A DNA stretch of 64,000 nt from an uncultured Flavobacteriaceae bacterium (lineage in GTDB: Bacteria > Bacteroidota > Bacteroidia > Flavobacteriales > Flavobacteriaceae): the NCBI GenBank assembly GCA_947494565.1, contig CANLVG010000009.1, positions 186,001 to 250,000 on the forward strand, read 5' to 3'. Of this stretch, positions 1-64,000 are shown piece after piece. A program made the position numbers and the translations under genes. The stretch's first letter is position 1. The number at the start of each line of letters is the position of its first letter. The notes beneath the pieces are model-generated. The model ran no database searches, was not told the DNA's origin, and saw only the letters and a list, made by a program, of their open reading frames with translations.

Positions 1-195
1 CCCAATATTTACCTACAGGGGCTGATCCAACACAATACCTCCGATAAATTGTGGGCGGCCAATGTGCGCTTTGGATGGCTGCAACAAGCCAATACCGGAC
101 TCTTTGTCGTATGGAACTATAATTTGCAAGATGGTGACCCGCTCAATAATAGTTTTATTGTAAAGTACACACGGATCTTTGATTTGGTAAAATAG
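1..195 (+). CDS. C-terminal end of a DUF5916-type outer-surface protein (partial)
   Basis: An open frame enters from the left edge in frame 1 and stops with TAG at 193-195, giving the last 64 residues. The ending resembles the closing strands of DUF5916 proteins, which usually carry an N-terminal CBM9-like carbohydrate-binding domain and a C-terminal membrane beta-barrel-like region. Seen here are alternating hydrophobic residues (LFVVWNYNL) and a terminal FIVKYTRIFDLVK, the kind of amphipathic final strand expected of an outer-membrane barrel. The family call rests on this C-terminal signature only, since the main part lies outside the window. The gene converges on the M48 protease gene, whose stop codon is 5 bp downstream. 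Confidence 0.6.
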   Translation, partial: PNIYLQGLIQHNTSDKLWAANVRFGWLQQANTGLFVVWNYNLQDGDPLNNSFIVKYTRIFDLVK

Positions 196-200
196 CTTAC

Positions 201-2306
201 CTAGCTGCTTTGATTTTGAAGTTCTTTGTGATATGCAAGAATGGCTCCGATACTTTTTTGGTCTAGTCGCTGACAATTTATTATGGCATTTTCAATATTG
301 GTCATGAGTGTACTAAAACCACCATTTTCAAAAATATTTCCCTGTTCTCTTTTGAAAACCCCGTTTTCTACAATGGCTTCTTTTAGTTCCTGTACCGTAT
401 CGATATTGGGCATGGGTATGAATTCGATTGTTTCCAAGGCTTGCAACTCGTCATTGATCGCATCTGCCATTTGCTTGATGTTTTGCGTTAGTGAGTGAAC
501 CTGCGCTTCGGTGACATCGTCTCGTTCTTGCAGCTTGTTCACCGATTCGTAAATGGCATTTTTAATACCGGAGATTTTTTTATAGAGTTTTGAAAGTGCG
601 TCATGCTGTTTATATCTAGTAATCAAGGCTTCGGTTTTTCCTGCCTTTTCAGCCAGGGCATAGTGAAATGCACAAAAGGAGGTATCCCACTTTTTGAAAT
701 TTTCATTGAAGATGGTTTCCCTTTGATTTATTAGAAAAGTGTATCCATTTTCAAGATTCTTTTTGGTGTATTCGACCCCTTTAAAAGAAAATGACTTTTC
801 CATTGTCGTTCCTTGAGCGATTTGTTGTGCCTTCACCAATAAGGATTCAATTTCTGCAACGGGTTTCATTAAACCTTTTAATTCTACTTTTAATTTATCC
901 AGGGTCGAGGGGTCTTCGGAATTTATTTTCGAGGCCACCACTTTCAATTCAGCTGGTTCGGCCATGTGTATGAATCTATTCTGGAAGGCATTGTCATATT
1001 CTTCCAATAGTTGGACGCCCTGGGTTTCGGTTTCAATGAATTCCTCGAATATGGAAGGCTCAACATATTCCGAAGGCACCTTGTCAAAATACTGTTTGTA
1101 CAGAAGAAGGGTCATTTCTTGTTGAAGCGCTTCCTTGTTTCCGAATAGCAGCCAAGGGGAGCGCTCGTCCGCATTGCAGAGCACATAGGGGAGCTTAGCA
1201 CTGTCTTCTCGTTTATCATTGGGTGGATGACTAGCGTACATGCCCACCTTAGAAACTTCCGAAACCGAAAAAAAGTGTTTACCGCCTCTTTTATCCTCTG
1301 GCAGTTGCTGTAGTAGTTCCTTTTGTTTTTCAGTACCTCTTTCAATGGCCAGGGCATTATGCTGGTAGAGGTTTTTAACGAAAACCTTCTTTTGAGAGGC
1401 CAGATAGGCATGGTTGAGTGTACTGTTCCAATTATTGGACCCATCGTCCAATTTCCATAAGGCGGAAACTATTGCGTCACTCCCTGAAGTACTCACCGCG
1501 ACCTTATCGGCATTGAACTCCATTTCACGGGATAGGGAAGAGTACATGATGTTTAGGAACTGGTAGAATAAGTTTAACGTTTGCCTGATAAGCCAGATGA
1601 TAGGGGTTATCACCCAGGCAGCGGCTGAAAGTCGTAAGTCCGAGGCACGCCATTGATCTAGAATATCATCCCACTTGTCCCTTTCGAAAATCATATCGTG
1701 AATTATAGTGTTCGCCGAAATAATATAGCTTCCGATTTTCATACTTCGCTGTGCAAAATGCCCGAATTCATGACTGATTACCGCCTTGAATTCGGTAAGG
1801 GTCAAACAATCGGTCAACCCCATTCCTATAGTAAGCTCCTTGCGTACCGGTAGAAAGAGGCTCAGCCACATATTGCTATAGGCAACATAGGCATTTACAT
1901 CAGGGTCTACATAAATCGATTTTGGTTTTGGAGCACCGGTTTCCTCGCAGATTTTATTTATAAAAGTCCATAGTTCGAGATGTTCGGTCTCCTTTAATTT
2001 GATACGATTTTCAAATTTGTGGTTCTTTAATTTGAAAATGAATTTCAGCGTAAAAATGAAGAGCATGACAGCACCGGCTATGGCACCCACCTTTAATAAA
2101 ATAGTTAGCTTATTCACATGCCCCATATCATAGATTACTGCATAGTACGCTAGATAACCCAAGGCCACGACCATTGCCGCATACAAGGCAAAAAATAGAA
2201 TAATCGCCAAGATGGCTAAAAAAGCACGCAATTGATACGAAGGGGTTAGCCCAGTTAGTTTTTTAGGAATTGTAGTGGGACTGGGCGGATAAAGTGTAGA
2301 AGTCAT
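201..2306 (-). CDS. M48 family membrane zinc metallopeptidase
   Basis: This is a 701-residue membrane protease of the M48 (HtpX/Ste24) group. Two N-terminal membrane segments lie near residues 29-55 and 70-92, followed by the zinc site HEFGH at 179-183. A further hydrophobic stretch lies at 230-250, and the third zinc ligand is the glutamate of SREMEFNADKVA (259-270). Past about residue 300 the protein continues as a long helical, charged region with no recognised domain, making it about twice the length of HtpX. M48 members degrade misfolded membrane proteins or process secreted ones; the substrate here cannot be read. It is a single gene, and the upstream gap carries palindromic elements. 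Confidence 0.85.
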   Translation of the reverse strand: MTSTLYPPSPTTIPKKLTGLTPSYQLRAFLAILAIILFFALYAAMVVALGYLAYYAVIYDMGHVNKLTILLKVGAIAGAVMLFIFTLKFIFKLKNHKFENRIKLKETEHLELWTFINKICEETGAPKPKSIYVDPDVNAYVAYSNMWLSLFLPVRKELTIGMGLTDCLTLTEFKAVISHEFGHFAQRSMKIGSYIISANTIIHDMIFERDKWDDILDQWRASDLRLSAAAWVITPIIWLIRQTLNLFYQFLNIMYSSLSREMEFNADKVAVSTSGSDAIVSALWKLDDGSNNWNSTLNHAYLASQKKVFVKNLYQHNALAIERGTEKQKELLQQLPEDKRGGKHFFSVSEVSKVGMYASHPPNDKREDSAKLPYVLCNADERSPWLLFGNKEALQQEMTLLLYKQYFDKVPSEYVEPSIFEEFIETETQGVQLLEEYDNAFQNRFIHMAEPAELKVVASKINSEDPSTLDKLKVELKGLMKPVAEIESLLVKAQQIAQGTTMEKSFSFKGVEYTKKNLENGYTFLINQRETIFNENFKKWDTSFCAFHYALAEKAGKTEALITRYKQHDALSKLYKKISGIKNAIYESVNKLQERDDVTEAQVHSLTQNIKQMADAINDELQALETIEFIPMPNIDTVQELKEAIVENGVFKREQGNIFENGGFSTLMTNIENAIINCQRLDQKSIGAILAYHKELQNQSS

Positions 2307-2458
2307 ATTACTCGGAATTTGATTTGGTATGAGTTTGAGTAGCTATAAACTTTTTTTTGAAGGATTTATTTTAATGATGTAAGAATAACCTTCTTTTCTA
2401 AAGCTCTACATCTTACTTCATTTTATTTGAGAATCGATTTTTATGTGTTACAATCCCT

Positions 2459-2477
2459 GCCTGTCGGACCGGCGGGC
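2459..2477. repeat. GC-rich imperfect palindrome
   Basis: The nine-base arms GCCTGTCGG and CCGGCGGGC flank a single A and pair fully if G-U pairs are allowed. The element is far more GC-rich than the AT-rich 279-bp gap between the protease and the DUF1080 gene. It looks like a dispersed intergenic palindrome, but a copy elsewhere cannot be checked from this window. Confidence 0.45.
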
Positions 2478-2523
2478 TGGTGTCGATTTACCTTAATAGT
2501 TTTCCTTCAAATGCTTCCTGATT

Positions 2524-2541
2524 CTGTCTTTCGGCAGACAG
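2524..2541. repeat. Short hairpin CTGTCT-TTCGGC-AGACAG
   Basis: A perfect 6-bp inverted repeat encloses the loop TTCGGC, just upstream of the DUF1080 gene and about 60 bp from the GC-rich palindrome. There is no T-run after it, so it is not a canonical terminator. It could act in mRNA processing or be a second dispersed palindrome. Confidence 0.4.
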
Positions 2542-2543
2542 TT

Positions 2544-2570
2544 TTGCTCCGGGGTAGTTTACTATCTTTA
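2544..2570 (+). promoter_or_regulatory. Possible promoter of the DUF1080 lipoprotein gene
   Basis: TTG (2544-2546) and TATCTTTA (2563-2570) are spaced 16 bp apart. The second box fits the Bacteroidota TAnnTTTG consensus at seven of eight positions and lies 15 bp before the ATG. The spacing is slightly short, so this is a tentative call. Confidence 0.35.
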
Positions 2571-2585
2571 TAAAAAAGCGATCCA

Positions 2586-3164
2586 ATGCACAATAAGACC
2601 AACTTTTTTTTAAACCTTTTGATAGTTGTAATGATTTTTTCATGCTCCGCGAATGATTCGGTAAAAAACCTTTTTCAAAAAAATGGGGATGATTATACGA
2701 CGGAAGGCGAAGCGGAGTGGCGTTTTGAGAACGATGAGTTGATCGGTAGTCTCTCTGAAGGTGCCGGCTTTGTCATGACCAAAGCGTCCTATTCCGATTT
2801 TATGTTGGAGCTGGAGTTTAAACCCGATAGTACCATTAACTCAGGGGTTTTTATCCGCTGCCAAAAAAGGGAACTTTCCTTTGAAGATTGCTATGAAATC
2901 AATATTTGGGACCTACATCCAAAACAGGAATTCAGAACGGGTGCCGTGGTCTCCCGCTTCTCTCCACTGAAGAAGATAAAAACCTTGAACAAGTGGAACC
3001 GTTATCGAATCAAGAATGAAAAAGACCATCTACAGGCCTGGATCAACGATATTCTTGTTGTTGATCTTCGTGATGCAGATCTTAAAAATGGACCTATTGC
3101 CCTGCAGGCGGCGGAAAAAGGAGAAATCAAGTTTCGCAATGTGAAGATTACGAAACTTGAATGA
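2586..3164 (+). CDS. DUF1080 (3-keto-disaccharide hydrolase-like) lipoprotein
   Basis: This 192-residue exported lipoprotein has a hydrophobic leader ending in the lipobox-like IFSC (Cys about 20). The mature part is a single jelly-roll DUF1080 domain, with GFVMTKASYSDFMLELEF, SGVFIRCQ, YEINIWD and the closing strand EIKFRNVKITKL. DUF1080 proteins (PF06439) are described as 3-keto-disaccharide hydrolases, or act as glycan-binding jelly rolls, in periplasmic sugar catabolism. No other sugar gene is adjacent; the next gene converges 17 bp away. Possible partners (TIM-barrel and Gfo/Idh/MocA proteins) occur elsewhere in the window. Domain assignment is good; the exact substrate is unknown. Confidence 0.82.
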   Translation: MHNKTNFFLNLLIVVMIFSCSANDSVKNLFQKNGDDYTTEGEAEWRFENDELIGSLSEGAGFVMTKASYSDFMLELEFKPDSTINSGVFIRCQKRELSFEDCYEINIWDLHPKQEFRTGAVVSRFSPLKKIKTLNKWNRYRIKNEKDHLQAWINDILVVDLRDADLKNGPIALQAAEKGEIKFRNVKITKLE

Positions 3165-3181
3165 ATCGCAAGGTACTTATA

Positions 3182-3640
3182 TTACACTCCGAACTGTTGC
3201 AAATGATGATCCAGGTGTTTTGAGAACAAGGTGTTCCATTGTTGGTCTGTCAAATCACCGAAGGCCGGGTTGTTCAATCCATTAAAATGGGTCTTGCCTA
3301 ATTTTTGGGTTTTTTCAAGAAACTCGACCAGCCGTTTCTTTTCTGTTTCGAACTCTTTCGCTTCGGTCATTTTAAAAATAGGGGAGGTCGGTATGTTCTT
3401 TTTATAAGGTTTGGGGCCCAAAACCGTATTCTTGGCGAACAGTCTTGCCATGAATCTGCCGAAAGCATTGGGTTTGGCATGTTTGTCAGTGTACACGATT
3501 TCATAAGCCACATTGCAATGGGCCATCATTTGCGCGACATCCATCTTGCCCCAAAGGCCTTGGGTCTCTGGAGTGAGTTTTTCGATACGGTCAATGGTTT
3601 CTTGGGTTTCCTTTTGGTCATAAAGATTTCTGATGGTCAT
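3182..3640 (-). CDS. DUF1569 (DinB-like) protein
   Basis: This is a 152-residue soluble protein with the DUF1569 layout: LWGKMDVAQMMAHCNVAYE near residues 29-47, a central GPKPYKKN segment and the C-terminal HLDHHLQQFG. The conserved histidines (one in the AHC motif, two in DHH) match the metal-binding positions of the DinB/YfiT four-helix fold. No enzymatic role is established for the family; related folds act as thiol S-transferases. There is no signal peptide. It converges with the DUF1080 gene and starts 90 bp from the alcohol-dehydrogenase-like gene on the same strand. Confidence 0.75.
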   Translation of the reverse strand: MTIRNLYDQKETQETIDRIEKLTPETQGLWGKMDVAQMMAHCNVAYEIVYTDKHAKPNAFGRFMARLFAKNTVLGPKPYKKNIPTSPIFKMTEAKEFETEKKRLVEFLEKTQKLGKTHFNGLNNPAFGDLTDQQWNTLFSKHLDHHLQQFGV

Positions 3641-3730
3641 GATGTAATTTTTAAGGATCGCTACAAGATATTGATTTTTCGTAGATAGCGAATCGGTTTA
3701 TTTACATCAGTGACGATCTAACTTTTCGAA

Positions 3731-4693
3731 TTAGGACATGGATAAGAGCACATTTCCTGTCTTTTGACCGGTCAAGACATAATCATAGGCCTCTGATACC
3801 CGTTCCAAGGGGTATACTTTTTCTATCACCGGTTTGAATTTTCTTTGTTCCAACAACTCCCGCATCAATAAAATACTTCGTTTACAACTTTTCGGGATAG
3901 GGAATACGACCCTTTTCCCCCCTTTGAGCCATGTAGTCAAGGGCAAATACAGATTTTCGCCTTTGGGCCCGAGTTCCGAGGAAATATAAATCCCTTTTGG
4001 AAGCAGTAGTTTTTTGCACTGGTCAAAGGAGCTCTTTCCAACCGCATCGAAGATGAAATGGTAGCGCTCTTGGTCCGCTGTAAAATCCTCTTTTAAATAA
4101 TCATAGGTCTTATCGGCACCCAATGACTTGATCAATTCAATATTTTTGGTATTGCCTACCGCGGAAACATAGATCCCAAAATGTTTTAGCAGTTGTACGG
4201 CCGCTGTGCCAATAGCACCAGTAGCCCCATAAACTAGAGCTTTGTCGCCGGGCTTCAAATTGACCATAGTGATGAAATTATAGGCATAATGCGCACCTTC
4301 TGCACTGGCCGCAGCCTCCGCGTAGGATATACCATCGGGAATCTTGGCGAGGGCTTTATCTTCCCTACAGGTCATATATTCGGCTTGAGAGCGTAAACCC
4401 TCGTCGTAGAGGCCAAAAACACGATCCGCGACCTTGAATCCGGTGACTTTTTTCCCGATTGCTTCGATTTGTCCGGCAAAGTCTGTTCCGGGTACCTGAT
4501 GGCTTGGTTTGAATAAGCCCACAAAGGCACGAATAACGTATGGCTTTCCCGTGAGAATACCGCAATCCGTTCGATTGACCGTCGTGTTATGTACGCGTAT
4601 GAGTACTTCGTTGTCTTTGGGCTCAGGTTTGTTAACGGAGGTGACGGTTAAGACGTTCGGTAAGCCGTATGTGCTTCTAGTAGCTGCTTTCAT
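3731..4693 (-). CDS. NAD(P)H-dependent oxidoreductase, zinc-less MDR/quinone-oxidoreductase type
   Basis: This 320-residue medium-chain dehydrogenase/reductase has an N-terminal GroES-like domain with VNRTDCGILTGKPY (39-52) and PGTDFAGQIEAIG (68-80). A Rossmann domain follows, with the nucleotide-binding loop YGATGAIGTAAVQL at 155-168. The cysteine cluster for structural zinc and the usual catalytic zinc ligands are absent, as in quinone oxidoreductase-type members. Substrates in this group include quinones and enones; none can be assigned here. The gene lies 98 bp downstream of a Crp/Fnr regulator on the same strand, which may control or accompany it. Confidence 0.82.
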   Translation of the reverse strand: MKAATRSTYGLPNVLTVTSVNKPEPKDNEVLIRVHNTTVNRTDCGILTGKPYVIRAFVGLFKPSHQVPGTDFAGQIEAIGKKVTGFKVADRVFGLYDEGLRSQAEYMTCREDKALAKIPDGISYAEAAASAEGAHYAYNFITMVNLKPGDKALVYGATGAIGTAAVQLLKHFGIYVSAVGNTKNIELIKSLGADKTYDYLKEDFTADQERYHFIFDAVGKSSFDQCKKLLLPKGIYISSELGPKGENLYLPLTTWLKGGKRVVFPIPKSCKRSILLMRELLEQRKFKPVIEKVYPLERVSEAYDYVLTGQKTGNVLLSMS

Positions 4694-4791
4694 AGGTTTA
4701 AAAAGTCAAAGTTACATGTACTTTCTTAGCCGGATCATTGACTTTGGTTAAGAAAAAAGCCTTCTACGAAGGTTGTGGGTACTGAAATACA

Positions 4792-5403
4792 TTATTTATG
4801 GGATATTCGTTTTCGTATCCTGCTCAACGACTCAGCAGCTACCCCTAAGTAACTAGCTAATTGGTACTGAGGTACCCGATTCAGGAGTTCTGGCCTGAAG
4901 CGAAGTAAGTTTAAATAACGCTCTTCTGGTGTGGTAACAATATAAGTCGCCAATAGTTCTTGGTAATGGACCAATTCTTCCTGTAATGAAGTACGACTTA
5001 ACGTCTCAAGCTTCGGAAATCGCTCGTACAGTATTTTTTGATTCTCAAAAGTAATGACAGAGAGCATGGTCGGTTCAACACAGGATAAAAAGTATTTAGA
5101 TGGTGTTTTTTCAGAACCTGTGTTCATGGAGAATATGGAATCTCCTTCGGTATAAAAGAAAGTGGACTTCTCTTCCCCATCTACAAGGTAGTATTGGCGT
5201 ACACAACCCGAGACTACGGAATAACTTTTGGCCGAAACTTCCCCTTTCCGTAAAATAAGTGTGCCGCTATCGAATGATTCAATGGAAATCAACTGCATTG
5301 CATCTTCGATCTCTTCTTTAGAGAGCTCGCCTATAGCTGCAAAACATTTTTTCATTTCCTTCTTTACCGCGTCGGTATTCGGTGCTACATTCGATTCCTG
5401 CAT
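4792..5403 (-). CDS. Crp/Fnr family transcriptional regulator
   Basis: This 203-residue protein has an N-terminal cyclic-nucleotide-binding-like beta barrel (SGTLILRKGEVSAKSYSVVSG, then EGDSIFSM) and a C-terminal winged helix whose recognition segment is YQLASYLGVAAESLSRIRKR. There are no N-terminal cysteines for an Fnr-type iron-sulphur cluster, and the cNMP pocket lacks the canonical RAA(T/S) signature. The ligand is therefore unclear, as is common for the many short Crp-like regulators of Bacteroidota. Gene order suggests the downstream oxidoreductase as a target. The SMP-30 gene ends 33 bp upstream on the same strand. Confidence 0.82.
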   Translation of the reverse strand: MQESNVAPNTDAVKKEMKKCFAAIGELSKEEIEDAMQLISIESFDSGTLILRKGEVSAKSYSVVSGCVRQYYLVDGEEKSTFFYTEGDSIFSMNTGSEKTPSKYFLSCVEPTMLSVITFENQKILYERFPKLETLSRTSLQEELVHYQELLATYIVTTPEERYLNLLRFRPELLNRVPQYQLASYLGVAAESLSRIRKRISHK

Positions 5404-5436
5404 GACAATCCTTTTTGGATCTAAATATCCCGGATA

Positions 5437-6321
5437 CTATCGTATTCCGTTTACGGCCATTTCCAAAGTATATACAGAATCCATGGCGGTAATGAATAGA
5501 ATATTTTGATTCGGACCACCAAAGGTGACATTGGCCGTCCATTTTTCGGGAACCTCAATATGCTTGATTTGTTTTCCGGTTTTATCAAAGACCGTTACGC
5601 CGTCACCCGTCAGATATACATTGCCTTGATGGTCTAAAGTCATTCCGTCGGAACCCAATTCGCAAAATAATGTTCGATTTGAAAGTGTACCATCTTCCAT
5701 GACAGAGTACATATAGGTTTTTTTATCGCCGATATCTGCAATGTAGAGGGTCTTTCCGTCGGCCGTACCAATGATGCCGTTGGGCATTACGAAATCTTCG
5801 GCCACTATTTTGACTTCCCCAATACTCGGAGTGATGTAGTATACGCGACGTTCCGTAATTCGATTCTCTGTGGGCTCCCACCAAGGTCTTTCATATAAGG
5901 GGTCGGTAAAGTAAATGCCACCATCGGGATCTACCCATAAATCATTTGGTCCTCCAAGTAGTTTTTCTTCAAAATCGGAAATCAGCACCGTTGTATTCTT
6001 TTCCATATCGATGCGCCATAGTTCATTTTTTTCATCGGCGCAGGATAGTAGATTTCCATCATGATCGAAATACAAACCATTGGAACGACCACTAGGTTGC
6101 ATCCAATCCGAAACTGTATTGGTCGCCGCACTCCATTTCACGATTCGATCATTGGGCTGATCCGTAAAATAAACATCACCATTTTTGTCCGTCGCCGGCC
6201 CTTCAGTAAACTTGTATTCCTCGGCGACTAAGGTCAACTCGGCCCCCTCAGCCACAATATTTTGGGCAGTGCATGAAAGGGCCATGGCCATCATGGAGAA
6301 AAGTAAATAGGCATTTTTCAT
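5437..6321 (-). CDS. SMP-30/gluconolactonase-like exported beta-propeller
   Basis: This 294-residue protein has a leader ending in MALSCTAQN, which could be an SPI site after AQ or a weak lipobox. The mature part is an SMP-30/LRE-like six-bladed propeller: EGPATDKNGDVYFTDQPNDRI, GGPNDLWVDPDGGIYFTDP, MPNGIIGTADGKTLYIAD and GMTLDHQGNVYLTGDGV. Acidic and Asn residues in these loops are those that bind the catalytic calcium. Family members hydrolyse sugar lactones. It is the last gene of a five-gene minus-strand run, so a role in exported sugar-acid or lactone breakdown is a fair inference. Confidence 0.85.
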   Translation of the reverse strand: MKNAYLLFSMMAMALSCTAQNIVAEGAELTLVAEEYKFTEGPATDKNGDVYFTDQPNDRIVKWSAATNTVSDWMQPSGRSNGLYFDHDGNLLSCADEKNELWRIDMEKNTTVLISDFEEKLLGGPNDLWVDPDGGIYFTDPLYERPWWEPTENRITERRVYYITPSIGEVKIVAEDFVMPNGIIGTADGKTLYIADIGDKKTYMYSVMEDGTLSNRTLFCELGSDGMTLDHQGNVYLTGDGVTVFDKTGKQIKHIEVPEKWTANVTFGGPNQNILFITAMDSVYTLEMAVNGIR

Positions 6322-6409
6322 CGTAGTTCTTCTTTATAGATTGAATATACACAAAGATATTGAGGTGTTTCTTGATTTTAAGCAAGCGTGGTTCGCGGGC
6401 TGGGGTCCT

Positions 6410-8059
6410 CTATTTTTTCCAACCGGGCCCTTTGACAAACCTCCCTGGGGAATTTCCGGTATGCGCTCCGTCTTTGAGTACATGCCCTCCGTTCACAAAA
6501 ACATGTCGCATACCCGTTGCATATTGATGTGGTTTTTCGAAAGTTGCATTGGCTTTTATTGTCGTCGGGTCAAAAACAACGACGTCGGCATAGTACCCCT
6601 TTTTTAAGGCCCCGCGCTTACGGAGTTTTAAATTGGTCGCGGGCAAGGTGGTTAATTTGTAAATAGCTTCCTCTAAGGGTATGACTTGTTCTTCACGAAC
6701 AAAATGCCCCAACAATCTGGCGAAAGAGCCGTAAGCTCTTGGGTGGGTGCTTTGCTCTAGAAAAACACCTTCGTTGGTATAAGAACCAGCATCGGAGCAG
6801 ATGCTCATATATGGTAGCTGCAACTTCTTTTTGATATTCTCTTTGGACATTGAAAAATAAACGACCTGAATTCTACTATCATCCTCGTAAATCAAGTCGA
6901 CCAAAGTTTCGTTCGCTGAGATAGCTCTTTCCGCTGCTACTTCCGCAAGCGTCTTTCCAATATATTTACGCATGGCTTTGTTACGAAACCCAACCAAAAG
7001 GATTTTGTCAGGTGGGACATGAAAATCTATTTCAGCCATCATTTGTTTCCGTTTGACCGGATTTTCCATGAGTCGTATGGTAGCGTCGTGACCGCCTTCT
7101 TTTGCCCAAGAAGGCAGTACGACATTGAGTCCGGTAGAACTGGCATTGTACATATACATATCCGTAGTAATGTCGAGTCCCTTTTTACGTGCGTTGGTTA
7201 CCAGGGTAATGGCACTATCCAGCAAATGCCAATTGGCATTTCCCGAAGCCTTGAAATGGTAGATCTCAGCTGGTAGTTTGGCCTCTTCCGCAATGGTGAT
7301 CAATTCTTTTACCGCCTCCAGCAGTTGGCCTTCTTCATCTCGTATATGGGAAATATACATACCGTTGTAATTGGCCACCACCTTTGCGAGTTCAATAATC
7401 TCATCTGTTTCAGCATGTCCGCTCGGCACATAGATCAAAGAGGTGGATAGTCCGACAGCGCCTTCTTCCATACCTTCCCGCAATAACTTTTTCATTTGAC
7501 CCATCTCTTCAGTGGTAGGAGGGCGCTTATCGATTCCTATAACATGTTCACGTAGGGTGGCATTACCCACGAACGAAGCGACATTGGTTGAGATACCTTT
7601 GTTTTCAAGGTGATTGAGATACTCTCCCAGCGTCGTCCAGGACACTTCATACGTAATGTCTCCTTGATTTTCCTGCATCTCCTGTTTCATACTAGGGTTT
7701 AATGGCCCCATTGAGGAACCTTCACCTAAAACCTCTAAGGTGACTCCCTGACGGATATCGCCTTGCGACCGACCATCTTCAAGAAGGGAAACATTTGCCC
7801 AACTCAACATATTGATAAACCCCGGAGCAACCGATAGACCAGTAGCATCGATTTCTTGTTTCCCCATAGCATTTTCAATGGTGCCGATGGCGGCAATGGT
7901 ATCGGCGTTGATTGCTACATCACCCAGAATAGCGGGTTGGCCGGAGCCGTCAAAGATCTGGGCATTCTTTATTAGGATGTCATATTGAACTGGTTGAGGC
8001 TGGCATCCGATGAGGAATAATGCGCAAACCGAAAGGGTAAGGACAATTTGATTTTTCAT
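6410..8059 (-). CDS. D-aminoacylase-like amidohydrolase, lipoprotein
   Basis: This 549-residue amidohydrolase of the N-acyl-D-amino-acid deacylase/dihydroorotase class has the lipobox LIGC (Cys19). Likely metal-site residues survive in ISHIRDEE (His238) and EIYHFKASG (His268). GSFARLLGHFVREE and the C-terminal ADVVVFDPTTIKANATFEKPHQYATGMRHVFVNG are typical family blocks. The usual first metal motif HxH or HxD after PGF(I/V)D is missing: here the text reads PGFINMLSWANVSLL (79-93). Either the site is mononuclear or this is a distinct subfamily. It lies 88 bp upstream of the SMP-30 gene and is exported by a Sec/SPII leader. Substrate unknown. Confidence 0.82.
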   Translation of the reverse strand: MKNQIVLTLSVCALFLIGCQPQPVQYDILIKNAQIFDGSGQPAILGDVAINADTIAAIGTIENAMGKQEIDATGLSVAPGFINMLSWANVSLLEDGRSQGDIRQGVTLEVLGEGSSMGPLNPSMKQEMQENQGDITYEVSWTTLGEYLNHLENKGISTNVASFVGNATLREHVIGIDKRPPTTEEMGQMKKLLREGMEEGAVGLSTSLIYVPSGHAETDEIIELAKVVANYNGMYISHIRDEEGQLLEAVKELITIAEEAKLPAEIYHFKASGNANWHLLDSAITLVTNARKKGLDITTDMYMYNASSTGLNVVLPSWAKEGGHDATIRLMENPVKRKQMMAEIDFHVPPDKILLVGFRNKAMRKYIGKTLAEVAAERAISANETLVDLIYEDDSRIQVVYFSMSKENIKKKLQLPYMSICSDAGSYTNEGVFLEQSTHPRAYGSFARLLGHFVREEQVIPLEEAIYKLTTLPATNLKLRKRGALKKGYYADVVVFDPTTIKANATFEKPHQYATGMRHVFVNGGHVLKDGAHTGNSPGRFVKGPGWKK

Positions 8060-8145
8060 AGGTTGGGATTGGTTTTAATTTTATGCTGTTCAGATTGGTT
8101 TTTTTGGGAGAACGATTATTAAACCTATCAGTATTGTCTTGACTT

Positions 8146-8979
8146 TTATAAGTCTCTCAAGAACGCCATATTGTGCTTCATACTTTCAAGAGGCGTGTAT
8201 TCATATTCTTCTTGTTCGATAAAAATATGTTTGACCCCTGAGGTTTTCCGATTTTGCATGATAGTTTTAATATCCAGGGCTCCTTTTCCGAATTCCGTAC
8301 TTTCTTTTTTACCCATATCCATATCCTTCAAATGCCAAAGCGGAAATCGTCCGGGATATTTTTGAAGATAATCCATGGGATTTTTTCCTCCTACTATGAC
8401 CCAACCCAAATCCAATTCCATATGTACTAAATCAGGGTCCGTATGCTCTAGGAGTACATCATAAAGTACTTTCCCATGATGTGACTCAAATTCATATTCA
8501 TGATTGTGATACCCGAATTTGAGACCTAGTTTTTTACAGGATTCCCCGGCCTTGTTAAACGCCTCGGCCACTTTTTTGTAATTGTCCACGGTTTGCCCTC
8601 TGCTAGGCATCGAAGAGCAGATGAGATACGGTTGTCCAGAGGCCACTGCTTCTTCCATCGTTTTTTGAAAATTGGTGTCCAAAGCCACATGACCGCTTGT
8701 TAAGGTCATGCCCAAATCGGCACATGCCTTTTTCATCTCCTTTGCTGACATTCCATAGTAATGACCCTTTTTGCTTCGGGCCGATTCGATTTCAGTGATG
8801 CCAATGGCTGCTATTTGTGCCAAGGTAGCCAAAGGATCTTTGGTCATTTCATCTCGAAAAGAGTATAATTGTACGCCATATTGCTGTTCTTTTAAAGGGG
8901 TGAAGGCAATAGATGGTAATACAAGTGCACCGGTCGCATAAATACTGCTCTGTTTTAAGAAGTTTCTTCGTGTTGTCAT
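8146..8979 (-). CDS. Tat-exported TIM-barrel sugar phosphate isomerase/epimerase-like protein
   Basis: This 277-residue xylose-isomerase-like TIM barrel begins MTTRRNFLKQSS, a twin-arginine leader followed by a hydrophobic stretch. Barrel motifs are YGVQLYSFRDEM, LGLKFGYHNHEYEF, LVHMELDLGWVIVGG, FPLWHLKDMDMG and KHIFIEQEEYEYTPLESM. The His, Glu, Asp and Glu residues at the strand ends are the usual divalent-metal ligands. In Bacteroidota, secreted members of this family are associated with 3-keto-glycoside or keto-sugar conversions; that reading is an inference. It belongs to the minus-strand hydrolase run between the DUF3500 and D-aminoacylase-like genes. Confidence 0.84.
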   Translation of the reverse strand: MTTRRNFLKQSSIYATGALVLPSIAFTPLKEQQYGVQLYSFRDEMTKDPLATLAQIAAIGITEIESARSKKGHYYGMSAKEMKKACADLGMTLTSGHVALDTNFQKTMEEAVASGQPYLICSSMPSRGQTVDNYKKVAEAFNKAGESCKKLGLKFGYHNHEYEFESHHGKVLYDVLLEHTDPDLVHMELDLGWVIVGGKNPMDYLQKYPGRFPLWHLKDMDMGKKESTEFGKGALDIKTIMQNRKTSGVKHIFIEQEEYEYTPLESMKHNMAFLRDL

Positions 8980-9057
8980 AATTCAATTTAAATGGGTTGA
9001 GGAACAAATAACCTGCCCACGTGAGTATTTAAGGGTGTCAAAATATTCTAAGTCTTT

Positions 9058-10080
9058 TCAATGCTCTTCGCTCAGGTGTTTTTTCAGAATATCTTCTCCG
9101 TAATCATTGGTCGGATCACGTATTACGGTATGTACATGGTTGGCGTTCGTCTGTGTGTTGTCATATTCGATCAATAGCACTGGCCCTTGAATGCACCAAT
9201 AATTTGGCACACCGGGTTCAAGGCTGCCCGCCCAGGAAAAGGATAGCTTGTCAAACCCCGCTTTCTTGATTTTGGCCCAATAGGTATCTGCAAATTCCTT
9301 TTCATAGTTGTTGACATAAAGACGGACCAACTCGAGAAGTTGTTTTTGTTGGTCCGAAGTCAGCTCTTTGAACCAGATTCCCCGCTGTTCAAAACCTTCG
9401 ATTTTTGGGCGTGTAGTAGTCAGTATTTCCGGGGGCGCTACTTTTGAGAATACAGCTTTTTTCAATTGCTCGGCCGAAAGGGAGTTTATGAGTGCAAAGC
9501 TTGATTGGGTTTCTTGTCGTAACACCTCCTTTTCCTTATGTCCCGTAATTTTAATCACTCCGGGATTGGTGCCAAAAAAACTCGGTGTTACAGAACTTAG
9601 TTTATGCTCAGAGGCCGTAAAATTGAGCGATAGGTGATGCCCTTCAAATCGCCAACCCCAGGGTTTACCCTCTTCGGGATTCCCAAAAATCGAAAAATGG
9701 TAATTGAGCGGGTCCCTCCTCGGTCTTCCGTCGGGCATGGTATCATGAGCAGCGTTTTCAATGACCCGAAGTATTTTTTCGAGCGAACGTATCTCATGGG
9801 TTTTTCTCAAACCCTCTTCACTGACGGAAGCCTTGAGCAAATCTAGGGCGGCTTCTTGTTGTAGCTCATCGAAATCGTGGAATCTTGGCCCTTTTCTAGG
9901 TAACGGCACATAGTTCATATTATAGCGTTCCTCATCATCGAGGGCGAAAAGTGCCTGTGACTTTAAATCCTCAGAAAGTGTTTCTAAGAAAGTAATAGCT
10001 TTTTCTGATAGCGTTTGTCCTTGAAGTTGTCCTACTACTAGAAATAGAAAGAGCCCTTGAATCAATAACCGTGTTTTCAT
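9058..10080 (-). CDS. DUF3500 domain exported protein
   Basis: This is a 340-residue protein with a Sec signal peptide (MKTRLLIQGLFLFLVVGQLQGQ). The DUF3500 hallmarks are clear: ALFALDDEERYNMNYVPLPRKG, a GWRFEGHHLSLNFT block, TPSFFGTNPGVI, and a C-terminal region with YWAKI, FSWAGSLEPGVPNYWCIQGP, LLIEYDNTQTNANHVHTVIRD. The conserved His/Asn-rich ending (NANHVHTVIRDPTNDYGEDIL) suggests a metal or ligand site. The family has no established function. It follows the TolB-like gene by 3 bp, so the two are almost certainly cotranscribed. Confidence 0.82.
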   Translation of the reverse strand: MKTRLLIQGLFLFLVVGQLQGQTLSEKAITFLETLSEDLKSQALFALDDEERYNMNYVPLPRKGPRFHDFDELQQEAALDLLKASVSEEGLRKTHEIRSLEKILRVIENAAHDTMPDGRPRRDPLNYHFSIFGNPEEGKPWGWRFEGHHLSLNFTASEHKLSSVTPSFFGTNPGVIKITGHKEKEVLRQETQSSFALINSLSAEQLKKAVFSKVAPPEILTTTRPKIEGFEQRGIWFKELTSDQQKQLLELVRLYVNNYEKEFADTYWAKIKKAGFDKLSFSWAGSLEPGVPNYWCIQGPVLLIEYDNTQTNANHVHTVIRDPTNDYGEDILKKHLSEEH

Positions 10081-10083
10081 TTT

Positions 10084-10995
10084 TTACTCATTTAGGCGGT
10101 AACTAACAAATGCGATATGCCCACTATCAGGTGACCACGAGGGAACATTAATGGTGCCCTGTCCACCAAAAAGTTTGGCCATGACCTGCACCTTGCCGGT
10201 TTCCAAATTCATTAATCGAAGTTGTACATTTTTATTCGCAGGGTGTTTGTCGGCCGGTACTTCGATACCAAAAGAGACGTAAACGATCCATTTGCCATCA
10301 GGAGAGGGGTGTGGAAACCAATCATGCAGTTCGTCTGTCGTAATTTGTTCTTGATGGGTTCCGTCAGATCGCATTCTCCAAACCTGCATGGTTCCCGTTC
10401 GCATGGAGTTAAAATAAACATAGCGGCCATCAGGGGAATAATCCGGCCCGTCATCCAGACCCTCAGTACTGGTCAGACGCTGTTCTTTACCACCCTCGAC
10501 AGCAATAGTATAAATGTCATAATTACCGTTTCGTTCCGCGCAATAGGCCAACGTCTTCCCGTCAGGAGACCAACCATGCCAATACGATGGCCCCAAAGGT
10601 GTTATTTTTTTAGGTACTCCTCCCGCGATAGGCAAGGTATATATCAACGATTTGCCTGTTTCTGTCTGGTCACTGATCACCAGTTGCGTTCCGTCAGGTG
10701 ATATACCATGATCATTGTTGATCCTTTTGGCAAAATCAGTGGGAATCAATTCAGGTGTTCCTCCTTGCACCGGAATAGTATAGAGCAGGCCTTTGCTATT
10801 AAAAATCAGGGTTTTCCCATCAGGAGACCAATTGGGTGCTTCAATATGTTCTTGGGTATGATATATGGTATCCCGTTCAAAGGAGGATAGGGATATGGTC
10901 TGCAACGTGCTTTGTACTGCTTTTTTTTGGGCCATTAGGGAGGTCGTAGTGCATGTGCATACTAAAACAAATCCGTAAATGATTTTTATCGACAC
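10084..10995 (-). CDS. TolB-like WD40/PD40 beta-propeller exported protein
   Basis: This 303-residue protein starts at GTG (10993-10995, minus strand) with a signal peptide ending near MAQKKA. The rest consists of repeated PD40 blades carrying [25 protein letters not shown] and [11 protein letters not shown]. Such propellers bind proteins or glycans; some act as oligogalacturonide or peptide binding modules, and this one has no peptidase domain attached. It is the first gene of the minus-strand run that continues through DUF3500, the TIM barrel, the D-aminoacylase-like protein and SMP-30. The gap to mazG is divergent and holds both promoters. Confidence 0.8.
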
Positions 10996-11066
10996 TGGGT
11001 GGGACTTTGTTCTTCCGATGTCCTAAAATACTAAATATAACAACACCTTCTCTCTTCGGGGATTCG

Positions 11067-11074
11067 TACTTTTG
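11067..11074 (+). promoter_or_regulatory. -7 box TACTTTTG of mazG
   Basis: TACTTTTG is a full match to TAnnTTTG, 15 bp before the mazG ATG at 11090. No clear TTG stands 17-23 bp upstream. The box overlaps an in-frame TTG, which argues against translation starting there. Confidence 0.5.
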
Positions 11075-11089
11075 TCAAAACGGATATTA

Positions 11090-11863
11090 ATGCACACCAG
11101 AAAAGAACAATTGCAGGCTTTCGACCGCTTATTGACCATTATGGACGAGCTTCGGGAACAGTGCCCCTGGGATAGAAAACAGACCATGCAGACCCTTCGA
11201 CATTTGACCATTGAGGAGACCTATGAGTTGGGGGATGCTATTTTGGATAATGACCTAGAGGAAGTGAAAAAAGAGCTGGGTGACGTATTGCTGCATATCG
11301 TTTTTTATGCGAAAATCGGTTCGGAAACCAATGATTTCGATATGGCCGACGTATGTAATGATATTTGTGAAAAATTAATCCATCGGCACCCTCATATCTA
11401 TGGGGACGTGACGGTCAATGATGAGGAGGACGTAAAACGAAATTGGGAGACTATCAAATTGAAGGAAGGAAAAAAAAGTGTGTTGGAGGGTGTGCCGAAA
11501 GGCTTACCGGCCTTGGTGAAGGCGAATCGCATACAAGATAAGGTTGCCGGTGTAGGGTTTGATTGGGAAGCTCCTGAGCAGGTATTCGAGAAGCTACAGG
11601 AAGAACTACACGAGTTTATGGTAGAGGTAAAGGCAGGAGATCAAGATAAAATGGAGTCTGAATTTGGTGATGTGCTATTTTCCATGGTGAATTACGCCCG
11701 TTTTTTAGAACTGAATCCCGAAAATGCCTTAGAGCGGACCAACAAAAAATTCATAAGGCGATTTCAATATTTGGAGTCAAAGGCCAAAGGCCTCGGTAAG
11801 ACCTTGAACGAAATGACCTTGGCCGAAATGGATGTCTTTTGGGAAGAAGCAAAACGAATTTGA
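11090..11863 (+). CDS. mazG: Nucleoside triphosphate pyrophosphohydrolase MazG
   Basis: This 257-residue protein has two tandem MazG all-alpha NTP-PPase domains. The first carries CPWDRKQTMQTLRHLTIEETYELGDAI and EVKKELGDVLLHIVFYAK; the second carries LQEELHEFMVEVK and ESEFGDVLFSMVNYAR. The EExxE/ExxD acidic residues bind magnesium. The enzyme hydrolyses (d)NTPs, including aberrant ones, to the monophosphate and pyrophosphate in the cytoplasm. I start it at ATG 11090 rather than the in-frame TTG at 11072, because that TTG is part of the -7 promoter box. It stands alone before the MATE gene. Confidence 0.93.
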   Translation: MHTRKEQLQAFDRLLTIMDELREQCPWDRKQTMQTLRHLTIEETYELGDAILDNDLEEVKKELGDVLLHIVFYAKIGSETNDFDMADVCNDICEKLIHRHPHIYGDVTVNDEEDVKRNWETIKLKEGKKSVLEGVPKGLPALVKANRIQDKVAGVGFDWEAPEQVFEKLQEELHEFMVEVKAGDQDKMESEFGDVLFSMVNYARFLELNPENALERTNKKFIRRFQYLESKAKGLGKTLNEMTLAEMDVFWEEAKRI

Positions 11864-11953
11864 GGTCCAATACCACTGTCAAAAGCAAACACAAAATACA
11901 CACCTCTAGTACGGCGCTAGACCCAGGATCAAAATCAAAAACCAACAGACCCT

Positions 11954-13327
11954 TTGCAGCACTACACGAAAGAATTTAAATACAACATTAGACTGTCGGT
12001 TCCGGTGATTATGGGACTTCTGGGGCACACTTTAGTGCAACTTGCCGATAATATTATGGTAGGGCAGCTGGGAACGGCAGAACTTGCTGCAGTTTCGCTT
12101 GGTAATAGTTTTGTTTTTGTTGCGATGTCATTGGGCATCGGTTTTTCAACAGCGATTACGCCTCTAGTGGCGGAGGCCGATGGTGCGGGCAATAAGGCCA
12201 ATGCCAAGGGAGCTCTAAAGCATGGTCTAGTACTTTGTACGATTTTAGGTCTTTCGCTTTTCGGTATTATCTGGCTTTGCAAACCCCTGATGTATCACAT
12301 GAAGCAACCCGTTGAGGTGGTCGAACTCGCAATGCCTTATTTAGATCTAGTGGCATTATCGCTCGTTCCTTTGGTGATTTTTCAGGCGTTCAAGCAGTTT
12401 TCCGAAGGCTTGTCTCAAACGAGGTATCCTATGTATGCCACGATAATTGCCAATGTCATCAATATAGTTATCAACTATCTATTGATTTTCGGTTCGTTCG
12501 GATTTCCGAAGTTGGGAATTGTCGGTGCCGCCATCGGTACTTTGGTCGCCCGTTGTTTGATGGTGGTGTACATTTGGTTTCTTCTTAAGAACAAGCAAAA
12601 GTTTCAGGAATACGTGACGGGTTTCAATTTCAGGAAAATCGAGAAAAAGGTGATGAATAAAATCATCAGTTTAGGTTTTCCATCGGCACTTCAAATGTTT
12701 TTTGAAGTTGGCATTTTTACCGCAGCCATTTGGCTTAGTGGTGTTTTGGGGAAGAACGCCCAGGCCGCAAACCAGATTGCCCTGAATTTGAGTAGTATGA
12801 CCTTTATGTTTGGAATGGGACTCGGGGTCGCGGCCATGATTCGGGTAGGAAATCAAAAAGGGCTTGGTAACTTTGTGGAACTAAGACGTATCGCCAAGTC
12901 CATTTTCTTTCTGACCTTGCTACTTGAAATCGTGTTTGCCCTATTATTTCTCTTAGGAAGGAATTGGTTTCCTTCCTTGTACCTTGATCTTGATTCCGAA
13001 TTGAATAGCACCGATAATATGGAAGTGCTATTACTTGCAGGGCAATTGATGTTGGTTGCCGCGTTCTTTCAAATATCCGATGGTATTCAGGTGGTGGTGT
13101 TGGGCGCACTAAGAGGATTACAAGACGTTAAAATACCGACATTTATCACCTTTATAGCCTATTGGCTTATCGGATTTCCTATATGTTATTATTTAGGTCT
13201 GTATACCGACTTAAAAAGTATGGGTATTTGGATCGGCCTGCTGGCCGGGCTCACTGCATCGGCGATTATGTTGTATATTCGATTTAATTATTTGACCCAG
13301 AAACTAATTGAGAATGGAGCTACCTAA
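11954..13327 (+). CDS. MATE family multidrug/Na+ efflux transporter (NorM-like)
   Basis: This 457-residue inner-membrane protein has about twelve hydrophobic segments and the MATE repeats (IMGLLGHTLVQLADNIMVGQLGTAELAA in the first half, ALRGLQDVKIPTFITFIAYW in the second). It exports cationic compounds using a sodium or proton gradient. The start is TTG at 11954: an in-frame stop lies 36 bp upstream, there is no ATG or GTG between, and the next ATG (12011) would cut into the first membrane helix. The small acidic gene behind it overlaps its 3' end by 14 bp, which implies translational coupling. Confidence 0.9.
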   Translation: MQHYTKEFKYNIRLSVPVIMGLLGHTLVQLADNIMVGQLGTAELAAVSLGNSFVFVAMSLGIGFSTAITPLVAEADGAGNKANAKGALKHGLVLCTILGLSLFGIIWLCKPLMYHMKQPVEVVELAMPYLDLVALSLVPLVIFQAFKQFSEGLSQTRYPMYATIIANVINIVINYLLIFGSFGFPKLGIVGAAIGTLVARCLMVVYIWFLLKNKQKFQEYVTGFNFRKIEKKVMNKIISLGFPSALQMFFEVGIFTAAIWLSGVLGKNAQAANQIALNLSSMTFMFGMGLGVAAMIRVGNQKGLGNFVELRRIAKSIFFLTLLLEIVFALLFLLGRNWFPSLYLDLDSELNSTDNMEVLLLAGQLMLVAAFFQISDGIQVVVLGALRGLQDVKIPTFITFIAYWLIGFPICYYLGLYTDLKSMGIWIGLLAGLTASAIMLYIRFNYLTQKLIENGAT

Positions 13328-13541
13328 ATTTTTATTGGGCGACAATACCGATTACCCAGCTGCCATATTCGTCGTGCACACTGAATATCCACGATTTGTG
13401 ATCAATCTTGAGAACGATGAGGTAGAATGGCTTGAGGAATTTGCTCGGGAAGACGAGCGCGAATTGGAATCGGAAACCGAGAACCTTATCGTACAAGCGA
13501 CTGAATTTTACGATCGGGAGGTTTCACGTTATGAAGACTAG
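13314..13541 (+). CDS. Small acidic conserved hypothetical protein
   Basis: This 75-residue acidic soluble protein begins MELPKFLLGDNTDYPAAIFVVHTEYPRFVINLENDEVEWLEE and ends in a Glu/Asp-rich helix. There is no signal peptide or membrane segment. I choose ATG 13314 over the upstream TTG at 13308. The reading frame overlaps the end of the MATE gene and stops 5 bp before the PAP2 gene, placing it inside a co-oriented gene string. The sequence looks like a conserved flavobacterial protein of unknown function; I cannot assign a role. Confidence 0.7.
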   Translation: MELPKFLLGDNTDYPAAIFVVHTEYPRFVINLENDEVEWLEEFAREDERELESETENLIVQATEFYDREVSRYED

Positions 13542-13546
13542 GGCTC

Positions 13547-14116
13547 ATGTGGGAACAACTTGTACAGCACGATAAAGAACTTTTTTTGTTTCTGAACAAT
13601 CGGGGCGGTGAAAATTGGGATGGTTTTTGGATGTTTATGACCAATAAGTTTAGCTCGATTCCGCTATATCTGGTCTTGTTTTTTTTGAGTTTCAAGCAGT
13701 GGGGCCTAAAGCGAACATTCGTTCTCGTTTTTTTTGCAATACTGATGATTGTTTGTACGAATGGTTTGGGAGACTTTTTTAAATATGGTGTACAACGCCT
13801 TCGTCCTTGTTATGACCCAGCAGTTCAAGAATTGATGCGCCTGGTAAAGGATAGTTGCGGAGGGAAGTTTGGCTATTTCTCGGCACATGCGGGCAACACG
13901 ATGGCCGTCGCCACCTTTTTTTCGATTCTACTCAAGGACAAATTTCATCATATCGGAATTGTGCTGTTGGTTTGGGCGGTTCTGGTAGCCTATAGCAGAA
14001 TTTATATTGGGGTACATTTTCCCCTTGATGTCTTTTCAGGCATGATCGTGGGACTATTGTTCGGCTGGTTGTTTGCGAAGTTGTTTATATTTGCTCTCCC
14101 CAAAATCCGCTTATGA
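13547..14116 (+). CDS. PAP2 family membrane phosphatase
   Basis: This 189-residue integral membrane protein has the three PAP2/acid-phosphatase motifs: KYGVQRLRP (79-87), FSAHAGN (111-117, the SxHxxN form of the PSGH motif) and SRIYIGVHFPLD (150-161) with the catalytic histidine. Members dephosphorylate undecaprenyl pyrophosphate, phosphatidyl phosphates or lipid A. Its stop overlaps the start of the ArnT-like glycosyltransferase by 4 bp (ATGA), so the two are coupled. With the converging GT2 and flippase-like genes this favours a role in recycling or trimming a lipid-linked sugar carrier or lipid A phosphate. Confidence 0.88.
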   Translation: MWEQLVQHDKELFLFLNNRGGENWDGFWMFMTNKFSSIPLYLVLFFLSFKQWGLKRTFVLVFFAILMIVCTNGLGDFFKYGVQRLRPCYDPAVQELMRLVKDSCGGKFGYFSAHAGNTMAVATFFSILLKDKFHHIGIVLLVWAVLVAYSRIYIGVHFPLDVFSGMIVGLLFGWLFAKLFIFALPKIRL

Positions 14117-15771
14117 TATCTAATATCAGGTATTGGTTTTTGATTCTACTGGTCATTCTTGTCTATATCGCAGGAATGTTCGTGACCCTCTTTGAAAACG
14201 ATTCTGCGCAGTTTGCCGTAATGGCGATGCGAATGGTTCAAGAAAATGACTTTTTAAGCCTATTCAAGGGCCCCGAAGAGTATCTTGATAAGCCGCACAT
14301 GCACTACTGGCTTGCGGCGATTTCCTTTAAGATTTTCGGCATTCATGATTGGGCCTATCGCATTCCAGGTCTATTGGCCACCTTATTAGGTGCATACAGC
14401 TGTTTTGGCCTGGGAAGGCTTCTTTACAATGCCAATACGGGAAAAATGGCGGCGCTGGTTTTTATGACCGCCCAGACCATTGTACTGTCCGTAATCGACG
14501 TACGCACAGATGCCGTACTGACCGGCTTTACGATTTTTGCGATTTGGCAATTGACCTCGTATATCCAAAAAGGTCAACTGAAGCATATCATTCTAGGGGC
14601 TTTTGGAGCGGGAATGGCCTTTTCGACCAAAGGTCAGATCGCTTTAGTGGTCATCGGGTTTCCTATACTATGTCATTTGGCCTATACGGCAAAATGGAAA
14701 TCGCTGTTCAATTGGCGTGTTTTGATTGCATTGTTGGTTTTTGTGATAACCATTGCGCCCATGCTGTATGCCTACTATCACCAATTTGATCTGCATCCCG
14801 AGAAGGTGGTTCGTGGAAGAAGTGGCCGGAGTGGTATTTTGTTCATTTTTTGGGAACAGAGTTTTGAACGTATGAGCGGTACCGGCATGGGCAAGAATAG
14901 CAGTGATTACTTTTTCTTTTTCCATACGTTTTTATGGGTATTCTTGCCATGGACCCTTATCGGTATTGCGGCCTTGGCGAGCAGGATAAAGTGGCTCTTC
15001 AAAAGTAAATTCAAAAAGGAGCCAGGTTTGGAAATCTTGACCTTGGGGGGTATTGTTCTCATCTTTATCACCATAAGCTTTGCACAATTCAAACTGCCGC
15101 ATTACCTAAACATTACCATGCCTCTTTTTGCTGTTTTGACGGCGGCCTATCTTTGTGGTTTTTGTACATCAGACCGCCAAAAAACGGTGCGATTATTACT
15201 CGGAACGCAGTATTTTATCTTGAGCTTGGTCTTTATCGTTACCGTAATGCTCTGTTACTTTGTGTTCAAGTTTGAGAACTACTATGCTTCTGTGCTCCTA
15301 GGTTTAGCATTTGTGCTCATCGTATATTTTAGCCTAAAGCGAGAGGCACCCCATTTGCGCATTATCACTCTCTCCGTATACAGTTCGCTTCTATTGAATG
15401 TGGTGCTGAACGCTCATTTTTATCCTTCTCTTTTGACCTATCAAGCGGGATCGACAATGGCACATACTGTGAAGGAAAACAACGTTCCGGTCGATGCGAT
15501 TTACAAACTGTCGACACACCATACTTGGGCACTCGATTTTTACAACAAGGAACCTGTGAAAATCGTGTCTTATGAGGATATCAAAAATAAGAGCGACTTT
15601 TGGATCTATGCCACTGATGCGCAACTCCGAGAACTTCAGAATAGGGGTTTCGACTGGGATCGACAGTTTACCGAAAACCAATTTCGAATAACGCGATTGC
15701 AGAAAAAATTTCTCGATCCCTCTACCCGAAAAAAAGTACTAAATAAAATGTATTTGATACACGTTTATTGA
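14113..15771 (+). CDS. GT39/ArnT-like polyprenyl-phosphate glycosyltransferase
   Basis: This 552-residue membrane glycosyltransferase of the PMT/ArnT (GT-C) fold has about ten to twelve membrane helices. The first periplasmic loop holds FENDSAQF (27-34, with acidic residues E28 and D30) and YLDKPHMHYWLAA (58-70), the typical catalytic loop of ArnT-like enzymes. The C-terminal 120 residues are soluble. Such enzymes take a sugar from an undecaprenyl- or dolichyl-phosphate donor on the periplasmic side and add it to lipid A or a protein. The donor could be made by the GT2 that converges on it. Its last 7 bp overlap the end of the flippase-like gene. Confidence 0.87.
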   Translation: MISNIRYWFLILLVILVYIAGMFVTLFENDSAQFAVMAMRMVQENDFLSLFKGPEEYLDKPHMHYWLAAISFKIFGIHDWAYRIPGLLATLLGAYSCFGLGRLLYNANTGKMAALVFMTAQTIVLSVIDVRTDAVLTGFTIFAIWQLTSYIQKGQLKHIILGAFGAGMAFSTKGQIALVVIGFPILCHLAYTAKWKSLFNWRVLIALLVFVITIAPMLYAYYHQFDLHPEKVVRGRSGRSGILFIFWEQSFERMSGTGMGKNSSDYFFFFHTFLWVFLPWTLIGIAALASRIKWLFKSKFKKEPGLEILTLGGIVLIFITISFAQFKLPHYLNITMPLFAVLTAAYLCGFCTSDRQKTVRLLLGTQYFILSLVFIVTVMLCYFVFKFENYYASVLLGLAFVLIVYFSLKREAPHLRIITLSVYSSLLLNVVLNAHFYPSLLTYQAGSTMAHTVKENNVPVDAIYKLSTHHTWALDFYNKEPVKIVSYEDIKNKSDFWIYATDAQLRELQNRGFDWDRQFTENQFRITRLQKKFLDPSTRKKVLNKMYLIHVY

Positions 15772-16691
15772 GTTGCCCCCACCTCCAATTTTGGTTTTTT
15801 AAAATGATAGAAGATTCCTGTCAATGATACTATAGCTGTGATTAAGAAGAAGGCCATACTAATGCCCACAGAAGTATTCTCATCAAGTCCCAAAAACTTT
15901 GCTCCATAGAGAAAAGTCACTTCGCGACTACCAATACCACCTATAGTAACAGGCAAGACGGACACGATTGAAGAGATCAAGAAAACAAATAAATAGGCGA
16001 TGGTCTGTAATTGTACCGCTAGGGCTTTTAGAATGCACAGCACACTAAGCAACTGTGCCAGTTGCACCAAAGCTGAGTAGGCCAAGGATTTCCAAAAAAC
16101 AGGAAGAACGTAGAGGAAAAACCTTTTATTCAAAAACCAGAAGACTAGGATACTTGAAATAATCGCCAGGGCAAAAAGGAAGTTCAATCCTTCGAAATAG
16201 GTGCTTTCCAGAAAAAAAACCAATATGCAAGCGTAATTAAAAAGTAACAACATGCCACTCAACCGATCTAAGACCAAGACCGTTATCACCTTTTTGGTTT
16301 CGATATCAAAACTCTTTTTGATGCGATATCCTTTATAGGCATCACCTCCGATTCCGCCGGGCAGAAATAGATTGTAAAACATCCCTAAAAGGTAAAGCTT
16401 GAGATTGCTTTTTTGTGTGAGGTAAACCTGAAGTTGATGAAAGTACAGATTCAGTCGCACTGCTGCCAATACCTTTGAAAGAATGAATAGGAAGAGGGCA
16501 ATAAGTATGTATATCGGGTTCGACCTTTGCAATACATTCAATACATCCTGTAGATTGATTTTCGTAAATATAAAGTAGAGTAGGGCGACGCTCACGAGAA
16601 CCTTGAGCGCCGTAACTACCTTGTTACGATCTGAGGAGGCCACCGACGGTAATTTTTTTGATTCGATAGGGTCGCTTCTGTTGCGACTCAT
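15765..16691 (-). CDS. Flippase-like membrane protein (LPG synthase TM/UPF0104 family)
   Basis: This 308-residue protein has about eight membrane helices and the conserved LFLPGGIGGDAYKGYR block (residues 108-123) of the lysylphosphatidylglycerol synthase-TM superfamily. Stand-alone members are proposed to flip lipids or polyprenyl-phosphate sugars; the C-terminal synthase domain of MprF is absent. The listed ATG overlaps the GT2 gene by 68 bp. A GTG at residue 17 would reduce that overlap to about 20 bp and still leave a short lead before the first helix. The overlap couples it to the GT2, suggesting it moves that enzyme's lipid-linked product across the membrane. Confidence 0.83.
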   Translation of the reverse strand: MSRNRSDPIESKKLPSVASSDRNKVVTALKVLVSVALLYFIFTKINLQDVLNVLQRSNPIYILIALFLFILSKVLAAVRLNLYFHQLQVYLTQKSNLKLYLLGMFYNLFLPGGIGGDAYKGYRIKKSFDIETKKVITVLVLDRLSGMLLLFNYACILVFFLESTYFEGLNFLFALAIISSILVFWFLNKRFFLYVLPVFWKSLAYSALVQLAQLLSVLCILKALAVQLQTIAYLFVFLISSIVSVLPVTIGGIGSREVTFLYGAKFLGLDENTSVGISMAFFLITAIVSLTGIFYHFKKPKLEVGATQ

Positions 16692-17589
16692 AGTAGGTTC
16701 GGATCAGTAGCTCCATGACTATCCCTATTGTGAACAGCTGAATGCCTGCAAGGATAAACATCAATCCAAAAATCAAGAGCGGTCTTGTGCCGATATCCTG
16801 CCCAAAACCAAATTTGACGATCAGAAGATAGATATTGATGAAAATCCCAATGATGATCAATAGTACGCCCAATATTCCGAAAAGGTGGATAGGTCTTTGA
16901 AAATACTTTCGAATGAATAAAAGCAGCATCATGTCGGCGACTACTTTGAACACGCGTTCTAGACCATATTTGGACACTCCGGCATGGCGTGCATGGTGCT
17001 TTACCGGTACTTGCTTGATCTGTGCACCTTCCAAATGTGCCAAAAGCGTAATGAAACGATGCATCTCACCGTATAGATTGAGATCCTTGGCAATCGCCTT
17101 TGTGAATACCTTTAGCGCACATCCATTATCCTTGATGTCCAATTTCGTCACGCGTCGGACCAAAAAATTAGCGATTTTAGAAGGTATTTTTTTTACGAGG
17201 GAGTCTTTGCGTTTCTGGCGTATGCCTGTGACCACATCATATTCGTCACTAATGGCATATTCGAGCATTTGTGGAATGTCACTTGGATCATTTTGCAAAT
17301 CACCATCCATGGTGATGATGTATGCTCCTGTAGCATGATCGATACCCGCTGCGAGTGCCAAACTTTGCCCGTAGTTCTTTTTGAGTTCTATCAGGTGCAC
17401 CCGAGTATCCGCCATTCCCTTAACCACCTGGCGTGTATTGTCCGTTGAAAAATCATCGATATAGATAATCTCATAGGAATAGCCTACTAGGCTTTCGTTG
17501 ATTTTTTCGGTTAGTAGAACAACATTGTCTTCCTCATTGTAAAGGGGAACTACGATGGATAGAAGGTCGGAAGTAATCGGTTTCATCAA
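16624..17589 (-). CDS. GT2 polyprenyl-phosphate glycosyltransferase (DPM1/ArnC-like) with C-terminal membrane helices
   Basis: This 321-residue protein has an N-terminal GT-A domain with SIVVPLYNEEDNV, YIDDFSTDNT (the first Asp pair), MDGDLQNDP (the metal-binding DxD region), GIRQKRKDS and GEMHRFI. Two C-terminal membrane helices follow (FGILGVLLIIIGIFINIYLL and LLIFGLMFILAGIQLFTIGI). This is the architecture of enzymes that load a sugar from a nucleotide donor onto undecaprenyl phosphate at the inner face of the membrane. It lies 30 bp after meaB and overlaps the flippase-like gene. The sugar cannot be predicted. Confidence 0.9.
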   Translation of the reverse strand: MMKPITSDLLSIVVPLYNEEDNVVLLTEKINESLVGYSYEIIYIDDFSTDNTRQVVKGMADTRVHLIELKKNYGQSLALAAGIDHATGAYIITMDGDLQNDPSDIPQMLEYAISDEYDVVTGIRQKRKDSLVKKIPSKIANFLVRRVTKLDIKDNGCALKVFTKAIAKDLNLYGEMHRFITLLAHLEGAQIKQVPVKHHARHAGVSKYGLERVFKVVADMMLLLFIRKYFQRPIHLFGILGVLLIIIGIFINIYLLIVKFGFGQDIGTRPLLIFGLMFILAGIQLFTIGIVMELLIRTYYESQQKRPYRIKKITVGGLLRS

Positions 17590-17619
17590 GAAAATGATTG
17601 TTGGAGCAAATTTAGGCTT

Positions 17620-18624
17620 TTAATTCGATTCTGATTTATATAGGGATAAGAGTTGTTGGGCCGCTACAAAGGGGGAAATCTTGTTCTCGAAAACGTCGGT
17701 CATAAGTGTCTGCAGCATCTTTTTGACGCCATTGTTCTCATAAAAATCAAACTTCAATCGGTCCTCGATAGTTTGCAATAACCAATATTTATTCTGCTCT
17801 TTTCTCCGGTGGATCAAACTTCCAGATTTACTGCCTTCTTGATAGTGTGTTGCTATAAGTTCCCAAACTTCAGCAATCCCCTCATTTTTTAATGCGGAGC
17901 ACGAAAGTACCTTGGGCACCCATCCATTTGCTTTTGGCGGGTAAAGATGAAGTGCTTTATGGAAGTCCGTTTGCGCAATTCGTGCTGCCTTGAGGTTGTC
18001 TCCATCCGCCTTGTTTATCACGATTGCATCGGCCATTTCAATAATACCTCTCTTAATTCCCTGGAGTTCATCTCCCGCTCCGGGTAACTTCAATAGTAGA
18101 AAAAAGTCGACCATACTATGTACTATGGTCTCACTTTGACCCACACCGACCGTTTCTATGAGTATGACCTCATATCCCGCAGCTTCGCATAAGATGATAC
18201 TCTCGCGTGTTTTACGACTTACCCCTCCTAAGGATTCGCTGGACGGGGAAGGACGTATAAACGCGTTCGGGTTTTTTACCAATTCGGGCATTCGGGTTTT
18301 ATCTCCTAGAATACTCCCTTTTGTTTCACTGCTGGTCGGGTCAATAGCAAGCACTGCCACCTTCTTGCCGAAAGTGGTCAACAAGAGGCCCAATGCCTCT
18401 ATGAATGTACTTTTACCGACTCCTGGTACTCCTGTAATACCTATTCGAATACTTTCGCAAGTGGTTTTTCGACATTCTTCAAGAATGGTTTCGGCTTTTT
18501 GGGCACTTTCTTGACGTGTACTTTCCACCAGGGTAATGGCTCTAGCTAGGGAAGCAGTATCTCCCTTCTGAACGCCTTTGATCAATTGTTCGATGGCGAT
18601 GGAAGTGTTTTTTTCGGTGGCCAA
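17620..18624 (-). CDS. meaB: Methylmalonyl-CoA mutase-associated GTPase MeaB (ArgK)
   Basis: This 334-residue G3E-family GTPase has the P-loop GVPGVGKST at 65-73, AIDPTSSETKGSILGDKTRM, the GxxSxxT-like ETVGVGQSE switch and VINKADGDN as the NKxD base-recognition motif. MeaB protects and gates adenosylcobalamin loading of methylmalonyl-CoA mutase. The mutase genes are not in the window, but a PduO-type cobalamin adenosyltransferase is encoded at 52236-52811. The start codon lies 2 bp from the stop of the DUF2911 gene, so the pair is cotranscribed, and GT2 follows 30 bp later. Confidence 0.95.
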   Translation of the reverse strand: MATEKNTSIAIEQLIKGVQKGDTASLARAITLVESTRQESAQKAETILEECRKTTCESIRIGITGVPGVGKSTFIEALGLLLTTFGKKVAVLAIDPTSSETKGSILGDKTRMPELVKNPNAFIRPSPSSESLGGVSRKTRESIILCEAAGYEVILIETVGVGQSETIVHSMVDFFLLLKLPGAGDELQGIKRGIIEMADAIVINKADGDNLKAARIAQTDFHKALHLYPPKANGWVPKVLSCSALKNEGIAEVWELIATHYQEGSKSGSLIHRRKEQNKYWLLQTIEDRLKFDFYENNGVKKMLQTLMTDVFENKISPFVAAQQLLSLYKSESN

Positions 18625-18626
18625 AG

Positions 18627-19196
18627 CTATTTGCTGATTGGTACTAATATGATGGTTTCATCCCAAGAAAGCGCGAGATGCACTAAACCGGTATCTTGAA
18701 AGACAATTGTAAAATTCTCTTGGGGACTTGCCAGGGTCTTTGGAAGTACTTCCACTTGTAGCACGTCCTTTTCCGGATTTCGGGTGGTTTCCTTTCCCCC
18801 ACTCATCAAGGTAACGCCCCAATCGGGTATTTCTTCATTGAAGATTACCGTCCAACTTTGACGGCCTGGCTTGGTCCATAACGAATAAGAACCTGCCGGA
18901 AGCTCCGTATTCATGATCTTGATGTCAGTCTTTGTGGTGAAGGAGGTAGGTTCATTGGCCCCGGTTCTCCAGATAGTATCGTAAGGTACGAGTTCGCCAA
19001 AGATGACGCGCCCTTTTTTTGACGGACTTGAATAGGTCAAAGAGAGATCATAACCATTCTTGACAAAGGTAGTTGTCTTTTCCGGACTGATTTTTTTAGT
19101 TTCCCTCTGCATCAAAGGCCATGCGACAAACTTCATCAATAGCCATAGCCCTATGATCAAGAGCCCAACGATTTTTAACCACTTTGGTATTTTCAT
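18627..19196 (-). CDS. DUF2911 membrane-anchored protein
   Basis: This 189-residue protein has one N-terminal helix (about residues 9-27) acting as an anchor or uncleaved signal. A DUF2911 beta domain follows: SLTYSSPSKKGRVIFGELVPYDTIWRTGANEPTSFTT, LPAGSYSLWTKPG and SWTVIFNEE. The family is common in Bacteroidota and has no defined function; the domain is predicted to lie in the periplasm. It is 2 bp from meaB. A perfect 15-bp palindrome lies 20 bp upstream of its start and may be its operator. Confidence 0.84.
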   Translation of the reverse strand: MKIPKWLKIVGLLIIGLWLLMKFVAWPLMQRETKKISPEKTTTFVKNGYDLSLTYSSPSKKGRVIFGELVPYDTIWRTGANEPTSFTTKTDIKIMNTELPAGSYSLWTKPGRQSWTVIFNEEIPDWGVTLMSGGKETTRNPEKDVLQVEVLPKTLASPQENFTIVFQDTGLVHLALSWDETIILVPISK

Positions 19197-19215
19197 GGTA
19201 TGATTTTAATGTTCC

Positions 19216-19230
19216 TTACTAAGTTAGTAA
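19216..19230. promoter_or_regulatory. Perfect 15-bp palindrome, possible operator
   Basis: TTACTAA-G-TTAGTAA has 7-bp perfect arms and is centred about 27 bp upstream of the DUF2911 start codon, in the 70-bp gap after galM. The form is typical of a site for a dimeric helix-turn-helix repressor such as a TetR-type protein. No candidate regulator gene is adjacent. Confidence 0.5.
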
Positions 19231-19266
19231 AATGTCTTTACCCATTTGCGAATAGAACGTGTGTTC

Positions 19267-20172
19267 TTAAAGTAAATCGAATATAAATGCGCTACTGTTT
19301 TCATATAGCTCTCCTGGTCGGAGTACACTACTTGGAAAACTTCTATGGTTTGGCGCGTCGGGATAATTCTGCGTTTCGAAACAAATGGCCGGAAATTCAT
19401 CAGGGGTATACACCACCATGGCAGGTTGGTCTGTCCGTACGCTTAAGGAAATACCCGATTTGCGGGAAGAGAGCTTTGCCGCGGATTTTGTCTTAGGGTC
19501 AAGAACGAACGGCGTGTTGAATCTGACGCGCCCGATTTCTCGCTCCTTTAAAAAATCAAATGGTGTTTCACCGACGGATACCACGTTACCCGTGGGTAAT
19601 TTATCGGCCAAGGTCTCTACCATTCTTGAACTGCTCAATTGTAATCTATAGTCATCGATCTGGCTCTCGTCATCAAGTCGAAAATAGGAGTGGTTGGTTA
19701 GATTGACCACTGTTGTACGATCGGTCTTGGCCTTGTAGGCAATATGAAGTGTATTATGAATTAGTGTATAGGTCACTGTGGCTTTTAGATTTCCAGGATA
19801 GCCTTCCTCAAGATGGTTGCTAATATACGATAGTCGAACGTACGGCGTTTCGCCATAATCCACTTTCTCAATAGTCCAATCCCGTTTGTGAAATCCTTTT
19901 TTACCTCCATGTAGATGAATTCCCTTTTGTTCATATAAGGGATAGTGTTCTCTGTCCAGAACAAAGCCACCGTTGGAAATACGCCCTGCATATCGTCCCA
20001 TCGAGGCGCCCATGGCTTTATTGTCAAAGGGATAATCACTAGGAAACTCCTTTCCGACAACGGTATTGATCCAATTTCCATTTTTATCTTTTACCAATAA
20101 CTTTTGAATAACTGCCCCATAATCAAGAACAATCAGTGTGATAAAAGGGGATGAGATGGTAACTTGCTTCAC
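19267..20172 (-). CDS. galM: Aldose 1-epimerase (galactose mutarotase)
   Basis: This 301-residue protein has the GalM beta-sandwich motifs: GRYAGRISNGGF near residues 59-70, NLTNHSYFRLD with the general-acid histidine, and ICFETQNYPDAPNH with the catalytic glutamate. It interconverts alpha and beta anomers of hexoses. There is no signal peptide, so it is cytoplasmic. The start is GTG (20170-20172, minus strand). It is the first gene of a possible minus-strand string with DUF2911, meaB, GT2 and the flippase-like gene, though the 70-bp gap with an operator-like palindrome may separate it. Confidence 0.92.
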   Translation of the reverse strand: MKQVTISSPFITLIVLDYGAVIQKLLVKDKNGNWINTVVGKEFPSDYPFDNKAMGASMGRYAGRISNGGFVLDREHYPLYEQKGIHLHGGKKGFHKRDWTIEKVDYGETPYVRLSYISNHLEEGYPGNLKATVTYTLIHNTLHIAYKAKTDRTTVVNLTNHSYFRLDDESQIDDYRLQLSSSRMVETLADKLPTGNVVSVGETPFDFLKEREIGRVRFNTPFVLDPKTKSAAKLSSRKSGISLSVRTDQPAMVVYTPDEFPAICFETQNYPDAPNHRSFPSSVLRPGELYENSSAFIFDLL

Positions 20173-20279
20173 TTGAAAGATTTATTTCGATATAAAATTA
20201 GTCGTTTTTTGCAACATCGGTAAATTTCCATCGTCCTTAGAATAACAAAAACAACAGCAACCAACAACCCAAACGTCAA

Positions 20280-20822
20280 ATGTTTCAACTTGATGTCGTA
20301 GAACAATGCAAATCGAATGATCGAAAAGCGCAATTGGCGCTCTATAAACAGTATTGTGATGGTATGTTTTGTGTGGCGATGCGTTTTTTGAAGAATACGG
20401 ATGATGCTGAAGATGTCTTACAAGAGTCGTTCATCAAGGCTTTTCAAAAAATACATCAATTTAAGGGTGATGTCACATTTGGGGCGTGGTTAAAACGCAT
20501 TGTGATCAATAAGAGTATCGACTTTTTAAAAACGAAGCGACAGAAAATAATCCAACTTGATGAAAGCTATATGCATTTGGAAGTTGACGATGACTGGACC
20601 ATTGAAGAACACATTTCTTTGGAGGAAGTAAAAGACGCAATTGATCAATTGTCAGAGCGCTATAAGTATGTGGTCATGATGTTCTTGGTCGAGGGATTTG
20701 ATCACGATGAAATTTCACAAGTATTGAACATTACCGGTTCAGCCTGTCGAACACGACTGTTGAGAGGAAAAGCACAATTAAAGGAACTTTTAAAGGAAAA
20801 AGGATATGGCACGGGATCTTAG
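20280..20822 (+). CDS. ECF-type RNA polymerase sigma factor
   Basis: This 180-residue sigma-70 family protein has region 2 with DAEDVLQESFIKAFQKIHQF and TFGAWLKRIVINKSIDFLK, a short acidic linker, and region 4 with ERYKYVVMMFLVEGFDHDEISQVLNITGSACRTRLLRGKAQLKELL. Region 1 and the non-conserved region are absent, as in ECF factors. It overlaps the next gene by 17 bp. That gene encodes a one-TM protein in the position of an anti-sigma factor, so the pair is probably a membrane-signal-responsive regulatory unit. Confidence 0.93.
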   Translation: MFQLDVVEQCKSNDRKAQLALYKQYCDGMFCVAMRFLKNTDDAEDVLQESFIKAFQKIHQFKGDVTFGAWLKRIVINKSIDFLKTKRQKIIQLDESYMHLEVDDDWTIEEHISLEEVKDAIDQLSERYKYVVMMFLVEGFDHDEISQVLNITGSACRTRLLRGKAQLKELLKEKGYGTGS

Positions 20823-21390
20823 AAAATTATTCGCAGCCCAGCGTGAAAAGGAGAAACCTTTGATGAAACAGGGCCACGAGGAGCGTTTTTTAGCACGCCT
20901 GGAAGAGCAACTACCTCAAGAGAAGAAGCCATCTTTCAGTATTTTGAAAATAGCGGCAACGTTTCTGCTCTTATGTGGATTGGGGGTTTTGGTCTATTTG
21001 AATTTAGATTACACAGCAGATGAACCGCAGCTTGTAAAGGAAGATACCAAGGAAGAAGAACAAAAAGGTATTTCGTTGGGTGATCTATCACCGGATTTGA
21101 AAAAATTGGAAACGTATTATGTGGCCAATATCAATTTGGAACTTTCGAAACTTGAGATCTCCAATGAAAATAAGGCCCTCATCGATAGTTTTATGAAGCA
21201 GTTGGATATGCTGAATTCCGAGTACATCAACTTGAATGACGAGCTGAATGAAATCGGTCCGAATGATCAGACTATTTCAGCACTCATTCAGAATTTACAG
21301 TTACGCTTGCAGTTATTACAGAAATTAAAAAAGAAGTTGAACGAATTAAAAACATCAAAAAATGAACAAGTCAAGACGAACATCATGTAA
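20806..21390 (+). CDS. Single-TM protein in anti-sigma position
   Basis: This 194-residue protein has a charged N-terminal cytoplasmic segment (1-45), one membrane helix (about 46-66) and a mostly helical extracytoplasmic part rich in Lys, Glu, Leu and Asn. The extracytoplasmic part includes a probable coiled coil (IQNLQLRLQLLQKLKKKLNEL). No zinc anti-sigma HxxxCxxC motif is visible, so the assignment as anti-sigma factor comes from position and topology only. It overlaps the sigma gene by 17 bp and the next gene by 29 bp, consistent with tight translational coupling of all three. Confidence 0.72.
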   Translation: MARDLRKLFAAQREKEKPLMKQGHEERFLARLEEQLPQEKKPSFSILKIAATFLLLCGLGVLVYLNLDYTADEPQLVKEDTKEEEQKGISLGDLSPDLKKLETYYVANINLELSKLEISNENKALIDSFMKQLDMLNSEYINLNDELNEIGPNDQTISALIQNLQLRLQLLQKLKKKLNELKTSKNEQVKTNIM

Positions 21391-22777
21391 GACCCTAGCC
21401 TTTGTTCTATGCCTCATCAGCATAGGATGGGCTCAAGGGCAAAAAGAGACCAAAACCTATAACGAAACCTTTACCGTATCAGAAGATGCTGTATTGTCTA
21501 TAAATACCAGTCATGCTGATATTGAGTTTGAAACATGGGACAAGGATGAGGTTGCAGTTACCGCGATGATAGAAATAGACGGTGCCAGTACAGAAGAGGC
21601 CCAGCGTTATTTTGAGAAAGAGCGTTTCGAGATTCTAGGAAATAGCCAAAAAGTGGAAATCAGTACAAAGGCCGGTTCTAAATGGTTCGCTTCAAATGGA
21701 ATATCCGATATCATAAATTTCGATTTTGAAATGCCCGAGGTACCCTATATGGAGGGTGTCGACATGGCATTTGATATCATTGCTTCACCTGAAATAGCAG
21801 AGCTGCCGGAGTTTCCACATGGTCTGATGCCCAATTTCGACTACCATGAGTTTCGTGAAAATGGAGAAGAATACATGAAAAAATGGAAAGAGGAGTTTGA
21901 TGAAAGCTTCGGGGAAGAGTACCAGAAAAAAATGGAAGATTGGGGCAAAAGGTTGGAGGAACGTCAGAGAGAACGTCTGAAAAGACGGGAAGAACACTTG
22001 AAGCGGATAGAAGAGCGAGCAGAGGAGCGCGCGCAACAAAGGCAAGAAATAGCCGAAGAACGAGGGAAGCGATTAGAAGAAGCACAGCGAATGCGTGAAG
22101 AAAGTATGAAGAATAGAGTGCGTAGAGAGCGGAATTTTTTTATTTCCGATGAAGATGGTGAAAACAAAAATTATAAGCTCAAAAAAACAATCAAAATAAA
22201 AATGCCCAAGGGTATGAAAATTAAAATGAACGTGAGACATGGGGAAGTGAAACTGGCCGACAATGTTTGGCATATGGATGCCCATCTGTCACACTCTACC
22301 ATGTGGGCCAGCGGTATTGACGGAGATAAGACGACCATTAAGGCGTCTTACTCCCCAGTGCGTGTCGATCATTGGTATCTCGGTAATTTGCAAGCTAATT
22401 ATTCAGAGCGGGTTGACCTGAAAGAAGTAATCGAAATTAAGTTGAACACTACCTCGTCAAATGTCACTATCGATAAATTGGTGAAGAATGCGTTTGTCAA
22501 AAATGATTTTGGAAAACTAAAAATAAATTCGATTACCAATGATTTTAACGATTTGGACATTACTTTGCAAAATGCCGAGTTGGATTTTGCTGTTCCGAGC
22601 GTGGCTTTTGATATTTATGTAAATGAAATCTCCTCCACCTTTTACAGTCCTTCATCGATAAACTTGGAGCGGACAGAAAATCATAATAATACGATATATA
22701 AAGGCTATCATAAGAGTACCAAAGGAGGAAAATCGATAGTCATTAATTCGAAGTACAGTGAAGTGAATTTACATTGA
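21362..22777 (+). CDS. DUF4097-like exported protein with Arg/Glu-rich coiled coil
   Basis: This 471-residue protein has a signal peptide ending about AQGQ. Two parts look like the DUF4097 (putative adhesin) beta repeats: residues 30-110 (VLSINTSHADIEFETWDKDEVAVTAMI) and 275-471 (MKIKMNVRHGEVKLADN, TTSSNVTIDKLVKNAFVKNDFGKLKINS). Between them, residues 165-258 form a long, highly charged helix of repeated Glu-Glu-Arg/Arg-Gln-Arg blocks, which is unusual in this family. It ends exactly against the CBM9-like gene on the other strand. It probably acts in the periplasm or at the surface under control of the sigma/TM pair. Confidence 0.75.
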   Translation: MNKSRRTSCKTLAFVLCLISIGWAQGQKETKTYNETFTVSEDAVLSINTSHADIEFETWDKDEVAVTAMIEIDGASTEEAQRYFEKERFEILGNSQKVEISTKAGSKWFASNGISDIINFDFEMPEVPYMEGVDMAFDIIASPEIAELPEFPHGLMPNFDYHEFRENGEEYMKKWKEEFDESFGEEYQKKMEDWGKRLEERQRERLKRREEHLKRIEERAEERAQQRQEIAEERGKRLEEAQRMREESMKNRVRRERNFFISDEDGENKNYKLKKTIKIKMPKGMKIKMNVRHGEVKLADNVWHMDAHLSHSTMWASGIDGDKTTIKASYSPVRVDHWYLGNLQANYSERVDLKEVIEIKLNTTSSNVTIDKLVKNAFVKNDFGKLKINSITNDFNDLDITLQNAELDFAVPSVAFDIYVNEISSTFYSPSSINLERTENHNNTIYKGYHKSTKGGKSIVINSKYSEVNLH

Positions 22778-23518
22778 CTATTCCCTTAATACCAAAGTCC
22801 CAAAGACATCCGCATTGATCCAACCTACATTTTTATCTTCTCCAGGCACAAAGACCGAACCGATAAAGTTTTCACGCTCCGTGCTCCCATCATTATCACA
22901 ATAGGCAAGGGCAAATCCAATTTTCTTGTTTTTGGAAAGCGCCACACTTTTGGCCTCCGTTCCTTTAATGAAGTCCATCTGATATAGCCTGACCTTGATT
23001 TCCCATGTCGTAAGCTTGTCTTTGGTGATTTTAGAAGAAGTGACATGTTCGTTATAGAGTTGAGGTTCCTTGCCCAAATCAAAATCGACTACATTACCAT
23101 CTAATGCAATACTATACGCAAATGCATTGTGGTCATATTGATGCAACCCTCCTGAGTTATCCTCATCAATAAAGAGTTGAAGGCTATCGTCGTTCCACCA
23201 TAATTTGAAAGGATCTTCATGCGAATCATACAGCGTATCATCTACCACTTCTAAAAGTATGTAAAGGGCTTCTTTATCCCAGAGCAGTTTGTAGCGCCCA
23301 TTAAAGTCGTCATGTTCATACGAACCGCCTACCCAGTTTTGGTCCAACAACAACCATTCTGTTCGGTTCCATGAATTTTCCATTCCACGTCCATCAATAG
23401 TCGGGCTTTCGTCGGTTTTGATTACCTCGATTATTTGGTGGTCTTCCTTTGTGTTTTTCTGTAAGGAACAAGAGAGTAGGCCTAAAACTAAAAATAGGTA
23501 TAGTAGCGCTTTCATCAT
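22778..23518 (-). CDS. CBM9-like carbohydrate-binding lipoprotein
   Basis: This 246-residue protein has a leader with the lipobox LLSC (Cys about 17). The mature protein resembles a family 9 carbohydrate-binding/cytochrome-like sandwich: PTIDGRGMENSWNRTEW at the start, YKLLWDKEALYILLEVVDDTLYD, DSLQLFIDEDNSGG, TTWEIKVRLYQMD and KKIGFALAYCDNDG. Such modules bind sugar ends at the cell surface; stand-alone copies occur near glycan-degradation genes. It follows the Gfo/Idh/MocA gene on the same strand (113-bp gap with an inverted repeat). Confidence 0.8.
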   Translation of the reverse strand: MMKALLYLFLVLGLLSCSLQKNTKEDHQIIEVIKTDESPTIDGRGMENSWNRTEWLLLDQNWVGGSYEHDDFNGRYKLLWDKEALYILLEVVDDTLYDSHEDPFKLWWNDDSLQLFIDEDNSGGLHQYDHNAFAYSIALDGNVVDFDLGKEPQLYNEHVTSSKITKDKLTTWEIKVRLYQMDFIKGTEAKSVALSKNKKIGFALAYCDNDGSTERENFIGSVFVPGEDKNVGWINADVFGTLVLRE

Positions 23519-23588
23519 AAGTAAAGATTTTGGGGAATCTCCACTTAAAGATAGTAAATTCCTACACTTTTAGGATGCTATCAGCCCC

Positions 23589-23605
23589 GGTATTCGATGA
23601 ATACC
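23589..23605. repeat. Inverted repeat GGTATTC-GAT-GAATACC
   Basis: A perfect 7-bp stem with a 3-base loop is followed on the plus strand by a run of T. It sits between the Gfo/Idh/MocA and CBM9-like genes, both on the minus strand. It could stop plus-strand read-through from the sigma operon or affect the minus-strand mRNA. Confidence 0.4.
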
Positions 23606-23631
23606 ATTTTTTTGGCAAACAAAATGGTCAT

Positions 23632-24960
23632 TTATAATTTGGGTTCCCATCCTTGGGCATATTCGCGCTTCCAATTTCGCATTACTTTCTCATTATTGAG
23701 GACTTTACCTGTTGCGGGATCGATTTTTATGGTCTCACCGGCATCTTGGGCCATATTTCCCAGATGACATAACATGGTGGAAATACTTGCATCTTTGATT
23801 TCCGCTTGTAGCGTAGTATCTTTTCGAATGGCATCGAAAAAGTTACCTACATGGTTTACATCCAAGCCGCCTTCACCTCTAGTATTGGTTGTAGCGCTCG
23901 CCGAACTTTCTTTTTCCTCTTTGATCAATTCCCCACCTAGGTCAAAAAGCTTGTAAAAGTTTCTACTGAGCATGATGGTACCCTTGCTTCCATAAATGGT
24001 TATGCCCCTTCCGGGTTGCTCAGGTTTGATCAGGCCTCTGCTATGACCGGTCCAAGTGATAAACTTATTATCGGAAAACTTAAAAGTTACCTGTTGATTA
24101 TCTACGAACTCCCAGTCATCATCGTAAGCGTATTTGCCCCCGAAAGAGGTTACGCTTTCCGGTAGGTCTACCCCTAGGGCCCATCGACAGATATCTACTT
24201 CATGGGTTCCGTTATTATGCATTTCACCGGTTCCCCAATTGCGGAACCAGTGCCAGTTATAGGGGTGAATATTATCACGATAGGCCTCTCTCACTGCCGG
24301 GCCTTGCCACAACTCCCAATCTAAGGTTTTCGGTACGGCTATTTCCTTTCCCTTCCCAATCGAACCTCTATTATTAGAATAATAGGCTTCCCCTTTGTAT
24401 ACGTTACCTATAATACCGTTTCTGATATCTTCGATAGCTTTTATAGAGGTAACGGCCGAACGTTGTTGATTGCCCATTTGTACTTTTTTTCCATACTTCT
24501 TTTGGGCTTCAACAAGCAACACATTTTCATGTGGATTATGGCTACAGGGCTTTTCGATATAAACGTGTTTGCCCGCCTGCATTGCCATGATGGCCATTGG
24601 AGCATGCCAGTGCTCGGGTGTAGCAATGAAAACGGCATCAACATTCTTATCTTCCAATACCTTTCTGAAGTCTTTTTCTACTTTGGGCACATAACCGATA
24701 TTTTTTTGACACCAAGCGTTGTGCTCTTCCAATATGACATCGTCCACATCGCAGCTATATAGGATTTTCGCATTGGCGTCAGAATGTATAGCCTTCACAT
24801 GTGCCTTTCCACGACTTCGAATACCGATTACCGCACAGTTGATTTGATCATTCGCACCCAAGATAGTGGCGTATGAAGATGTGGGCAATACGATTCCTCC
24901 TAGGGTCATCGCCGCGGTTCCTGCTGTTGTTTTTTTTATGAAATTTCTTCTGGTGGTCAT
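23632..24960 (-). CDS. Tat-exported Gfo/Idh/MocA family oxidoreductase
   Basis: This 442-residue protein begins MTTRRNFIKKTTAG, a twin-arginine leader. It has an N-terminal Rossmann domain (NCAVIGIRSRGKAHVKA, then VDAVFIATPEHWHAPMAI) with the signature EKPCSHNPHE, and a C-terminal oxidoreductase domain containing NWHWFRNWGTGEMHNNGTHEVDICRWALG. The GEMHNNGTHEVD segment is typical of the secreted Bacteroidota subgroup. These enzymes carry tightly bound NAD(P) and act on sugars, some making or reducing 3-keto glycosides. The CBM9-like lipoprotein gene follows downstream. A terminator 40 bp upstream belongs to msrA. Confidence 0.9.
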   Translation of the reverse strand: MTTRRNFIKKTTAGTAAMTLGGIVLPTSSYATILGANDQINCAVIGIRSRGKAHVKAIHSDANAKILYSCDVDDVILEEHNAWCQKNIGYVPKVEKDFRKVLEDKNVDAVFIATPEHWHAPMAIMAMQAGKHVYIEKPCSHNPHENVLLVEAQKKYGKKVQMGNQQRSAVTSIKAIEDIRNGIIGNVYKGEAYYSNNRGSIGKGKEIAVPKTLDWELWQGPAVREAYRDNIHPYNWHWFRNWGTGEMHNNGTHEVDICRWALGVDLPESVTSFGGKYAYDDDWEFVDNQQVTFKFSDNKFITWTGHSRGLIKPEQPGRGITIYGSKGTIMLSRNFYKLFDLGGELIKEEKESSASATTNTRGEGGLDVNHVGNFFDAIRKDTTLQAEIKDASISTMLCHLGNMAQDAGETIKIDPATGKVLNNEKVMRNWKREYAQGWEPKL

Positions 24961-25003
24961 AATCTGAGAGTTCTAGATATTGCAATGCCCCTAATTTACA
25001 AAT

Positions 25004-25030
25004 AAAAAAACGACCCTTTTGGGCCGTTTT
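25004..25030 (-). terminator. Intrinsic terminator of msrA
   Basis: Read on the minus strand, AACGGCCC-AAAA-GGGTCGTT forms a stem with one mismatch and is followed by a run of T. It lies 31 bp past the msrA stop codon and before the start of the Gfo/Idh/MocA gene. Confidence 0.8.
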
Positions 25031-25060
25031 GTGATAATATCCGAATAAACGAACCTTCGA

Positions 25061-25750
25061 TTAATGTATTTTTTCTTTCAGGTATTCCCCAAAATTTTTC
25101 TTGAAACGGTTCAACCGAGGAATGGAGACATTCGTAATGTACGAGTTGTTAGGATGCTTTTTTTCATAATCTTGGTGGTAATCCTCCGCATCATAGAATT
25201 TGGTAAATGGAACCACCTGCGTTGTTATAGGGTCACCGTCATAAACATTTTGATCTTTCAACGCCTGAATGTAGCCTTCGATAATCTTTTTCTCCTCCTC
25301 GTTCTTGTAAAAAGCCACAGAGCGATACTGAGGTCCACGATCAGGCCCTTGTCTATTTAGTGTGGTCGGGTCATGAGAACCGAAAAATACCTGAACCAGT
25401 GCAGTAAAGGATATGACTTCAGGATCGTAGTATACCTTAACAGCTTCAGCATGGCTTGTTAAGCCACGACCTACCTGTTCATATGTAGGATTATCTTCCG
25501 TACCCCCAGCATATCCAGAAACAACTTCTGGTATCCCTTTTACGCTTTCAAAGATAGCTTCAACACACCAAAAACAACCGCTGGCAAAATAAGCTGTTTC
25601 GTAGTTGCTTAAATCTTTTTGGGTAGGTTTGACGGCTTCGGTCATCTCTTTCTTGACGGTAGTCTCCGTCTTTTGCTCTTTGACTTTTGACTGACAGGCC
25701 GTTGTGAATACAACGGCCGCCGTCAATAAGATAGTTTTATAAATCTTCAT
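25061..25750 (-). CDS. msrA: Peptide-methionine (S)-S-oxide reductase, lipoprotein form
   Basis: This 229-residue MsrA has an N-terminal SPII leader (lipobox TTAC, Cys19) and a linker to about residue 50. The catalytic GCFWCVEA motif starts at 58 (nucleophile Cys59), followed by GYAGGTEDNPTYEQVGRGLTSHAEAVKVYYDP, the FFGSHDPTTLNRQGPDRGPQYRS block and EDYHQDYEKKHP. It reduces the S epimer of methionine sulfoxide in proteins, here outside the cytoplasm. MsrB is not in the window. It has its own terminator. Confidence 0.95.
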   Translation of the reverse strand: MKIYKTILLTAAVVFTTACQSKVKEQKTETTVKKEMTEAVKPTQKDLSNYETAYFASGCFWCVEAIFESVKGIPEVVSGYAGGTEDNPTYEQVGRGLTSHAEAVKVYYDPEVISFTALVQVFFGSHDPTTLNRQGPDRGPQYRSVAFYKNEEEKKIIEGYIQALKDQNVYDGDPITTQVVPFTKFYDAEDYHQDYEKKHPNNSYITNVSIPRLNRFKKNFGEYLKEKIH

Positions 25751-25815
25751 TTTCTCTTTTTAGTTGCAGAAAATAACAACTACTTACCCATCTTAGGTTA
25801 AAAGAATCTTAAAGT

Positions 25816-26544
25816 CTATGGATTGATTACCCCATCACCGAATATTTCGATTGCCGAGACCTTTGGTCTATCAACAGTAGATTGAAACGTGATGTTCAAC
25901 TCACCGTCACTCACTTCAACATCAAAATATTTTCTAGTCGCCTTTGCAGCTCCTACTTCCGCAAACAAATCCAAATCCATAATAACGTTCTCACCTTCTA
26001 TGTCCACATTGAAAACCCTGCTGCCTACACCTCCGGTTAAACCTTCCGGATGTATGCCCCAGAAAATCTCTGCGAAATACAGCTTAACCGTGTAAGTTCC
26101 ATTGGACACAGGTATCGTATAAAAAAATGGGTCCATTGGATTTGTTATGTTGGTTATCCGCTCTGTGTAGTAGATTTCATCTAAATCTGTCCCTTCTATC
26201 TCGGTTAAATCTTCGTTTTCGAATGAATTAGTGATAAGACCTGAGAATAACTGATCTTCTAAAAACGTTTCCTCACCTATAGTTACCTCGCCACCACCAC
26301 AATTGATTTTTAGTATACTCGGCCCAACTGGTTCAGGTTCTGGCTCCGGGTCTGGGTCAGGGTCAGGGTCTGGGTCTGGGTCTGGGTCTGGATCTGGGTC
26401 GGGGTCTGGGTCGGGGTCTGGGTCCGGATCAGGATCTACAGAAACTATGGGGTCTGAGTCATCACCACTACAGGATATGGAAACAACTCCAATAAAAATG
26501 ACCAACAAGGCCATCATAAGTATTTTAAAAGGGGGCTTTCTCAT
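25816..26544 (-). CDS. Malectin-domain lipoprotein with Asp-Pro repeat stalk
   Basis: This 242-residue protein has an SPII leader with a lipobox near SISCSGDD (Cys about 25), then a stalk of 15 consecutive Asp-Pro and three Glu-Pro dipeptides (about 37-72). A malectin-like carbohydrate-binding domain follows: ILKINCGGG, FSGLITNSFENEDL, YYTERI, YTIPVSNGTYTVKLYFAEIFWG, RVFNVDIEGENVI, KYFDVEVSDGELNITFQS and PKVSAIEIFG. The stalk should hold the domain away from the outer membrane. No enzyme is attached. It lies 65 bp before msrA on the same strand. Confidence 0.87.
   Translation of the reverse strand: MRKPPFKILMMALLVIFIGVVSISCSGDDSDPIVSVDPDPDPDPDPDPDPDPDPDPDPDPDPDPDPEPEPEPVGPSILKINCGGGEVTIGEETFLEDQLFSGLITNSFENEDLTEIEGTDLDEIYYTERITNITNPMDPFFYTIPVSNGTYTVKLYFAEIFWGIHPEGLTGGVGSRVFNVDIEGENVIMDLDLFAEVGAAKATRKYFDVEVSDGELNITFQSTVDRPKVSAIEIFGDGVINP
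26329..26436. repeat. 18-unit hexanucleotide tandem repeat encoding (DP)15(EP)3
   Basis: Eighteen six-base units run here, mostly GGGTCT with GGGTCA, GGGTCG and a few variant units, encoding alternating Pro and Asp/Glu on the minus strand. Unit changes are mainly at synonymous positions. Such a tract is prone to slippage in whole units, which would change stalk length without breaking the frame. Confidence 0.92.
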
Positions 26545-26563
26545 ATGAGTTCTTTTTTAAGGA

Positions 26564-26622
26564 TTAAGTAATTTTTTTACAAATTTTAAGTAAAACTATT
26601 GAAGTATATACGTTTTAAGTAA
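26564..26622. repeat. Three copies of TTAAGTAA upstream of the malectin lipoprotein gene
   Basis: TTAAGTAA occurs at 26564-26571, 26586-26593 and 26615-26622. The latter two are extended to TTTTAAGTAAAA. Spacings are 22 and 29 bp, in an AT-rich gap 20-80 bp before the minus-strand start. This could be an operator array or AT-rich promoter sequence. The remaining gap to 26818 shows nothing else I can name. Confidence 0.4.
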
Positions 26623-26818
26623 AAAAAATGTTCATTATTCGACAAGATGCGTATCTTTTTTTGCCTAATTTCAGCCTCGTTTTTAGTATAATTTTTATTT
26701 AGATTTTATCTAACAATCTAATAATCATTGCTTTGTGATTTTATTGTGAAAGGCATTATCACTGTTTCCGTGCTTGTACTTCATCGATCTTTAAAAGTAG
26801 GATAAACCTTATAAATCT

Positions 26819-27499
26819 ATGACTTTATTGTCTAATTACTTCAAAACCCTAAATGGCACAACCAATTTGGTATTAGATAAAAGTGTTTTAATTTCAACCT
26901 ATTGTCCTTTGGATTTATCCATATACAATGTGGAAATTCAAGGACTACAAATTCAAGATTCAGATGAATGTCAAAAATATATATCGACTATTTTGACAAA
27001 AAATGATGCGAAGGTCGCTTATGGAGGATACTTGGAAAAGCGAGATCTTTATAATGATAAATCAGCCTTTATTTCGAAAAAAACGCACAGGAATATTCAT
27101 TTGGGGATTGACTTTTGGACCAAGGCAGGTACGAATGTCACCGCTCCACTCGCGGGAACGATCCACAGTTTTCGAAACAATACTGCCATTGGTGACTACG
27201 GACCGACGATAATTCTCAAACATTCGTATGGCTCTCGATATTTTCATACCCTGTATGGGCATTTGTCCTTGGCATCACTTGAGCACCTTTACGAGGGAAT
27301 GCCGGTCAATAAGGGTGACACGTTGGCAACTCTCGGTACGCCCGACATTAATGTTGGCTATGCACCGCATTTACACTTTCAGATTATTGAGAATATGGAA
27401 GGGCAAGTGGGAGACTACCCTGGAGTCTGTTCTGAAGATTCACTTGATCATTACACTCGAAATTGCCCCGACCCTAATCTTTTGCTCCAAATTCAATGA
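26819..27499 (+). CDS. M23 family peptidase domain protein without signal peptide
   Basis: This 226-residue protein has a C-terminal LytM/M23 domain with HLGIDFW (His94, Asp98), a GDYGPTIILKH strand, YGHLS (His148) and PHLHF (His184, His186), so all zinc ligands and the catalytic histidines are present. M23 enzymes cut peptidoglycan cross-bridges. The first 65 residues are not a signal peptide or membrane segment, which is unusual: the protein may be cytoplasmic, exported by another route, or act on a different substrate. It stands alone, plus strand, between two minus-strand genes. Confidence 0.82.
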   Translation: MTLLSNYFKTLNGTTNLVLDKSVLISTYCPLDLSIYNVEIQGLQIQDSDECQKYISTILTKNDAKVAYGGYLEKRDLYNDKSAFISKKTHRNIHLGIDFWTKAGTNVTAPLAGTIHSFRNNTAIGDYGPTIILKHSYGSRYFHTLYGHLSLASLEHLYEGMPVNKGDTLATLGTPDINVGYAPHLHFQIIENMEGQVGDYPGVCSEDSLDHYTRNCPDPNLLLQIQ

Positions 27500-27682
27500 A
27501 GTCCCCCCTAGATAAATGGATATTCGCTATGGAATAGAACATGCCTAGGATAAAGGAAGTTATCCCAATTGCCGCCGATTTTCATTATTTACTCCCATAA
27601 AATCAGTCTTCATCGTGTATAATCTATTAGGTATTATTTCATGAAAACCCATTACAAGGGGTGGGTATTTGCCATGAAACCG
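27500..27682. other. Gap holding two similar short reading frames
   Basis: Between the M23 and esterase genes, two tiny plus-strand frames begin with ATG-AA: 27496-27537 (13 codons, MKSPLDKWIFAME) and 27641-27691 (16 codons, MKTHYKGWVFAMKPLE). Their 18-base cores match at 14 positions, and all differences are transitions. They may be remnants of a duplicated coding segment, real small peptides, or chance. Confidence 0.3.
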
Positions 27683-28369
27683 CTAGAGTAGTGGTTCTAA
27701 AGCTTTCCAAACGTTATTCGCGACTATTTTTTGACCTTTCGCGGTGGGGTGTATGCCGTCCTCAAGGTTTAATTCGGGAATGCCGGCAACGCCATCAAGT
27801 AGAAACGGGATCAATTGTATTTCATTTTGCTGCGCCAATTCCGGGAAAATGGTTCGAAACTCGGTCGTATAGTCCTGGCCCATGTTCGGAGGAATCATCA
27901 TTCCTGCCAGTACGATTTTTGTATCCTTGTTTTTATCCCAAACCATATCGATGATCATCTGTAAATTTGCTTTGGTCTCTGAGAGCGGCACCCCGCGCAG
28001 ACCATCATTGGCTCCGAGCTCCAAAACAAAAACATCCACTTTCTGATTCAGTACCCATTCCAAACGATTCTTTCCCCCAGCCGTTGTTTCACCACTTAAA
28101 CCCGCATTGATTACTTCATAATTCAAGTTCAGGGAATCAAGTCGCTCTTGGATCAATGATGGGAATGACTCTTCTATCTCCAGACCATAGCCCGCCGTAA
28201 GGCTATTTCCGAAGAATAAAATTGTTTTCGCACCCGTTTCTTTTTTCACTTCGGTGTCATCGCCCACTACAGTCTCACTTTGTGTCGCTTTTGTTGCAGT
28301 TTTGGAATCCTTACAGGACAGGGCGATGAGCAGTATAAAAAAATAACTAAACTTTAAGAGGTTGCGCAT
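27683..28369 (-). CDS. tesA: TesA-like SGNH esterase/lysophospholipase, lipoprotein
   Basis: This 228-residue protein has an SPII leader (IALSC, Cys about 19) and a Thr/Glu-rich linker. An SGNH hydrolase domain follows: block I FFGNSLTAGYG (Ser nucleophile), block II NAGLSGETTAGG, block III LELGANDGLRG and block V DGIHPTAKGQ with the Asp-His pair. TesA-type enzymes hydrolyse acyl esters and thioesters, acting on lysolipids and short aryl esters. It is divergent from an ABC ATPase and permease pair, the same arrangement as tesA-ybbA-ybbP in enterobacteria, which supports the call. Being a lipoprotein it acts in the periplasm or at the membrane. Confidence 0.88.
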   Translation of the reverse strand: MRNLLKFSYFFILLIALSCKDSKTATKATQSETVVGDDTEVKKETGAKTILFFGNSLTAGYGLEIEESFPSLIQERLDSLNLNYEVINAGLSGETTAGGKNRLEWVLNQKVDVFVLELGANDGLRGVPLSETKANLQMIIDMVWDKNKDTKIVLAGMMIPPNMGQDYTTEFRTIFPELAQQNEIQLIPFLLDGVAGIPELNLEDGIHPTAKGQKIVANNVWKALEPLL

Positions 28370-28401
28370 ACTAGGAAGGGATATAGTTTAGAATCATTTC
28401 C

Positions 28402-28409
28402 TTACTTTG
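28402..28409 (+). promoter_or_regulatory. Possible -7 box TTACTTTG of the ABC transporter genes
   Basis: Seven of eight bases match TAnnTTTG, 25 bp before the ATG at 28435. No convincing TTG element stands upstream. Confidence 0.35.
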
Positions 28410-28434
28410 CAAATTGCTATCGAAAACGATTGTT

Positions 28435-29124
28435 ATGTCAAAGATATTAAACGTTCGCAACCTAGAGAAGACCTATATCAGCGGTTCCAAAAAATTAAAG
28501 GTTCTCGATGATATTTCCTTTGCTGTTGATGCTGGTGCCACTTTTTCAATTGTTGGCCCTTCGGGAAGCGGTAAAACCACATTGTTAGGTCTTTGCGCGG
28601 GTCTTGACAGGTCGGATTCGGGCACAGTAGAATTATGTGGTACCGATCTGAACAGCCTCAATGAGGACCAAAGAGCCTTATTACGCAATAAGAATATCGG
28701 ATTTATTTTTCAAGATTTTCAGTTGCTACCGACCTTGACGGCTCTTGAAAACGTAAGTGTTCCCCTAGAGCTACAAGGTGCTGAGGGTGCTAAACAAAGA
28801 GCAATGGAATTGCTCGAGAAAGTTGGGCTTTCAAAGCGTATAGGACATTACCCATCGCAATTATCAGGAGGGGAACAACAACGTGTAGCCTTAGCCAGGG
28901 CTTTTTCTAATCACCCCAAGATCTTATTTGCTGATGAGCCCACAGGAAACCTTGATGAGGAGACCGGTGAAAAAGTGATACGCTTACTTTTTGAACTTAA
29001 TAAAGATACAGGAACTACCTTGGTCATTGTCACGCACGATTTGGATTTGGCAAAGCGTACCCAACATATCCTTCGGTTAAAAGGGGGCAAGGTCTTGACT
29101 AACGAAACTACGTTGGTATCGTGA
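28435..29124 (+). CDS. ABC transporter ATP-binding protein (YbbA/LolD type)
   Basis: This 229-residue ATPase of the MacB/LolD group has Walker [11 protein letters not shown]-loop [14 protein letters not shown], signature [14 protein letters not shown], Walker [13 protein letters not shown] and switch His in IVTHD. I start it at ATG 28435; an in-frame TTG 21 bp upstream lies close to the -7 box. It overlaps the permease gene by 4 bp (GTGA). With a tesA-like gene opposite, it corresponds to YbbA, the ATPase of a mechanotransmission-type transporter of uncertain substrate. Confidence 0.92.
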
Positions 29125-31667
29125 GTGATCTACCCATAAAATCAAAGGCCGGACCAGATTGGATTCTAAAGATGGCTTGGCGTGATGGCAAAGCCAGTAG
29201 CAAGCGCCTTTTACTATTCATGGCCGCTATCATTTTGGGCATCGCCGCAGTGGTTTCCATACAGTCCTTTAGTGAAAATTTACAAGAGAATATCGCGCAG
29301 CAATCGAAATCGCTAATGGGTGCGGATTTTATCATTGATAGTAGTCAATTGCCCAATGAAAGGGTTCAAGCTATTATGGATTCTTTGGGTGGGTCGGATG
29401 CACAAGAGGTCAGTTTCGCCTCTATGGCGGCATTTCCCAAAGCCGATGCCACAAAATTAGTGCGTGTCCGGGCCATTACCCAAGAGTTTCCCTTCTATGG
29501 AACATTGGAGACCGAACCACCATCCGCTGCTAAGCGATATCATGTGAGTAAGGGTGCTCTGGTAGACGGCACATTGATGATGCAATATGGGCTTAAGGCG
29601 GGAGACAGTATTAAGATAGGCGAAAGTACCTTCGTCATTGAAGGTGTGTTAAAAGCGATTCCAGGTAGTTCGGCAATTTCAACCTCCGTAGCACCGACTG
29701 TTTTACTCCCCTATACTGAAGTTGAAGGTACTGGTCTGTTGCAATTGGGCAGTCGCCTCGACTACAATTATTATTTTGTGAATTCTTCCGAGATGGACCT
29801 CGATCAGTTAGACCGGGAACTAGACCCCATTCTAGATGCCGAGAATGCTGATTTGGACACCCATTTAAGTACGAGTCAACGCCTAGGGCGCACCTACGAC
29901 AATTTTGGTAGATTCTTGAACCTAGTTGCCTTTATTGCGCTTTTGTTAGGTTGTGTGGGTATCGCCAGCTCGGTCCATATTTACATGAAAGAAAAGCTTA
30001 AGACAGTGGCAGTCTTAAAATGTTTGGGCGCTACACGAAGACAGGCCTTTCTCATATACCTCGTGCAGATTGCCGGAATGGGAGGCATAGGTGGACTTTT
30101 AGGGACGGCTACCGGATTGGCCCTGCAACAGTCTTTCCCGATTCTTTTGCAAGATTTTCTACCTTTTAGTATCGAACTATCCATTAGCTTGAAACCCATT
30201 TTGACCGGGTTGTTTTTAGGGGTATCAATGTCCGTTTTATTTGCTATGATACCTTTGATGGGTACTTGGTTTGTTTCTCCTTTAGAAGTGCTTCGGGTTC
30301 AGGAAGAAGCTTCTGCTCCTCGTAAAACCACTATTTTGATTTTACTGGTCATCTTGGTGTTCGTCTTCTTATTTTCCCTATGGCTTTTAGGGGACTGGCG
30401 TTTTGCAATCGCATTTGTGCTCGGTATTTTTGTCACGTTCGCTATTTTGGCGGGCCTTGCCAATCTCTTTATGAAAGGTATCAAAAGGTTTTTCCCTACT
30501 TCGTGGGGGTTTATTGCGCGCCAAAGTCTGCGTAATCTTTTTAGGCCCAACAACCAAACCGCGGTGTTGGTATTGGCTATCGGGGTGGGGTCTTTTCTAA
30601 TAAGTACACTATACTTTACCAAAGATATGTTATTGGCCAAGGCCAGTCTAGAGAACAGCCCAAACAACCCGAATATCATATTGTTGGATGTACAGACCGA
30701 CCAAAAGGCTGGGGTGATACAGACCATTGAACCGAAAGGGCTGAAAGTATTGGACAACACGCCGATTATCACCATGCGCGTGGCGAATATCAACGGCATT
30801 TCTACCAATACCATTAGAAATGATACGACCAGTACTATTCAAGACTGGATTTTGAACCATGAGTTTCGTGTTACGTACCGTGATTCCATGATGCCCTCGG
30901 AGAAACTTACGTCGGGTACTTTTGCCAAGATACGGCCAAATGAAGGGCTAATTCCGATTTCCTTATCGGACAACGTCGCCCGCGATGCAGAGGTGGTGGT
31001 CGGAGATACTATGGCCTTCAATGTTCAAGGCGTTTTAATGAAAACGGTGGTCGGTAGTATTCGACAAATCGATTGGGGCCAAATGCGAATGAATTTCAAT
31101 ATCATTTTTCCTCCGGGAGTTCTTGAGAATGCCCCGCAGTTTCATGTGCTTTCGACGAATTCCCCAGATTCAAAAACATCGGCCCAGTTGCAACGCGAGT
31201 TGGTGAAGTCATTCCCCAATGTATCCGTTCTTGACCTACGTCAGATTCTGGAGGTCATTCAGGGAATTCTGGACAAAATATCTTGGGTCATTAATTTTAT
31301 GGCCTTTTTCAGTATTCTTACGGGTATTATTGTGCTTATAGGATCTGTACGTACCAGTAAATACCAACGCATCAGGGAAAGTGTATTACTTCGGACTTTG
31401 GGCGCCAAAGGCAATCAGATTCTAAAGATCACCGCGTTGGAATATTTTTATTTAGGGATTCTCGGCTGTGGTATCGGAATTCTACTTTCGGTAATCGGCA
31501 GCCAATTATTGGCGAATTTGGTTTTCGACCTCGCTTTTGTGCCTTCTTGGGTACCTTTTGCGATCTTGCTTCCGGCGATTACTTCGCTTGTTGTTTTGAT
31601 CGGCTTGGGTAATAGTAGGAGTGTACTACGTAGTACGCCCCTCGAGGTTCTTCGAAAAGAGAATTGA
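29121..31667 (+). CDS. FtsX-like ABC permease (YbbP type)
   Basis: This 848-residue protein starts at GTG (overlapping the ATPase stop). It has a first membrane helix at about residues 30-50, a large periplasmic MacB-like domain, and three helices with the FtsX signature ([33 protein letters not shown]). Central helices, a second periplasmic domain and a final FtsX unit ([29 protein letters not shown]) ending in [10 protein letters not shown] complete it. The two-unit, roughly ten-helix layout is that of YbbP rather than four-helix LolC/MacB. Such systems pull on lipids or proteins in the outer leaflet. It converges with the DUF4287 gene 11 bp away. Confidence 0.92.
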
Positions 31668-31678
31668 TTCGTTTCCCT

Positions 31679-32221
31679 TTATTCCGCTTGTTCGTAAGCC
31701 TCTTTAAGCCATTCGATCAATTGATCGTCCACTTCAGCGCTAGTGGTCAATTGTACGCGATGCGTACACATGGTACCAAAAGGGCCTGAATTTCCCAATC
31801 GATCGGTTACTGGTCTATCCCTTAGTTTTAGACCTAAATCTATTCTTGTTTTGGTGGCGGGCTTGATCAAGGCGAACTGTTTTTTTCGAATGATACTTAC
31901 GGATGTTTTCTTAGGAGTCTGAATGACATCCGGGCCGAGACTTCGTACGACTTCTATCAGCCGGTGATAAATGGGAATGAGGTTCTCTTTGCCTTTGTAC
32001 TGGGCATTAACTAAATCTTCTGGGGAGGTATGCGATTCTTTGGAGAGCAAGATAATTGTATTGGCAAATCCATGGGTGACCCCATGTTCCCCTTTTAGAA
32101 ACTTCATAGCTTCCCCGTGTTTTTCAAAGGATTTTCCCTTTAGAATCTTTTTCCATTCTTCCAAGGACTTGCCTGTTTTTTCAGGCATGTTGGCGATCAT
32201 TGTTTGCAATGCTTTCTCCAT
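31679..32221 (-). CDS. DUF4287/DUF5655 protein
   Basis: This 180-residue cytoplasmic protein has an N-terminal DUF4287 helical region (EKTGKSLEEWKKIL, EHGVTHGFANTIILLSKE) and a C-terminal DUF5655 domain (VRSLGPDVIQTPKKTSVSIIRKKQFALIKPATKTRIDLGLKL, then VDDQLIEWLKEAYEQA). The two domains are commonly fused. DUF5655 has a YdhG-like fold implicated in DNA or nuclease-like functions only by weak similarity; no role is established. It lies 21 bp from the M24 peptidase gene on the same strand. Confidence 0.8.
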   Translation of the reverse strand: MEKALQTMIANMPEKTGKSLEEWKKILKGKSFEKHGEAMKFLKGEHGVTHGFANTIILLSKESHTSPEDLVNAQYKGKENLIPIYHRLIEVVRSLGPDVIQTPKKTSVSIIRKKQFALIKPATKTRIDLGLKLRDRPVTDRLGNSGPFGTMCTHRVQLTTSAEVDDQLIEWLKEAYEQAE

Positions 32222-32242
32222 TGTTGTTTCAATTTATGATTC

Positions 32243-33598
32243 TTATTTCATTATGCTTTCCAAATCATCAGGAGTCCGTGGCAGGCCCTTGCTCAAGACC
32301 TCACAACCGTTATCGGTCACCAATATGACGTCTTCAGTAAATACCGATAGTCCCTTATCATGATTGTAGTACCAAGGTTCGACTGTAAAAACCATTCCCG
32401 CTTGCAATGGGGCATCCGGCAAATAGGGATCTCCGGTAGAGAGTCCTAAGTGATGCCCAAAGAACAGTCCTACCTGCATATATTTTTTGGCGTCTTTAGG
32501 AATGATACGGTCCGTCAAATCACGAATATCGGCAAAACGAATTCCGGGCTTTATGAAATCGATAATGGCATCTGCTATTCCCACTTCCATGTTCAAAATA
32601 GCTTTTTGCTCTTCTGAAAACCGCCCGGAGACAGGGAAGGTACGGCCTACATCGCTGACATAATGGCCATATTCGCACCCTACATCGAAGATGACCAAGT
32701 CTCCATTTTCCATACTACGGTTACGACGATCGTAGTGGGTCGCCAAAATGCGCCAGGGCCAAAGGGAGTTGGGCCCCGATTTGATGATCGAACCAAAAGC
32801 AAGTCGTTGTGCCCCATTGACTTTGTAATTACCTTCAAGTATGCCTTCGAGGTAACGTTCGTCAATACCAGGTTGTACACTTTTTGCGGCCGTACGAATT
32901 CCTTTTATGTTAATCTCCGTCGCTTTGCGCAACAATTCTATTTCAGCAGCCGATTTTACCATTCTCAACTTTGCGATGGCTTGATAACTATTCTCGAATG
33001 TTAGAACATTGTTCTTTTCCTTTAAAGCGCGTCCAAGCAGTTGGGTAGGAGAGGGGCTGTCAATGTAATCTCCGGAAGCGAAAGTGAAATCACCGGATTG
33101 CCCACTGTTCAAAAAGACGGTCGCTTTTTTCTGTGCTTGTTCGTCCATGAAGGAAGAAAAGTCAGTGATGTTTTTTAGCTCAAGTCCGGATCGATGAGTG
33201 ATTTCCTTATCTTTCAATAATGGCCTGCCAGGAAAGTCGTTGGGTCTTGAAGGCCTGGAAAAACGGAGATCGTCTTTCGGGGTGTATATCGAAGCATTCT
33301 TGTTCGTAAGGTTGATGACTAAAAGACTATTGGGCAATTCAAGGCCCGTGAAATAGTAAAAATCATCCAGCTGTCTAAAGGTTTCGCCATAAGAGAAACC
33401 GTCTCGAGCGGGTATAAGAACCACTCCGGTTTTTTCGTTTTTGACCAATTCGTGAATCAAGTTGGTTCTGCGCTGTGCTAGTTCTTCCTTTGTAAAGGGC
33501 ATTTCGGTCCAATCAAAATAATGTTGTTTCGGGGTTTGGGCCGTAGTGTTAACTGGAGTGCCAAGTATAAAAAGCACAAGACAAAATAGAGACTTCAT
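32243..33598 (-). CDS. Exported M24 aminopeptidase P-like metallopeptidase
   Basis: This 451-residue protein has a signal peptide (MKSLFCLVLFILGTPVNTTAQ), an N-terminal aminopeptidase-P domain (QRRTNLIHELVKNEKTGVVLIPARDG, FYYFTGLELPNS) and an M24 pita-bread domain. The metal ligands are visible: VIFDVGCEYGHYVSDVGRTF (two Asp), GHHLGLSTGD (His), FTVEPWYY (Glu) and FTEDVILVT (Glu). It removes residues before proline from peptides, here in the periplasm. The frame extends to a GTG at 33631, but the ATG at 33598 gives a clean signal peptide. It sits between the SRPBCC and DUF4287 genes, with short gaps. Confidence 0.9.
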   Translation of the reverse strand: MKSLFCLVLFILGTPVNTTAQTPKQHYFDWTEMPFTKEELAQRRTNLIHELVKNEKTGVVLIPARDGFSYGETFRQLDDFYYFTGLELPNSLLVINLTNKNASIYTPKDDLRFSRPSRPNDFPGRPLLKDKEITHRSGLELKNITDFSSFMDEQAQKKATVFLNSGQSGDFTFASGDYIDSPSPTQLLGRALKEKNNVLTFENSYQAIAKLRMVKSAAEIELLRKATEINIKGIRTAAKSVQPGIDERYLEGILEGNYKVNGAQRLAFGSIIKSGPNSLWPWRILATHYDRRNRSMENGDLVIFDVGCEYGHYVSDVGRTFPVSGRFSEEQKAILNMEVGIADAIIDFIKPGIRFADIRDLTDRIIPKDAKKYMQVGLFFGHHLGLSTGDPYLPDAPLQAGMVFTVEPWYYNHDKGLSVFTEDVILVTDNGCEVLSKGLPRTPDDLESIMK

Positions 33599-33633
33599 TG
33601 TAGCGGGTTTTGTTCCCTCGCAAAATACCACTT

Positions 33634-34092
33634 TTAGGTATTTGGATAGCGATCGCTTATTAGATTGAGTTCAATATTATGTTCTAGATAGGCCTTTAGA
33701 TTGGCCAAAACCAAAGCAAATCCCTCCGTTGCATCGCGAATCTGCACAATCACTTCTTCGGAAATCCCGATAAAACCTGTATTCGTGATAGTAACGAAAG
33801 TTCGGTTTTCATCGATTTCTTTAAAATCCCAACTAACCAGAGCGTTCTTGTTTTCGCCCCATTGAATTTGAATTCTTTCATTGGGCACGATAGACTTTAC
33901 TAGGATTTCAACAGTATGATCGAACATTTCCCAGGTCCAAGAAATCGTTTCGCCCATTTGTAGTTTCCCAGAACTCTTGGTAAACCAAACCTTGGTAGTG
34001 ATTACCGGGTCGATAAAAGCGTCGAAGACCTCTGAAACGGGTCTCTTGATGAGCATTGCTGCTTTTGCACAGTACAGCGGTTCTTTAGACAT
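33634..34092 (-). CDS. SRPBCC/AHSA1 family protein
   Basis: This 152-residue START-like protein of the AHSA1 (activator of Hsp90 ATPase homologue) type has MLIKRPVSEVFDAFIDPVITTKVWFTKSSGKL, GETISWTWEMFDHTVEILVKSIVPNERIQIQW, FVTITNTGF and a C-terminal long helix (ATEGFALVLANLKAYLEHN). Members bind hydrophobic ligands; the bacterial ones are mostly uncharacterised. It is the first of three closely spaced minus-strand genes (with M24 and DUF4287). A TATCTTAG box about 35 bp upstream could be its promoter. Confidence 0.85.
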   Translation of the reverse strand: MSKEPLYCAKAAMLIKRPVSEVFDAFIDPVITTKVWFTKSSGKLQMGETISWTWEMFDHTVEILVKSIVPNERIQIQWGENKNALVSWDFKEIDENRTFVTITNTGFIGISEEVIVQIRDATEGFALVLANLKAYLEHNIELNLISDRYPNT

Positions 34093-34138
34093 TTTACAAT
34101 CGAATCTCCTCTAAGATAGGGAATTGATTTTGAAGAAA

Positions 34139-35671
34139 TTACAAAATGTTTTTAGGAAGTACCTTTCTAGTCCAGGTTTTTACCCTTTTGAAAGTATCGA
34201 CCTCGCTATCGGGATTGAATTCCAATGTGGTTTCCCAAGCGTTTTCAGGTTTGAACTCTTCTTCGAAGCCTATCTTGACGTTTTTGGCAACTTGATCCGA
34301 GTGAACTATAGTAATACATTCGGTATTGAGATTAGCACTGCGCGGGTCTAGATTAAAAGTGCCGATTACGGTAATCGTATCATCAATGATCATTGATTTG
34401 GCATGTAATCCAAAAATGGGTGCGTAGTCGATGGCCTCCTGTAATTCTCCGGTCATGATTTTCATTCGTTCTTGGGCATCAGGCCTGAACTCAAATATCC
34501 GCACACCCGTTTGAAGTAGCGCTTCACGTTCCCTCTGGTATCCAGCAAAGGCCTCCAGATTATCCGTTGACGCCAAGCTGTTGGTCAAGATGCGTATGTC
34601 GACCCCACGATCAGTAGCTTCCTTGAATAGTTGTTGGCCTAGTTCGGTGGTAATCAGATAGGGACTTTGGATATCAATACTCTTTTTGGCCTGCTTGATC
34701 AATCGAATCAAATTTTGTGTCGATTTCCCACCGCCTCCTAGACCACTATTGCCATCATTTTTACCAGGATCATCGGAGATGAATTCTACCTTGTCTACCC
34801 AAACGAATTGATCGGAGGTTTTGATACTGGGAAAGACTTCTGGTAAACGTTCGATTTTTTTTCGAACCTGTGGCCAAAAATTATCCGGGTTACAAGCGTA
34901 TTCATGCAATCGGTCAAAACGATTTTCGTCCTCGGAATTTTTGGGTTTTTCGTCGACCATATCTAAAATGGGCGTGCTAAGCGTACTATTCCAATACTGG
35001 GAAAACGAAGAGCTGACCGAACTGGTTTCCTTACCGATTAGAAGAATATCCCTATCCCTAAAGTTGTACTCATGGTCATAATCAAAATATTCGTTGGCGA
35101 TATTACGACCACCGGTAATCACGACTTGGTCGTCAACAATGAAGGTTTTATTATGCATCCGTTGATTGGCGGCCCGGAAATCAGTTGCGAATTTTTTCAC
35201 CTTCTGAACAATATTCTTCCCAAGATTGACCCCTGGATTGTACACGCGAACCTCAATATTTTGATGGGAATCCAAAGTGAGAATATCCTTGACATCGGCA
35301 TCTACCATGAGGTCATCTACCAGTAGTCGCACCCTTATTCCACGATCTGCAGCACGTACCAGATAATCAATTGCGATAAGTCCGACATTATCGGTTGAAA
35401 AAATGAAGTATTGAATATCGATACTTTTTTCGGCATATTCACTTAGCCACGCCCGGGTAATCATAGCGCCTCCTCCATCTTCAAGCACGTATACCCCTGT
35501 TTTGGTTTTCATACGTTCTCTAAGATCACCCAATTCTTCGGATAAGCTCACGTGCTGATTTCGCTTTACCGAGGCGCAGAAATCGGTCTTGTTTTCGACC
35601 ATAGGTTGCTTTTTTTCTTTGCAGGAAAATATGAAAATCAAAAGGAAAAGAAAAATAATACGTAGCGGCAT
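34139..35671 (-). CDS. Phospholipase D family lipoprotein (cardiolipin-synthase-like)
   Basis: This 510-residue protein has the lipobox IFSC (Cys17) and two PLD catalytic motifs: HNKTFIVDDQ with GGRN (His173, Lys175, Asp180) and HAKSMIIDD with GTFN (His423, Lys425, Asp430). Both HKD sites are intact. A glycine-rich loop at 309-316 separates the halves. The family transfers or hydrolyses phosphatidyl groups; in the periplasm it could remodel cardiolipin or degrade phosphodiesters. Most bacterial cardiolipin synthases are membrane-spanning, whereas this one is only lipid-anchored. It is transcribed alone. Confidence 0.9.
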   Translation of the reverse strand: MPLRIIFLFLLIFIFSCKEKKQPMVENKTDFCASVKRNQHVSLSEELGDLRERMKTKTGVYVLEDGGGAMITRAWLSEYAEKSIDIQYFIFSTDNVGLIAIDYLVRAADRGIRVRLLVDDLMVDADVKDILTLDSHQNIEVRVYNPGVNLGKNIVQKVKKFATDFRAANQRMHNKTFIVDDQVVITGGRNIANEYFDYDHEYNFRDRDILLIGKETSSVSSSFSQYWNSTLSTPILDMVDEKPKNSEDENRFDRLHEYACNPDNFWPQVRKKIERLPEVFPSIKTSDQFVWVDKVEFISDDPGKNDGNSGLGGGGKSTQNLIRLIKQAKKSIDIQSPYLITTELGQQLFKEATDRGVDIRILTNSLASTDNLEAFAGYQREREALLQTGVRIFEFRPDAQERMKIMTGELQEAIDYAPIFGLHAKSMIIDDTITVIGTFNLDPRSANLNTECITIVHSDQVAKNVKIGFEEEFKPENAWETTLEFNPDSEVDTFKRVKTWTRKVLPKNIL

Positions 35672-35730
35672 GACATCTTGAGTTGATGTATATAACGGTG
35701 GTAGTCTGGTTTTATGTTAGGTGCTACTCG

Positions 35731-35752
35731 AATAGGGCTTATAAGACCTATT
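35731..35752. repeat. 22-bp near-perfect palindrome at the peptidase E stop codon
   Basis: AATAGG-G-CTTATAAG-A-CCTATT is symmetric except for one G/A pair. It overlaps the last two bases of the peptidase E stop codon. No T-run follows on either strand, so it is not a standard intrinsic terminator. Confidence 0.5.
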
Positions 35753-36461
35753 ATTCAATGGGCGGCAATAGTTCAACTTGCAACTGTTCTTCCACGACCT
35801 TCCCTTCTTTTAGGCCTACAAAGTAGGAATGGCTGGTCGTATCCAAAGATACGGCTCCAACACATTTTCCGTTCATGAAGTGCACTCCTGATCTATCATC
35901 GCACGCATATCCCTCGGTAAGCTTACCGCTTCCTATATTTTCGTGATAGAGCGGAATTCTAGACGCTTCGGAATGATAATGAGGGCAATGGCTGTACTTT
36001 AAAAAACCAAGGCATTCCACAATGGAATATTCTTGTGGTCTTGAATCCGTCGTACCCGCATTGAACCAACATAGAGAACCGGCGCTACCACCGGACATTA
36101 CCGTACCATTTTCATATGCTTTGTGCAGTAGTTCGGTGATGCCCTGAGCTTTCCAGATGGCAAGCATATTTAGTGTGTTTCCTCCGCCCACTACTATGGC
36201 ATCCATTGGGAGGATCATTTCTTCCCAAGAGCGTTTTTGTTCGTTGGAGTTTATCCAGACCTTTAACACAGACGGCTCAACATGCAATTCTTGGCAAATT
36301 TGGTTCCATTGCTCTATGTACCCTTGGTCATCTCCTGATGCTGTGGGCAAAAAGCACATTTTCGGTTTGATTTTACCTGTGAGTTTTTTGGTATAGGTTA
36401 GAAACTCCTTCGTCAATCTTCCACTACCGTAAGCAAATACCTGTTTTGTTTTTTTCGCCAT
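35751..36461 (-). CDS. pepE: Peptidase E-like serine peptidase (S51/class I glutamine amidotransferase fold)
   Basis: This 236-residue cytoplasmic protein has the S51 layout: LPTASGDDQGYIEQW, the oxyanion-region GGGNTLNMLAIWK (92-104), the nucleophile elbow MSGGSAGSLCWF (122-133, Ser126) and the catalytic-region His near ECLGFLKYSHCPHYHSE. PepE cleaves Asp-X dipeptides, while related S51 proteins include cyanophycinase. The length matches PepE. No cyanophycin genes are near. It starts 35 bp after the WYL regulator gene on the same strand. Confidence 0.87.
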   Translation of the reverse strand: MAKKTKQVFAYGSGRLTKEFLTYTKKLTGKIKPKMCFLPTASGDDQGYIEQWNQICQELHVEPSVLKVWINSNEQKRSWEEMILPMDAIVVGGGNTLNMLAIWKAQGITELLHKAYENGTVMSGGSAGSLCWFNAGTTDSRPQEYSIVECLGFLKYSHCPHYHSEASRIPLYHENIGSGKLTEGYACDDRSGVHFMNGKCVGAVSLDTTSHSYFVGLKEGKVVEEQLQVELLPPIE

Positions 36462-36496
36462 GGTTTAAAGATAGAAAACTTGGGTCAACTAATTCG

Positions 36497-37204
36497 CTAA
36501 GCTTTTTTCTGAGCTGTTGGTTTATATGGATGCGCCTTGTAATAATCGCGAAGGCTGAACTTGCGATCTTCAAACTTTTCCTGAAGGATCTTAAAGTGTT
36601 GAATACGGTCGATTCTAAAAGCGCGATAGTCTTTTCTCAAATGACACCATGCCATTAAAATCCACTTGTTTTCGGTAGACAAAATCGCGCAAGGTTCGAT
36701 TTTGCGAAATGAGATACTAGGGTCGTTGGCTTTTCTATAATTGATTTCGACAGCATTGAAATTGGTAATGGCCAGTTGCAACTCGGATAAGGCGTTGCTG
36801 CTGATACTGGCCTTACGGGTATCGAAGATGTGGAGTTTGTCGTCAAGCATTTCACTCTTCTCTAAAATAGAAGACCGAAATACGGATTTTATTTTCGTCA
36901 AGGCCTCCTCGAAATCCCTGACTAAGGAAGAGTCATTACTTCTACTCACCATATGTTGTGCAGTGATAAGGGCATTCGCCTGTTTCTCTGTAAATTGTAC
37001 GGGAGCCACTGTGTAACCATCCATCAAAGTATATCCGCGACCTTCAAGGGTGATGATCGGCACCCCGGCCTCGATGAGCTTTTGAATATCCCTATAGACT
37101 GTTCGAATGCTTACTTCATATCTATCGGATAGCTCGGTGGCGGTCAATATCCGTTTTGACTTTAAGAGCGTTAATATATGTATGAGTCTGGCGAGTTGTG
37201 TCAT
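36497..37204 (-). CDS. YafY-type HTH/WYL-domain transcriptional regulator
   Basis: This 235-residue protein has an N-terminal winged helix (RLIHILTLLKSKRILTATELSDRYEVSIRTVYRDIQKL, 6-43) and a WYL domain. The WYL core appears as EINYRKAND, EPCAILSTENKWILMAWCHLRKDYRAFRIDRIQHFKIL. WYL domains sense nucleotides or DNA ends and other ligands; YafY-type members often regulate neighbours or themselves. A 21-bp dyad lies directly upstream of its own -7 box, arguing for autoregulation. Likely partners are the downstream peptidase E gene and the upstream VOC gene. Confidence 0.9.
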   Translation of the reverse strand: MTQLARLIHILTLLKSKRILTATELSDRYEVSIRTVYRDIQKLIEAGVPIITLEGRGYTLMDGYTVAPVQFTEKQANALITAQHMVSRSNDSSLVRDFEEALTKIKSVFRSSILEKSEMLDDKLHIFDTRKASISSNALSELQLAITNFNAVEINYRKANDPSISFRKIEPCAILSTENKWILMAWCHLRKDYRAFRIDRIQHFKILQEKFEDRKFSLRDYYKAHPYKPTAQKKA

Positions 37205-37219
37205 AGCCTAAGCTTAAAA

Positions 37220-37227
37220 CAAAGATA
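37220..37227 (-). promoter_or_regulatory. -7 box TATCTTTG of the WYL regulator gene
   Basis: The minus strand reads TATCTTTG, a full match to TAnnTTTG, 15 bp before the start codon. No TTG is visible 17-23 bp upstream, so expression may need help or be tightly controlled. Confidence 0.5.
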
Positions 37228-37248
37228 GTGAACCACATGGTGATCCAC
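37228..37248. promoter_or_regulatory. 21-bp imperfect dyad, possible autoregulatory operator
   Basis: GTG-N-A-N-CAC, a 3-bp centre, then GTG-N-T-N-CAC. The dyad abuts the -7 box, between it and the -33 position of the WYL regulator gene, the usual place for a repressor site. Confidence 0.45.
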
Positions 37249-37272
37249 TATCCTTGGTTTTGGTCGAACCGG

Positions 37273-37644
37273 TCAGTTCCATGAATGCAGGGCTATTCTA
37301 TTACCCTCGGTATCTATGATTTGAGCCATATATCCGTTTTCTCCGATGTCGGTTTTGGGCATGACGATTTTTCCCCCGGCTTTTTCTACATGGCTCAGCG
37401 GTTTACTCAGGTCATCTCCTCCGTTAAGGTAGATGGTGACACCTTCGGCAGATGGTTTGACACCTTCCATTTCCATAATGCCGCCACCTACGCCATTGTT
37501 ATCCTGGTCATAAGAGAACATACCATATTTACCGTTTTCCATGTGATGATCGGTAATCACATCTCCTAATAAGGCGGTGTAAAACGATTTTGCTCTTTCA
37601 TAATTGGTAGCTGGAATTTCAAACCAGCTAATTGCATTTGTCAT
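37273..37644 (-). CDS. VOC (glyoxalase/bleomycin resistance) family protein
   Basis: This 123-residue protein has two beta-alpha-beta-beta-beta modules: ISWFEIPATNYERAKSFYTALLGDV with GKYGMFSYD, and GVTIYLNGGDDLSKPLSHVEKAGGKIVMPKTDIGENGYMAQIIDTEGNRIALHS. The C-terminal DTEGNRIALH strand is diagnostic. Candidate metal or ligand positions include Glu8 and the C-terminal His, but the substrate cannot be predicted. It has its own -7 box and is followed by the WYL regulator gene in divergent-free, same-strand order. Confidence 0.87.
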   Translation of the reverse strand: MTNAISWFEIPATNYERAKSFYTALLGDVITDHHMENGKYGMFSYDQDNNGVGGGIMEMEGVKPSAEGVTIYLNGGDDLSKPLSHVEKAGGKIVMPKTDIGENGYMAQIIDTEGNRIALHSWN

Positions 37645-37674
37645 AGTATTTTGCTTTAAAGGTTAAACTATGGA

Positions 37675-37682
37675 CAAAGATA
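37675..37682 (-). promoter_or_regulatory. -7 box TATCTTTG of the VOC gene
   Basis: The minus strand reads TATCTTTG, a full TAnnTTTG match, 30 bp before the ATG. The -33 element is not obvious. Confidence 0.5.
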
Positions 37683-37733
37683 TCGTGAGGATTGACAGAA
37701 GATGTCAGGGGTGATATAAAGGAAGATAAATTT

Positions 37734-39314
37734 TTAATTTTTACTGTATGTTGCCTGAATACGATCGATTTCATCTTTGAAATGTTGATAATCGGTTTCT
37801 CCGATTCTGGTTTTGATTCGGTTGAGAAACTCCAAGAGTTTCTGATGCTCTTTGTCGGACAGTACTCCGTCGTCCAATGATACATAAATCAAGTCTTCGA
37901 AATGATTTCTAGCTTCTTTGGCAATTTCTATTCTTCTCGTCTTGTCATAGAAATATTGATAGAAAAAAGTCGCCTCTTCATAGCTTATCTTTTTCTTTAG
38001 GGCCAAGTGGTCGACACTATGCTTGATGTCATCGATTTCATTCGAAATAGTATCATAATCCTTTGTTTTCGATTCGAATTCCCGAAACAGTTTGTTGACC
38101 ATAACAATCTGCTCCGATATGATTTTTTCCCTTCGCTTGAAAATGAAGAAGCTTGAGAGGGCCGATATGATAATAAAGGAGAGCCCCACGATAAATTCGG
38201 TTAAAAAACCTTTTTCCTCCAGATTTTTGAATTGAGTGCTAAAAAAGTTACTGCCCGATAATTTTCCTTCATTCTTGACGGCATATTCAATGGGTTGCAA
38301 ATCGGCCCGAACCATCTCATTTCTAGGCGCGAAACTGTTTACATGGGCCACAAAGTAATCAAGTAGCGGATTCATATCGTTCTTATCGTATAATTTCCTA
38401 AGATTACTCCATTGCCCAACGGTGTAGCTTTTGTTGAACTTCTCGGAGATGATCTGGTTGGCTCTATTGAAGGTGTATACGAAGGGTTTCGCTTTAGCCG
38501 ATTCGGATAAGGGTTGCTGTTTATCGCTCAATTTCCCTCGAAGATAAAAGATAAGTTCAGTATCGTCCGGTTCGATACGATACAGTTTTCCTATCCTGCG
38601 GTAATGGTCTTCTGTCAGCAGCACTTTGGCATTTGGAATCACATGTGCTACCGATATCATGTGAAAGTTGGGAGGAATTACAATCGTCTTGCCGCCAATT
38701 TGGGCATGTACATCCCGATCATATAATTTGTACCACAATTTTTGACCAAAAAAAGTTTCCGGTTCTATTTTATGAATATCATTGAAGACCATGACGAATT
38801 TTTCATCTGGATTTGCCAGACAACGTTCAAAAAAATCAAGGAGTAAGCCTTGTTTCCATACCCCGTTGACTTCTTCACCAATAAATTGGCGATGGTATTC
38901 CATATCGAAGTTCACAGCGCCAAAAACACGCAGCATATGAGATTCATCCGTAGCTATGAATCTTGCTAGGCGATCGATCAAGGTTGAGGTTCCACTGCCT
39001 ATAACGCTTGAAAATACCGCAAATCTGTTTTGGACCACCTCTTGGGTATAGTACTGAAATTTTGAAAATTCAACAGAGGGTATAAAAGGATTGGCCAAGC
39101 GAGTCCTAATATCCTTTTGAGTGGCTGGCCTACCGTGTATTTCTTCAAATAGTATTGCGGTAGAGTCTTTCGCCTTTGCCAAAGTCAGGTATTGCGCATC
39201 TAGTTTGGGGCCCATTCCTATCCAAGCGGGATCCACCCTGTTGCTACTGCCTAGGTATATAAACACTACAATGCCCAATAAAGACAGAAAGAGAAAGCCG
39301 TATTTTTTTTTCAT
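37734..39314 (-). CDS. Two-TM protein with degenerate McrB-like AAA+ domain, probably extracytoplasmic
   Basis: This 526-residue protein (ATG at 39314) begins MKKKYGFLF, followed by a membrane helix (7-22), a large domain (about 50-360), a second helix (373-392) flanked by KRREK, and a charged helical tail (400-526). The large domain follows the McrB-type AAA+ order. A P-loop-like IGSGTSTL (105-112) has no lysine, FVMVFNDIHKI (173-183) replaces Walker B hhhhDE with Asn-Asp, and IGGKTIVIPPNFHMISVAH (206-224) matches the strand and sensor-1 region of McrB. YRRIGKLYRIEP (238-249) sits where the arginine-rich region ends. Charges put both termini inside, hence the AAA-like part outside. It is monocistronic. 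The frame extends to 39386, but that start would precede the anchor by 24 odd residues. Function unknown. Confidence 0.7.
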   Translation of the reverse strand: MKKKYGFLFLSLLGIVVFIYLGSSNRVDPAWIGMGPKLDAQYLTLAKAKDSTAILFEEIHGRPATQKDIRTRLANPFIPSVEFSKFQYYTQEVVQNRFAVFSSVIGSGTSTLIDRLARFIATDESHMLRVFGAVNFDMEYHRQFIGEEVNGVWKQGLLLDFFERCLANPDEKFVMVFNDIHKIEPETFFGQKLWYKLYDRDVHAQIGGKTIVIPPNFHMISVAHVIPNAKVLLTEDHYRRIGKLYRIEPDDTELIFYLRGKLSDKQQPLSESAKAKPFVYTFNRANQIISEKFNKSYTVGQWSNLRKLYDKNDMNPLLDYFVAHVNSFAPRNEMVRADLQPIEYAVKNEGKLSGSNFFSTQFKNLEEKGFLTEFIVGLSFIIISALSSFFIFKRREKIISEQIVMVNKLFREFESKTKDYDTISNEIDDIKHSVDHLALKKKISYEEATFFYQYFYDKTRRIEIAKEARNHFEDLIYVSLDDGVLSDKEHQKLLEFLNRIKTRIGETDYQHFKDEIDRIQATYSKN

Positions 39315-39731
39315 GGTGTTCCGATGAGAAGAACTTTTGGTTAGCGGTAAGCACCTTTCGCCAGTAAAATAGGTAATTTTTGGCAAACCTGAAACCCAGA
39401 CTGGGTTTGTTTAAGTAGTAGCTGTGAAAAGGTTTTCTGTAATATCTGAACCAGCTCTTCCCTTAGCTGCCTGAAAATGCGAAGAGTTAATTTCTTTCCA
39501 TTGGACAACTATCTTTTTCTGAAGGGTGTCAGGGTACTATATTCCTCGGAAAAACCCGGATAAAAGACGGGTCTTATCGGTAAGGTGTTTCTAAGGGTCA
39601 AAACGTTTATCGACACTTTTTTACACTTTGTCCTGATTTTTACACCATATCGAATAGAATTGACATTCAGCGAGTTATGAAGAGTTCTGTGCCTTTGACG
39701 GGGTTATCTTAGTATCACCCAAATACAAGTC
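39315..39731. other. 417-bp intergenic region with a perfect 17-bp palindrome
   Basis: No gene, tRNA or rRNA is visible here. It holds AAACCCAG-A-CTGGGTTT (39392-39408), 78 bp upstream of the McrB-like gene, and a TATTTTAC box on the minus strand near 39370 that could be its promoter. The plus-strand side upstream of the 95-residue protein gene has TTTG at 39694-39697 but no good -7 box. The remainder shows nothing I recognise; part could be leader RNA. Confidence 0.5.
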
Positions 39732-40019
39732 ATGAAACCTATTTTAACCATTTTGTCAGTTATCGTATTCGGAACTTCAGCTTTGGCCAATTCGGGTAAA
39801 GTAACATCCGATGTCCACCCTCAAATCGAAGCGTATGAACAAGTTACAACCCTTAAAATGGATAGTCTATTGGATAGTGGCATTGTTATTGCTTCCTATA
39901 ATAATGAAGTTGAGTTTGCGAATAAAAAAAGGATTGCACGTCTATACAAATTCAAGAATTCGAGAATCAAGAAAGCATTGACATTCACAACGAAAAGAAA
40001 CAAAGCCAGAATGGCATAA
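39732..40019 (+). CDS. Small exported protein of unknown function
   Basis: This 95-residue protein has a clear signal peptide (MKPILTILSVIVFGTSALANS). The mature part of about 75 residues starts acidic and polar and ends strongly basic (KNSRIKKALTFTTKRNKARMA). No domain is recognised. The gene is followed by a 36-codon frame and then a strong terminator, so the two probably form a short operon. The acid-to-base charge split suggests binding to an envelope polymer or self-association, but this is only an inference. Confidence 0.7.
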   Translation: MKPILTILSVIVFGTSALANSGKVTSDVHPQIEAYEQVTTLKMDSLLDSGIVIASYNNEVEFANKKRIARLYKFKNSRIKKALTFTTKRNKARMA

Positions 40020-40045
40020 TCAATAACAGTATAAATTTTAACGCT

Positions 40046-40156
40046 ATGGTATTTTTCACAATTGTTATTCCCGCTCTTTTAATAGGAGGTTTTATTATAG
40101 ACTCCCTAAGACCACAAATGCAAGTACGACCAATTAAAGTACGAGTTCGTAAATAA
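40046..40156 (+). CDS. 36-residue putative membrane peptide
   Basis: ATG at 40046 opens a 36-codon frame ending TAA at 40154-40156. The peptide has one hydrophobic helix (VFFTIVIPALLIGGFIID) and a basic tail (VRPIKVRVRK), the shape of a small inner-membrane protein with the tail in the cytoplasm. It lies 26 bp after the 95-residue exported protein gene and 21 bp before a terminator, which supports it being a real coding unit. No family recognised. Confidence 0.5.
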   Translation: MVFFTIVIPALLIGGFIIDSLRPQMQVRPIKVRVRK

Positions 40157-40177
40157 GCAGTACTACTAGAAAAAAAT

Positions 40178-40210
40178 GCCCCACTTCCCTTAATTGGAAA
40201 GTGGGGCTTT
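40178..40210 (+). terminator. Strong intrinsic terminator, probably bidirectional
   Basis: GCCCCACTT-CC and GGAAAGTGGGGC pair with a single bulge around a short AT-rich loop. A-rich sequence lies before and T-rich after. It ends the plus-strand small-protein operon; in reverse it lies 65 bp past the amidohydrolase stop. Confidence 0.85.
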
Positions 40211-40274
40211 TGGTTCTTTCACTTAAGTCCGTGAATTTGCATACTCTATTGGATGCAGACCACACTATTGATCT

Positions 40275-41867
40275 TTATTCTTTGATGCCAGGTTGCAGAA
40301 TTTTAAAACCTGTTCTAGCCTTTTCGGCATCTACCATGTCTTTCACTTCTTGTAATAGGGCTTTGGAGTCGTAAATGATACCATCTTTAATAGTATACTT
40401 TACACCTCCTTCACGAATGACTTCGTTTTTTTCCGTCAATTTAATAGCCCCCGTACCATAAAGCACCTTTAGGTTTTTTAACGGATTGGCGTCGACCACA
40501 ACAAAATCAGCCAGTTTCCCGATAGCTACGGAACCTATTTTGTCATCCCATCCTAAGGCCTCGGCACCATTCAAGGTTGCGGAACGGATTACCTCCAACG
40601 GATGAAAACCCGCTTCACGTAATAACTCTAACTCCCGAATGTAAGCGAAGCCATAGAGTTGAAAGATGAATCCTGAATCGGAACCTGTCGTGACGCGCCC
40701 ACCTCGATTTTTATACTCGTTGATGAAGGTCATCCAAAGACTGAAATTTTGTCTCCAGGCCACTTCTTGCTCGGTACCCCAGTCATGCCAATAACTTCCG
40801 TGTGATATTTTGCTTGGCTGGTAGAATTCCCACAATGAAGGCAAGGTGTAGTTTTCGTGCCATTCGGCACGTCTGGCACGCTGTAAGTCGCGACTTGCCT
40901 CGTAGATGTTAAAGGTTGGATCTAGGGTGAAATCAAGTCCCAATAATTCGGTCATCACATTTTCCCAATGCTCAGAATAAGGCTTAGCCGCTTGTGCCCA
41001 GAGCTTGCCTGCATTTTCAAATCGGTGTTGTTCATTTTGATAATTATAGTCTAAAGGGTAATCTTGTACCGTTCGGTCGTCAAAAAGTGCCTCCGGAAGC
41101 CCGTACCAGTGTTCCATGGAGGTCAATCCGGCGCGTGCCGAATGCAATACGTTCCATCGCGCCACACTTAGTTGCGCATGATGGCATGCGGAACCAAGTC
41201 CCAATTTTTTATTTTCATCCAAAGCCGCTGCCATGATTTCGGGCTCAGCACCAAAAAACTTGATGCCATCCGCACCTTTCTTGGCATTGGCACGGACCCA
41301 TTCCCGTGCCTGTTCGGGTTTCGAAATTGGAATGTCGTTCAATGGATTGAAGCTCGAGCTTGTTTGCCCAAAACCAGTATAGGCAAAAATACGAGGTGCC
41401 ACGATTTCGTTTTTAGCACTTTTTCTTTTGAGATCCATAGTAAAATCAACACCGCGACCACTGGGCTCACGTACACTGGTTATCCCATGGCCCATCCAAA
41501 GTCTAAAGACATATTCCGGTTCGGCCCCTTGGGCTTTTCCACCAATGTGGCCGTGCATATCAACAAAGCCGGGCATGAGATACATTCCGTTGCAGTCGAG
41601 TTCTTTGCCTCCAGCTTTTAACTTCGGTCTTTTAGATTCATCAATAGGTACCCCATCATAACCGACTACCTGTATGTTTTTGATGATGTTCTTTTCAACT
41701 ACAATGTCAATCGGGCCTTGAGGTGGAGCACCATTTCCATTGACAAGCATGACCCCGCGTATGATGAGTTGTGAATGGGGCCCATCGCCTTCGGCGGATT
41801 GGGCGATGGTTTGACAGATGGCCACTAAACAAAGTAGCAGAAAAATTAGGTTGGATTTTCTTTTCAT
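40275..41867 (-). CDS. Exported metal-dependent amidohydrolase
   Basis: This 530-residue protein starts at MKRKSNLIFLLLCLVAICQTIAQ (signal peptide). The amidohydrolase barrel carries the first metal motif MPGFVDMHGHIGG (HxH), the second histidine region GSACHHAQLS and TSMEHWYG, and the catalytic Asp in TTGSDSGFIF. The C-terminal GKLADFVVVDANPLKNLKVLYG block completes the beta-sandwich. The group includes imidazolonepropionase- and prolidase-like enzymes that hydrolyse cyclic amides or dipeptides; the substrate is unknown. The frame continues upstream to 42044, but that would overlap the methyltransferase gene and bury the signal peptide. Confidence 0.88.
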   Translation of the reverse strand: MKRKSNLIFLLLCLVAICQTIAQSAEGDGPHSQLIIRGVMLVNGNGAPPQGPIDIVVEKNIIKNIQVVGYDGVPIDESKRPKLKAGGKELDCNGMYLMPGFVDMHGHIGGKAQGAEPEYVFRLWMGHGITSVREPSGRGVDFTMDLKRKSAKNEIVAPRIFAYTGFGQTSSSFNPLNDIPISKPEQAREWVRANAKKGADGIKFFGAEPEIMAAALDENKKLGLGSACHHAQLSVARWNVLHSARAGLTSMEHWYGLPEALFDDRTVQDYPLDYNYQNEQHRFENAGKLWAQAAKPYSEHWENVMTELLGLDFTLDPTFNIYEASRDLQRARRAEWHENYTLPSLWEFYQPSKISHGSYWHDWGTEQEVAWRQNFSLWMTFINEYKNRGGRVTTGSDSGFIFQLYGFAYIRELELLREAGFHPLEVIRSATLNGAEALGWDDKIGSVAIGKLADFVVVDANPLKNLKVLYGTGAIKLTEKNEVIREGGVKYTIKDGIIYDSKALLQEVKDMVDAEKARTGFKILQPGIKE

Positions 41868-41976
41868 TGATTTTGGTTTTTGTTGTTCTTTCTTTTTAGC
41901 ATTTCGATTTGTCATTGCATTTTCAAAGTAATCATCGTCAACCGAAGGAAGCCGGTTTCGAAGTCGAAACAATTCA

Positions 41977-42711
41977 TCACGTTTTATATTTGAATTCCAA
42001 AGGTTTTTTGATGGCTCGTATGTGTATAAAGCCAGGGAACTCATTCAGTTCCTTAAAATGCCTAGGATCTCTTTTTTCAAATTCGGCTACCGGTTTAGGC
42101 TCTATAAGTTGGTCAATGTAAAATCCATTGCCTGTCAGTGGTGCAATACAGTCATGGAGTGATCTGCGGTAACTGTACACCTGAGTCGGTTTTCCAAAAC
42201 CGGACCAAGTGGCATTTACGGATTCTACCTCAAAGTACTTTTTAGATTTGAAATACAGAAATTCGAAAAATGGATGCTCAATGGATAATACGAGGCTACC
42301 ATTTGGTTTGAGTACACGATGGAACTCTTGTATCGTTGAATTCCAATCTTCCAGATAATGCATCGCCAGCGCACAAACAATATGATCAAAAGACTCGTCA
42401 TCGAGCATGTCAAGCGGGTGTGCCAAATCATGCACAAAAAAATAACCGGAACCCGCATTGCGCCTTTTTGCGTGCGCTACCATTTTTGGGCTGATATCGA
42501 ACCCGGTTACCGTAGCGCCCATACTGGTCAAAACCTCGGCATACTTACCCGGACCACAGGCTGCATCAAGAATCTCCGATCCTTGTACCCCTGCAAGCAA
42601 TTTGAGCGTATTCGGGCGGTCATAATAAGCATTGTGCGGTTTGTGATCGATCAGTTCATTATAACTGTCCGCTAAGTCTTCATAGGCCGCTACTATTTTT
42701 TCCTTTGACAT
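41977..42711 (-). CDS. Class I SAM-dependent methyltransferase
   Basis: This 244-residue cytoplasmic protein has the Rossmann-type SAM-binding motif I EILDAACGPGKYAEVL (about 44-59), GFDISPKMVAHAKRR (acidic loop II) and FDHIVCALAMHYLEDW, followed by LKPNGSLVLSIEHPFFEFL. This matches the UbiE/COQ5-like Methyltransf_11 group. The acceptor is unknown. It lies 28 bp downstream of the M14 peptidase gene, with which it may share a transcript; the amidohydrolase gene follows about 110 bp later. Confidence 0.88.
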   Translation of the reverse strand: MSKEKIVAAYEDLADSYNELIDHKPHNAYYDRPNTLKLLAGVQGSEILDAACGPGKYAEVLTSMGATVTGFDISPKMVAHAKRRNAGSGYFFVHDLAHPLDMLDDESFDHIVCALAMHYLEDWNSTIQEFHRVLKPNGSLVLSIEHPFFEFLYFKSKKYFEVESVNATWSGFGKPTQVYSYRRSLHDCIAPLTGNGFYIDQLIEPKPVAEFEKRDPRHFKELNEFPGFIHIRAIKKPLEFKYKT

Positions 42712-42739
42712 GGGTCTCTCTTAAAGGAGTAAAAGATGG

Positions 42740-45274
42740 TCAATCCCTTGATGGGACAGAGATTTTATTTCCTAGGAACAATGCATTCAAAAAGAGGCGA
42801 TTTGTGCCATACCAACTACCTCGAAAATTAGGATTGTCAGCAAACAGCACGACTCTTCCGCTACCTACTTTGCTCACAATTAATGAAGCCGAAGGCTTTA
42901 AATTCTCGTCGCGGTTCTCGTCCGTAATAAACCCATCGATCAGCGGTTTTCTTGAGTATTTGGCTACAGTGGCGTATTCGTTTTTACTAGGGGCCAACCA
43001 GACCGTATTATTTTTGTACACGGGAATCGTTTTGTCACGATACCCAAATGCCAAGGGATGTGTCGTATCAAGATCTACCCTTAGAATAATACCACCTACG
43101 CTTTCTTTTCCAAGATTTTCAGGTGCATCTACATAGGGCTTACGCTCGGTGATCTTCGTACTGTCTTTGGTTAGGGAGTCCCGTTCTACATCCGTCAATT
43201 TTTCTTTGACCAATTTTTTTTCAATCGCCCATTTGGATGCCGTACCAATAGTAATAAGGGTATTCCCCTTATTTACCCATTGCTTGATTTTCTCTTGCTG
43301 CTTCTTACTGAGATTATATCTTCCGGATACCATGACGAGCGTGGTGTATTTATCTAAATTGATCCGATTGAAGTTCCTAAGTGGTATTTTCGTGATGGGC
43401 ATGTGAACTCTGGTATCTAAAAGGTGCCAAACTTCGCCTGCCTCATAAGAACGCGTACCGGTACCGATCAGCATGGCCGCTTTCACTTTACTTACCGGTT
43501 GTATGTATCTACTGCCGAGATCGATTCCTTTAAGACTATAGCCCGAATCAACCCCATACATCGGTATTTGAAATTTCTCTTGGGCCGTCTGCAACAGGGC
43601 GAAGATTTCATCGGAATCCTTTTTTTGAAGACTTACTGGAAGCACTAGGGCCCCATAGCCGAAACTTTTGGAGTTATTCCCACTTTGCGCCGTGAATGGT
43701 TTGAAGCTTGACGACAGGACTAAGCCTTTTTCTTGAAGGTAATGCAAGGCTGCGGGTGCGTTGTAATCATCCCAATCGAGAATATAGGCGTAGTCCGATT
43801 TTTGAACCGGCGCGACCGAGACCACTGTTTCGGTACTTTCAACTTTTTCTCCAAGATTCAACGCATTTACCGCCTTGTATTTCATGTTGTAAAAGTTACC
43901 TACTGACCAGGCCGAGGCATCATAGTAAACGCTATCCCGATATTTGGTATAGGTTTCGAACATCGTTTGTACCATACGATACTGAGCTTGTTTGGTAGGC
44001 ACCACATATCGATTTCCCGATTTATACACGTCGATTTGATGTTGTAATAGTTTATCGATAAAAGCCTTGGTTCTATTCGCATCATATGCATCACCGAATT
44101 CGTATCCTCGAATTTTACTTTTACCCGCTATGGTCAGTGCGCTTTTAAAGAAATTCTGCTGATACTTGCGCATATAGGCTTTGTTCGCTACCGCTGTCTT
44201 TACTGTTGTAATACCTGATGTATACTGGTTGCGAATGGTGAAGGGAAATGTTATTTTTCCAAAGGCGGTCTTTTGCTCATGTCCTCTTGAACTGGCTTGT
44301 TCGAAGAGAAGGCCTAACCCTCCTTGGATATCCGGATACGACGAGCCATAACCCGGATAGGTACCGTCAAATACTTCTTTGGTGAAGTAGAAAGAACCAA
44401 TACTGTCTAAGGCCTTGGCGAATTCAGCGCCAAACATGTTATTCAGGTCTTCGTAGTTTTCCTTGGGCATAATAGGATCTAAAGATCCATTAACCTTCAT
44501 GGGCTCAAAGAAGTACGTCGCATTCGAGCCCATTTCATGAAAATCGGTGACTACGTTCGGATACCATTCGTGAAACCATTTCAGTTTGCCTTGACTTTCA
44601 GGGTGTATCGCCAATAACCAATCACGGTTGAGGTCAAACCAGTAGTGATTGGTTCGCCCGCCAGGCCAGTATTCGTTATGTTCCGCATCCTGCGGGTCCG
44701 ATACATTCGGCGTACCTTGATAAGTATTCGCCCATTGGGTATGGCGATCACGGCCATCAGGATTGATGGTCGGGTCGATCATGATAACGGCATTCTCAAG
44801 GTATCTCAATATTTCCGGGTTGTTCGATGCGGCAAAGGTATAGGCGGTAAGCAAAGCGGCTTCTGAACTAGAGGGCTCATTTCCATGAACGTTATACGCC
44901 AAATTGATAAAGATGGGTACTTCATTATAGTTTGAAACCGTTTTGGTCGGATCTGTAAATGCCAAATGCTGCTCTTTCAATTGGGATAGATTCGATAGGT
45001 TTTCGGGCGAGGTAATGGTTAGCATGACCAACTTCCGTCCTTCATGAGTGGCTCCATATTGGTAAATAGAGGCCCTATCCGAAGTTTCGGCCAGCTTGGT
45101 CAAATAAGCCACAATCAGGTCATGGCGTGTGTGATGTTCCCCGATTCCATAACCCAAAAACTCTTCTGGACTTGGAATTGATTGGTTAAAGGGATGGAAT
45201 TTCTTGAAAAAGTAGTCTTGAGCATGAATTGATGTACTGACGAACAGCACCAAAAGGAGTAATTTTTTGAACAT
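42740..45274 (-). CDS. Secreted M14 family zinc carboxypeptidase
   Basis: This 844-residue protein has a signal peptide (MFKKLLLLVLFVSTSIHAQ) and an N-terminal M14 domain with zinc motif NVHGNEPSSSE (His130, Glu133). The third ligand is in the RDWLLAIHPESQGKLKW/WYPNVVTDFHEMG region, and the catalytic Glu lies near GLLFEQASSRGHE. The C-terminal 400 residues form extra domains, including a GATase-like fold (YTTLVMVSGRYNLSKKQQEKIKQWVNKGNTLITIG). The enzyme removes C-terminal residues from peptides outside the cytoplasm. The layout is typical of flavobacterial large M14 proteins. Confidence 0.88.
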   Translation of the reverse strand: MFKKLLLLVLFVSTSIHAQDYFFKKFHPFNQSIPSPEEFLGYGIGEHHTRHDLIVAYLTKLAETSDRASIYQYGATHEGRKLVMLTITSPENLSNLSQLKEQHLAFTDPTKTVSNYNEVPIFINLAYNVHGNEPSSSEAALLTAYTFAASNNPEILRYLENAVIMIDPTINPDGRDRHTQWANTYQGTPNVSDPQDAEHNEYWPGGRTNHYWFDLNRDWLLAIHPESQGKLKWFHEWYPNVVTDFHEMGSNATYFFEPMKVNGSLDPIMPKENYEDLNNMFGAEFAKALDSIGSFYFTKEVFDGTYPGYGSSYPDIQGGLGLLFEQASSRGHEQKTAFGKITFPFTIRNQYTSGITTVKTAVANKAYMRKYQQNFFKSALTIAGKSKIRGYEFGDAYDANRTKAFIDKLLQHQIDVYKSGNRYVVPTKQAQYRMVQTMFETYTKYRDSVYYDASAWSVGNFYNMKYKAVNALNLGEKVESTETVVSVAPVQKSDYAYILDWDDYNAPAALHYLQEKGLVLSSSFKPFTAQSGNNSKSFGYGALVLPVSLQKKDSDEIFALLQTAQEKFQIPMYGVDSGYSLKGIDLGSRYIQPVSKVKAAMLIGTGTRSYEAGEVWHLLDTRVHMPITKIPLRNFNRINLDKYTTLVMVSGRYNLSKKQQEKIKQWVNKGNTLITIGTASKWAIEKKLVKEKLTDVERDSLTKDSTKITERKPYVDAPENLGKESVGGIILRVDLDTTHPLAFGYRDKTIPVYKNNTVWLAPSKNEYATVAKYSRKPLIDGFITDENRDENLKPSASLIVSKVGSGRVVLFADNPNFRGSWYGTNRLFLNALFLGNKISVPSRD

Positions 45275-45351
45275 GAAGGAGTAGATTAATTAGTCGTATT
45301 AAATATAGGTATAATAGACCGAAACCCCTTGCTGAACGCAGAAAGAATTAC

Positions 45352-46566
45352 CTAGGCCACGGAGGGTATCTGTTGGTGGATTTCCTTGAACTTCACGATG
45401 TAATGTGTGCCCTTTTTGGTAATATCACGCATGATGGAACCATGAAGCTGACGCGCTAGGTTGTGTATGAGTTTCAGTCCCAGTGATTTGGTGGTTTTAT
45501 GGTTGATGGTTTCAGAGAAGCCGACTCCGGTATCGCCGATATTAAGTACATATTCATCAAAATCGCCTTTTCGCAATCGAATGAAGATGACTCCCTGACT
45601 GTCGTCCACTATGCCATATTTTAACGCATTGGTCACCGCCTCATTAATCAATAGGCCCAGCGGAATGGCCGTATCGATATTGAGTTTCACATTAGGTATG
45701 TCAATATCAAGTGTAATATTCTTACTGGTTCCTTTGATGGAGCGTACCAAGTATTCGGCTAGTTCCTCAACGTACGACTGGTAACCTATTTTAGCTATGT
45801 CTTCTCGCATGTACAGCATTTCATGAACCATGGCCATAGCAATAACCCTGTTCTGACTATTTTTTAATAGGGTCTTTGTTTCTATGTCATCCACGTTTCT
45901 AGCCTGTAAGCTGAGTAGACTGGATACGGTCTGAAGGTTGTTTTTGACACGGTGGTGCACTTCCTTCAGCAAGGTTTCCTTTTCATTGATCTTCGCCTCT
46001 AATTTATCTTTGGTCTTGTACAAGGTATGATGGGCATGTAATAGGTTCTTTCCAAATACGCCCCCTAACAAGTAAACTGAAAACAGAACACTGAGCAGCG
46101 CAAAGATATCTTTTGATTTTGCGGGAATCACATTCGTGGCAAAACTAAAATCAGCGATACTTTGGGAATAGATCAATACAATGATCAATAAGTTGAGATT
46201 TAGGTAAAGGGTTCCGTACTTTTTGGTAGTTACATAACCTGCTACTACGATCAATGCCAACACAAAGATAAAGGGGCTATTGATACCTCCACTATATAAG
46301 GTAATAATACTTGCACCCGCTAGGGTCATAATGGAAACGATATTGTAGGTTAGCGTTAGATTTTTATGTAGATAATACAGGAGCGTATTGATAAGGTTGA
46401 GTATCCCGAAGCTGAGAAATATCCAGGGGATGACTTGCGTGATGTCAAGCATAAAAAGACAGATACAACAAAAAAGTATAGAGAAAAAGGAAGTGAAATA
46501 ATTTACCCGTAGCACTAAACGTGCCTTGTTAGCAAGTCGTTCCGTGGGTTTTATAGTTGATTTCAT
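45352..46566 (-). CDS. Membrane sensor histidine kinase, HisKA_2 type
   Basis: This 404-residue protein has about six membrane helices in residues 20-172, a short coiled-coil linker (LEAKINEKETLLKE), a HisKA_2 dimerisation domain with phosphoacceptor EVHHRVKNNLQ (His204), and a HATPase domain (INEAVTNALKYG, GDTGVGFSE, SLGLKLI). HisKA_2 kinases often signal to response regulators with output domains such as LytTR. No response regulator lies in the window, so its partner is elsewhere (an orphan kinase). The membrane part has no known sensor domain signature that I can name. Confidence 0.9.
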   Translation of the reverse strand: MKSTIKPTERLANKARLVLRVNYFTSFFSILFCCICLFMLDITQVIPWIFLSFGILNLINTLLYYLHKNLTLTYNIVSIMTLAGASIITLYSGGINSPFIFVLALIVVAGYVTTKKYGTLYLNLNLLIIVLIYSQSIADFSFATNVIPAKSKDIFALLSVLFSVYLLGGVFGKNLLHAHHTLYKTKDKLEAKINEKETLLKEVHHRVKNNLQTVSSLLSLQARNVDDIETKTLLKNSQNRVIAMAMVHEMLYMREDIAKIGYQSYVEELAEYLVRSIKGTSKNITLDIDIPNVKLNIDTAIPLGLLINEAVTNALKYGIVDDSQGVIFIRLRKGDFDEYVLNIGDTGVGFSETINHKTTKSLGLKLIHNLARQLHGSIMRDITKKGTHYIVKFKEIHQQIPSVA

Positions 46567-46788
46567 AGCGGTCTTATTAGGTATTCAGGAAATGAACTCC
46601 GTCGGGGTTCCCTTATTTTCGGCTTTGATGGTCAAATCCGTCTTTGTGGTAAAACTAAATATGTTTTAGCATATATAACTAGTTTTCCGTTCATTTTTGG
46701 AATTTTAGAATCAAAGCCTATCATTCGTAAACGCTATTATAGTTACGAATTCAGTGTCACTTCGGACGTATTCTTTCAGTCCTGGAAT

Positions 46789-48183
46789 TTATGATCGTTT
46801 CACCTTGGGCGTAAGCTCTGTAAGATTGGCAATCTTAATGGCCTTGCCCTGCTCAATACTTCTTCGAGCGGCTATTCCGATTAAAATGGACATTGCCCCA
46901 TCTCGTATACCCGCTCCGCGACCGAATTCATCCTCAATCTCTGGGGTCTTGAAGATTTTATCTTGCAATCGACCATCTCCACCTCCATGTCCATTTCGTT
47001 CGACGTTCACGGAAAGAGTTTCATGGTCTTTCCATAAATTGTGTAAAATAATAGGTTGCTTGTCTACTTCCATTTCTTTTGTTTGCTCCATTTCCCTCGT
47101 GTGCATTTCAGCTTGATCTATCTTGATGTTTTCATTGTAGGGAATGTCCAACCAAGCTTCCAATCGTCCTTCGGTACCGTTGAATGAAACCCGCCAACCT
47201 TCAAAGGGTGAGTAGGTAGTAAGGGAATAATTTACAACCACTTTGTTCGCGTACTTGATTTGGGCCGACATCTTATCATAGATATCGATATTTTCCCTGA
47301 AGAGGCAGTTATCACGTAGGTAACCATCTTCATGTTCATGGTCTACATATAATTCTTTTGAACGCTTATCTTTTGTAATATCCCAATAAAAATTGCATTC
47401 ACTCTTGTGGTCGCAGCTTCGACAGTTTTTTCCTCGAAAGGGGCCGTTCGAGCCGTAGAACTCCAAATCGCCATAGGCAAAGACTTCACTTGGTTCTGAA
47501 TTGATCCACCAGTTCAACAGATCAAAATGATGCGTAGCCTTATGCACCCAGAGTGAACCGCCACTATTCATTTCACCATGCCACCTTCTGAAATAGGAAG
47601 CTCCGTGATAGGTGTTTAGGTACCAGTGAAAATCAACGGAAACCAATTTTCCTATGGACTTGTCTTTGAGCAGTTTTTTGATTTCCGTGGCATATGGACT
47701 CCATCGATAGTTGAAACCAACGATTAGATTCTTACTTGATTTCTTCTCCGCCTCTAAAATTGCTTGGCATTTGGTCTCGTCAATGGTCAATGGTTTTTCG
47801 GTCAGAACATCACATCCCATTTCCAATCCTTTTATAATAAACTCGTGATGCGTAGAATCTTTTGTGGTCACGATCAATAGGTCGGGGTCCGTGGTTTTCA
47901 TCATCTCATCGAAATCGACAAAGGTGGGACATTTGGCTCCAATGAATTTTTTACCATATTCCAAGCGACTCGGATTGATATCGCTAAGCCCTACAAACTC
48001 CAGTATATCCGTATATTCATCAACAAGGCGCTTCCCCCAGAACGTAGTACCGCGAATACCGGTACCGACAAGAGCTACTTTTAGTTTTTTTTTGGTTCCG
48101 AAACTAAATGCATGTAAGGGCAGGGCAGTAGTGGCGGTCAACATGCTAATAGAGGTCAAAAATTTTCTTCTCGAAGTCGTCAT
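46789..48183 (-). CDS. Tat-exported Gfo/Idh/MocA oxidoreductase with Cys cluster
   Basis: This 464-residue protein begins MTTSRRKFLTSIS, a twin-arginine leader. The Rossmann domain has VALVGTGIRGTTFWG and LTEKPLTIDETKCQ (the EKP signature), and the C-terminal domain has HGEMNSGGSLWVHKATHHFDLLNWW. Unlike the copy at 23632-24960 it has a C-x2-C-x5-C cluster (NCRSCDHKSEC, mid-protein), possibly a metal or structural site. It acts on an unknown sugar or polyol outside the cytoplasm. Its promoter is nested in the secA terminator region. Confidence 0.9.
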   Translation of the reverse strand: MTTSRRKFLTSISMLTATTALPLHAFSFGTKKKLKVALVGTGIRGTTFWGKRLVDEYTDILEFVGLSDINPSRLEYGKKFIGAKCPTFVDFDEMMKTTDPDLLIVTTKDSTHHEFIIKGLEMGCDVLTEKPLTIDETKCQAILEAEKKSSKNLIVGFNYRWSPYATEIKKLLKDKSIGKLVSVDFHWYLNTYHGASYFRRWHGEMNSGGSLWVHKATHHFDLLNWWINSEPSEVFAYGDLEFYGSNGPFRGKNCRSCDHKSECNFYWDITKDKRSKELYVDHEHEDGYLRDNCLFRENIDIYDKMSAQIKYANKVVVNYSLTTYSPFEGWRVSFNGTEGRLEAWLDIPYNENIKIDQAEMHTREMEQTKEMEVDKQPIILHNLWKDHETLSVNVERNGHGGGDGRLQDKIFKTPEIEDEFGRGAGIRDGAMSILIGIAARRSIEQGKAIKIANLTELTPKVKRS

Positions 48184-48253
48184 GGCTATTTTTTGAAATC
48201 CCTTAAAGTTATTGAATTTTCATGAATACCTGACGAGGCAGTTAGCTCGGTGA

Positions 48254-48281
48254 CAAAAGTAAAAGCGGGCGGCCCAATCAA
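48254..48281 (-). promoter_or_regulatory. Promoter of the Gfo/Idh/MocA gene nested in the secA terminator
   Basis: On the minus strand TTG (48279-48281), 17 bp, TACTTTTG (48254-48261). Both boxes match the Bacteroidota consensus. The TTG lies in the loop of the secA terminator hairpin. The predicted leader is about 65 nt. Confidence 0.55.
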
Positions 48282-48298
48282 TGGGTCGCCCGCTTTTA
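48261..48298 (-). terminator. Intrinsic terminator of secA
   Basis: On the minus strand, GCGGGCGACCCA and TGGGCCGCCCGC pair with one mismatch around a 4-base loop, followed by TTTT. It lies just downstream of the secA stop at 48319. The plus strand also has a T-run, so it could work in both directions. Confidence 0.85.
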
Positions 48299-48318
48299 TA
48301 ACATTGTTTTAATAGGTG

Positions 48319-51300
48319 TTATTGGTCTGTCAAGACCCATTCCCCTTTATTGATGAGGGGCTCTGCTTGTTTGTACTTGACCACTTTGCTTTCGCCACTC
48401 ATAATATTTTTTATGGTAACACGATCGTTTCTACCGATTTTTGGCTTTTCCCGTACTATGGTTTCAGTAATCGCAGGTCGACCTCCCTGATTTTGAGCAA
48501 TGGCCCGACTTTGAGCAGCCCTTTCATCACTGTTCGGAATCTCCTCTTTGCTCGTTTGCAAATTCTCTTTTGGTCTACGAACATTGCGTTCTTCTCTAAT
48601 CTCGTTTGGGTTACCGCTTGGTAATTCGCCTTTGAACAAGAACGAAACCACTTCTTTATTGACCTTGTCGATCATACTCTTGAACAGTTCGAACGCCTCG
48701 AATTTGTATATCAAGAGCGGGTCTTTTTGTTCATGTACGGCCAGTTGAACCGATTGCTTCAACTCATCCATTTTACGCAGATGGGTCTTCCAAGCATCGT
48801 CTATGATGGCGAGCGTGATGTTTTTCTCAAAATCGGTGACCAACTGCTTTCCATTACTTTCATAGGCCTCTTTTAAGTTCGTGACCACATTCAAGGTTTT
48901 TATACCGTCGGTGAAAGGAACAACGATGCGTTCAAACTTGTTGGTGGCATCTTCGTACACTTGCTTGATTACCGGAAAGGCAGTCTCTGCATTCCGCTGA
49001 ATTTTATCTTGGTAATGATCATAGGCATGTTTGTACACCTTGTTGGAAATATCCTGTACCGTAAATTTGCCGAATTCCTCCTCCGTTACGGGTGAGGTAA
49101 TCGAAAAGTATTTGATCAACTCGAATTCGAAGTTTTTGAAATCGCTTGCCGCTTTGTTCGTATCCGTAATGACCTCACAAGTATCGTAGACCATGTTGGC
49201 AATATCGACCTGTAAGCGTTCTCCTTGCAATGCATGGCGCCTACGCTTGTAGACAACTTCCCGTTGCGCGTTCATCACATCGTCATATTCCAAAAGTCGC
49301 TTACGCACTCCGAAGTTATTTTCCTCTACTTTTTTCTGGGCGCGTTCAATCGACTTGGTCATCATCGAATGTTGAATGACCTCACCTTCTTCCAGTCCCA
49401 TTTTATCCATCATTTTGGCAACTCGATCCGAACCGAAAAGGCGCATCAGGTTATCTTCCAATGAAACATAGAATTGAGAGCTTCCGGGATCTCCTTGACG
49501 TCCGGAACGTCCTCTCAGCTGACGGTCAACACGTCGTGAATCGTGACGCTCTGTACCGACAATCGCCAATCCTCCGGCGGCTTTCACTTCATCCGAGAGT
49601 TTGATATCGGTTCCCCTACCGGCCATGTTGGTAGCTATGGTCACCACTCCGGACTTACCAGCCTCGGCAACTACGTCAGCTTCCTTTTTATGTAATTTCG
49701 CGTTCAGTACATTGTGTGGTACTTTTCTAATGGTCAACATTCTTGAGAGCAATTCCGATATCTCTACCGAAGTAGTACCGATCAAGACCGGTCGGCCATC
49801 TTTTGAGAGTTTGGTCACTTCTTCGATGATGGCATTGTATTTTTCTCGCTTTGTTTTGTAAATCAAATCGTTGCGGTCATCACGGGCTATCGGGCGGTTG
49901 GTCGGAATCTCAACAACATCAAGTTTATAGATTTCCCAGAATTCACCAGCCTCGGTTACCGCGGTACCGGTCATACCTGCCAGTTTACCGTACATTCGAA
50001 AATAATTCTGTAAGGTCACCGTGGCAAAAGTTTGGGTCAATGCCTCGATTTTTACATTTTCCTTAGCCTCAATGGCCTGATGTAATCCGTCGGAATAGCG
50101 TCGACCGTCCATAATACGGCCCGTTTGCTCATCAACGATCATCACCTTATTTTCCATGACCACATACTCCACATCTTTTTCGAAAAGGGTATAGGCTTTG
50201 AGCAATTGGCTCATCGTGTGGATACGTTCACTTTTAACGGTGAAGTCTTTGAAGAGCTCTTCTTTCAGTTCCGCCTCTTTCTCGATATCTAGATTTTGGT
50301 TTTCGATTTGAGCGATTTCACTACCGATATCGGGCATAATGAAAAAGTCATTGTCTTCGACCCCTGAGATATATTCCACCCCCTTATCGGTCAGTTCGAT
50401 CTGATTGTTTTTTTCATCGATAACAAAGAGTAGATCTTCATCGACTTTGGGCATTTCGCGATTGTTGTCTTGCATGTAGAAGTTCTCGGTCTTCTGTAGC
50501 AATTGCTTGATGCCTTCTTCGCTCAAGAATTTGATGAGGGCCTTGTTCTTTGGTAGGCCTCTAAATACACGGAGCAACAAGAACCCGCCTTCTTTGGTAT
50601 CTCCTGAAGCGATTGATTTTTTCGCTTCGGCAAGAACACCGGTCAGATGTTGCCTTTGCTTTTGAACGATATCCGAAATTTTGGGTTTAAGCTCGTTGAA
50701 CTCATGGCGGTCTCCCTCAGGTACAGGACCTGAAATAATCAAGGGGGTACGGGCGTCGTCTACTAAAACGGAATCCACTTCATCGACTATGGCGTAGTTG
50801 TGGGGTCGTTGTACCAAGTCTTTTGGCGTATGGGCCATATTATCCCTGAGGTAATCAAAACCGAATTCATTATTCGTTCCGTAGGTTATATCGGCATTGT
50901 AAGCTGCCCTGCGACCATCGGAATTAGGTCTATGGTAATCGATGCAGTCTACGGATAATCCATGAAATTGGAAAATGGGAGCCATCCACGCGCTGTCACG
51001 TTTGGCCAGGTAATCGTTCACGGTGACCAAATGGGCACCATTTCCGGTAAGGGCGTTCAAATAGAGCGGGAGGGTAGCCACTAAGGTTTTACCTTCACCC
51101 GTCTGCATTTCCGCGATTTTACCTTGGTGTAGGGCTATGCCTCCGATAAGCTGCACATCGTAGTGAATCATGTCCCAGGTTACCTCTTTCCCTGCAGCGT
51201 CCCATGAGTTGCTCCAAATCGCTTTGTCACCATCCAAGGTTACGTAATTTTTATCTCCGGAAAGTTCCCTGTCGTATTCCGAAGCGGTCACTTCTATGGT

Positions 51301-51681
51301 GGTGTTATGAACGAAGCGTTTTGCAGTCTCCTTTACTACAGCGAAAGCTTCAGGGAGTAGGTCATTCAATGTTTTTTCGGATATGCTATACGCTTCTTCC
51401 TTAAGCCGATCGATTTCGGAATAAATATCCTCGTTCTTGTCAATATCGGTAGATGCCTTTACTTCCTCTTCCAATTCTGCGATTTGGGTATCAAGGTCCG
51501 ATCGGTCTTTTTTGATACGGGCCTTGAACTCGGCGGTCTTGTTTCTTAGCTCGTCGTGGCTTAAGTTCTCGAGTGAAGTTTCAAAAGACTTGATTTCTTT
51601 GACCAAAGGTTGAAGGGCCTTGACATCTTTTTGTGACTTGTCACCCACAAATGCCTTTAAAACTGAATTTATAAAACTCAT
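48319..51681 (-). CDS. secA: Preprotein translocase ATPase SecA
   Basis: This 1120-residue SecA has Walker A MQTGEGKT (192-199), LVTVNDYLAKRDS, DEVDSVLVDDARTPLIISG, the second nucleotide-binding domain with ATNMAGRGTDIKL, ERHDSRRVDRQLRGRSGRQGDPG, and a helical scaffold. It drives export of unfolded proteins through SecYEG. Compared with about 900 residues in E. coli, there are additions between the DEVD region and the preprotein-binding domain (about 330-470) and in the N-terminal 100 residues. The C-terminal zinc-binding CxC motif is absent. Both features are common in Bacteroidota. It has its own terminator. Confidence 0.97.
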   Translation of the reverse strand: MSFINSVLKAFVGDKSQKDVKALQPLVKEIKSFETSLENLSHDELRNKTAEFKARIKKDRSDLDTQIAELEEEVKASTDIDKNEDIYSEIDRLKEEAYSISEKTLNDLLPEAFAVVKETAKRFVHNTTIEVTASEYDRELSGDKNYVTLDGDKAIWSNSWDAAGKEVTWDMIHYDVQLIGGIALHQGKIAEMQTGEGKTLVATLPLYLNALTGNGAHLVTVNDYLAKRDSAWMAPIFQFHGLSVDCIDYHRPNSDGRRAAYNADITYGTNNEFGFDYLRDNMAHTPKDLVQRPHNYAIVDEVDSVLVDDARTPLIISGPVPEGDRHEFNELKPKISDIVQKQRQHLTGVLAEAKKSIASGDTKEGGFLLLRVFRGLPKNKALIKFLSEEGIKQLLQKTENFYMQDNNREMPKVDEDLLFVIDEKNNQIELTDKGVEYISGVEDNDFFIMPDIGSEIAQIENQNLDIEKEAELKEELFKDFTVKSERIHTMSQLLKAYTLFEKDVEYVVMENKVMIVDEQTGRIMDGRRYSDGLHQAIEAKENVKIEALTQTFATVTLQNYFRMYGKLAGMTGTAVTEAGEFWEIYKLDVVEIPTNRPIARDDRNDLIYKTKREKYNAIIEEVTKLSKDGRPVLIGTTSVEISELLSRMLTIRKVPHNVLNAKLHKKEADVVAEAGKSGVVTIATNMAGRGTDIKLSDEVKAAGGLAIVGTERHDSRRVDRQLRGRSGRQGDPGSSQFYVSLEDNLMRLFGSDRVAKMMDKMGLEEGEVIQHSMMTKSIERAQKKVEENNFGVRKRLLEYDDVMNAQREVVYKRRRHALQGERLQVDIANMVYDTCEVITDTNKAASDFKNFEFELIKYFSITSPVTEEEFGKFTVQDISNKVYKHAYDHYQDKIQRNAETAFPVIKQVYEDATNKFERIVVPFTDGIKTLNVVTNLKEAYESNGKQLVTDFEKNITLAIIDDAWKTHLRKMDELKQSVQLAVHEQKDPLLIYKFEAFELFKSMIDKVNKEVVSFLFKGELPSGNPNEIREERNVRRPKENLQTSKEEIPNSDERAAQSRAIAQNQGGRPAITETIVREKPKIGRNDRVTIKNIMSGESKVVKYKQAEPLINKGEWVLTDQ

Positions 51682-51835
51682 ACTATTGTTTTAGTTATTT
51701 GGAAAGCGCCGTGCAAGCCTTTGAATCATTGCAGCACTTTATCTTCATTAGAATCGTGATGCCTCTAGGTGAGCAAAAGGCATTCCAGTTTACTATCGAC
51801 GCCTAAACTGGCGCATTACCTGCCAAAATTACATA

Positions 51836-51863
51836 AAAAAAAAGCCTCCTAGGAGACTTTTTT
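51836..51863 (-). terminator. Intrinsic terminator of the DUF2795 gene
   Basis: The stem around AGTCTCCTAGGAGGCT is near-palindromic and flanked by A-run and T-run on either strand. It lies 23 bp past the DUF2795 stop and may work bidirectionally. The rest of the 204-bp gap before secA has an inverted repeat CCAGTTT/AAACTGG (51785-51811) with a 13-base loop, of unknown role. Confidence 0.8.
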
Positions 51864-51885
51864 CATTTCAATTACGCTAAATATC

Positions 51886-52110
51886 TTAATACTCGTCCTC
51901 GTTCCAGAGGTAGTCTTCTTCCGTGGGATAGTCCGGCCAGATTTCTTCTATAGACTCATAGATCTCACCTCCTTCTTCTTCCATTGACTGCAGGTTTTCA
52001 ACAACCTCCAATGGAGCACCTGTACGAATTGAGTAATCGATTAATTCGTCTTTTGTGGCGGGCCATGGCGCATCACTTAAATAGGATGCTAATTCTAATG
52101 TCCAATACAT
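51886..52110 (-). CDS. DUF2795 small acidic protein
   Basis: This 74-residue cytoplasmic protein begins MYWTLELASYLSDAPWPATKDELIDYSIRTGAPLEVVENLQ and ends in a strongly acidic tail. This is the DUF2795 family, small conserved helical proteins of unknown function found widely in Bacteroidota. The gene stands alone between the secA and cobalamin adenosyltransferase genes, with a full consensus promoter and its own terminator, indicating steady expression as a single unit. Confidence 0.87.
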   Translation of the reverse strand: MYWTLELASYLSDAPWPATKDELIDYSIRTGAPLEVVENLQSMEEEGGEIYESIEEIWPDYPTEEDYLWNEDEY

Positions 52111-52137
52111 GGTTAAAGTTTGATTTTAAAATTTTTG

Positions 52138-52167
52138 CAAAAGTAATTTTTAAAACGAAATAGCCAA
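52138..52167 (-). promoter_or_regulatory. Consensus Bacteroidota promoter of the DUF2795 gene
   Basis: On the minus strand TTG (52165-52167), 19 bp, TACTTTTG (52138-52145). Both boxes and the spacing match the -33/-7 consensus. The leader to the ATG at 52110 is about 20 nt. This is the clearest promoter in the window. Confidence 0.75.
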
Positions 52168-52235
52168 GTGAATTGGCATTTTTTATGAAATTATTTTGCT
52201 TTCAATACATGGATAACGAAGAAATTACGGATTTA

Positions 52236-52811
52236 TTAGTCTTTTTTTTCAGGAATCCATTTTATCTCATTCGCATGTAAGTCTGAAGACAATTTTCGTG
52301 CCAAGACGAAGAGGTAATCCGAGAGACGGTTCAAGTAAACCAAAACCTGGAGATCTACCGGTACATTTTCGTGTAATTGAGTCACTAAACGTTCCGCTCG
52401 GCGACATACGGTTCTGGCGATATGACAATATGACACTGTTGTGTGACCACCGGGAAGGATAAAATGGGTCATTGGGGGTAACTTTTCATCCATTGAATCC
52501 ATTTTGGTTTCAAGGAGTTCGATATCCGCATCGACTATTTTAGGAATGTTCAAACGTTCCTTACCGTTTTTTAACAACATCTTTTCTGGATCCGTCGCCA
52601 GGATGGCTCCAACGGTAAATAATTTGCTTTGGATCAAGGTCAACGTCTCTTTAGAGGAGACATCGATGTCTTGGTCGCGTATGAGGCCCAACCACGAATT
52701 CAGCTCATCTACAGTGCCGTAGCTATCGATACGTATGTGATGCTTCGCTACTCTGGTTCCTCCAAACAGGGCTGTAGTGCCTTTATCCCCGGTTTTTGTA
52801 TAGATCTTCAT
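52236..52811 (-). CDS. Cobalamin adenosyltransferase, PduO type
   Basis: This 191-residue protein has the PduO-type ATP:corrinoid adenosyltransferase motifs: IYTKTGDKGTTALFGGTRVAKHHIRIDSYGTVDELNSWLG at the N-terminus (ATP site) and CRRAERLV plus LNRLSDYLFVLARK at the C-terminus. It transfers the adenosyl group of ATP to the corrinoid cobalt, making coenzyme B12. It would serve the methylmalonyl-CoA mutase system to which MeaB (17620-18624) belongs. It follows a 49-residue membrane peptide gene by 34 bp on the same strand. No cobalamin riboswitch is visible upstream. Confidence 0.93.
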   Translation of the reverse strand: MKIYTKTGDKGTTALFGGTRVAKHHIRIDSYGTVDELNSWLGLIRDQDIDVSSKETLTLIQSKLFTVGAILATDPEKMLLKNGKERLNIPKIVDADIELLETKMDSMDEKLPPMTHFILPGGHTTVSYCHIARTVCRRAERLVTQLHENVPVDLQVLVYLNRLSDYLFVLARKLSSDLHANEIKWIPEKKD

Positions 52812-52845
52812 TTATTGTGTTCAAGAATGACTGTGAACAGGTGCT

Positions 52846-52995
52846 TTACTTCTCGGCTTCCTTGTCCTTTCGTTTATATCCGTCCATGAATTTACGGGAA
52901 TTCCGTGTTTTGGTTTTTCGACGGTTCATCATCGAAATGACCACGTATATTGAGAAAAGCACTCCGATTATTATATATGTTGTTTTACTCTCCAT
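52846..52995 (-). CDS. 49-residue putative membrane protein
   Basis: The minus-strand ATG at 52995 opens a 49-codon frame with a TAA stop at 52846-52848. The peptide has one membrane helix (TTYIIIGVLFSIYVVISMM, about 5-23) followed by a strongly basic, then Lys/Glu-rich tail (NRRKTKTRNS...KRKDKEAEK). The charge puts the tail inside. The frame fits between the methyltransferase-like and adenosyltransferase genes (31 and 34 bp gaps), consistent with a genuine operon member. No family recognised. Confidence 0.6.
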   Translation of the reverse strand: MESKTTYIIIGVLFSIYVVISMMNRRKTKTRNSRKFMDGYKRKDKEAEK

Positions 52996-53026
52996 GTCTT
53001 CGAAGTTGAATCTTCAATTTAGTGGA

Positions 53027-53521
53027 TTAAATCCGAATCTTAAAATGTTCTTTCGACTGCTCTTTTCGAAAAAAAAGAAGTCCGCAGTAAAATAGGTCAA
53101 TGGAAACGGTCACTGTAGTATTTTGCTTGAGGGAATTCCATAATTCGGTTCTATCCTTGGTCGTATGTATGTTGTCTATGAGTAGTATACTGTCATTGTG
53201 AATACTATTTTTTTGAGCGTTCAACTCGACCTTTGACGCTTCATCGAAGTAGATCAAATCATAACATTTCTGTTGACCGATCCTTAGGTCGAATTCTTTT
53301 CTGATTTGCCTTTCAATAGGCTGATTTTCAGTAATTAAGTCTAGGGTTTTTATCTTGAAAAAAGCAATGGATTTTAAGAGGACGCCCATAGTCTTAGAGC
53401 CTTCAAATTTGGGTTTGGCATATAAACATCGGGTTACAAATGAATAGACAAAGGGTGAATGAACACCATGTTGATTGGTGGCCGTCAAAAGGTGGTTGAT
53501 GTGAGCCTTGAGTCGGTACAT
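53027..53521 (-). CDS. Shortened class I methyltransferase-like protein
   Basis: This 164-residue protein carries the ends of a flavobacterial methyltransferase-like family: HINHLLTATNQHGVHSPFVYSFV at the N-terminus and SIDLFYCGLLFFRKEQSKEHFKIRI at the C-terminus. Between them KCYDLIYFDEASK and NDSILLIDNIHTTKDRTELWNSLKQ correspond to the later Rossmann strands. The glycine-rich SAM-binding motif I expected after the N-terminal block is not visible; the segment reads VLLKSIAFFKIKTLDLITENQ. It may have lost activity. The gene is flanked by the ABC-F and small membrane protein genes on the same strand. Confidence 0.65.
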   Translation of the reverse strand: MYRLKAHINHLLTATNQHGVHSPFVYSFVTRCLYAKPKFEGSKTMGVLLKSIAFFKIKTLDLITENQPIERQIRKEFDLRIGQQKCYDLIYFDEASKVELNAQKNSIHNDSILLIDNIHTTKDRTELWNSLKQNTTVTVSIDLFYCGLLFFRKEQSKEHFKIRI

Positions 53522-53562
53522 TTAATTCTTGTTTTTGGGATATCAAGATCAGTTTGTATAAC

Positions 53563-55443
53563 TCATCCATCCAATTGCATAGAAAGCTCGAACCAACGTT
53601 CCGTCTTGGTTTCGATACCATCGATGATTTCCTTCAGTTTTTTAGAGAGTTCGGCAATTTCATCTCCGGAGAGATCGCCTGTAATGAATTCCTGTTCAAT
53701 CTCCCCTTTTTTGAACTCTAGCTTGCGGATATCTTTTTCAAGTTGTTTGTACTCCTTCTGTTCTTTATACGATAAGCCTTTGACCGTATCATCGGCCTTC
53801 CAACTTTTCTTTTCGGGTTTTGTTTCGGACAACTTTTTCTTTTCCTCTCGGCTTTCGATGATGACGCTATCCTCATAAATCCTAAAATCAGAATAGTTTC
53901 CGGGAAAGTCCTCGATGACCCCATCACCCCGAAACACAAAGAGGTGGTCTACTATTTTATCCATAAAGTAGCGATCGTGCGATACGACAATTAGGCATCC
54001 CGGAAAATCCAAAAGGAAACTTTCCAGCACGTTTAAGGTAACAATATCCAAATCGTTCGTGGGTTCGTCCAAAATCAGGAAATTCGGATTTTGGATTAGA
54101 ACCGTACACAAATAAAGCCGTTTGCGTTCTCCTCCGCTTAGCTTTTCTACAAAATCGTACTGCTTTTTTCGATCGAACAGGAAACGTTCCAACAGTTGTT
54201 GTGCAGAAATTTGCCGCCCTTTGGCCAACGGAATGTAATCACCGAATTCACGGATAACTTCGATTACCTTTTGGCCTGGCTTGATTTCGATGCCTTTTTG
54301 GGTATAATACCCGAATTTTATGGTATCGCCCACAACGACCTTACCACCATCGGGCTGGTCACTACCTGTGATGATGTTCAAAAAGGTCGATTTACCTGTG
54401 CCGTTTTTTCCGATTATGCCAATACGTTCCCCTTTCAAAAAGGTGTAATTGAACTGATCGAGAATGGGTTTGTCAGGAAACGATTTTGAGATCTTGTGCA
54501 ATTCAAGAATCTTGCTTCCCATGCGTTGCATGTTGATCTCAAGTTCGATTTCGTGATCTTTACGTCGTTTACCTGCTCTTTCCTTGATGGCCTGAAAGTC
54601 ACTTATACGTGACTTTGACTTAGTGGTTCGGGCCTTGGGCTGGCGTCGCATCCAGCTTAATTCTTGTTTGAACAGTCGTTTGGTCTTGTGATGCTCTACG
54701 GCTTCCTGTTCAATTCGAGCCTCCTTTTTTTCCAGGTAATAGGAGTAGTTTCCCTTGTACGGATACAGTTGTCCATCTTCCAATTCAATGATCTCATTGC
54801 ACACCCGTTCTAAAAAGTAGCGGTCGTGCGTCACCATAAAAAGGGTCATATTTTCCTTGGCAAAATAGTCTTCCAACCATTCGATCATCTCAAGGTCAAG
54901 GTGGTTGGTCGGCTCATCCAAGATCAATAATTCGGGTCGATTGATCAAGGCATTGGCCAGGGCGAGTCGTTTTTTCTGTCCTCCTGAAAGTTTTCCCACT
55001 TTCACATCGAGGTTTTCGAGTTTGAGTTTAAAAAGAATTTGCTTGTACTGCGTTTCGAAATCCCAAGCATTGAAACGTTCCATTGCCTCAAAGGCAATTT
55101 GATAGGCGTCAGCATCTTCAGGGTTCTGTAGAGCCCTTTCATAGTTCTGAATGACCTTCAGTATCTCATTGTCGGAAGCGAAGATGGTCTCTTCGACCGT
55201 TAGATTGGGCTCTAAATCGGGTTCTTGCTCTAAAAAGGAAACGCGAATGTTCTTTCGGTAATTTACTTGACCGGCGTCGGGAGTGTCTTTTCCTGAAAGT
55301 ATGTTGAGAATAGAAGTTTTACCTGTACCGTTCTTGGCGATAAAGGCAATTTTCTGGTCTTTGTTAACACCAAAGGAAAGGCCTTTAAAAAGTACTAGTT
55401 CGCCATAGGCTTTTGATATATTTTCAACGGTGAGCAGGTTCAT
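53563..55443 (-). CDS. ABC-F family ATPase (Uup-like)
   Basis: This 626-residue cytoplasmic protein has two ABC domains, each with Walker A (AKNGTGKTS; GKNGTGKST), the LSGG signatures (KLSGGQKKRLALA; KLSGGERKRLYL) and Walker B (LLILDEPTNHLDL; FLILDEPTNDLDI). A 60-residue interdomain linker and a C-terminal coiled coil (KEQKEYKQLEKDIRKLEFKKGEIEQE) follow. There is no membrane part. ABC-F proteins bind ribosomes to relieve stalls or protect from antibiotics; Uup also touches DNA-transposition phenotypes. The gene begins 6 bp after the DUF4105 gene ends. Confidence 0.93.
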   Translation of the reverse strand: MNLLTVENISKAYGELVLFKGLSFGVNKDQKIAFIAKNGTGKTSILNILSGKDTPDAGQVNYRKNIRVSFLEQEPDLEPNLTVEETIFASDNEILKVIQNYERALQNPEDADAYQIAFEAMERFNAWDFETQYKQILFKLKLENLDVKVGKLSGGQKKRLALANALINRPELLILDEPTNHLDLEMIEWLEDYFAKENMTLFMVTHDRYFLERVCNEIIELEDGQLYPYKGNYSYYLEKKEARIEQEAVEHHKTKRLFKQELSWMRRQPKARTTKSKSRISDFQAIKERAGKRRKDHEIELEINMQRMGSKILELHKISKSFPDKPILDQFNYTFLKGERIGIIGKNGTGKSTFLNIITGSDQPDGGKVVVGDTIKFGYYTQKGIEIKPGQKVIEVIREFGDYIPLAKGRQISAQQLLERFLFDRKKQYDFVEKLSGGERKRLYLCTVLIQNPNFLILDEPTNDLDIVTLNVLESFLLDFPGCLIVVSHDRYFMDKIVDHLFVFRGDGVIEDFPGNYSDFRIYEDSVIIESREEKKKLSETKPEKKSWKADDTVKGLSYKEQKEYKQLEKDIRKLEFKKGEIEQEFITGDLSGDEIAELSKKLKEIIDGIETKTERWFELSMQLDG

Positions 55444-55449
55444 GTAGTG

Positions 55450-56643
55450 CTATTTGGATTTATAGATTTCAGGCTGTCCTATGAGGTGTTGTAAGAATAG
55501 ATATCGTATACCTAAGGCGAGCAAAATGAAAATAACAAGGGGAGAGAACACCTGAATTTTAAAGAGCCAAATGAAAGGTATGATGAGTATAAGAACAAGT
55601 AGGGTCCAAAGGTATTTTTTGATCCATTCGGGCGGTGTTGTACGTTTTACCAAGATAAATGCAATGATCACATTGATCGGAAAGACCCAAAGCACATTGA
55701 AATTTGAAACTGTTTGGCTATGATCAGTCAAGAACCATAGGAAAAGAAGTAATACCCCGGCTAGTCCAGTTACAAAAAAGAGCGTAAAATCAAGCCATCT
55801 ACTTCTCCGTTTTTTAGTGAAATCCCTGTATGTGACAAATACGACGATGAGCAGGAGCACTAGAAGCCAAAACAAGGGTGTCATCAAGAACGAGCCTGAT
55901 TTATGGAGTGATTTTGATTGATAGAGAACCGATATGCTGGAAACCAATGGTTCATTGTTCAACTTAGCCGTTTGTAACTGCTCTAGGGTGTAGGCCGGAA
56001 GATACATGTGTTCTTCGGGAGTGGCTTCCACATCGATAACCGAGCCTAGTGCGAGATCGATTCCGAACGCGGACCATGAATTCGTATCCAAATTTTGATG
56101 GATCAGTTGACGAAACGTAAACTTGTTTTTTAGATAGGTATCATCGAATACCAACGGATCTCCTAACGAAGTTTTAAGTACCTCCCAAACTTTTGTAGAA
56201 CAGTTGTCAAAGAAGAAATCATAGGAATAGACCTGGTTCTCGGGCAGATTATTACGTTCTAGAAATCTGAACAGCGCATTTCGCTCGATAAGGCTAAGGT
56301 TCAAGTCTTGTTCCTTGACCCATCTGTCGTAATACTCATATTCCGCTAAAAACCTAGGAAAACGTTGTCTCGCCAAACGATAATCCATTTGCCCCTGAAT
56401 AAATTTCAGGTAAAAATATTTTGAGGAATCATCGAATATGCCATAGTTGTACACTACGTCAATTCCCAAAGAGGTGTCTTGAACGTGAAATGCGCTGTGG
56501 CCAAAAGAGGCGTATAATTCTTCACCAGGACCACAGGTCAGGACACTAATTTTTGAAAGTGGTGTCAATTCGGGAGTTTGGCCAAGACCAAAAAAGGAAC
56601 AGCCAATGAAAAAGGTGCCAAAAAATAAGTGCAATAGCTTCAT
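55450..56643 (-). CDS. DUF4105 protein with C-terminal membrane helices
   Basis: This 397-residue protein has a signal peptide (cleavage about FGLGQ) and an N-terminal DUF4105 domain (LTCGPGEELYASFGHSAFHVQD, VYNYGIFDDSSKYFYLKFIQGQMDYRL, SYDFFFDNCSTKVWEVL). The FGHSA and NCS blocks resemble a NlpC/P60-type Cys/His peptidase core. The C-terminal third has five to six membrane helices. DUF4105 is a predicted periplasmic enzyme of unknown substrate. It is divergent from pssA and cotranscribed with the ABC-F gene. Confidence 0.87.
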   Translation of the reverse strand: MKLLHLFFGTFFIGCSFFGLGQTPELTPLSKISVLTCGPGEELYASFGHSAFHVQDTSLGIDVVYNYGIFDDSSKYFYLKFIQGQMDYRLARQRFPRFLAEYEYYDRWVKEQDLNLSLIERNALFRFLERNNLPENQVYSYDFFFDNCSTKVWEVLKTSLGDPLVFDDTYLKNKFTFRQLIHQNLDTNSWSAFGIDLALGSVIDVEATPEEHMYLPAYTLEQLQTAKLNNEPLVSSISVLYQSKSLHKSGSFLMTPLFWLLVLLLIVVFVTYRDFTKKRRSRWLDFTLFFVTGLAGVLLLFLWFLTDHSQTVSNFNVLWVFPINVIIAFILVKRTTPPEWIKKYLWTLLVLILIIPFIWLFKIQVFSPLVIFILLALGIRYLFLQHLIGQPEIYKSK

Positions 56644-56743
56644 GAAATACGCTGATCTTTCAAGGGCAAATATGCGAATAATAATGGACTAAAACGATTA
56701 CTTAAAAATTGTCTTATTTTTACTGAACTCATCCTTGGTAGTT

Positions 56744-57496
56744 ATGAAAAGACACATTCCGAACTTTATAACCTTGCTCAATGTTTTCTGTGGATGTGTG
56801 GCGACCGTTTTCGCCGTACTCAATCAACTGGAATTAGCTGCGGTTTTTGTATGCCTCGGTATTCTTTTCGACTTTTTTGATGGTCTGGCGGCACGAGTTT
56901 TGGATGTACGCAGTGAATTGGGGCTACAACTCGATTCTTTGGCAGATGTCATTACAAGCGGAGTAGTGCCGGGCATTGTAATGTTTCAATTGTTGGGCAT
57001 GTCCATGTCGGGAGGTTGGAACGTAGATATGAATGCTCAAGCGTCTGACGCTACTTTTTGGGTCGGACTCAAAGTAGCCCCGCTGCCATTTTTTGGTTTT
57101 TTGATTACGATGGCCTCGGCGTATCGTTTGGCAAAGTTCAATATTGATGCGAATCAAACATCCTCTTTTATCGGTTTGCCCACTCCGGCAAATACCTTGT
57201 TGATCATATCCTTACCATTGATATTGATCTATCAGAACAATGATCTCTTGAACGGAATCATATTAAATCAATGGTTCTTGATCGCCATGACCATTTTAAG
57301 TGCGGTTCTACTCAATAGTAATATCGAGCTCTTTGCCCTTAAGTTCAAGAATTGGAACTTTCAGGATAATGCCCTGCGTTACATTTTTATTATCATCAGT
57401 TTGGTGTTACTGGTCACATTTCGATTTTTGGCAGTACCTATAATAATAGCTTTTTATATTGTAAGTTCGGTCATCAGTAAATCTTCTAACGGATGA
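56744..57496 (+). CDS. pssA: CDP-diacylglycerol-serine O-phosphatidyltransferase PssA
   Basis: This 250-residue membrane protein of the CDP-alcohol phosphatidyltransferase family has the full motif D46-G47-x2-A50-R51-x8-G60-x3-D64-x3-D68 (DGLAARVLDVRSELGLQLDSLAD). It has eight membrane helices. It couples CDP-diacylglycerol to serine, making phosphatidylserine, the first step to phosphatidylethanolamine. I start it at ATG 56744, since the in-frame TTG 9 bp upstream only adds MVV before MKRHIPNF. It overlaps the DinB-like gene by 4 bp. Confidence 0.92.
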   Translation: MKRHIPNFITLLNVFCGCVATVFAVLNQLELAAVFVCLGILFDFFDGLAARVLDVRSELGLQLDSLADVITSGVVPGIVMFQLLGMSMSGGWNVDMNAQASDATFWVGLKVAPLPFFGFLITMASAYRLAKFNIDANQTSSFIGLPTPANTLLIISLPLILIYQNNDLLNGIILNQWFLIAMTILSAVLLNSNIELFALKFKNWNFQDNALRYIFIIISLVLLVTFRFLAVPIIIAFYIVSSVISKSSNG

Positions 57497-58023
57497 CAGC
57501 AATTAATCTCTTATTGATACAGACCCAGGAGGCCCATAAGTGGACACATCAGTTAATCGATTCGGTACCCGATCCGCTCTGGGATATTACGCCAGAAGTA
57601 TTGGAATCGAATATCGCATGGCAGATCGGTCACTTGGTAATTAGCGAATACTATCATGCCATTTTGGTGATTAAAGGTTTTGACGAAGAAATTACGGCAA
57701 AAATCGATTTAAAAACGCATAACCAATTATACGGGTATAACAGTGATCCTAGAAATGTAGTCGGCAAAGCGCACCCCCTTGAGTTGCGCGAGCAATTACA
57801 CTTTATTCAAAAGAAGGTGTTGGCGACAATTGGTGCACTACGCGATACGGATTTGGAAGCCGCGGTTGAACAACCGATCAAACAAAAACACCCTGTGGCC
57901 ATTACAAAATTTGATGCCATTTCATGGAATATCAAACACACCATGTGGCATTGTGGGCAGATGGCGACACTTAAAAGAATGGTGCATGAAAGCTATGATT
58001 ACGGATTAAAAAAAAGTAGTTGA
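57493..58023 (+). CDS. DinB family protein
   Basis: This 176-residue protein has the DinB four-helix layout with three metal-binding histidines: WQIGHLVISEYYH near residue 50, and NIKHTMWHCGQMATLKRMV near residue 150. The family includes bacillithiol and mycothiol S-transferases and DNA-damage-induced proteins; no substrate can be inferred for this one. The start ATGA overlaps the pssA stop, and lgt follows 12 bp later, so it rides in the lipid/lipoprotein operon. Confidence 0.85.
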   Translation: MTAINLLLIQTQEAHKWTHQLIDSVPDPLWDITPEVLESNIAWQIGHLVISEYYHAILVIKGFDEEITAKIDLKTHNQLYGYNSDPRNVVGKAHPLELREQLHFIQKKVLATIGALRDTDLEAAVEQPIKQKHPVAITKFDAISWNIKHTMWHCGQMATLKRMVHESYDYGLKKSS

Positions 58024-58035
58024 CCCCGTTGACCT

Positions 58036-58872
58036 ATGAACGACAATCTCATCCACTGGAATGTTGATCCTGAAATCTTCTGGATTACAGATTCATTTCC
58101 ACTCAAATATTACGGCCTTTTTTGGATTTTAGGGCTGATTTTAGGGTACTATATCGTGCAGAGAATCTATAAAAAGGAGGGCGTGCCGACGGAACAGCTA
58201 GAACAGTTGGCAAGCTATATTTTTGTGGGGATACTACTGGGCGCGCGTTTGGGCCATTGCTTGTTTTATGATTTTGAGTATTATTCCGAGCATCTTTTGG
58301 AAATCGTCTTGCCTATTCGTGAAGTGAACGGAAGCTATCAATTTAGTGGTTTTCAAGGTTTGGCAAGCCACGGGGGTGTCGTCGGGGCCATAATCGCGAT
58401 TGCCTATTATTGGAAAAAGACCAAGACCAGCCTCTTGTGGATGTTGGATAGGGTGTCCATAGGAGGGGCAGTGACCGCCGCCTTTATTCGATTGGGCAAT
58501 TTGATGAACTCTGAAATTTATGGCAAGCCTACCGATGGCAGTTGGGGTTTTGTTTTTGAACGAGATGACCTGATACCGAGGCATCCGACCCAGTTGTATG
58601 AAGCCGTGGCCTATTTGGTGATCTTCGCGGTCTTGGCTTTCCTGTACCGAAAAAGAACGGCCACCACCCGAAACGGACTCCTTGTTGGCATGTTGTTCAT
58701 TCTTTTGTTTTCCGCCCGCTTCATCATCGAATTTTTTAAGGAGAATCAAGTGGGTTTCGAAGATACGATGACGCTGAATATGGGCCAATGGTTGAGTGTG
58801 CCGTTTGTTGTATTCGGATTGTTATTGGTTTTCCGCAAGGATAATCGAGTTGCAAAAGAAACTCTTTCGTGA
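58036..58872 (+). CDS. lgt: Prolipoprotein diacylglyceryl transferase Lgt
   Basis: This 278-residue inner-membrane protein has seven hydrophobic helices and the Lgt signature FIRLGNLMNSEIYGKPT (about residues 155-171), YYGLFWILG near residue 30, and RHPTQLYEAVAY. It adds the diacylglyceryl group to the lipobox cysteine of prolipoproteins, of which this window alone encodes about eight. It is followed by pnuC with a 4-bp overlap. Confidence 0.95.
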   Translation: MNDNLIHWNVDPEIFWITDSFPLKYYGLFWILGLILGYYIVQRIYKKEGVPTEQLEQLASYIFVGILLGARLGHCLFYDFEYYSEHLLEIVLPIREVNGSYQFSGFQGLASHGGVVGAIIAIAYYWKKTKTSLLWMLDRVSIGGAVTAAFIRLGNLMNSEIYGKPTDGSWGFVFERDDLIPRHPTQLYEAVAYLVIFAVLAFLYRKRTATTRNGLLVGMLFILLFSARFIIEFFKENQVGFEDTMTLNMGQWLSVPFVVFGLLLVFRKDNRVAKETLS

Positions 58873-59564
58873 AGTTGAATTCCACAGATTCATATTGGTT
58901 TTTAGGTTTGACAGCCTTGGCCTTGGGATATTGTCTTTTGACCAAAACAGCTCTATTCGAATCTAGTGTAATCGTTACTGGAATTCTGTGCGTTGCACTC
59001 ATAGCAATAGGTCGAAAAGAAGGATATCTCTTCGGGCTATACAATTGTGCGGCATATGCTTGGATTGCTTACGAAAATGGACTTTTTGGTGAAGTTCTCC
59101 TGAACCTCTTGTTTTATCTCCCTACTGGTGTAATCGGTTTCTTTATGTGGCGAAAAAGGGAAGGAGGCAAAGGGGTTTTGATGCGAAGATTGTCATGGCC
59201 TACTTTGGTTAAAATAATGGGAAGCGTTCTTCTCTTCGTTCTTATTTTGGGTTTCTTGCTAACTTTTTTCAAAGGTCAAAAAAATCCCTTTCTCGACGCG
59301 ACCACCAATGCTGTAGGTATTTGTGCTACTTTTTTAATGATGTATCGCTATGCGGAACAATGGATATTCTATATTCTGTTGAACTGTATCACGATTGCAC
59401 TTTGGGTCTTGAGGTATATCGACCAAGGCACTGAGGTAGACAGTATGATTTTTATGTGGGTCCTTTTTCTCGCAAATAGTATTTTTGGATATGTTACCTG
59501 GTCTAGAAACACCAGCCCCAATGCATTTGAAAACGATTATGAAAAGAGGATTGACCTTAGGTAA
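58869..59564 (+). CDS. pnuC: Nicotinamide riboside/nucleoside transporter PnuC
   Basis: This 231-residue membrane protein has about seven helices and the PnuC blocks FESSVIVTGILCVALIAIGRKEGYLFGLYNCAAYAW, GVIGFFMW and QWIFYILLNCITIALWVL. It facilitates entry of nicotinamide riboside, with phosphorylation by NadR trapping the substrate. The start codon is GTG (overlapping the lgt stop). The nadR gene begins inside its 3' end, which supports the substrate call over thiamine-type PnuT. Confidence 0.92.
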   Translation: MKLNSTDSYWFLGLTALALGYCLLTKTALFESSVIVTGILCVALIAIGRKEGYLFGLYNCAAYAWIAYENGLFGEVLLNLLFYLPTGVIGFFMWRKREGGKGVLMRRLSWPTLVKIMGSVLLFVLILGFLLTFFKGQKNPFLDATTNAVGICATFLMMYRYAEQWIFYILLNCITIALWVLRYIDQGTEVDSMIFMWVLFLANSIFGYVTWSRNTSPNAFENDYEKRIDLR

Positions 59565-60537
59565 GTTCGCACCACTACACAAAGGACATGAGTTTCTTCT
59601 GAAAACAGCACTTTCGGAAGTAGACGAACTGTATGTATTGATTTATGATACTGATGTGATTTCAGTTCCCTTACAAGTACGCGCGGGTTGGATCAAAGAA
59701 TTATTTCCCACTATCATAATTATAGAGGCTTGGGATGGTCCTGAGGGTTACGGTGACACTCCTGAAATCAAAAAAGTTCAGGAAGAGTACATTCTAAAGC
59801 GACTAGGAACCGTCAAGATTACGCATTTCTATAGTAGCGAATTTTACGGGGGTCATGTGAGTAAGGCATTAGGCGCAATCGATCGACGAGTAGATGAAGC
59901 TCGGCGAGTTATTCCTATTTCAGGCACGGCATTGCGTAAGAATACTTTTGGGTTACGAGCTTATCTCTCAGACATTGTATATAAAGATTTAGTGCTTCGG
60001 GTTTGTTTTTTAGGGGCTCCCTCCACTGGTAAAAGCACACTTACTATAAAATTGAGTGCGATTTATGATACTGAATATATGCCTGAATACGGAGCCGAGT
60101 TTTGGCTTGAAAACCAAATTAATCGCCGAATCACCCTTGATCAGTTTGAGTTGATTGCACCGGAGCACCATAATAGAGAGGATGAACTCGTGTTACAAAG
60201 CAATGGTTATTTGTTTTGCGACACCTGTGCCATTACCACCTATATGTTCGCCAAAGACTATCACGGTATGGCTGGTCCGGTTTTGACACAATATGCGAAA
60301 ATGGCGGAAAAACGGTATGATCTCTTCTTTTTGTGTGATACCGATATTCCTTATCACGATACGTGGGAACGTAGTGGAAATCAGAAACGTCAATGGTTTC
60401 AAAATCAAATTATCGGGGATTTAAAAGAAAGAAAAATTCCCTTTATCAGACTGGCAGGAACTCTTGAAGAACGTGTTCAAAAGGTGCAGAAAGTTTTAAG
60501 GGATTTTGAGAAATACGATACTATTTTAGATCACTAA
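59539..60537 (+). CDS. nadR: Bifunctional NMN adenylyltransferase/ribosylnicotinamide kinase NadR
   Basis: This 332-residue protein has an N-terminal nucleotidyltransferase domain with [12 protein letters not shown] (8-19) and ISGTALR (127-133). A C-terminal kinase domain has P-loop GAPSTGKST (159-167) and later [16 protein letters not shown]. It phosphorylates nicotinamide riboside and adenylates NMN to NAD+. The DNA-binding domain of enterobacterial NadR is missing. I start it at ATG 59539; upstream ATGs at 59521 and 59485 only add residues not found in the family. It converges with lptB, overlapping it by 4 bp. Confidence 0.92.
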
Positions 60538-61274
60538 AAATCGAGTTTCTTCTTCCTCAATTCAAAATTTTGACCTAAGTATACCTTTCTTACCATTTCA
60601 TCGGCGGCGAGGTCTTCTGGATGACCAGACTTCAAAATTCCCCCTTCGAACATTAGGTATGAACGTTCCGTAATGGCCAGGGTTTCCTGTACATTATGAT
60701 CTGTAATCAAGATGCCGATATTCTTATTTTTCAATTGGGCTACAATGCGCTGAATATCCTCGACCGCTACTGGATCCACGCCTGCAAAAGGTTCGTCCAA
60801 CAAGATGAATTTAGGATCTGTGGCCAGGGCCCTTGCTATTTCAGTACGTCGGCGTTCACCTCCTGATAGCAAATCGCCCCTGTTCTTACGAATATGTCCC
60901 AAACCGAATTCTTCAATGAGCGACTCCATTTTATGAAGTTGCTCCTTCTTACTGAGCTTGGTGAGCTGCAATACGCTCAAAATATTCTCTTCAATACTCA
61001 ATTTTCTAAAGACGGAAGCTTCTTGGGCGAGATAACCTATTCCGTTCTGAGCCCTTTTGTACATGGGAAATTTAGTAATTTCCATATCATCCAGGAAAAT
61101 TTTGCCCCCGTTGGGTTTGACTAAGCCTACGATCATGTAGAACGAAGTGGTTTTTCCTGCACCGTTTGGCCCGAGAAGACCGACGATTTCTCCCTGGTTG
61201 ACCTCTAAGGAGATGCCCTTGACCACGCGTCGACCACGATAGGCTTTCATTATATTGTCTGCTCTTAACTTCAC
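60534..61274 (-). CDS. lptB: LPS export ABC transporter ATPase LptB
   Basis: This 246-residue ATPase has Walker [10 protein letters not shown] (35-43), the Q-loop [12 protein letters not shown], the signature [17 protein letters not shown], Walker [14 protein letters not shown] and the switch His in ITDHNVQ. The [28 protein letters not shown] ending is typical of LptB. It powers extraction of LPS from the inner membrane with LptFG. It lies 51 bp after tatC in the kdsD-tatC-lptB string. Confidence 0.95.
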
Positions 61275-61325
61275 GATTTCAAATCTAACCTATAAACTTA
61301 TGGAAGTGCCGTAAACACCATTTTT

Positions 61326-62180
61326 TTAACTTTTTTTGGCACGTTGGGCAGCCAACTTTGCCTCTTTTTTAGCTTCTCTTTTTAATACTCCTTTAGAAAT
61401 GTAAATACTCACTTGATATAAAACCAAAATAGGTAGAGCGACCACAACTTGACTTACGATATCGGGTGGTGTAATAACTGCGGCTAAAATGAGTACTACT
61501 ACTAACGAAATTTTACGGTATTTCCGCAATATTTCCGGGGTCACTAAACCAACCTTGGTTAAGAAATAGACGATAATGGGGAGTTCGAAAATTAATCCGC
61601 AAGAAATAACGGAAATCCGCACCGAGCCTATATAAGAAGCCAAATCAAACTCATTTGTAACTTCGGTACTCACTTGATACGACCCCAAGAAGTTTATTGA
61701 AAGTGGTGCGACTACATAGTAACCAAATAAGGCACCCATAAAAAACAACAAAGAGGCGGTAAAGATAAAACCCTTGGAATACTTCCGTTCATTCTGGTGC
61801 AGTCCGGGGCTAATAAATTTCCACATTTCATACAGCACATACGGGAAACCAATAATGAAACCTGCCCAGATCGAGGTCCAGATATGGGCGGAAAACTGAC
61901 CGGACATCAAACGACTTTGAATGGTAAAGGGAAGTTTATCGGCACAGAAATCAGAGTCGATACCTAAGGAAGTTCCTATTTTACAGAAAAGTCTGTAGGT
62001 TGGAAAATCCATTTTTTTTGGCCCGAAAAGTATGGTGTCAAATATAAATTCACGCATGAGGAAAGCCACGCTCCCGATGATGACCACCGCTAAAGTGGCG
62101 CGGATCAAATGCCATCTCAATTCTTCCAGATGGTCTAAAAAGGACATTTCATCAGCCGGCTGGGCAATTTTTTTTGCCAT
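61326..62180 (-). CDS. tatC: Twin-arginine translocase subunit TatC
   Basis: This 284-residue protein has six membrane helices and the TatC signatures MSFLDHLEELRWHLIRATLAV (12-33), FISPGLHQNERKY and RKYRKISLVVVLILAAVITPPDIVSQ. It binds RR signal peptides and, with TatA/B encoded elsewhere, exports folded proteins. At least three such leaders are seen in this window. Its ATG at 62180 shares its first base with the kdsD stop, and a basic C-terminal tail (KREAKKEAKLAAQRAKKS) is cytoplasmic. Confidence 0.95.
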   Translation of the reverse strand: MAKKIAQPADEMSFLDHLEELRWHLIRATLAVVIIGSVAFLMREFIFDTILFGPKKMDFPTYRLFCKIGTSLGIDSDFCADKLPFTIQSRLMSGQFSAHIWTSIWAGFIIGFPYVLYEMWKFISPGLHQNERKYSKGFIFTASLLFFMGALFGYYVVAPLSINFLGSYQVSTEVTNEFDLASYIGSVRISVISCGLIFELPIIVYFLTKVGLVTPEILRKYRKISLVVVLILAAVITPPDIVSQVVVALPILVLYQVSIYISKGVLKREAKKEAKLAAQRAKKS

Positions 62181-63172
62181 TATAGAATACCTTCGTTAAT
62201 TAGATTATGTAAATGTACGATACCCTTATATTTTTTACCTTCCACGGCAATCAATTGTGAGATTCCATTGTCTTGCATTAGCTCTAGGGCACGCACTGCG
62301 AGCATATCCGTGGCAATGGTTTTCGGGTTTGAACTCATAATATCTTTTGCCGTAAGGCCATTGATACTATCGTATTTATTCAGCATACGTCGAATATCAC
62401 CGTCCGTAACGACTCCGACAATCTCCTCATCTTTTAAAACGGCTGTCACCCCGAGCATTTTTTCCGATATTTCAACAATAACATTCTTTACGTCAGTCGA
62501 CACATCTACTTGGGGCTTTTGATTGGCATTCGCAATATCCGCGACCCTAAGATACAATCGTTTGCCCAAAGCCCCTCCTGGGTGGTATTTGGCAAAATCC
62601 GTACTGCTGAAGCCCTTGAGTTCCAAGAGACAAATTGCTAAAGCATCGCCCATAACCAGTTGTGCCGTTGTACTTGTAGTAGGTGCCAAATTGTTCGGAC
62701 AGGCCTCTTCGGCGATGTGGGTGTTCAGCACAAAATGCGACTGTTGCCCCAAAAAGGAATCGAGATTACCGGTCATTCCGATCAATTTGTTCGTCCCTCT
62801 TTTGATGAGCGGAACCAACATTTTGATTTCTGGAGTATTGCCACTGTTCGATATGCAGATAACAACGTCGTTTTCTTGAATAGTACCCAAGTCGCCATGA
62901 ATGGCGTCGGCCGCATGCATGAAAATCGCGGGGGTGCCTGTCGAATTTAAAGTAGATACTATTTTGGAGGCAATAATGGCACTCTTGCCGATACCGGAAA
63001 CGATGACCCGTCCTTTTGAGTCGATGATGCATTTTACAGCCTTTGCAAAATCATCGGACAATAAGGACGTTAGGTTTTGAACAGCTTCCGCCTCTTTTTG
63101 TATGGTTTTTTTGGCGAGATCAAGTATGGCTTCGGTATCGTTCAAGCTATTATTTAACGTTAGGGATTGCAT
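62180..63172 (-). CDS. kdsD: Arabinose-5-phosphate isomerase, KpsF/GutQ type
   Basis: This 330-residue protein has a SIS domain (VIVSGIGKSAIIASKIVSTLNSTGTPAIFMHAADAIHGDLG, VICISNSGNTPEI) and two C-terminal CBS domains (KMLGVTAVLKDEEIVGVVTDGDIRRML; ALELMQDNGISQLIAVEGKKYKGIVHLHNLI). It converts ribulose-5-phosphate to arabinose-5-phosphate for KDO and LPS core. The arrangement with tatC and lptB is sensible because both KDO and LptB serve LPS. recQ is divergent. Confidence 0.94.
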   Translation of the reverse strand: MQSLTLNNSLNDTEAILDLAKKTIQKEAEAVQNLTSLLSDDFAKAVKCIIDSKGRVIVSGIGKSAIIASKIVSTLNSTGTPAIFMHAADAIHGDLGTIQENDVVICISNSGNTPEIKMLVPLIKRGTNKLIGMTGNLDSFLGQQSHFVLNTHIAEEACPNNLAPTTSTTAQLVMGDALAICLLELKGFSSTDFAKYHPGGALGKRLYLRVADIANANQKPQVDVSTDVKNVIVEISEKMLGVTAVLKDEEIVGVVTDGDIRRMLNKYDSINGLTAKDIMSSNPKTIATDMLAVRALELMQDNGISQLIAVEGKKYKGIVHLHNLINEGIL

Positions 63173-63202
63173 TCCTAAAAGAATGTCATATATTTAAGAT
63201 TA

Positions 63203-63210
63203 CAAATTTA
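63203..63210 (-). promoter_or_regulatory. -7 box TAAATTTG of the kdsD-tatC-lptB string
   Basis: The minus strand reads TAAATTTG, a full match to TAnnTTTG, 30 bp upstream of the kdsD start. No clear TTG is seen 17-23 bp further. Confidence 0.5.
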
Positions 63211-63331
63211 CATAAACTTACCCTTATGTATCGTTTTTAAATAAATTCAATGGATGTGCTGGTCTAACCGCTTAAAAATCCGTATCTTAAAATTGCAATA
63301 GATTTTAAACCCCCGATGTAATTAGTGCCAA

Positions 63332-64000
63332 ATGGAAAAACAAGGTTTGGTTTTGAGTGAACTGGATTTACATGCTTCTTTAAAAAAATATTTTGGCTTT
63401 TCGAAGTTTAAGGGCCTCCAAGAACAAGTTATTAAGAATATCGTTCAGGGGAAGAACACCTTTGTCATTATGCCCACTGGTGGCGGCAAGTCGCTGTGTT
63501 ACCAATTGCCAGCTTTGATGCAAGAGGGTACCGCTATTGTGGTTTCCCCTTTGATCGCCCTGATGAAAAACCAGGTAGATGCCATTAGGGGTATCTCTTC
63601 ACAAAATGGCATTGCCCACGTATTGAATTCCTCGCTGAACAAAGCGGAGGTGAAGCAGGTAAAGGAAGACATCACCAATGGTATTACCAAATTACTTTAC
63701 GTAGCCCCAGAATCTTTGACGAAAGAAGAATACGTCGATTTTTTAAGAACGGTCAAGGTGTCTTTCGTGGCGGTAGACGAAGCCCATTGTATTTCAGAAT
63801 GGGGTCACGATTTCCGTCCTGAATATCGAAACCTGAAAACGATAGTCGGGCGATTGGGAGACCATATTCCCATTATCGGTCTTACTGCAACCGCCACCCC
63901 CAAAGTACAGGAAGATATTATCAAGAACCTTGGCATTACCGATGCAAAGGTCTTTAAGGCCTCCTTTAATCGACCCAATCTGTATTATGAGGTGCGCACC
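63332..64000 (+). CDS. recQ: ATP-dependent DNA helicase RecQ (5' part)
   Basis: ATG at 63332 opens a frame that runs off the right edge after 223 codons. Helicase motifs of RecQ are visible: motif 0 YFGFSKFKGLQEQ, Walker A MPTGGGKSLCYQLPAL, motif Ia VVSPLIALMKNQV, DEAH box VDEAHCISEWGHDFRPEYR and motif III GLTATATPKVQ. RecQ unwinds DNA 3' to 5' in recombination repair. It is divergent from kdsD; the promoter is not clear. The RQC and HRDC domains would lie outside the window. Confidence 0.95.
   Translation, partial: MEKQGLVLSELDLHASLKKYFGFSKFKGLQEQVIKNIVQGKNTFVIMPTGGGKSLCYQLPALMQEGTAIVVSPLIALMKNQVDAIRGISSQNGIAHVLNSSLNKAEVKQVKEDITNGITKLLYVAPESLTKEEYVDFLRTVKVSFVAVDEAHCISEWGHDFRPEYRNLKTIVGRLGDHIPIIGLTATATPKVQEDIIKNLGITDAKVFKASFNRPNLYYEVRT

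Follow-up and report, generated by a model that had tools for sequence, protein, structure and literature searches.

A gene for a two-helix protein with a McrB-type AAA+ core

The window analysed here is a 64,000-nucleotide stretch of the genome of an uncultured Flavobacteriaceae bacterium. On its minus strand, one frame (P0001, 37734..39314) stays open from an ATG at 39314 to a stop ending at 37734 and encodes 526 amino acids, and translation of one plus-strand frame across the same stretch gives many stops. A longer frame starting from a TTG at 39386 is possible. We regard that start as less likely and favour the ATG because the MKKK it opens with sits at the same point in the orthologue of a second species, G002. 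As this full-length orthologue and four other full-length relatives exist, the gene is not a chance frame.

The protein consists of two hydrophobic helices flanking a domain of about 350 residues, followed by a charged helical tail. Hydropathy analysis (19-residue Kyte-Doolittle window) gave two clear peaks, 2.10 for TM1 (residues 6-24, 39243..39299) and 2.45 for TM2 (residues 374-392, 38139..38195), with the next at about 1.05, in line with the membrane anchoring proposed in the initial annotation. MKKK precedes TM1 and KRREK follows TM2. Between the helices, all on the minus strand, lie a linker (residues 25-95, 39030..39242) within the fastest-evolving part of the protein, a McrB-type AAA+ core assigned by profile and alignment (residues 96-245, 38580..39029), and a helical part that is probably lid-like (residues 246-370, 38205..38579). 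The core carries a degenerate Walker A motif (SVIGSGTST, residues 103-111, 38982..39008), a degenerate Walker B motif (VMVFND, residues 174-179, 38778..38795), a sensor-1 region (MISVAHVIP, residues 219-227, 38634..38660) and a retained arginine pair, R239 R240 (38589..38600). The charged C-terminal region (residues 393-526, 37737..38138), predicted from its composition to be cytoplasmic, includes a helical hairpin with a DDG motif that resembles part of TerB (residues 468-512, 37779..37913). Every motif quoted in the initial annotation was present in the translation: MKKK, GSGTST (residues 106-111), FVMVFNDIH, GGKTIVIPPNF, RRIGKLYRIEP, KRREK and DDGVLSDKEH.

Relatives of the window protein are few and scattered

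The G002 orthologue (record CANNCA010000005.1, uncultured Flavobacteriaceae) is full-length, 80% identical to the window protein and shares its motif losses. Among the 14 genomes of the genus, five of which are less than 90% complete, full-length copies were found in the window genome and G002 (one copy each), and none in the other 12. In a third species, G013, a 64-codon C-terminal remnant with a stop lies between the same neighbours.

Four full-length relatives (G647, G1091, G1428 and G1460) were found in another class of the phylum. They have the same layout and charge pattern but intact GxxGxGK[ST] and LDD motifs; the G1460 sequence is interrupted by a run of N near the C-terminus. Identity to the window protein is 23-30%, and identity among the four is 33-80%.

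These members emerged from searches of overlapping genome sets, in which some genomes were searched more than once. A single-sequence search of 397 genomes of the bacterial family returned the window gene and nine weak rows, and a three-row profile (A2) run against 345 genomes of the window's class returned the window gene and one weak AAA match. Searching 395 genomes of the phylum added only G647. A set of 294 genomes gave G1091 and G647, and one of 123 gave G1428, G1460 and G1091, four McrB-like matches being set aside in each; the order of G647 (164 genomes) gave G647 itself and McrB matches in two genomes. The nine weak matches of the family search and two of the genus search (E 4e-4 to 0.1) were dropped as non-members: L013 and L014 are histidine kinases by eye, L008 and L010 are TerB-like (L008 above the Pfam cut-off, L010 just below it), and L004-L007, L009, L011 and L012 were rejected on short, weak alignments alone. 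The best reading of these searches is that the protein family is small and patchily distributed.

The domain is related to McrB and has lost its nucleotide site

A profile search against McrB and other AAA+ proteins, suggested in the initial annotation, supported its assignment to the McrB type. The single window sequence matched McrB weakly in the PDB (E 0.028). Family profiles matched it at 5.9e-9 (three rows, A2), 6.2e-12 (four rows, A3; next Hsp104, 0.024) and 5.3e-11 (six rows, A6; next best 0.015), and McrB was the only strong PDB match of the six-member profile. We also compared the family by hhalign with a 12-row McrB alignment drawn by motif filter from L021-L023, L025-L029 and L034-L037 (11 distinct genes, with L026 and L034 the same gene; by eye, L021 and L022 adjoin McrC-like ORFs). 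The six members aligned at 98.9% over 230 columns, the four with intact sites at 98.6%, and the window protein with G002 at only 88.9%. Pfam cut-offs were passed by G1428 (AAA_5) and, just, by G1091 and G1460 (AAA), and by none of G647, G002 and the window protein; the last had nothing above threshold in Pfam or NCBIfam.

According to the description in PMC10602043, the McrB-type clade is marked by two successive arginines near helix 4/strand 5 and by two beta-hairpin inserts, one in helix 2 and one before sensor-1. R239 and R240 are invariant in all six members and align with McrB R348/R349, the arginines discussed in PMC6624300. The two stretches where these inserts would lie align with McrB by sequence. 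So does, in all six members, the block matching McrB IGHSYF (GQWS, residues 300-303, in the window protein). In a tree with eight McrB proteins (L021, L029, L034 and L036 left out; L029 was seen by its P-loop only), the six members separated with support 100. A long branch (1.47 substitutions per site, support 100) leads to the window/G002 pair, and branching among the intact-site members is less certain (88 and 63).

The six-member alignment bears out the reported loss of the Walker A lysine and Walker B aspartate. The four relatives have GVxGxGK[ST]T as Walker A and LDD as Walker B; the two Flavobacteriaceae members, the window protein and G002, have SVIGSGTST (Lys to Thr) and FND (Asp to Asn). 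Eight McrB rows compared have DE in six cases and EE in two. PMC6344862 states that oligomerisation of E. coli McrB was affected when the Walker B Asp was replaced by Ala or Asn. The McrB signature NxxD, which PMC11090510 ascribes, in this or the shortened form NxD, to all McrB-like GTPases, is absent from all six members; the Asn position is taken by a sensor-1 histidine that is invariant in the six (His224). As the site is intact in McrB and in four members, the simplest reading is a loss in the window's lineage. The window domain probably does not bind nucleotide. The S. aureus protein PcdA is reported in PMC10602043 to be a weak NTPase despite degraded motifs, but it has kept the Asp.

Genomic context

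Seven of the eight window neighbours tested encode ordinary Pfam families (M24 peptidase, PLD, S51 peptidase, WYL regulator, glyoxalase, amidohydrolase and histidine kinase), and one has no Pfam match. No operon partner is shared among the flanks examined at the window/G002/G013 locus, G647, G1091/G1460 and G1428. In three of the four intact-site genomes, a neighbouring gene on the same strand encodes a protein that by eye looks exported, which counts in favour of an extracytoplasmic AAA domain; none of this type was seen at the window, G002 or G647 loci, which counts against it. In G1091 and G1460 these neighbours encode Glu_cyclase_2 proteins and lie upstream, at distances of 24 and 13 bp; in G1428 an ORF of 203 aa (L128 5900-6511) overlaps the downstream end of the AAA gene by 4 bp. 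This ORF has a signal-like N-terminus and no Pfam match, and its overlap is of a kind suggestive of translational coupling.

McrC (PF10117) was found in G647, G1091 and G1428 (three of the six genomes), each time on a contig other than that of the family member, while the window genome, G002 and G1460 gave no match; this model detected McrC in one of 14 control genomes, so a divergent McrC could be missed. The window genome has 22 AAA_5 matches. Among 15 such loci compared, seven match the McrB profile (best 7.6e-11) and none the family profile.

A defence or phage origin was considered and set aside, as the window protein had no match in plasmids or phages. With the relatives L024 and L016 as queries against plasmids and L024 against phages, no record covered 80% of the query; the matches listed (best 20 of 94, best 20 of 174 and 12 of 12) were partial, mostly over the P-loop part, and belonged to AAA, DUF3578, VirB11, CobS, hypothetical or unannotated proteins. 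Pattern-based scans of IMG/VR found no relative, and PADLOC gave weak matches, the best (9.8e-5) over the P-loop of L024.

The C-terminal tail resembles part of TerB

The suggestion that the tail might be TerB-like holds for one helical hairpin with a DDG motif, which hhalign aligned with TerB at 89% over 43 columns, but not for a full TerB domain: no TerB model in Pfam matched the window protein at E up to 10, and the PF05099 gathering score was not reached. The TerB set comprised 10 rows taken from 12 loci, with L050 and L051 removed by the motif filter; eight rows are distinct genes, as L008/L044 and L010/L045 are the same. Searching 59 genomes with the tail gave matches (E up to 0.01) in 14; one of these, L047, was discarded as it covers a TetR-like ORF by eye. 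Separately, the window genome encodes a 143-aa TerB-like protein (L053 1240-1671), with similar ones in other genomes of this search.

In PHROGs, phrog_3989, of unknown function, weakly matched the tails of G1091 (2.1e-4) and the window protein (0.019). The tails alone, with the L024 tail searched in phages as a follow-up to this match and the window tail in plasmids, gave nothing significant.

Predicted topology and the alternative orientation

Counts of K/R near the membrane favour an N-in/C-in arrangement in all six members (7:3, 7:4, 8:1, 8:4, 6:4 and 11:4), although for TM1 alone G1428 has two before and three after. As a prediction, this agrees with the initial annotation, which had used the charge pattern to place the AAA domain outside the cytoplasm. 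The sign of the count is a weak test, being the same in 16 of 19 two-helix ORFs of the stretches examined, five of which are members. A canonical P-loop between the helices occurs in only three of these 19 ORFs, all three of them family members.

We then scored composition with two classifiers of modest quality (cross-validated AUC 0.80 and 0.85), whose training sets were defined by home-made signal-peptide and hydropathy rules: 115 exported-type and 88 cytoplasmic proteins from the window genome and one G002 stretch, and 117 and 116 from the other class, all counted before removal of family members. The AAA loop of the window protein scored P(ext) 0.33 and 0.25, and the six members spanned 0.09-0.80; 15 AAA+ controls, presumed cytoplasmic, spanned 0.06-0.64 and 0.01-0.55, overlapping this range. 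The C-terminal region scored as cytoplasmic in all six members with both models (P(ext) 0.00-0.11, one tail being incomplete), matching the cytoplasmic location first proposed for it, although a charged coiled tail may score this way regardless.

The periplasm is described as lacking ATP in PMC7391070 and PMC11366764, and the initial annotation had reasoned that motif loss would fit such a compartment. This argument does not account for the family, because four relatives of the same layout and predicted topology have kept their motifs, with P-loops intact. Either the family would have worked outside with nucleotide, or the charge rule would be misleading for all of it. A literature search for periplasmic or extracytoplasmic AAA+ domains, with most subscription journals outside its scope, found no paper.

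These intact sites are one reason to weigh the opposite orientation, in which the AAA domain would be cytoplasmic with both tails outside. The window protein would then be a cytoplasmic pseudo-NTPase like PcdA, and its intact relatives ordinary membrane-tethered NTPases. The composition of the AAA loops, which does not look clearly exported and scores mostly inside the span of the AAA+ controls, points the same way, and PMC10602043 provides a precedent in describing PcdA as a degenerate McrB protein that works with FtsZ and DivIVA at the division site. However, this orientation would put the basic clusters MKKK and KRREK/RKRKKK outside, against the total K/R counts of all six members, and would export a charged tail that scores as cytoplasmic in every one of them. 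We consider it doubtful, though a serious competitor.

A proposed membrane receptor or scaffold built on a pseudo-enzyme

The account we prefer, to which we give an even chance, is that the window protein acts in the membrane as a receptor or scaffold, and that its McrB-like domain, extracytoplasmic by the predicted topology, became a pseudo-enzyme. A McrB-type AAA+ domain would be exported between two inner-membrane helices, with the C-terminal, partly TerB-like region staying in the cytoplasm. In the window's lineage, loss of the site would mean that the domain no longer binds NTP in the usual way or cycles as a motor. It may have been retained outside as a pseudo-AAA scaffold or as a domain that senses a ligand or partner, and the presence of ligand or partner, or the oligomer state, could be passed through the helices to the cytoplasmic tail. 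What is hard to reconcile with this account is the intact P-loop of four of the six members, under the same predicted topology, in a compartment free of ATP. A wider reading takes those members at face value. Bacteroidota and their relatives may possess an AAA+ family that works outside the cytoplasm, with some members binding nucleotide and the Flavobacteriaceae branch turned into a pseudo-AAA receptor; such a family would be to bacteria what torsin is to the ER lumen. We put this forward tentatively.

A different role for the dead domain would be to lend its retained arginines to an active AAA+ partner, in the manner of LAP1/LULL1 with torsin or of the clamp-loader delta-prime subunit, precedents described in PMC5425593. 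R239 and R240 have indeed stayed invariant where two members lost the Lys and Asp, and the AAA_5 proteins of the window genome could supply cytoplasmic partners if the topology were inverted. The single family copy in the window genome and G002 leaves no active paralogue, and neither genome yielded McrC. None of the AAA_5 loci compared matches the family profile. We know of no active extracytoplasmic AAA+ partner, and regard this role as improbable.

Comparison of the window gene with G002 bears on whether the protein is still maintained. Over the whole gene, dN is 0.131 and 82% of synonymous sites differ, a divergence that allows no reliable whole-gene ratio (the ratio for residues 1-95 is 0.197). 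By part, dN is 0.265 for residues 1-95, 0.088 for the AAA core, 0.149 for residues 246-370, 0.103 for TM2 and 0.083 for the tail; the neighbouring VOC and YafY genes have 0.100 and 0.061. The dead AAA core is thus constrained about like the adjacent VOC enzyme and less than YafY; taken whole, the gene changes faster than either neighbour. The orthologue shares the motif losses, yet on these comparisons the AAA domain is under purifying selection, so this is not simply decay. That the protein is functionless and on its way out after loss of the site, as the G013 remnant and the 12 genus genomes with no full-length copy found (in a genus with five incomplete genomes) might suggest, is very unlikely given full-length frames with identical dead motifs in two species so far apart at synonymous sites, and the low dN of the core.

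Comparison with known systems

McrB of the Type IV restriction system McrBC resembles the family in its AAA+ core and the downstream alignment, in the two arginines and in the IGHSYF-like block. The family differs in having two membrane helices and no recognised DNA-reader domain, linked McrC or NxxD, and in the window protein both Walker motifs are dead. PcdA of Staphylococcus aureus, as presented in PMC10602043, is likewise a McrB relative with degraded Walker motifs, no McrC and, by implication, a different job. It carries a pair of EVE domains at its N-terminus and retains the Mg-binding Asp, whereas the window protein has lost that Asp and has membrane helices on either side of the domain. 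The CoCoPALM McrB-like GTPases also combine a McrB-type domain with a transmembrane element, an FtsB-like fusion; they are described in PMC11090510 as NxD GTPases with McrC homologues, in contrast to the family here, which has neither NxD nor NxxD and places two helices around the domain.

LAP1 and LULL1 are similar in arrangement, being membrane-anchored, non-cytoplasmic AAA+ folds with no nucleotide motifs and with an arginine present. In the account of PMC5425593 they are eukaryotic, have a type II membrane topology and act with an ATPase partner that is known; we read torsin and its ER cofactors as a possible functional parallel. The novelty first claimed for a dead, membrane-spanning AAA sensor or scaffold must therefore be narrowed: eukaryotes have dead membrane-anchored AAA+ proteins in LAP1/LULL1 (PMC5425593), and among bacteria PcdA is a degenerate McrB recruited to a different task (PMC10602043).

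New here, as far as the sequences indicate, are the four relatives in another class that combine the same layout with intact nucleotide motifs. AAA+ machines are taken to require cytoplasmic NTP. A family whose intact and dead members share one predicted extracytoplasmic topology makes this question testable: either positive-inside prediction is wrong for an entire family, or some bacterial AAA+ domains lie outside the cytoplasm. With PcdA as the first, the family may also be the second case of a McrB domain that seems to have moved away from restriction.

Other features near the gene

A 95-aa ORF at 39732-40019 in the window, divergent from the AAA gene, has a signal-like N-terminus, a basic C-terminus and no Pfam match; it is kept in G002 and, in shorter form, in G013. 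An antibiotic biosynthesis monooxygenase (ABM) gene lies directly upstream of the AAA gene in G002 (L002 3224-3520) and of the remnant in G013 (L003 1773-2075), the identity having been assigned with PF03992 on the G002 copy only. No ABM-like ORF of at least 80 aa was found in the corresponding window gap (39315-39731). Within that gap, 77 bases before the ATG of the AAA gene, is a perfect palindrome at 39392-39408 (8-base arms, 1-base centre). It is the sole match within three mismatches in the window (0.31 expected), its single-strand fold has a z of -1.83, and it is possibly a regulator site or a hairpin.
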